This document shows positions 1-22,451 of a stretch of 22,451 nucleotides of DNA, in pieces. Under the pieces are notes generated by a model. The model was given only the letters and a program-made list of their open reading frames with translations. It was not told the DNA's origin and did no database searches. Numbering within the stretch: position 1 is the stretch's first letter; the number at the start of each line of letters is the position of its first letter. The position numbers and the translations under genes were made by a program. Source of the DNA: Parietichytrium sp. I65-24A. Taxonomy: Eukaryota > Sar > Bigyra > Thraustochytrida > Thraustochytriidae. The stretch is taken from positions 1-22,451 of the forward strand of contig BLSF01000141.1 in the NCBI GenBank assembly GCA_012862575.1, read 5' to 3'.

Positions 1-52
1 AAAAGTTAAGCAAGTAGATGGCAACTAACTAATAATAAGATTAGATTATAAG
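1..52. other. Window-edge sequence, no gene seen
   Basis: This AT-rich stretch lies downstream of trnC on the coding (minus) strand. I find no tRNA T-arm motif and no long reading frame in it. It may be spacer or the very beginning of a gene cut off by the window edge. Confidence 0.4.
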
Positions 53-124
53 AGGCTAAGCTTGGGGTTGAACCAAGGACCGGTATATTTGCAATATACA
101 GCTCTACCACTGAGCTACCTAGCC
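53..124 (-). tRNA. trnC: tRNA-Cys(GCA)
   Basis: A full cloverleaf is visible on the minus strand. The acceptor stem GGCTAGG pairs with CTTAGCC, with one G-U pair. The anticodon stem GTATA/TATAC encloses loop TTGCAAA with anticodon GCA. The T-arm is CTTGG/CCAAG. The discriminator is U73, the usual cysteine identity base. It starts 6 bases after the rps4 stop codon. Confidence 0.95.
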
Positions 125-130
125 AAAAAA

Positions 131-652
131 TTAAGAGCCACAAAAAACAAAAGAACTTGTGGCATAACTAACTTCAAAAGAAGAAGACAACAAAACTTTT
201 ACTTGAGTATTTCTAAATTTAGAATAAAATTTAGTATAAGCTGAATTTTCCAATTTAGCGATAAAAACTAGATCACCTTCCTGCAAAAAATAATTTGCAT
301 GATTGATGCGACGTCCATTTACAAAAACATTACCTTGAGCAACGAGACTTCGCGCAGCATTTATTGAAACTGCATAACGTGTCGTTCGCAATGCTATAAG
401 CAAGTGGCATCTATTCCAACCAAGATTTGAATAATTTTCTATATAAAGCTTTTGTTTTTGTTTGTGAAGCTGAAACAAACTAAAATACCTGGAAATTCGA
501 AACAACTTAGTATACTGTTCTACCATCAAAGGCCGAGTCAAACTCCGCCACCTTTTCGACTGACGGCGATGAACTACGTAAGAAGCAAATTTAGCGTTAT
601 TAAGAATATTTTGTTGTATTTTACGAAGTTTTTTATAAGGTACTTGGTGCAT
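131..652 (-). CDS. rps4: Ribosomal protein S4, mitochondrial
   Basis: Small-subunit protein that binds 16S-like rRNA early in assembly. The 173-residue product has an S4 RNA-binding domain in its middle to C-terminal part, with the run ARSLVAQGNVFVNGRRI as its clearest signature, followed by a lysine- and serine-rich tail. Bacterial S4 is about 205 residues, so this is a shortened mitochondrial form. I place the start at the ATG whose A is base 652. The frame is open two codons further upstream (TTG ATT), overlapping the rps2 stop, but ATG is used by all neighbouring genes. It is the last protein gene of the rps8-rpl6-rps2-rps4 cluster and ends with TAA just before trnC. The rps2-rps4 adjacency supports a stramenopile origin. 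Confidence 0.9.
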   Translation of the reverse strand: MHQVPYKKLRKIQQNILNNAKFASYVVHRRQSKRWRSLTRPLMVEQYTKLFRISRYFSLFQLHKQKQKLYIENYSNLGWNRCHLLIALRTTRYAVSINAARSLVAQGNVFVNGRRINHANYFLQEGDLVFIAKLENSAYTKFYSKFRNTQVKVLLSSSFEVSYATSSFVFCGS

Positions 653-654
653 AA

Positions 655-1197
655 TCAAAATTTAAATTGTTGTGCTATCAACTGATGAATAGCCCATTTA
701 GCTTTATAGCTCTTCGTATTTATAAACAACTTATAAGTAATAGGAAAAGGAAAAGATACATCATTTGACAAGCACAAAACAGTTGGTACATCACTCAAAT
801 AACATTCGCGTAGACCACCTATGTGATTTTCGCTACCAAAAAAAATTACCAAAGATGGCTTTGTGGTAAGGTTTGAATTTGCGGCATTTGAAAGAATACC
901 ATTTTTCCATTGGTCAAAATAATAAATATTTTTATTAGAAGACAAACTTGATTTCCAAAGGAGAATTTCTTTCGAAGAACCAACAAAAAAAATCAAACCT
1001 CCGTTCAAAAAAATAAGTCGTATTGCAGAAAGCACAGTGAACAAAGTATTAACGAAGATGTGAAAAGAAAATATACTTTGTTTTTGTTTAAAAAATGCTG
1101 TGTAATAATTGTACTTTGCATTCGCATTAATTTTATGAACTCCTTGCAGCAAACCCATTTGATAACATTGAGAAATAAGTTTTTTGTAATTAAGCAT
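655..1197 (-). CDS. rps2: Ribosomal protein S2, mitochondrial
   Basis: Small-subunit ribosomal protein. The 180-residue product is divergent and shorter than bacterial S2 (about 240). Its C-terminal half carries the family pattern RECYLSDVPTVLCLSND followed by FPFPITYK, equivalent to the bacterial segment that ends near the conserved Pro-Ile-Pro motif. The start is an ATG 7 bases after the rpl6 stop. The stop is TGA, the only TGA terminator I see in this window; all other clear stops are TAA or TAG. If TGA were read as tryptophan, the frame would run about 20 codons further into rps4. I see no in-frame TGA inside the conserved genes here, so TGA is probably a true stop. Identity rests on the C-terminal motif plus position between rpl6 and rps4. 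Confidence 0.85.
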   Translation of the reverse strand: MLNYKKLISQCYQMGLLQGVHKINANAKYNYYTAFFKQKQSIFSFHIFVNTLFTVLSAIRLIFLNGGLIFFVGSSKEILLWKSSLSSNKNIYYFDQWKNGILSNAANSNLTTKPSLVIFFGSENHIGGLRECYLSDVPTVLCLSNDVSFPFPITYKLFINTKSYKAKWAIHQLIAQQFKF

Positions 1198-1204
1198 AAG
1201 TCTT

Positions 1205-1708
1205 TTAAATTGTAATATTTTTCACAAAAATGCCTTTTTTCTTATAAAAAGTAATTTTTCGAAGCTTAGCAATTTGGTGCAGCACAGCTATTATTTTCTG
1301 GCTATTTTTAGATTTAAACAAAAAAGTTTTTTGATTTTCTTCTTTTACCAAAATAACATCTGAAGGAAGATGAGCTTTAATAGGAAGCGAATATCCAAGG
1401 TAAATAAAAAAAAGATTATTTATTTTATACTCTATCCGATAACCAATGCCTTCAAATTTCAATGATGCATATGTGTAAGAATCCATTTTGTGAAGAGTAG
1501 ATTCTACCAAGACCAAAAATTGCTTAAATACTCTACGTTCTACCTGTAGACTAGAGTAAATCAAAAAACTAGATTCCGAAACAGGAATAAAAAAAATACC
1601 CCGTGGTAGTCGCAAGCTTACTTTTTTATCCAAAGAAAAAAACAAAATCGCATGAGCATTCGAATCATATCTACAAAGTATAGAAGAAAGTGTAAATTTT
1701 TTTTTCAT
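1205..1708 (-). CDS. rpl6: Ribosomal protein L6, mitochondrial
   Basis: Large-subunit protein that binds 23S-like rRNA near the factor-binding site. The 167-residue product is close to the bacterial length (about 177). The second L6 repeat is recognisable from the motif LKFEGIGYRIEY near residue 85 and the C-terminal lysine-rich run RKITFYKKKGIFVKN, which matches the family ending that contains YKGKG. It starts with ATG and ends with TAA, 9 bases after rps8 and 7 bases before rps2, and so belongs to one co-transcribed ribosomal protein cluster. The first repeat is divergent. Confidence 0.9.
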   Translation of the reverse strand: MKKKFTLSSILCRYDSNAHAILFFSLDKKVSLRLPRGIFFIPVSESSFLIYSSLQVERRVFKQFLVLVESTLHKMDSYTYASLKFEGIGYRIEYKINNLFFIYLGYSLPIKAHLPSDVILVKEENQKTFLFKSKNSQKIIAVLHQIAKLRKITFYKKKGIFVKNITI

Positions 1709-1717
1709 ATCAAAGAA

Positions 1718-2119
1718 TTAAATAAGAATGCAACAAACTACTCGACCTCCTAGATCTATTTTGCGAGCAGTTTCTGCAGTCATAAACCCTATGGGTGTAA
1801 TTATAATAAGAAGCCGCAATGGGTAATTAATTATGTTAGAATGCAATATTGCAGCATTCAATACTTTTATTTGAGAAGCACGACCTTTTTTCATAGGAGC
1901 AATCAACTTTTTTATGATAAAACCACATTCATTTTCAGCCAAAGTCGCTTGCAAATAAATACCATCTTGTGTGGTTGTGTATTTACGAATAAAACCTTCT
2001 TTAAACAAAAGATCAATAAATGCTACACCACTTTGAGAATAGCGACAGCTCAACTGAGCTTCATTAAGGTCTACTGCTTGGTTTATTTTTATTATAATTT
2101 TATTTACAGTTGTACGCAT
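1718..2119 (-). CDS. rps8: Ribosomal protein S8, mitochondrial
   Basis: Small-subunit protein that binds the central domain of 16S-like rRNA. The 133-residue product matches the family length (about 130). The C-terminal domain shows the pattern PLRLLIIITPIGFMTAETARKIDLGGRVVCCIL, equivalent to the bacterial segment G(I/L)x(I/V)xSTSxGxMTxxxARxxxxGGExLCxV, with a threonine-proline in place of the usual serine-threonine pair. It starts with ATG and ends with TAA. It is the first gene of the rps8-rpl6-rps2-rps4 cluster and follows trnH. In bacteria it would follow rps14, which here lies far away beside rpl14. Confidence 0.92.
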   Translation of the reverse strand: MRTTVNKIIIKINQAVDLNEAQLSCRYSQSGVAFIDLLFKEGFIRKYTTTQDGIYLQATLAENECGFIIKKLIAPMKKGRASQIKVLNAAILHSNIINYPLRLLIIITPIGFMTAETARKIDLGGRVVCCILI

Positions 2120-2144
2120 TACTTAAGAAAGACTAAATTTTTAT

Positions 2145-2218
2145 GGCGATAGATAGGATTTGAACCTACGGTCTCTCGAACCACAAACGAGTGCATTAAC
2201 CTCTTTGCTACTACCACC
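2145..2218 (-). tRNA. trnH: tRNA-His(GTG)
   Basis: The acceptor stem GTGGTAG/CTATCGC is preceded by an encoded G-1 facing C73, the histidine identity pair. The anticodon loop TTGTGGT carries GTG. The closing pair of the anticodon stem is a T-T mismatch, so either the stem is four pairs or one base is wrong. The T-arm is GTAGG/CCTAT. Confidence 0.92.
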
Positions 2219-2225
2219 AACTTTT

Positions 2226-2297
2226 TTAGGATGAAAGGATTCGAACCTTTATGCCTTAGTACCAAAAACTAATGCCTTACCATTAGGCCACATCCTA
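2226..2297 (-). tRNA. trnQ: tRNA-Gln(TTG)
   Basis: The acceptor stem TAGGATG/CATCCTA is fully paired. The D-stem is GCCT/AGGC. The anticodon stem TTAGT/ACTAA encloses loop TTTTGGT with anticodon TTG. The T-arm is AAAGG/CCTTT and the discriminator is A. It lies 7 bases upstream of trnH on the minus strand. Confidence 0.95.
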
Positions 2298-2307
2298 ATA
2301 TAATTTT

Positions 2308-2394
2308 TGGAAGGGATAGGATTTGAACCTACGACATTTATTAAAATGTGGTTGTTTAGCAAACAACTGCAATAAACCACTCTGCCACCCTTCC
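2308..2394 (-). tRNA. trnS: tRNA-Ser(GCT)
   Basis: A class II tRNA with a long variable arm (ACATTT/AAATGT stem). The acceptor stem GGAAGGG/CCCTTCC is perfect. The anticodon stem GTTGT/ACAAC encloses loop TTGCTAA with anticodon GCT, which reads AGC and AGU codons. Its 5' end abuts the 3' end of the candidate 5S rRNA gene, so tRNA processing could release that RNA. Confidence 0.95.
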
Positions 2395-2395
2395 A

Positions 2396-2498
2396 AAAGT
2401 ACTAAGTTTAACTCCCTAAAAAGGTACTTAACTAGTACTCAAATTGACTGAAGTTCGGTATGTTTTTCAGTTAAAAAACTTAAATATTATTGTGCTTT
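2396..2498 (-). rRNA. rrn5: Candidate mitochondrial 5S rRNA
   Basis: About 103 bases between the 3' end of rns and trnS(GCU) fold like a 5S rRNA. Seen in the sequence, as RNA on the minus strand: helix III ACUGAA/UUCAGU closes a 13-base loop AAACAUACCGAAC (2453-2465), matching bacterial loop C CCCCAUGCCGAAC in length and in its CAUnCCGAAC core. Helix II UUAAGUU (2477-2483) pairs with AAUUUGA (2439-2445). The 5' end AAAGCAC pairs with the 3' end GUACUUU through one C-A mismatch, giving helix I. Downstream, UUAGGGAGUU resembles the bacterial GUAGGGAACU of the helix IV-V side, and GUACU/AGUAC can form a short hairpin. It is shorter than the usual 116-120 bases. Exact ends and the loop E region are uncertain. 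The alternative is plain spacer with a chance hairpin, which I find unlikely given the loop C match. Confidence 0.72.
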
Positions 2499-2509
2499 AA
2501 ATATTTTAA

Positions 2510-3860
2510 TTATAATTTCAGCCACAAGTTCACTTACGGCTACCTTGTTACGACTTCATTACAATCGCCTCTCTTTTTTTCAAAATATCGAATATTTCTT
2601 CAAAAAAGATCAACTCTCATAACGTGACGGGCGGTATGTACAAAACTAAGATAAAATTTCACCACAACTTTCTAATTCGTGATTACTAGCAATTCCATCT
2701 TCATAAAGGTGAATTTCAACCTTTAATCTGAACTAAGATAAAGTTTAAAGGTTTGCTCCAGATTACTCTATTGCTTCTCATTGTCTTTACCTTTGTAACA
2801 CGTTTGAAGCCCAAATCTATAAGGGTCATGAAGATTTGACGTAATTCCCTCTTTCATCTCAATTATCTTGAGCAATCTACAATAGTGAAACACTAAAGTA
2901 AAAGAGTTGCGCTCGTTTAAGGACTTAACCATACATTTCAAAACACGAGCTGACGACAACCATGCAACACCTGTTTTATTTTATAAAAAATAACTGTCAA
3001 AGATTGGTAAGATTTTCGTGTATTGTCGAATTAATCAACATGTTCCACTGCCTTTAATTAGTTCCCGTCAATTCCTTTGAATTTCAGCATTGCTGCTATA
3101 CTATTCAGGTGGTTTTCTTAGCGTTAGCTTAAATACAAAAAACTCCAAAGAGTCAAAAAGTATTAAGAAAACATAGTTTACGGCGTAGACTAAAAGGGTC
3201 TCTAATCCTTGTTGCTACCTACGCTTTCGTTCCTCAATGTCAGTATAATATCAGAAAAGTGCCTTCGCCTTAGATATTCCTCTTAAGATCAACCAATTTT
3301 ACCTGTTCCTTAAGAATTCTCTTTTCCTTATATTTACTCAAGTAAAGTAGTATACCTTACGAAAATGAATTTTAATTCACTCTTTAATAAAGCACACACA
3401 AAACAATCTACGAACCCTTTACACCCAATCATTCCAAATAACGCTTGCCCTTTACGTTTTACCGCGACTGCTGGCACGTAATTAGTCAGGACTAATTTTT
3501 TAAAAGATCATTCTTCCTTTAAATATTAAACTTTACAACTAAATAGCCTTCATCATTTATGTAGTATTGCTGGATCAAACTTACGTTTATTGTCCAAGAT
3601 TCCCCACTGCTGCCATAGATGGATGGGCCTTTCTCAGTCCCATTGTGGCAGATCGTTCTTTCAAACCTGCTAAAGATCATCGACTTGGTAAGCTTTAACC
3701 TCACCAACTATCTATTCTTGCTCAAGCTTATCCATTAGAAAACTATGGGCAAATTCTTAAGTGATACTCACCTGTCCGCAATAAATATAAATTTATTACT
3801 AGCATGTGTAAAGCATACTACAAGCGTTCATTTTGAGCCAGGATCAAACTCACAATAGTT
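2510..3860 (-). rRNA. rns: Small subunit ribosomal RNA
   Basis: Complete mitochondrial 16S-like rRNA of about 1.35 kb. On the minus strand the 5' end has GAGTTTGATCCTGGCTCA (complement near 3834-3851). The 530 loop GTGCCAGCAGTCGCGGTAA lies near 3458-3477. ATTAGAGACCC and the downstream GTAAAC lie near 3177-3208. The 3' domain motif GTACATACCGCCCGTCACG is near 2622-2640, and GTCGTAACAAGGTAGCCGTA is near 2533-2552. No intron or break was seen. The ends are estimated to within about 10 bases. Any reading frames inside it are spurious. Confidence 0.95.
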
Positions 3861-3911
3861 AATAAGTATTAATACAATAAAAGCAATAAAATAATATAAG
3901 TTAATTTTTAA
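3861..3911. other. AT-rich spacer between rnl and rns
   Basis: About 50 bases of nearly pure A and T separate the two rRNAs. It contains the 10-base palindrome GTATTAATAC at 3866-3875, immediately upstream of the rns 5' end. This could mark an RNA processing or initiation site, but nothing in the sequence proves that. Confidence 0.35.
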
Positions 3912-6438
3912 ATAATGTACAGTTAGTGTTTTTAAGCTTAAAATCTTACGATCCTTACACAAAAAACCTATCTACGAAATGATGTCTATTTCAGTACTAA
4001 GAAAAAAAATAAAGAAAGTTTCTTGCTTAGATGCTTTCAGCAATTATCTTTAATTAACGTAGCTACTCTACAATGCTTATACAACAATAGATACACCATA
4101 GGTTAAAATTAAACGGTCCTCTCGTACTAGTTTAAACACTTTACTTTTTTCAGTTCTATAGAAGATAGAAACCAAACTGCCTCACGGCGTTCTAAACCCA
4201 GTTCATGTAACATTTTAATCAGCGAACAGCTAAACCCTTGACACCTACTACAGCACCAGGATATGTTAAACCGACATCGAGGTGCCAAACATTTTCATCG
4301 ATATGGACTCTCAAAAAATATAAGCCTGTTATCCCTAAGGTACCTTTTATTTGTTAAGCGATATCTTTTCCATTCAAAAATACCGGATCCCTATAACCAG
4401 CTTATTAAACTACTGCTCGAAATATCTTTCTTACAGTAAAGCAAACTTTTGCTATTGCACAGTTAATAAATTCTATATTAATCTATTGTTTGCCTTTGTA
4501 CTCCTCCGTTACTCTTTAGGAGGAACCCGCCCCAGGTAAACTACCAGCAATACAATTTCCTTTACATTGTAAAGTAAGTTCACTTTTATATAAAAATGGT
4601 CTCTCACTTTTGACAGAAGTCTCCCACTTAAACTGTATTTACATAAAAAATAAACATTGTATTGGTGCAGTAAAGGTCTATAGGGTCTTTTCGTCCCTCT
4701 ACAGATAAGCTGCATCTTCACAGCTATTTCAATTTCACTAGGACTTTCGTTGAGACATTTAGGCAGTCGTTACACCTTTCATGCAGGATCATAATTAGTG
4801 ACCAATGAATTTCGCTACCTTAGGACGGTCATAGTTACCGCCGCCGTTTATAGAAGTTTATATAAGAATCAAAAAACTCTTATTTTCACTATTCTACACT
4901 GGGCAGGTGTCAGCCCTTATACAACTTTTTACAAATTTGCAAAGACCTGTGTTTGTATTTAACAGTCGCTACCTACGATTTTTTGCAACCACTTTGTGGC
5001 TCTCCTTCTCCCAAAGTTACAGAGACATTTTGACGAGTTCCTTAACGAAAGTTATCCTATACGCCTTAGTACATTTATACTAACCTACCTGTGTTGGTTT
5101 TAGTACGATTTTATTGTAGCTGCTATTTCTTGGATAGCTACGCTACCGTCACAAGCTACAAAAATGTGAATTTTTACACATCCTCCATTACTTAAAACTA
5201 TCGTTTTGAAGCTTAGAAATCGTTTAACCTCTATTATGTCAAACATTAAATAGGAAACCTAAGGTTTACGGCGATTTTGATTCAAAACAAAATTACACGT
5301 TACTCATGCCAGAATTTTCGCTTTTGATATCTTAAAATAATTTTTCAACTATTCCTTAATTATACAAAACGTTCTGCTACCTAAAGTAAAATTTTACTTT
5401 ATTACAGCTTCGGTATTTATCTTAGCCCTAAACATTTTCAGTTCAATAAACTTAAACTATTAATCTATTACGATTTTTTTAAAGGATGGCTGCTTCCAAG
5501 CCCACCTCTTAGTTGACATTAATTTACAAAACTTTTTCACTTAGATAAATTTATGGACCTTAGCTATTAATCTGGGCTGTATCCCTCTTGACTTAAAACC
5601 TTATCGCTTTAAGTCTGTTTACATTGCTTAACTTTGCATATTCGGAGTTTATCTAAAATCAGTAATCCGGAGACCCCTTTTTTAAACAGTTGCTCTACCC
5701 TACAAAGTAATTCATATGCACGCTACCTAAATAGCTTTCGCAGAAAACCAGCTATATCCAAGTTTGATTAGCCTTTCACCCCTATTCACATGTCATCCCA
5801 GTTTATTGCAACAAACACGGGTTCAGTCCTCCAATTTTTTTTCAAAAATCTTCAACTTGCACATAAATAGCTCACTTGGTTTCGGGTCTTAAAGAAAAAA
5901 CTGTCTAGTCTATTCAACTAAAAACACTTTCATTACGCCTACATTTTAAATTTAAGCTTGCTTTTTCTTTAAACTCTCTGGCCCGTTATACAAAAAGTAC
6001 GCTGTCATAAATAAAAATTTACTCCAACTGCTTTTCAGCATTTAAGTTTTATTCTTTCCTTTACAGTACTAGTGCACTATCAGTTAATATTAATTATAAG
6101 CTTTGAAGATGGTACTCCAATATTCAATTTCAAAAGCGTTTAGAAATTTACTTAAATATTTAACTTGTCTAATATACAGGACTATTAACCTTGTCTCGTA
6201 AATTTTTCTATTAGTTCTAAGCTAAAAGCTTTTCTGGAATCGCTCGCCACTACTACCAGATTCTCGTTTGATTTCTTTAACTGCTACTAAGATGTTTCAA
6301 TTCACAGCATTTTATATTTTTTATAAAAACGGTTTTCCTTAGGGAATTTAAGCTTCATCTTTATGATACACTTAACTTTTCGCATTTTGATTACGCCCTG
6401 ATTAATATTACTTAGAAGCCACTTAATGCTTTATATCA
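3912..6438 (-). rRNA. rnl: Large subunit ribosomal RNA
   Basis: Complete mitochondrial 23S-like rRNA of about 2.5 kb. On the minus strand the sarcin-ricin loop AGTACGAGAGGACCG is near 4114-4129. The helix 90-92 region GGCACCTCGATGTCG is near 4272-4288. The helix 69-71 region, including GGTAGCGAAATTCATTGGTC, is near 4800-4825. The 5' end begins just after trnG, where TAAGTGGCTTCTAAG corresponds to the bacterial GGTGGATGCC region. It precedes rns in transcription order, the reverse of the bacterial 16S-23S order. No intron was seen. The 3' end is estimated from AAAACACTAACTGTAC and may be off by 20 bases. Confidence 0.94.
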
Positions 6439-6441
6439 TTT

Positions 6442-6513
6442 AGCGAGTAAAGGGATTTGAACCCTTACTATTAGTTTGGAAGACTAAGGTGCTAACCATT
6501 ACACTACACTCGC
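6442..6513 (-). tRNA. trnG: tRNA-Gly(TCC)
   Basis: The acceptor stem GCGAGTG/TACTCGC is paired throughout, with one G-T at the inner end. The anticodon stem TTAGT/ACTAA encloses loop CTTCCAA with anticodon TCC. The T-arm is AAGGG/CCCTT and the discriminator is U. It separates nad7 from rnl and would release the rnl 5' end on processing. Confidence 0.95.
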
Positions 6514-6524
6514 AAAAAATTAAA

Positions 6525-7721
6525 TTATCTGTCTACTTCTCCGAAAACAATATCTTGAGTACCAATAATAGTTACCACATCAGCAATCAAATGACCTTTT
6601 GCTATAAAATCTAGTCCTTGCAAATGAGCAAAACCCGGTGCTTTTATTTTACACCTATAAGGTTTAGATGTATTATTAGAAACCAAAAAAACTCCAAACT
6701 CACCTTTTGGAGCTTCTGTACCTATATAAACTTCACCGTGAGGAACTTGAAATCCTTCAGAATAAAGTTTAAAATGGTGAATTAGAGCTTCTATATCTTG
6801 TTTTAGTTTAGACCTTTGAGGAGAACTATATTTGAAATTGTCAATTTTAATAGCTCCTTCTGGAATCTGGTTAATTGCCTGCAAAATAATAGAAACAGAT
6901 TGCCGCATTTCTTCTATTCGAATCAAATAACGATCATAGCAATCACCTTGAGTACCTACTGGAACATCAAATTTAAATTCTTCATATACTTCATATGGCA
7001 TATTCTGCCTCAAATCCCAAGGAATACCTGAGCCCCGAAGTATTACACCACTAAACCCCCAATCTTTAGCTTCTTGACTACTAACAACTCCAATATTTAC
7101 AAGCCGTTGTTTCCAAATTCGATTTCCTGTAAGCAACTCATCAAATTCATCCAACCGAATTTTAAATGACTCACAAAAAACATAAAGGTCATTCAAAAGT
7201 CCTTTTGGAAGATCAAATGCCACTCCACCAGGACGAACATATGCAGCATGTATACGTGCTCCTGAAACACGTTCATAAAATTCTATAAGTTTTTCTCGTT
7301 CTTCAAAACCCCAAAAATATATGGTTATTGCCCCTACATCAAGTGCATGACAACTAACTGCCAACAAATGATTCAACAATCGGGTAATTTCCAAAAAAAT
7401 AACACGAATATATTGTGCTCTTTTTGGAACAGCCAAATTTGCCAAAGACTCTACCGCTATAGAATAAGTATGTTCTTGAGCTATTATAGAAACATAATCA
7501 AGGCGGTCAAAATAAGGTAGTGCCTGCATAAAATTTTTATGCTCAACTAGTTTTTCGGAACCTCTGTGAAGCAATCCAATATGAGGGTCTGCCTTTAGTA
7601 CTGTTTCACCTTTCAAAGTCAACACAAGTCGAAGTACTCCATGAGCTGCCGGATGCTGAGGACCAAAATTAAGAGTAAAATTTTTTATTTCTTTATTTAT
7701 TATTCTCTTAGTAAGTGCCAT
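6525..7721 (-). CDS. nad7: NADH dehydrogenase subunit 7 (complete copy)
   Basis: The 49-kDa subunit (NuoD-like) of complex I, in the peripheral arm next to the quinone site. The 398-residue product is full length for the family. It shows the N-terminal signature [13 protein letters not shown] at residues 19-31, the segment [12 protein letters not shown], the tract [18 protein letters not shown], and the C-terminal [13 protein letters not shown] chose the ATG at 7721; the frame is open seven codons upstream only through a TTG. It ends with TAA, 12 bases before trnG. This is the one intact copy: the partial nad7 sequences at 8014-9258 are assembly duplicates and should not be counted as genes. 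Confidence 0.97.
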
Positions 7722-7743
7722 TAATATTTTCGTTATATTCAAA

Positions 7744-7791
7744 TTTTTTGAGAGAAAGTAGTAAAAATGAATTTTTTTCTCTCTTAAAAAA
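7744..7791 (-). promoter_or_regulatory. Hairpin in the rpl16-nad7 spacer
   Basis: The 95-base spacer between rpl16 and nad7 is the longest between protein genes here. It holds an inverted repeat, GAGAGAAA (7750-7757) against TTTCTCTC (7776-7783). The repeat extends by a further T-run/A-run pairing after a two-base bulge, with an 18-base loop. It could be an RNA processing or stability element for the rpl16-nad7 transcript. The same sequence is repeated at 9260-9307 because of the assembly duplication. Its function is inferred only from structure. Confidence 0.4.
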
Positions 7792-7817
7792 GTAACTTAG
7801 ACTGATTTCTACAGTGA

Positions 7818-8012
7818 TTAAATTAGTACTTTTGACCATACCTTTGTTTTAATGGGAAGTTTTTTGGCTGCTTTATGCAACGCTAGCAATCCTATTTCAC
7901 GCTGAACAAAATCAAGCTCAAAAAGCATTTGTCCTGGCTGTACTTTACATGCCCAAAAAGAAACAGACCCTTTTCCTTTTCCTATACGTGAACCCAAAGC
8001 CTTTTTGGTGTA
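7818..8012 (-). other. Assembly duplicate of rpl16 3' end
   Basis: This segment encodes the last 64 residues of Rpl16 (from YTKKALGSR to the end) and is identical to 9334-9528. It is cut by the N at 8013. It is the right-hand end of the first contig, which overlaps the third contig, and is not a second gene. Confidence 0.9.
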
Positions 8013-8013
8013 N

Positions 8014-8606
8014 GGAGAACTATATTTGAAATTGTCAATTTTAATAGCTCCTTCTGGAATCTGGTTAATTGCCTGCAAAATAATAGAAACAGATTGCCGC
8101 ATTTCTTCTATTCGAATCAAATAACGATCATAGCAATCACCTTGAGTACCTACTGGAACATCAAATTTAAATTCTTCATATACTTCATATGGCATATTCT
8201 GCCTCAAATCCCAAGGAATACCTGAGCCCCGAAGTATTACACCACTAAACCCCCAATCTTTAGCTTCTTGACTACTAACAACTCCAATATTTACAAGCCG
8301 TTGTTTCCAAATTCGATTTCCTGTAAGCAACTCATCAAATTCATCCAACCGAATTTTAAATGACTCACAAAAAACATAAAGGTCATTCAAAAGTCCTTTT
8401 GGAAGATCAAATGCCACTCCACCAGGACGAACATATGCAGCATGTATACGTGCTCCTGAAACACGTTCATAAAATTCTATAAGTTTTTCTCGTTCTTCAA
8501 AACCCCAAAAATATATGGTTATTGCCCCTACATCAAGTGCATGACAACTAACTGCCAACAAATGATTCAACAATCGGGTAATTTCCAAAAAAATAACACG
8601 AATATA
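8014..8606 (-). other. Assembly duplicate of internal nad7
   Basis: 593 bases bounded by Ns at 8013 and 8607 appear identical to 6820-7412 inside the intact nad7. The segment lacks both ends of the gene. It is best read as a small contig that was placed beside the contig it overlaps. A true tandem copy would be expected to have its own start, stop or some divergence. Confidence 0.9.
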
Positions 8607-8607
8607 N

Positions 8608-8687
8608 CGTTTACCTAAATTCGTACTTTCCTAGTAAGACAACTCATACTAAATTCACTACCCAAACCGTTAAATTTTAAATGACTC
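8608..8687 (-). other. Error-rich copy of nad7 sequence
   Basis: This looks like unrelated DNA at first. It aligns to nad7 around 7102-7171 once small insertions every 5-10 bases are allowed: shared blocks include AAATTCG, TTTCCT, CAACTCAT, AAATTCA and AATTTTAAATGACTCA. It is the left end of the third contig and is best explained as low-quality read sequence. It should not be translated. Confidence 0.8.
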
Positions 8688-9333
8688 AACAAAAAACATA
8701 AAGGTCATTCAAAAGTCCTTTTGGAAGATCAAATGCCACTCCACCAGGACGAACATATGCAGCATGTATACGTGCTCCTGAAACACGTTCATAAAATTCT
8801 ATAAGTTTTTCTCGTTCTTCAAAACCCCAAAAATATATGGTTATTGCCCCTACATCAAGTGCATGACAACTAACTGCCAACAAATGATTCAACAATCGGG
8901 TAATTTCCAAAAAAATAACACGAATATATTGTGCTCTTTTTGGAACAGCCAAATTTGCCAAAGACTCTACCGCTATAGAATAAGTATGTTCTTGAGCTAT
9001 TATAGAAACATAATCAAGGCGGTCAAAATAAGGTAGTGCCTGCATAAAATTTTTATGCTCAACTAGTTTTTCGGAACCTCTGTGAAGCAATCCAATATGA
9101 GGGTCTGCCTTTAGTACTGTTTCACCTTTCAAAGTCAACACAAGTCGAAGTACTCCATGAGCTGCCGGATGCTGAGGACCAAAATTAAGAGTAAAATTTT
9201 TTATTTCTTTATTTATTATTCTCTTAGTAAGTGCCATTAATATTTTCGTTATATTCAAATTTTTTGAGAGAAAGTAGTAAAAATGAATTTTTTTCTCTCT
9301 TAAAAAAGTAACTTAGACTGATTTCTACAGTGA
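8688..9333 (-). other. Assembly duplicate of nad7 5' part and spacer
   Basis: From about 8688 the sequence is identical to 7172-7817 at a constant offset of 1516. It carries the nad7 N-terminal portion, which ends at the ATG equivalent to 9237, and the rpl16-nad7 spacer. It belongs to the contig that continues into the intact rpl16. Counting it would wrongly give a truncated nad7 gene. Confidence 0.9.
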
Positions 9334-9771
9334 TTAAATTAGTACTTTTGACCATACCTTTGTTTTAATGGGAAGTTTTTTGGCTGCTTTATGCAACGCT
9401 AGCAATCCTATTTCACGCTGAACAAAATCAAGCTCAAAAAGCATTTGTCCTGGCTGTACTTTACATGCCCAAAAAGAAACAGACCCTTTTCCTTTTCCTA
9501 TACGTGAACCCAAAGCCTTTTTGGTGTAAGCATGATTAGGAAAAGGTTTAATCCAAATTTTACAAGTTTTAGTTGTATGAAACTTAAGTACTTTTTTACA
9601 AGCTTCAAGATGAGTATTTTTCAAAAAACCTGTTTCTAGACAAAGAAGACCCAAAGAACCGAAACTAAAAAGGTTGGCATCTATGGTTTGTTGTTTTTTA
9701 GTAAACTTGTTATAGATTTTTTTATTCCGCTGTATTTTTGAAAATTTAGTGCGTTTTGGTTTTATCAACAT
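9334..9771 (-). CDS. rpl16: Ribosomal protein L16, mitochondrial
   Basis: Large-subunit protein near the peptidyl transferase centre and A-site tRNA. The 145-residue product is close to the bacterial 136. The core signature is clear: KIWIKPFPNHAYTKKALGSR followed by IGKGKGSVSFWACKVQPGQMLFE, matching the bacterial P(D/H)...TKKPxExRMGKGKGxxxxWVAxVxPGxxLxE. The start is an ATG lying 26 bases inside the 3' end of rps3 in another frame; this overlap is typical of tightly packed S10-type clusters. It ends with TAA. It is the last of tatC-rpl2-rps19-rps3-rpl16, ahead of nad7. Confidence 0.96.
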   Translation of the reverse strand: MLIKPKRTKFSKIQRNKKIYNKFTKKQQTIDANLFSFGSLGLLCLETGFLKNTHLEACKKVLKFHTTKTCKIWIKPFPNHAYTKKALGSRIGKGKGSVSFWACKVQPGQMLFELDFVQREIGLLALHKAAKKLPIKTKVWSKVLI

Positions 9772-10537
9772 TTACTTTATTATTATAAACTAGCCAAACT
9801 TTTACACTTATGGCTCCATAAGGTGTTTGAGCAGTAAAGCAGGAATAATCAATATAAGCTGCTTTTTGTTGCAAAGGAAGAATTCCTTGTTGAAATATTT
9901 CTTTACGAGTTCTATCAGAACCATTAATGCGGCCTTTCACTTGCACGCGGTAGCCTTTCAACAAACATTTTGAATGTGAAAAATATACATTTATAACTTC
10001 CTGCAATTTAAAAATAAATCGACCGTGATTTATGCTAAGCTCAAGCCCTCGTGCAATCAATTTAGAAAGCAATAGACTTGTATTTTTTATAGATATACAA
10101 GTTTCAACAAAATTAAATATTTTAATGTCTTTTTTACCTACGGAAGAAGATTGAGATTTTGAAACAATGAATTGATTATAAATCTTAACTGGTTTATAAA
10201 ACAAAAACAAAGTAAAATATTTCTCAAGTTTTGTAATCAAAAATGAAATAAAACGCTCATTAAAAAATTTTGGCTGTGAAGTGTATACTTGCATAGTAAT
10301 AAAGATACAAAAATCATTTTCGTGTACCTGAAAATTACTAAGAAACAATTGTTTATGCTCAAAAAACTCTTCCACAAATTTTTTTGCTACTAGACTTTTA
10401 TAAAGACCCTTAGCAAAACAAATTTTATTTTGAAATGTACCAGCACTATAATAAGTCTTTTCCGAATTATAGCTTTGATTTTGAAGTTTCGGATTTTGAA
10501 CAAGACGAAATCCCACAGGATGTACTTTTTGACCCAT
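9746..10537 (-). CDS. rps3: Ribosomal protein S3, mitochondrial
   Basis: Small-subunit head protein lining the mRNA entry channel. The 263-residue product begins with the family hallmark MGQKVHPVGFRL. It ends with a conserved C-terminal domain (RGLELSINHGR..., LKGYRVQVKGRINGSDRTRKE, TPYGAISVKVWLVY). The middle part is divergent, as usual for mitochondrial Rps3. Unlike plant versions it has no very large insertion. It starts with ATG directly after the rps19 stop (TAA ATG, no spacer). Its last 26 bases overlap rpl16. Confidence 0.96.
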   Translation of the reverse strand: MGQKVHPVGFRLVQNPKLQNQSYNSEKTYYSAGTFQNKICFAKGLYKSLVAKKFVEEFFEHKQLFLSNFQVHENDFCIFITMQVYTSQPKFFNERFISFLITKLEKYFTLFLFYKPVKIYNQFIVSKSQSSSVGKKDIKIFNFVETCISIKNTSLLLSKLIARGLELSINHGRFIFKLQEVINVYFSHSKCLLKGYRVQVKGRINGSDRTRKEIFQQGILPLQQKAAYIDYSCFTAQTPYGAISVKVWLVYNNKVNVDKTKTH

Positions 10538-10711
10538 TTATCTACTTTTATTTTTTAGCTTTTTACGCTTTTTTACAAACATAAATTCTCCTGCTTTTGC
10601 TTGAAATATAAGATCTTTTAGTTCAAGAGAAACAAATCCTTTTCCGGTGTAAACACGATAATTTTGTTTAACCATTCCATATTTAAATTTATAATTACCA
10701 CGCAAAATCAT
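10538..10711 (-). CDS. rps19: Ribosomal protein S19, short form
   Basis: Small-subunit head protein that contacts S13 and the A-site region. The frame encodes 57 residues, from ATG at 10711 to TAA at 10540-10538. The run YRVYTGKGFVSLELKDLIFQAKAGEFMFVKKRKKLKNK matches the conserved C-terminal half of S19 (V-Y-N-G-K-x-F...GhklGEF-x-x-T-R-K). The N-terminal half of bacterial S19, with its KGPFVD motif, is missing; bacterial S19 has about 90 residues. It lies 3 bases after rpl2 and abuts rps3, its exact bacterial operon position minus rpl22. A homopolymer error creating a false early start is possible, but the rpl2 stop limits upstream extension. Confidence 0.88.
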   Translation of the reverse strand: MILRGNYKFKYGMVKQNYRVYTGKGFVSLELKDLIFQAKAGEFMFVKKRKKLKNKSR

Positions 10712-10714
10712 AAT

Positions 10715-11428
10715 TTATTTAGTTTTTTTACCAAGAGTTAGTTTTCCCCAAGGGCTTACTGGATGCTTCCCAATTCTCCCTTTTCCTTCTCCTCCTCCAT
10801 GAGGATGATCAATTGGATTTATTGCAACACCACGTACTGAAGGGCGAATATTTCTCCATGCATTTTGTCCAGCTTTATACAATTTTTTAAATATAAAACC
10901 TTCATTATCAACAACCCCCAAAGTAGCACGACTTTTTGAATGAATAGATTTAAGCTGACCAGAAGGCAGTTTAACCAAAATAGCATTTTGACTTTTATAT
11001 TCAATTTGAGCAAAATTTCCTGCAGCTCTAACAAGTTTACCAGGTATATTTTGATTAAGACTAAGGTTATGTACTTTAGAGCCCACAGGGAGAGCACTCA
11101 AAAAATAAGAAGATCCTTCCACAAGTTTAAGATCTATTATTGAAGAACTAACACTTTCATCAGCTACAAAAGTATTCAACTGAAAATCTTTAAAAGACAA
11201 AATATATTTATAGCGATTTGAAACAGAGTCTTTTAGTAGCAAAAGATCTACATTACGATTAGGATCATAGTGCTTAGAACAAATCTGAAATGAAGATGAA
11301 GATGGGCTACGATGGTAATCAACAACCCTAAATTTACGTTTATGACCTCCACCTTTGTGACGGACAGTAATTCGTCCAGTATTATTACGACCTTGAGATC
11401 GTTTATATTTTCTAATCAAATTTTTCAT
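10715..11428 (-). CDS. rpl2: Ribosomal protein L2, mitochondrial
   Basis: Large-subunit protein needed for subunit association and peptidyl transfer. The 237-residue product shows the N-terminal RNA-binding part (GRNNTGRITVRHKGGGHKRKFRVVDY, residues about 14-39). The C-terminal part carries RGVAINPIDHPHGGGEGKGRIGKHPVSPWG, which includes the histidine of the catalytic-site loop. It is shorter than bacterial L2 (about 273), with compression in the middle. It starts with ATG inside the end of tatC (17-base overlap) and ends with TAA three bases before rps19. Confidence 0.97.
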   Translation of the reverse strand: MKNLIRKYKRSQGRNNTGRITVRHKGGGHKRKFRVVDYHRSPSSSSFQICSKHYDPNRNVDLLLLKDSVSNRYKYILSFKDFQLNTFVADESVSSSIIDLKLVEGSSYFLSALPVGSKVHNLSLNQNIPGKLVRAAGNFAQIEYKSQNAILVKLPSGQLKSIHSKSRATLGVVDNEGFIFKKLYKAGQNAWRNIRPSVRGVAINPIDHPHGGGEGKGRIGKHPVSPWGKLTLGKKTK

Positions 11429-12167
11429 TAAGAAATTTTTTTATAATATATTGAAGGTTCGAAAAAAAAATAAGAAATTCAAACCAAAAAAGAAACAAAC
11501 TAAAAAAAAGCAACTGGCTAAATACATCTGGTGGAGAAAGGACAGTAGCAAGCAACAAAAAAACAAGGTAAAAAATTTTTCTAAATTTCAAAAGCACATT
11601 ACCTTGAAAAAGTCCTTTATAAAAGCACCAAAAAAGTATTACAGGCAGCTGAAAAAGTACATTCAACAAAACCCCAATAAAAATACAAAAAAACAAAAAC
11701 TGGGAAAAAATTGGATTTAGCTCAAAAGTTAGAAGTTGTGCAGAATAACTTATCCACTGTTGCAAAAATCCAAATATATTCTTTATAAAAAAAGAAAAGC
11801 TAAAAAAACAACCAAGATAACTAAAAAAACTAAAACTAAACAAAAAAACCTGCACTTTATATTGAAAATTTGAAAAGGTAGGTATCAAAAAAAATAGTAG
11901 CTGTGCCAAAGGTATAAATACTGTTACACTACTACTAATAAAAAATGCCAAAGAAAACCTCAATGTAATCAATTCCATTGGAGAAAAAAATATAAGCTTC
12001 CATGAAAAATAAGGAAAAAGCTCAAGTTGCTCCAAAAAATAAAACAAAAATTCTTCTGAATAAAAAAATCCCAAAACAAAACAAGTACCAAAACTAAAGC
12101 TAACATACAAAGATCGAAAAAAAACTTCTTTTAGAAAAAAAGACCCTAGAGTTTTAGTTTTTATCAT
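11412..12167 (-). CDS. tatC: Twin-arginine translocase subunit TatC
   Basis: Mitochondrial TatC homologue (also called mttB or ymf16), an inner-membrane protein of about 251 residues. In bacteria this family exports folded proteins; the mitochondrial substrate is uncertain. The product is very hydrophobic, with about six membrane segments. It has family motifs such as FIPLAQLLFFLIPTF in the middle and VLSPPDVFSQLLFFSLFLFWFEFLIFF near the C-terminus. I place the start at the ATG at 12167; an in-frame ATG at 12179 is also possible. The frame stays open further upstream through trnY, but that part is tRNA. It ends with TAG inside rpl2, overlapping by 17 bases. Confidence 0.93.
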   Translation of the reverse strand: MIKTKTLGSFFLKEVFFRSLYVSFSFGTCFVLGFFYSEEFLFYFLEQLELFPYFSWKLIFFSPMELITLRFSLAFFISSSVTVFIPLAQLLFFLIPTFSNFQYKVQVFLFSFSFFSYLGCFFSFSFFIKNIFGFLQQWISYSAQLLTFELNPIFSQFLFFCIFIGVLLNVLFQLPVILFWCFYKGLFQGNVLLKFRKIFYLVFLLLATVLSPPDVFSQLLFFSLFLFWFEFLIFFSNLQYIIKKFLNEKFD

Positions 12168-12185
12168 TATATAATGCATACAGAT

Positions 12186-12268
12186 TGAGAAGGGCTGGAT
12201 TTGAACCAACGATTCATGAAACGAACTTGATTTACAGTCAAGCGCAATAACCACTCTGCCACCTCCTC
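12186..12268 (-). tRNA. trnY: tRNA-Tyr(GTA)
   Basis: A class II tRNA with a long variable arm. The acceptor stem GAGGAGG/CCTTCTC is paired, with one G-T. The anticodon stem CTTGA/TCAAG encloses loop CTGTAAA with anticodon GTA. The discriminator is A. A long variable arm in tRNA-Tyr is the bacterial and organellar form. The tatC frame runs open through it by chance. Confidence 0.95.
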
Positions 12269-12278
12269 AAATAAATAT

Positions 12279-12665
12279 TTAGTAGCTTCCTTTCAAAAGT
12301 TTTTGGCTACTCAAAATTGAAAACAAACTTTCTATATAAACAACGTTTACTTTACTTTGATGTTTCACTTTTGAAACTTCTGAACTAAGCCAAGCAGATT
12401 TTTGTCCAGACAAATCAAGAAACAATTTAGATGAACTTTGAGCTGCTTTTACTATGATTGCATCATATTGAGTACTTGCACTTTTTTGTTCTATAGAAAA
12501 CTCAGATTGAGACAAACTGCTTTTAGCTGCTTTTTTTGTACGCACTTTCAAAACAAAAGCAAATGCAGGAACTACATCTTTAAAAATAATAAAATAGAAA
12601 GTAAAAAAAATAATCAAAAGCCAAAAGATTTGACCAAAAAAAGTAATAAACTCTAGTTGAGGCAT
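12279..12665 (-). CDS. atp8: ATP synthase F0 subunit 8
   Basis: Peripheral-stalk subunit of the mitochondrial F0 sector. The 128-residue product starts with MPQLEFITFFGQIFWLLIIFFTFYFIIF, the typical Atp8 opening (MPQL followed by one membrane segment). A hydrophilic, serine- and lysine-rich matrix tail follows. This length is normal for stramenopile and plant Atp8 (formerly orfB), unlike the 50-residue animal form. It starts with ATG and ends with TAA. It sits alone between trnK and trnY. The tail is not conserved enough to identify by eye. Confidence 0.92.
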   Translation of the reverse strand: MPQLEFITFFGQIFWLLIIFFTFYFIIFKDVVPAFAFVLKVRTKKAAKSSLSQSEFSIEQKSASTQYDAIIVKAAQSSSKLFLDLSGQKSAWLSSEVSKVKHQSKVNVVYIESLFSILSSQKLLKGSY

Positions 12666-12690
12666 TTTTAAATTAGTTGTTATAATACGT

Positions 12691-12762
12691 TAGGCGTAAA
12701 AGGAATCGAACCTTTGACCAAAGACTTAAAAGGACTCTGCTCTACCGCTGAGCTATACGCCT
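12691..12762 (-). tRNA. trnK: tRNA-Lys(TTT)
   Basis: The acceptor stem AGGCGTA/TACGCCT is perfect. The D-stem is GCTC/GAGC. The anticodon loop CTTTTAA carries TTT. The anticodon stem GAGTC/GTCTT has a central T-T mismatch. The T-arm is AAAGG/CCTTT and the discriminator is A. It lies between nad5 and atp8. Confidence 0.94.
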
Positions 12763-12776
12763 GTATAAATAAAAAA

Positions 12777-15074
12777 TTAAAACAAAAAATATAGGCCAAA
12801 CAAAAAAATAAGCCGGTAATCGAAGAAAGGAAGAAAAAACAAACCGCTAAAAAAAAGCAAGCTAACCAACATCAAAATCAAATAATGGTAAATTTGTCCA
12901 CTTTGAACTTTAAATACAAAATTATTTACCTTCGCAATACTAAAAGAAATACCATAAGGACCAAATATTTCAAGTAGTCCTTTATCTAGATTCTGATATG
13001 TATGTTTATAAGAAGAATGTATAAATACCTGGCTAACAGATTCATTATACATCTTATCAAAAAACCATTTTCGGTTTAGGAAAGTATACATAAAAAGACC
13101 AATAGAACTTATTTTAATAGAAACCAAAATAAAACGAAAATAACTATAAAGAAAAAAAGCAGCACAAGCACCCATAAGAGAAAAAAATGTAGGAAGAAGT
13201 TTAATAGTTAGAGGCAAAAACTCAGCTTCAATTATAAGATAATTTGTAGGATAAAAAAAGATTACATTTGAAAAAAAAGAACTTCCAACTCCAATAATTA
13301 GATCTTTACAAAAATAACCAAAAAAAATACTTCCAAAAGACAAAATAAAAAGAGGCAAACTTATGCGCCACTGAGGCTCATGAGCTATACTATAAATTCT
13401 TTTATAGCCACGCGGAGGTGTCAAAAAAGTAAGCTGTAGCAATCTTATGGAATAAAAAGCAGTACAAACCGCTGCTATTGTACCCAACCAAAAAGCAAAA
13501 TGCCCATGATTAGAAAAATTTGCGTAAGCAAGTTCCAAAATAACGTCTTTAGAATAAAAACCAGTTAGAAATGGAAAACCTATAAGAGCCAAAGACCCGA
13601 TAAATATTATTGTATAGCTATAAGGCAAAATATTTACAAGACCTCCTATACGACGCATATCTTGTTCATCATTTATAGCATGAATAACCGCACCTGCAGT
13701 CAAAAACAAAAGTGCTTTGAAAAATGCATGATTTGCCAAATGAAAAACTCCAACATGGTAAGCTGAAATTCCACAAGCAAATACTATATAACCAAGCTGT
13801 GAACAAGTTGAATAAGCAATTACTTTTTTTAGGTCATTCTGCAAAAGACCTGTAGTTGCCGCAAAAAATGAAGTTATAGCCCCGAATAGAGTAACTAGCC
13901 ACAAAGTAAACGTGCTGTATTCAAACAATGGTGAACTGCGAGCAATTAGAAAAACACCTGCAGTTACCATAGTAGCGGCGTGAATTAGAGCTGAAACAGG
14001 AGTAGGACCTTCTATTGCACGAGTAGTGTNTGAACAAGTTGAATAAGCAATTACTTTTTTTAGGTCATTCTGCAAAAGACCTGTAGTTGCCGCAAAAAAA
14101 TGAAGTTATAGCCCCGAATAGAGTAACTAGCCACAAAGTAAACGTGCTGTATTCAAACAATGGTGAACTGCGAGCAATTAGAAAAACACCTGCAGTTACC
14201 ATAGTAGCGGCGTGAATTAGAGCTGAAACAGGAGTAGGACCTTCTATTGCATCAGGCAACCATGTATGTAGACCCAACTGCGCTGATTTACCTACTGCAC
14301 CAATAAAAAGCAAAAATGTAGCTACTTCAATAAAATTCAAATGAAAATTCAAGAATACAAAAGATTTATTTAGGCTCAAAGGAGCCAGTGCAAACACTGT
14401 AGCATAATCTGTGGCACCGTATTCCAAATAAAGTAGAATAATACCAATAGCCAATCCAAAATCTCCAACGCGATTTACTAGCATAGCCTTAATTGCAGCT
14501 TTATTTGCTTGAATTCGTGTAAACCAAAAATTAATAAGCAAATAAGAACACAATCCAACACCTTCCCAACCAACAAATATTTGTACATAATTATCTGCAG
14601 TAACCAAAATAATTATGAAAAAGTAAAAAGTGAAAGATAACTTATAAATCGACTCAAATGAGGATCATATTCTATATATTCAGTAGAATACAAATGAACC
14701 AAAGTTGATACAGAAGTTACTACAATCAATATCAATAGGGTCAAACTATCAAACAAAAAACNTATATATTCAGTAGAATACAAATGAACCAAAGTTGATA
14801 CAGAAGTTACTACAATCAATATCAATAGGGTCAAACTATCAAACAAAAAACCCCACTGAACATTAAAAAAACCTGAAGTTATCCAAGGGCTTAGATTAAA
14901 ACAAATAACAAGCCCTGTTTGAATATTAAACAAAAAATAAAACAAAGAAGTCAAAAAAGTCAAAAAGATCAAGCTTGTGGACAAAAATATACTTCCTTTA
15001 TGCCCAAGAAATCTTCCAAAAAACCCTGATACAACTGCACTCAACAAAGGTATCAAAAGAATAGAAAAACTCAT
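12777..15074 (-). CDS. nad5: NADH dehydrogenase subunit 5 (assembly-broken)
   Basis: Proton-pumping antiporter-like subunit at the far end of the complex I membrane arm. It reads from ATG at 15074 ([24 protein letters not shown]) to TAA at 12779-12777. Key family segments are [27 protein letters not shown] and [35 protein letters not shown]. Three assembly faults interrupt it: an 89-base duplicate around the N at 14762; a 219-base duplicate with a barcode tag around the N at 14030; and a one-base loss in the A5 run at 14618-14622 (complement T5) that shifts the frame near residue FTF. Collapsing the duplicates gives about 658 residues, normal for Nad5. I interpret the gene as functional in the organism. 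Confidence 0.95.
13800..14018 (-). repeat. Overlap duplicate in nad5 (first copy)
   Basis: 219 bases match 14031-14250 except for one base in an A run: six As at 13863-13868 against seven at 14094-14100. The six-A version keeps the nad5 frame. The pair flanks the barcode tag and the N at 14030, so it is a contig overlap and not a biological repeat. Confidence 0.92.
14019..14029 (-). other. Residual sequencing barcode tag
   Basis: ACGAGTAGTGT, the reverse complement of ACACTACTCGT, sits exactly between the end of nad5-matching sequence and the N at 14030. The overlapping copy of nad5 does not contain it. From memory it matches a Roche 454 Rapid Library barcode. It is artificial sequence at a contig end. 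Confidence 0.88.
14673..14761 (-). repeat. Overlap duplicate in nad5 (second join)
   Basis: 89 bases are identical to 14763-14851 on the other side of the N at 14762. Translation gives the same Nad5 stretch twice ([18 protein letters not shown] and onward). This is a contig overlap and should be collapsed. Confidence 0.93.
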
Positions 15075-15092
15075 TAAATTTTTATTTATCCT

Positions 15093-15178
15093 TAGGCAAG
15101 AGGGGATTCGAACCCCTGAAGAATTATGTTCTTACCAGTTTTCAAAACTGGGACCTTAAACCACTCAGACACTTGCCC
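15093..15178 (-). tRNA. trnS: tRNA-Ser(TGA)
   Basis: A class II tRNA with a variable arm formed by AAGAA/TTCTT. The acceptor stem GGGCAAG/CTTGCCT has a G1-U72 wobble. The anticodon stem CCAGT/ACTGG encloses loop TTTGAAA with anticodon TGA, reading UCN codons. The T-arm is AGGGG/CCCCT and the discriminator is A. Confidence 0.95.
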
Positions 15179-15198
15179 ATAAATATTATGAAATAAAA

Positions 15199-15528
15199 TC
15201 ACAGGCGCCGCATTTTTCGTTTACGGCAACCATTAAAAGCTTTTTGACTAACATGAAAAATTTTAAGAATAGAGACTTTTGATTCTAGCAAAAGCTTAAG
15301 CAAACTAAGTTTATTTTTATTGTAACCAAAAAAAATAAGAATCAAAGAAGAAATTTTCTTGCTAGAAAAATAATTTATAAACTTTGTTGTTGCAATTATA
15401 AGCTTATTCAAATTTATACGTCTATTTGATCCTCCGACAGAAGTTTTAAACACAGTTAGATTATCTAGAGTTAGAAGATTCAAATGAATGTTATTTTTTA
15501 CAAATTTAATATAAAGTTTATGAACCAT
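15199..15528 (-). CDS. rps11: Ribosomal protein S11, mitochondrial
   Basis: Small-subunit platform protein near the mRNA exit. The 109-residue product is slightly shorter than bacterial S11 (about 129) and divergent. The diagnostic C-terminus is FNGCRKRKMRRL, equivalent to the bacterial HNGCRPPKRRRV. It starts with ATG immediately after the rps13 stop (TAA ATG with no spacer), keeping the bacterial alpha-operon order rps13-rps11. The stop is at its low-coordinate end, 20 bases before trnS(UGA). Confidence 0.9.
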   Translation of the reverse strand: MVHKLYIKFVKNNIHLNLLTLDNLTVFKTSVGGSNRRINLNKLIIATTKFINYFSSKKISSLILIFFGYNKNKLSLLKLLLESKVSILKIFHVSQKAFNGCRKRKMRRL

Positions 15529-15897
15529 TTATTTGTTTAGTTTTTTTGCTGTTTTAGCATTAGTACGGGTACGCTGCCCACGAACAGGAAGGCCAAGTTT
15601 CAAACGATAACCCCTATTAGACCCTTGATTTTTAAGCAAATCAAGTTGGTTTTTTTTAAACTGCCTCAATTCAGAACCAATAGAAAAATTAGAAACGGTA
15701 GAATTAAAAGAGGTCTCCAACCACAGAGCAAGTTCCGAAATTTGGTCATCCGTCAATGCACTAGCTTTTATAGATTTAAGCAAACCAGTTTGTTTAAGAA
15801 CAAAAAATGCTTTTGTTCTGTTAAGTCCAAAAACTTGCAAAAGCAACTGGTAAACACTTTGATTTGGCTTACGTATTTGTTTCAAAAAATTTATCAT
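15529..15897 (-). CDS. rps13: Ribosomal protein S13, mitochondrial
   Basis: Small-subunit head protein bridging to the large subunit. The 122-residue product matches the bacterial length (about 118). The helix-two-turn-helix region includes [18 protein letters not shown]. The C-terminal signature [24 protein letters not shown] corresponds to bacterial [22 protein letters not shown]. It starts with ATG and ends with TAA. It directly follows rpl5 (19-base gap); in bacteria rps14, rps8, rpl6 and others would lie between them, so a block has moved elsewhere. Confidence 0.96.
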   Translation of the reverse strand: [122 protein letters not shown]

Positions 15898-15913
15898 TAT
15901 AATGTCGTTACAA

Positions 15914-16601
15914 AAATTAATTGTTTAATTTCAAAGGAAATTTAAACTGAGCATAAAGAAAACGTTTTTTAAAAAATAGATTTTGTTTGTCTTGCATAAT
16001 AAAAATAATAGAAAATCCAAATATTTGCTGAAGCTTATAAAATTGACGAATTTCTTGTTCAAAATCTGGAAACAAATGAAAATTAGAAATACTTAGGCAA
16101 AAGCTGTTTTTAAAGTTTGCCGCCGTTTGTAGTTTTCTAAATTCATTTTGTTTTAGCTTTGGCATAAAAATAATAAGTAGTTGATCCAAAAACGAATACA
16201 TTTGAAGACCACGAAGCGTCAAAGATAGACCTACCAGTTGTTTTTTTCTAAGCTTCCAAAAAGCTACGTCTTCTGCAGAATAATTAAATTGAGGCTTTTG
16301 TTTTGTAAGCAGTTCTAGTATAAAATATAGCAACCCCAAAACATTTTGTGATTTAAAATTTACAGATTTAAAAGATATATGAATAACAATGCGCTCAAGA
16401 CCACTAAGAGAAAAGTCTGAAGTCAAAAAAGTATTTTGCAATGGCACCTCATAGCGCAATACCCGTTTATAATAATAAGAATACATTTAGATATATTTTG
16501 TTACTGTAAGCAAACGCAATTGGATTGCTTCTTTTTGAAGGCGAAATGCTAGAGGTTGATGTACTCTAGAAGAGATTGTTGCAAATTTCCCTTTCTTTTT
16601 T
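15914..16601 (-). repeat. Assembly duplicate of rpl5 and rpl14 3' end
   Basis: 688 bases appear identical to 16603-17290, separated only by the N at 16602. It contains a full rpl5 frame (15917-16486) and the last 115 bases of the rpl14 region (16487-16601). This low-coordinate copy is continuous with rps13 and the other with rpl14, as expected for two overlapping contigs. There is one rpl5 gene in reality. Confidence 0.92.
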
Positions 16602-16605
16602 NAAA

Positions 16606-17175
16606 TTAATTGTTTAATTTCAAAGGAAATTTAAACTGAGCATAAAGAAAACGTTTTTTAAAAAATAGATTTTGTTTGTCTTGCATAATAAAAATAATAG
16701 AAAATCCAAATATTTGCTGAAGCTTATAAAATTGACGAATTTCTTGTTCAAAATCTGGAAACAAATGAAAATTAGAAATACTTAGGCAAAAGCTGTTTTT
16801 AAAGTTTGCCGCCGTTTGTAGTTTTCTAAATTCATTTTGTTTTAGCTTTGGCATAAAAATAATAAGTAGTTGATCCAAAAACGAATACATTTGAAGACCA
16901 CGAAGCGTCAAAGATAGACCTACCAGTTGTTTTTTTCTAAGCTTCCAAAAAGCTACGTCTTCTGCAGAATAATTAAATTGAGGCTTTTGTTTTGTAAGCA
17001 GTTCTAGTATAAAATATAGCAACCCCAAAACATTTTGTGATTTAAAATTTACAGATTTAAAAGATATATGAATAACAATGCGCTCAAGACCACTAAGAGA
17101 AAAGTCTGAAGTCAAAAAAGTATTTTGCAATGGCACCTCATAGCGCAATACCCGTTTATAATAATAAGAATACAT
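16606..17175 (-). CDS. rpl5: Ribosomal protein L5, mitochondrial
   Basis: Large-subunit protein of the central protuberance; in bacteria it binds 5S rRNA. The 189-residue product fits the family (about 180). Family features seen are the N-terminal MYSYYYKRVLRYEV, the central QNVLGLLYFILELLTKQKPQF, and WKLRKKQLVGLSLTLRGLQMYSFLDQLL, matching bacterial FKIREGxPIGxKVTLRGxRMYEFLDRLI. Start ATG directly follows the rpl14 stop (TAA ATG). An identical frame at 15917-16486 is a contig-overlap duplicate. Retention of L5 fits with the candidate 5S rRNA at 2396-2498, its expected binding partner. Confidence 0.95.
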   Translation of the reverse strand: MYSYYYKRVLRYEVPLQNTFLTSDFSLSGLERIVIHISFKSVNFKSQNVLGLLYFILELLTKQKPQFNYSAEDVAFWKLRKKQLVGLSLTLRGLQMYSFLDQLLIIFMPKLKQNEFRKLQTAANFKNSFCLSISNFHLFPDFEQEIRQFYKLQQIFGFSIIFIMQDKQNLFFKKRFLYAQFKFPLKLNN

Positions 17176-17571
17176 TTAGATATATTTTGTTACTGTAAGC
17201 AAACGCAATTGGATTGCTTCTTTTTGAAGGCGAAATGCTAGAGGTTGATGTACTCTAGAAGAGATTGTTGCAAATTTCCCTTTCTTTTTTTCTAGTATAA
17301 GTACATTGTTCGTAAGGTAACGAATAAAAAGGCCAGATTTTTTATTATTCATGAACTCTTTTTTTGTACCCAAAACCAAAGCATCTATAACAGATCCTTT
17401 TTGAAAATTTTTTTTCTTCGTATTTTTAAGACTTATTTTTTTTACTACTACTTTAATAATTTCGCTTGTGTTACTTTTTTTATTATATTTTTTAAGTGAA
17501 TTTGCAATACATTTTGTGTAAAGAGCTCCACTGTTGTCTACAACTTTCAACTGAGTCTGTGGATAAATCAT
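17176..17571 (-). CDS. rpl14: Ribosomal protein L14, mitochondrial
   Basis: Large-subunit protein at the subunit interface. The 131-residue product starts MIYPQTQLKVVDNSGALYTKCI, the L14 opening (M-I-Q-x-x-T-x-L-x-V-A-D-N-S-G-A), and is close to the bacterial 122. The middle has a lysine- and asparagine-rich insertion. The segment NNVLILEKKKGKFATISSRVHQPLAFRLQ corresponds to bacterial NAVVL...G.RI.GPV..ELR. It starts with ATG at 17571, although the frame is open without a stop all the way upstream through trnL(CAA) and rps14. It ends with TAA abutting rpl5. Confidence 0.95.
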   Translation of the reverse strand: MIYPQTQLKVVDNSGALYTKCIANSLKKYNKKSNTSEIIKVVVKKISLKNTKKKNFQKGSVIDALVLGTKKEFMNNKKSGLFIRYLTNNVLILEKKKGKFATISSRVHQPLAFRLQKEAIQLRLLTVTKYI

Positions 17572-17597
17572 TAGATATATGAATTTAATTGTGCTTA

Positions 17598-17681
17598 TAC
17601 TCTTAACTGGATTTGAACCAGTATGCTTTATAAAGCAGTAAATTTTGAATCTACCGTGTCTACCAATTCCACCATAAGAGC
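17598..17681 (-). tRNA. trnL: tRNA-Leu(CAA)
   Basis: A class II tRNA with variable arm GCTTT/AAAGC. The acceptor stem GCTCTTA/TAAGAGT has a G1-U72 wobble. The D-arm GTGGAATTGGTAGACAC is typical of leucine. The anticodon stem GTAGA/TTTAC encloses loop TTCAAAA with anticodon CAA, reading UUG. The discriminator is A. It lies between rps14 and rpl14, in a stretch where one reading frame stays open across all three genes. Confidence 0.94.
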
Positions 17682-17931
17682 TAAAAATTAATTTTTTTCG
17701 AACGCCCAAAAGAAAACCTTCTCGAGCCAACATACGAAAAGTAAAACGTGCTATCTGAAAACGAGAAGAAACAGAACGGCTTTTATTTGAATAAATACAA
17801 ATATTTCTAAGAAAACAAATAGGTTTTACTTTTTGAATTTTAGTATGCATCCTAAGCTTTTGTTTTACTTTTTTCATTTCATAATAAACCAATTTACGAA
17901 GGTAATAATTTTTTATTATTTTAGATTTCAT
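17682..17931 (-). CDS. rps14: Ribosomal protein S14, no stop before tRNA
   Basis: Small-subunit head protein. The frame from ATG at 17931 gives 83 residues before trnL(CAA). The S14 signature is clear: CFLRNICIYSNKSRSVSSRFQIARFTFRMLAREGFLLGVRKK, matching bacterial RCxxTGRPRGxxRxFGLSRxxxRExAxxGxIPGxxKASW. The final KASW is replaced by KKLIF. No in-frame stop precedes the tRNA; the frame continues through trnL into rpl14. One extra T in the T5 run before the tRNA would create TAG exactly at the boundary, and one A less in the A7 run would also give a stop, so a homopolymer error is likely. In bacteria rps14 follows rpl5; here it precedes rpl14. Confidence 0.9.
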
Positions 17932-17945
17932 TTATTTTAATTTCA

Positions 17946-18017
17946 TGGAAACAATCAGATTTGAACTGATAACTTTTTGCTTGCAAAGCAAACACTCTAC
18001 CGTTAAGTTATGCTCCC
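17946..18017 (-). tRNA. trnA: tRNA-Ala(TGC)
   Basis: The acceptor stem GGGAGCA/TGTTTCC has G3-U70, the alanine identity pair. The anticodon stem TTTGC/GCAAA encloses loop TTTGCAA with anticodon TGC. The T-arm is ATCAG/CTGAT and the discriminator is A. Its 5' end abuts the 3' end of trnL(UAG) with no spacer. Confidence 0.95.
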
Positions 18018-18100
18018 TACTGCTTACAAGACTTGAACTTGTACAAATGAACTTTAATAGATCCTAAATCTACCGTGTCTACCAATTCCACCAAAGCAGC
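18018..18100 (-). tRNA. trnL: tRNA-Leu(TAG)
   Basis: A class II tRNA. The acceptor stem GCTGCTT/AAGCAGT has a G1-U72 wobble. The D-arm is nearly the same as in trnL(CAA). The anticodon stem GTAGA/TCTAT encloses loop TTTAGGA with anticodon TAG. The T-arm is ACAAG/CTTGT and the discriminator is A. It lies 13 bases after atp9 and directly abuts trnA. Confidence 0.94.
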
Positions 18101-18113
18101 AAAATTTTGTTTA

Positions 18114-18359
<246 letters not shown>

Positions 18360-18379
18360 TTAACTTTAATTAAAGTTAG

Positions 18380-18451
18380 ACGCGGAGGTAGGATTTGAAC
18401 CTACGACTTTTAGGGCATGAACCTAATGAGATACCACTTCTCTACTCCGCA
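18380..18451 (-). tRNA. trnfM: Initiator tRNA-Met(CAT)
   Basis: The acceptor stem TGCGGAG/CTCCGCG pairs with a weak U1-G72 at the end, as expected for an initiator, which needs a non-Watson-Crick first pair for formylation. The D-stem is GAGA/TCTC. The anticodon stem TTAGG/CCTAA encloses loop TTCATGC with anticodon CAT. The T-arm is GTAGG/CCTAC. The base at position 73 is T rather than the usual A. Its first ten bases overlap the nad3 3' end. Confidence 0.9.
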
Positions 18452-18822
18452 AAAAATAATTCCCATTCAAGGGCTCCAATTCGCCAAACATAAAAAAAAC
18501 CGATCAAAAGTTCTACAATAAAATCAATTATAGACCAAAAGCCAAAACTAGAAAGACTATGGAGGGTAACAGACCAAGGAAAAAGAAAACTAGCTTCCAA
18601 ATCAAAAACCAAAAACAAAATTGCTACAAGATAAAATCGAATATCAAATTCGTTTCTAGCATCATCAAAAGGATCAAAACCACATTCATAAGCAGACAAC
18701 TTTTCTGCGTAACTATTACGATCACTAAAAAGAAAAGCTGCACCAAAAATTACAGCGGTCAAAATCAAAGCAATCAAAAAATAAATTCCAAGAATAAGGT
18801 ATTCAGAAAAAAAGAATGTCAT
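18442..18822 (-). CDS. nad3: NADH dehydrogenase subunit 3
   Basis: Small membrane subunit of complex I near the quinone channel. The 126-residue product has three hydrophobic segments and the conserved loop YECGFDPFDDARNEFDIRFYLVAILFLVFDLE, including the cysteine of the active/deactive switch. The family usually ends near GALEWE; here eight more residues (LFFAE included) follow before TAG at 18444-18442. That stop lies inside trnfM, giving a ten-base overlap. Either the gene truly ends inside the tRNA, or a homopolymer error hides an earlier end. It starts with ATG. Confidence 0.95.
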   Translation of the reverse strand: MTFFFSEYLILGIYFLIALILTAVIFGAAFLFSDRNSYAEKLSAYECGFDPFDDARNEFDIRFYLVAILFLVFDLEASFLFPWSVTLHSLSSFGFWSIIDFIVELLIGFFYVWRIGALEWELFFAE

Positions 18823-18839
18823 TAACAGTTTGTTTTTTA

Positions 18840-18911
18840 CGAGAGAAACGGGATTTGAACCCGCGACTTTTAGCTCGACAAGCTACTACTCTACCACTGA
18901 GTTATTCTCTC
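18840..18911 (-). tRNA. trnD: tRNA-Asp(GTC)
   Basis: The acceptor stem GAGAGAA/TTCTCTC is perfect. The D-stem is ACTC/GAGT. The anticodon loop TTGTCGA carries GTC; the outermost pair of the anticodon stem is a G-A mismatch. The T-arm is GCGGG/CCCGT and the discriminator is G, the aspartate identity base. The rps12 frame runs into its 5' end. Confidence 0.94.
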
Positions 18912-19300
18912 TAAAAATAATTTTTTTGTACCGTACTTTGACCTACTTGTTTTACGATTAATTACTCCGGCGCAATCCANACACTACTCGCTCCGGCGCA
19001 ATCCAAAGCACCACGGACAATTTTATATCGAACACCAGGCAAATCTTTTGTTTTACCTCCTTTAATCAATACTGACGAATGCTCTTGCAAATTATGACCT
19101 TCACCTGGAATATAAGCAGTCACTGCTATTTTATTTGAAAGTAGAACACGCGCTACTTTTCGAACAGCAGAGTTAGGTTTTCTAGGAGCCATTGTAAATA
19201 CTTTCAAACAAACACCCCGCTTGAAAGGATTGTTAAATATAACTTTATTTTTTAGAGGTCTTTTAAGTGATAGCTTCCTTATTTTTTGACGGATTCGCAT
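18912..19300 (-). CDS. rps12: Ribosomal protein S12 (interrupted by assembly join)
   Basis: Small-subunit decoding-site protein. It starts with ATG at 19300 and has [19 protein letters not shown] and [38 protein letters not shown], the decoding loops of S12. At 18980 an N and a residual barcode (18981-18990) break the frame and create a false stop at 18962. The other contig supplies the real end: after GALDCAG it reads [15 protein letters not shown], matching bacterial GVxxRxxxRSKYGxKxPK. Without the join the protein is about 125 residues, the normal length. Even then no stop occurs before trnD; the literal frame ends at TAG at 18893-18891 inside the tRNA, unless the A7 run has one base too many. 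Confidence 0.94.
18981..18990 (+). other. Residual sequencing barcode tag in rps12
   Basis: ACACTACTCG follows the N at 18980 and precedes CTCCGGCGCAATCCA, which repeats the 15 bases at 18965-18979 before the N. This is the same tag as at 14019-14029 and 22441-22451, here in forward orientation at a left contig end and missing its final T. It is artificial and interrupts rps12. Confidence 0.87.
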
Positions 19301-19301
19301 T

Positions 19302-19706
19302 TTATTTAATCAAATTTTTATATAGTTCTGCTTGTTTCTGCAACTCTAGCTTTTTCAAAATCACATTTCCTTTTCCTAGAGATGCTTCCACAATTACTTT
19401 TTCTAGCCGTTGAGCAAAGTTATGTTCTTTATACTTTGCGGCCTCAAGAACAAGCCATCGCATGCCCAATCTTATACGACGCTGGGAAGAAGTCAATTTA
19501 GGTAGAAATAGGGTTTGACTTCCTTTTCTGATTTTATAAATTTCAATACTAGGAGTAGCATTTTGCACGGCAAGGTAAAGCACTGAAAAAGGATTTAGTT
19601 TTTGATTCAACCTAATGTTATTCAAGACTGTTTGTATTACTCTATACGCATTAGATTGCTCCCCATGCAACATAATAATTTTACTAAAAATTTTATTCAA
19701 TTTCAT
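19302..19706 (-). CDS. rps7: Ribosomal protein S7, mitochondrial
   Basis: Small-subunit head protein that nucleates assembly of the 3' major domain. The 134-residue product is shorter than bacterial S7 (about 156). Conserved parts are [19 protein letters not shown] near the middle and [44 protein letters not shown], matching bacterial RRxxLAxRWLxxxAxxR...xxLAxExxDAxxxxGxAxKKR. It starts with ATG; a second in-frame ATG lies 12 codons in. It is followed after one base by rps12, the reverse of the bacterial rps12-rps7 order. Confidence 0.94.
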
Positions 19707-19715
19707 ATTAATAAT

Positions 19716-20327
19716 TTAATTACGTGTAATTTTAAAAATAGCATTATGTTGATTTCTAGCCAATTGTTGAAATACAAATTGCTTTTTAAATGTATCTTTA
19801 CTAGCAAAAACTTGTTGTGTCAGTATAATTGCACTTAGTATTGCAACCAAAAGAATCAAACCCGCAATCAAGAAATACAAAAAATAATAAGTATAAAGCA
19901 CTTGACCAAAAAGTTCAATATTAGAAAAAGTGTCTGTAAGCTGAAACCAAGAAACATAACTCTGTTTAAAAAAAATGAAATATGAAGGAAAATCTACTTG
20001 AACTTGAACAAAGCAAAAATAAAGAACCAAAAAACTAAAAAAGAAACCAAATGGGATATAAGTAGAAAATTTTGATTCAATTGGACTAGTTGTTTTCAAA
20101 TTCAATATCATAACAACAAATAGAAAAAGAACAGCAATTGCCCCTACGTAAACAATCAAAAACAACATAGCCAAAAATTCTATCTCAAGCAATAGCAAAA
20201 TGCATGCTGCATTAAAAAAAGCCAAAATCAAATAAAAAACTGCATAGACTGGATTTATTACAAAAACAACTCCCAAACCAGCAAGGAGTGCACAAAAACT
20301 AAAAAAACAAAAAAGCAAGAATTCCAT
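19716..20327 (-). CDS. nad6: NADH dehydrogenase subunit 6
   Basis: Membrane subunit of complex I (NuoJ-like). The 203-residue product is full length and has about five hydrophobic segments. The family signature NPVYAVFYLILAFFNAACILLLLEIEFLAMLFLIVYVGAIAVLFLFVVMIL covers residues 26-76, including the conserved glutamate of LLEIEF and the YVGAIAVLFLFV helix. It starts with ATG and ends with TAA, 9 bases before rps7. It lies upstream of the rps7-rps12 pair and downstream of trnP. Confidence 0.97.
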   Translation of the reverse strand: MEFLLFCFFSFCALLAGLGVVFVINPVYAVFYLILAFFNAACILLLLEIEFLAMLFLIVYVGAIAVLFLFVVMILNLKTTSPIESKFSTYIPFGFFFSFLVLYFCFVQVQVDFPSYFIFFKQSYVSWFQLTDTFSNIELFGQVLYTYYFLYFLIAGLILLVAILSAIILTQQVFASKDTFKKQFVFQQLARNQHNAIFKITRN

Positions 20328-20344
20328 TTTTATCTTAAATTATC

Positions 20345-20418
20345 TTCGGGGTAGTATGATTCGAACATACGACTTTTTGTTCCCAAAACAAATACGCTAC
20401 CACTGCGTTATACCCCGA
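20345..20418 (-). tRNA. trnP: tRNA-Pro(TGG)
   Basis: The acceptor stem TCGGGGT/ACCCCGA is perfect. The anticodon stem TTTGT/ACAAA encloses loop TTTGGGA with anticodon TGG. The T-arm is GTATG/CATAC and the discriminator is A. It lies six bases downstream of trnM and 17 bases upstream of nad6. Confidence 0.95.
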
Positions 20419-20424
20419 AAAAGT

Positions 20425-20497
20425 TAGCGATGACAGGACTTGAACCTGTAACTTTAAGATTATGATTCTTACGTTCTAACCATTGAACTACATCGCC
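20425..20497 (-). tRNA. trnM: tRNA-Met(CAT), elongator
   Basis: The acceptor stem GGCGATG/CATCGCT has a G1-U72 wobble. The D-arm is GTTC/GAAC. The anticodon stem TAAGA/TCTTA encloses loop ATCATAA with anticodon CAT. The T-arm is ACAGG/CCTGT and the discriminator is A. The GTTACAGG sequence before the T-loop resembles elongator methionine tRNAs. A lysidine-modified isoleucine tRNA (CAT) is the alternative. It follows cob directly. Confidence 0.9.
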
Positions 20498-21650
20498 AAA
20501 ATAAAATATTTATACGCATCAAACGACTTTCTAGTCGCCCAAGCAGAGGCAAAAATACAAACAAAAAACCAAAATAAAACAAAGTACAGAATTGACCCAA
20601 TTGCACATAAGGATATTCTACAACATTTTGACCTAGCCAACCTAGAAGCAAACTATTAATAACAAAAAACCAAAAAAATTTTCTAAAGACAGGACGAAAT
20701 GAAGAAGAACGAACTTCTGAAGTATTGATATAAGGAAGTGCCATAAGACCTACAAGCGCACCAAATATAGCAATAACCCCTCCGAGTTTATGTGGAATAG
20801 ATCGTAGAATTGCATAAAAAGGCAAAAAATACCATTCTGGCACAATATGCGCCGGAGTTACCATTGGATTTGCTGGAATATAATTGTCTGGATGACCCAA
20901 AGTATTTGGAGAAAAAAAGACAAAGAATGAAAAACCAATAAAAAGCAAAATAAGACCAAAAAGATCTTTTACATAAAAATAAGGATAAAAACTAATAACA
21001 TCACGGCTACTATCAACACCCAATGGATTGTTAGAACCATCTTGATGAAGTAGTACCAAATGGCTCAACACAAGAGCTACAATCAAAAAAGGTAGCAAAT
21101 AATGAAGACTAAAAAATCTATTTAGAGTTGGATTATCTACAGAAAACCCTCCCCAAACCCATTCTACAATTGGCTCACCGATTCCAGGAATTGCAGAAAT
21201 AAGATTAGTAATTACAGTAGCACCCCAAAAAGATATTTGACCCCATGGCAATACATACCCAATAAATGCAGTAGCTATCATCAAAATAAAAATCAAAACT
21301 CCAGAACACCAAAGATGTTCTCTTGGATGAGCATATGAACCATAATAAAGCCCACGAAACATATGAATATAAACTACAATAAAGAAAAAACTAGCTCCAT
21401 TTGCATGCAAATATCTTAGCAGCCAACCATTGTTTACATCACGTATAATATGTTCAACACTAGCAAAAGCAAGATCTACATGTGGAGTGTAATGCATAGC
21501 TAGAAACACTCCAGTCAAAATTTGAACAACGAGCATCAATCCAGAAAGAGATCCAAATCCCCATAGGTAACTAATATTTATTGGAGTTGGGTAATCAATA
21601 ATATGATTATTTACCACTGCCAAAATAGGTTGTTTTGTCCACCTTTTCAT
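20498..21650 (-). CDS. cob: Apocytochrome b
   Basis: The heme-bearing core subunit of the cytochrome bc1 complex in the inner membrane. From ATG at 21650 the frame gives 384 residues to the start of trnM, the normal length. The four heme ligands are His82, His96, His183 and His197; the Qo-site PEWY motif is at residues 271-274; [20 protein letters not shown] lies at 131-150. The last full codon before the tRNA is followed by a single T, which polyadenylation could convert to TAA. Read literally, the frame runs nine more codons into trnM and stops at TAA at 20471-20469. I prefer the shorter form. The gene follows nad9 after four bases. Confidence 0.97.
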
Positions 21651-21654
21651 TAAT

Positions 21655-22272
21655 TTATTTATTTTTCAACTTAACCAAAACATTGTTTTGATTTATCAAG
21701 TAATCATTTTCTTTTGTTATTTGAAATTTATAACTTCGAAATTCTTGCGAAAGTTCTACAGGTTCACAAACAACACGTTTTTTTTCCAAATCATAGCGAA
21801 CTTCAGTATAACCGGTCAAAGGAAAATCTTTTCGTAGAGGATAACCCTCAAACCCATAATCAGTCAAAATTCTGCGAAGATCAGGATGGTTTTTAAAGTA
21901 AATACCAAACATATCAAAAACTTCACGCTCATACCAATTTGCAGCAGAAAACAATTCAATCACAGAGTCAATTTTTTCTTGTGGAGAAACAAGTACTTTA
22001 ATTGTAATGCGATGATTATACTTAACTGAAAGCAATTGGTAAACAACTTCAAAACGTTGAGTTTTAGTAGGATAATCTACAGCTGTAATATCAGTAAGAA
22101 CTTCATAAAGACAATTTGTATGTGATTTCAAAAACAAAAGCAATGGAAATAGCGTTTCTTTTTTTGAAACCAAAACCAATTGACTATTGTCTGTCAAAAA
22201 AACACTTGTAGTCAAATGTTTTACGACTTGCGATAGCCAAGCAAAATATTCATTTTTATTCATTTGAATCAT
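21655..22272 (-). CDS. nad9: NADH dehydrogenase subunit 9
   Basis: The 30-kDa subunit (NuoC-like) of the complex I peripheral arm. The 205-residue product is full length. The diagnostic stretch [52 protein letters not shown] covers residues 110-161. It starts with ATG at 22272; a second in-frame ATG three codons later (22263) is an equally plausible start. It ends with TAA, four bases before cob. Confidence 0.97.
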
Positions 22273-22290
22273 TTTGAACTATTAACTAAG

Positions 22291-22362
22291 TAGGCAGTAA
22301 CGGGCTTGAACCGCTAACCTCTCCCGTGTAAAAGGAATGCTCTACCATTGAGCTAACCACCC
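22291..22362 (-). tRNA. trnV: tRNA-Val(TAC)
   Basis: The acceptor stem GGGTGGT/ACTGCCT contains a G1-U72 wobble and two further G-U pairs. The D-stem is GCTC/GAGC. The anticodon stem TTCCT/GGGAG encloses loop TTTACAC with anticodon TAC. The T-arm is AGCGG/CCGTT and the discriminator is A. It precedes nad9. Confidence 0.93.
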
Positions 22363-22406
22363 GAAAAAACAGAATACTTTTAAATTCAGTATTGAAATTT
22401 AGAACG

Positions 22407-22440
22407 TAAGCGTAAGCAGATTTGAACTGCTGGCATTTTG
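22407..22440 (-). tRNA. Truncated tRNA, 3' half only
   Basis: The T-arm AGCAG/CTGCT with loop TTCAAAT, the acceptor 3' strand TACGCTT and discriminator A are clear. The 5' half and the anticodon are lost where the contig ends in the barcode tag. The visible CAAA is probably the 3' anticodon stem. The amino acid cannot be told. The break is from sequencing and does not show a pseudogene. Confidence 0.8.
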
Positions 22441-22451
22441 ACGAGTAGTGT
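22441..22451 (-). other. Residual sequencing barcode tag at window end
   Basis: The last 11 bases, ACGAGTAGTGT, are the exact reverse complement of ACACTACTCGT, the same tag as at 14019-14029. A tag read at the 5' end of a read appears reversed at a right-hand contig end, as seen here. It shows that the window ends at a contig end. Confidence 0.88.

Follow-up and report, generated by a model that had tools for sequence, protein, structure and literature searches.

A probable derived, AT-rich 5S rRNA gene (rrn5) behind rns in the mitochondrial DNA of the thraustochytrid Parietichytrium sp. I65-24A

In bacterial 5S rRNA (RF00001; ten sequences), a 13-nt loop C containing CAUNYCGAAC is closed by helix III and followed in order by UAC and GGGA, and the element described here is alike in all of these respects. 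Mitochondrial 5S genes are known in many lineages, including the stramenopiles, as set out in three papers (PMC11528492, PMC7194472, PMC8024477), and they have been reported patchily. The same papers describe genes in Leucomyxa and some diatoms that are encoded in mtDNA and missed by ordinary annotation, a likeness to the present element that is drawn from description; the Leucomyxa gene came to light through the Valach mitochondrial model alone (PMC11528492, PMC7194472, PMC8024477). In brown algae, which are also stramenopiles, the arms of mitochondrial 5S are circularly permuted (PMC11528492), whereas the order here is the ordinary one. The mt-5S of Polytomella magna is shortened, as the beta arm is in one relative discussed below (L012), and the Polytomella RNA has no domain alpha, H2 or H3 (PMC9576764), in contrast to the element here, which keeps helix I and the loop C arm. 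For the thraustochytrids, a paper on the Schizochytrium mitogenome lists two rRNA genes only (PMC7799850). A search of the available literature returned no paper with both Thraustochytrium and rrn5, and Valach et al. 2014 may already list a labyrinthulomycete.

The window, meaning the whole stretch of DNA analysed here, covers bases 1-22,451 of contig C141, which is 39,303 bases long and belongs to a 42.5-Mb assembly. The rnl, rns and trnS(GCU) genes all lie on its minus strand, and the interval 2396-2505 therefore falls after rns and before trnS in the direction of transcription. This gap is long compared with the median of 11 nt over the 40 gaps listed for this genome. On the basis of its sequence and that of its relatives, the minus strand of 2396-2498 very probably holds a labyrinthulomycete mitochondrial 5S rRNA gene (rrn5) that is derived and rich in A+T, and the 5S interpretation given in the preliminary description is thereby supported. 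The features of the region, all on the minus strand, are as follows.

3904-6445, minus strand: rnl (Rfam)
2506-3859, minus strand: rns, the upstream neighbour (Rfam)
2396-2498, minus strand: proposed mitochondrial 5S rRNA gene (rrn5), 103 nt, from its position after rns and comparison with the related contigs L012, L015 and L016
2492-2498, minus strand: helix I, 5' strand AAAGCAC, 6 of 7 pairs with 2396-2402
2477-2483, minus strand: helix II, 5' strand UUAAGUU, 7 of 7 pairs with 2439-2445
2466-2471, minus strand: helix III, 5' strand ACUGAA, 6 bp with 2447-2452
2453-2465, minus strand: loop C, AAACAUACCGAAC, 13 nt, matching 9 of 9 bacterial core positions
2447-2452, minus strand: helix III, 3' strand UUCAGU, from comparison over four sequences
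2439-2445, minus strand: helix II, 3' strand AAUUUGA, pairing with 2477-2483
2423-2426, minus strand: UACC block, 26 nt after loop C (bacterial counterpart UACU, 29 nt after loop C)
2413-2416, minus strand: GGGA block of the helix IV-V strand, from the layout descriptor
2396-2402, minus strand: helix I, 3' strand GUACUUU, directly before the trnS gene called by ARAGORN
2307-2395, minus strand: trnS(GCU), the downstream neighbour (ARAGORN)

Much of the preliminary description is borne out by these features. The 13-base loop that it reported as closed by ACUGAA/UUCAGU is exactly AAACAUACCGAAC at 2465-2453, and the proposed likeness to loop C extends to every bacterial core position. The ends pair as helix I with the single mismatch it had noted, the stretch it likened to the helix IV-V strand (UUAGGGAGUU) does occur in the minus-strand interval 2396-2498, and the order rnl-rns-rrn5 holds as a same-strand series in which the element directly follows rns, the transcribed order being rnl-rns-element-trnS. 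The motif CATNCCGAAC occurs once in the window, compared with an expectation of 0.05, and 5 of 100 shuffles contain one. The proposed helix II fared less well, as all seven pairs form in the window (two of them G-U) but the helix is not conserved in relatives. Further differences from bacterial 5S are the absence of the AA bulge on helix III, a shorter helix IV, and a length of 85-103 nt in AT-rich sequence versus 114-123 nt. The loss of H2 from Polytomella mt-5S (PMC9576764) means that an unconserved helix II does not exclude membership of the 5S family.

Relatives were recovered by a nad7 scan of a bacterial genome collection, which led to contigs with mitochondrial gene content (L012-L018) that had been deposited within bacterial records, among them a Phycisphaerae MAG and a PVC-group genome from Bugula neritina. 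Scans of viral contigs with nad7 and with alignments of nad7 and of cob gave two loci in all, neither of which was recognised as mitochondrial when judged by tRNAs (both) and reading frames (L128 only). The nad7 identity to the window is 78% for L012 and 71-72% for L015, L016 and L017. Codon usage separates the contigs further. Across 20 gene stretches of the window, at 32% G+C, TTA occurs 7 times versus 238 for TTG, and nad3 (18436-18489) reads GALEWE-TTA-TTT, with TTA at the point where nad3 normally ends; TTA thus probably acts as a stop codon in the window. This avoidance fits the Thraustochytrium mitochondrial code (table 23). TTA is among the stop codons of the Schizochytrium mitogenome (PMC7799850), and on these grounds the window is assigned to a labyrinthulomycete. 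In the stretches matched by window proteins, L012, L015, L016 and L017 contain no TTA in 4,367 codons, and all four are consequently placed in the clade of the window; the corresponding counts are 67 of 742 codons in L013, 124 of 1,695 in L014 and 49 of 1,229 in L018.

The 3' flank of rns was compared in three of these relatives (L012, L015 and L016), and a similar element of 85-102 nt lies right after rns in all three. L012 has the same gene order as the window (nad7-trnG-rnl-rns-gap-trnS-trnQ-trnH). In L015 and L016, trnS is next to nad7, and the element is nonetheless still behind rns. These two contigs carry AAACAUCUCGAAC and AAACAUUUCGAAC, which form 13-nt loops with an A-U closing helix unlike that of the window, and their loop C core, like that of the window, matches at 9 of 9 positions. 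In L012, the nearest relative of the window, loop C is rewritten and matches at 6 of 9 core positions; its beta-arm hairpin, UCUAAUG[ACACUUGCAGAAA]CAUUAGA, places 7 bp on a 13-nt loop. The MAFFT alignment of L012 departs from this structural reading, which was preferred because it yields the 7-bp hairpin on a 13-nt loop, and the ambiguity stands. L015 and L016 agree closely from UUUUUUAU to AUAUAAAAA, save for a short variable patch after the loop; the flanks of this block are diverged, and its edges are the helix I strands. In L015, a reading frame starting ATGGTAAAAAGC runs downwards on the minus strand from about 15767, after the 5S-like element and at the place held by trnS in the window (by eye). 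L018 has no such element after rns, and the sequence that follows resembles cox3 (by eye).

Pairing was counted by script on a hand alignment of the four sequences (window, L012, L015 and L016), in which the cells are not independent because L015 and L016 are closely related. For helix III, 22 of 24 cells are paired and both sides have changed at all six pairs; sliding one strand by 1-3 positions leaves 5-13 of 24 cells paired, with both-sided changes at 0-1 pairs. For helix I, which was chosen among several outer pairings, others of which pair equally well or better, 27 of 28 cells are paired with both-sided changes at 7 of 7 pairs, and sliding leaves no more than 19 of 28 paired (13 of 20 for slides that overrun the end), with both-sided changes at 2-5 pairs. 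Both-sided changes thus occur at all 13 pairs of helices I and III. No comparable conserved helix II is present in L012, L015 or L016. The compensatory changes that the preliminary description had suggested seeking in related mtDNAs are therefore seen for helices I and III, which are kept in the three relatives, and not for helix II.

These comparisons bear on whether the element could be a decaying relic, descended from rrn5 and no longer a ribosomal component in at least some species of the clade. Such decay would account for weak model scores, an unconserved helix II and the rewritten loop C of L012, but it sits poorly with a block that is near-identical between L015 and L016 beside diverged flanks and with pairing that is maintained through changes on both sides, and we regard it as improbable.

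Folding of the single interval gives a different picture, as its lowest-energy fold consists of helix III and a long 3' hairpin and does not have the 5S shape (z -0.89; 36 of 200 shuffles fold as well). Hand-drawn 5S folds reach -5.4 and -8.7 kcal/mol versus -16.2 kcal/mol for the lowest-energy fold, and the free folds of L015 and L016 contain neither the 5S shape nor helix III. In all ten bacterial 5S sequences, too, the modelled canonical fold is higher in energy than the lowest-energy fold, and single-sequence folding is therefore uninformative. Among 20,000 dinucleotide shuffles of each interval, a hairpin whose 13-nt loop matches 8 or more of the 9 bacterial loop C core positions came up 2 times for the window interval, 11 for L015 and 8 for L016, and never for L012, which itself scores 6. 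The layout taken without the loop score arises in 17 (window), 2 (L012), 174 (L015) and 158 (L016) of 20,000 shuffles. A second alternative is a spacer with an RNA-processing hairpin before trnS, whose likeness to 5S would be due to chance. The long hairpin of the lowest-energy fold does end just before trnS in the window, and L012 has one near trnS. However, the rarity of the loop C hairpin among shuffles of the window, L015 and L016, together with the position of the element behind rns in L015 and L016 even though trnS is elsewhere, makes this explanation very unlikely.

The arrangement of parts that characterizes the proposed 5S gene was also searched for directly. The full descriptor requires a 13-nt loop, at least four closing pairs, UACY 24-30 nt on, GGGA and helix I, the last of which may differ as counted from helix I at 2492-2498/2396-2402. 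Combined with a loop-core score of at least 6, it finds four places in 13 mitochondrial pieces (170,528 bases, including L010, which is about half masked), all of them the elements after rns, and none in 73 loci filed as bacterial (1,342,237 bases); its spacing limits were set after viewing the four intervals, and these layout figures flatter the case accordingly. Without the loop score there are 19 mitochondrial matches and 36 in bacterial loci. In a control under looser limits than those of the mitochondrial scan, the true loop C was picked out by the descriptor for 7 of the 10 bacterial 5S sequences. UACY lies 25-26 nt after the loop in the four elements versus 29 in the bacterial 5S recovered, and GGGA lies 3-11 nt past UACY versus 14. 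A simpler rule, which asks for helix III and a match at 8 or more of the 9 loop-core positions, was derived from bacterial 5S and the window at a point when L015 and L016 had already been seen; in ten mitochondrial pieces it finds four places (the elements of the window, L015 and L016, and one in L014), with a shuffle expectation of 0.06 per 22,451 bases. At a loop-core limit of 7, eight pieces other than the window yield eight matches, comprising the L015 and L016 elements and six unrelated places, and the L012 element is missed. The L014 place (1063, minus strand) is loop-C-like and passes the loop and helix III rule, but it fails the full descriptor and was rejected; L014 is a TTA-using mtDNA, and the resemblance of the place to coding sequence is by eye only.

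The preliminary description had looked to the Rfam 5S model for confirmation, which was not forthcoming, as Rfam returned no 5S match in 2300-2600 at E up to 10, and relaxed thresholds gave none in L015 or L012 at E up to 10. A search of the organism's own genome with RF00001 placed none on C141 among the 35 places listed (47 of 2000 candidates scored). The expectation in the preliminary description that ordinary searches would miss the element is correct, since the short, AT-rich forms found here are invisible to Rfam models. A covariance model was also built from ten bacterial 5S sequences (114-123 nt); ten of 16 bacterial genomes had yielded a 5S match, and ten of 16 matches were used after excluding within-genome repeats and one partial match. 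This model aligns over its full length to 2393-2492 on the minus strand at an insignificant 9.3 bits (E 0.88), ranking second among 11 matches listed behind a trnS acceptor stem on the opposite strand (9.4 bits), and unrelated places in the remainder of C141 and in the contigs of the relatives score up to 12.6 bits. In short stretches, its partial match to loop C of L015 scores 4.7 bits (E 0.11 over 141 bases), and L012 reaches 1.4 bits. Covariance-model scores alone are no proof of 5S; with neither an Rfam 5S match nor a significant match to the bacterial model, the case for 5S rests on comparison. The Rfam family for the permuted mitochondrial 5S of brown algae, mtPerm-5S, likewise has no match in 2300-2600, and the element does not have its permuted arm order. 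Some other small RNA, or a 5S with circularly permuted arms of the kind that occurs in brown algae (PMC11528492), would suit the length of the interval but is hardly credible, given that ARAGORN finds no tRNA or tmRNA there, no Rfam family exceeds its gathering score, and the parts stand in ordinary, unpermuted order.

The likeliest role of the element, judged from sequence, would be the ordinary one as the 5S of the mitochondrial large subunit. In the displayed portion of the alignment, the region of the LSU rRNA that would face 5S (H81-88) can be aligned with the bacterial model. A search for nuclear uL18 with PF00861 found none, and divergent genes can be missed by such a search. The window also contains the following gene.

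16606-17175, minus strand: rpl5 (uL5m), the gene for the 5S-binding protein (Pfam PF00673, E 2.5e-9; NCBIfam 50S L5, 64.7 bits)

The NCBIfam score is below the cut-off of 186, and a second, identical copy of rpl5 lies at 15917-16486. The preliminary description had cited rpl5 as support for a working 5S; the gene is real, but it lends less support than was claimed, because Tetrahymena retains a reduced uL5m without 5S (PMC7326499). Consequently, rpl5 and the 5S-facing LSU region are compatible with 5S and are not proof of it.

If the element is a working 5S, as we infer, rnl-rns-rrn5-trnS would be co-transcribed, with an RNase P cut at the 5' end of trnS freeing the 3' end of rrn5 and its 5' end arising by trimming after rns. 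The RNA would fold into three arms, namely helix I, a beta arm capped by loop C, and a gamma arm of reduced length. It would sit in the central protuberance of the mitoribosome with its beta arm bound by the mtDNA-encoded uL5m.

Mitochondrial 5S as a kind is already known; the proposed gene here is marked by an unconserved helix II and by the 85-nt form in L012. If 5S is indeed present in this clade, then an annotation that lacks rrn5 would say little about whether the gene has been lost, and a reduced form would become available for studying how the central protuberance accommodates a 5S that is shrinking. We suggest tentatively, and with some doubt, that the labyrinthulomycete mitochondrial 5S has been caught in the course of shrinking, since loop C is canonical in the window, L015 and L016, and L012 combines a length of 85 nt and a 7-bp beta arm with a rewritten loop; in that event, binding of uL5m may have changed before any loss of the RNA. 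Were this so, the clade would offer a stepwise series for studying how a ribosome reshapes its 5S.

Two observations concern the assembly and the nuclear genome. Parts of nad7, nad5 and rpl5 are repeated in the window (6525-9258, 12777-15074 and 15917-17175), and single N letters occur at 8013, 8607, 14030, 14762, 16602 and 18980; taken together, these suggest joins made in assembly and not true duplications. In the nuclear genome, six or more cytosolic 5S genes stand in tandem at intervals of about 0.6 kb (C29:178026-181372).
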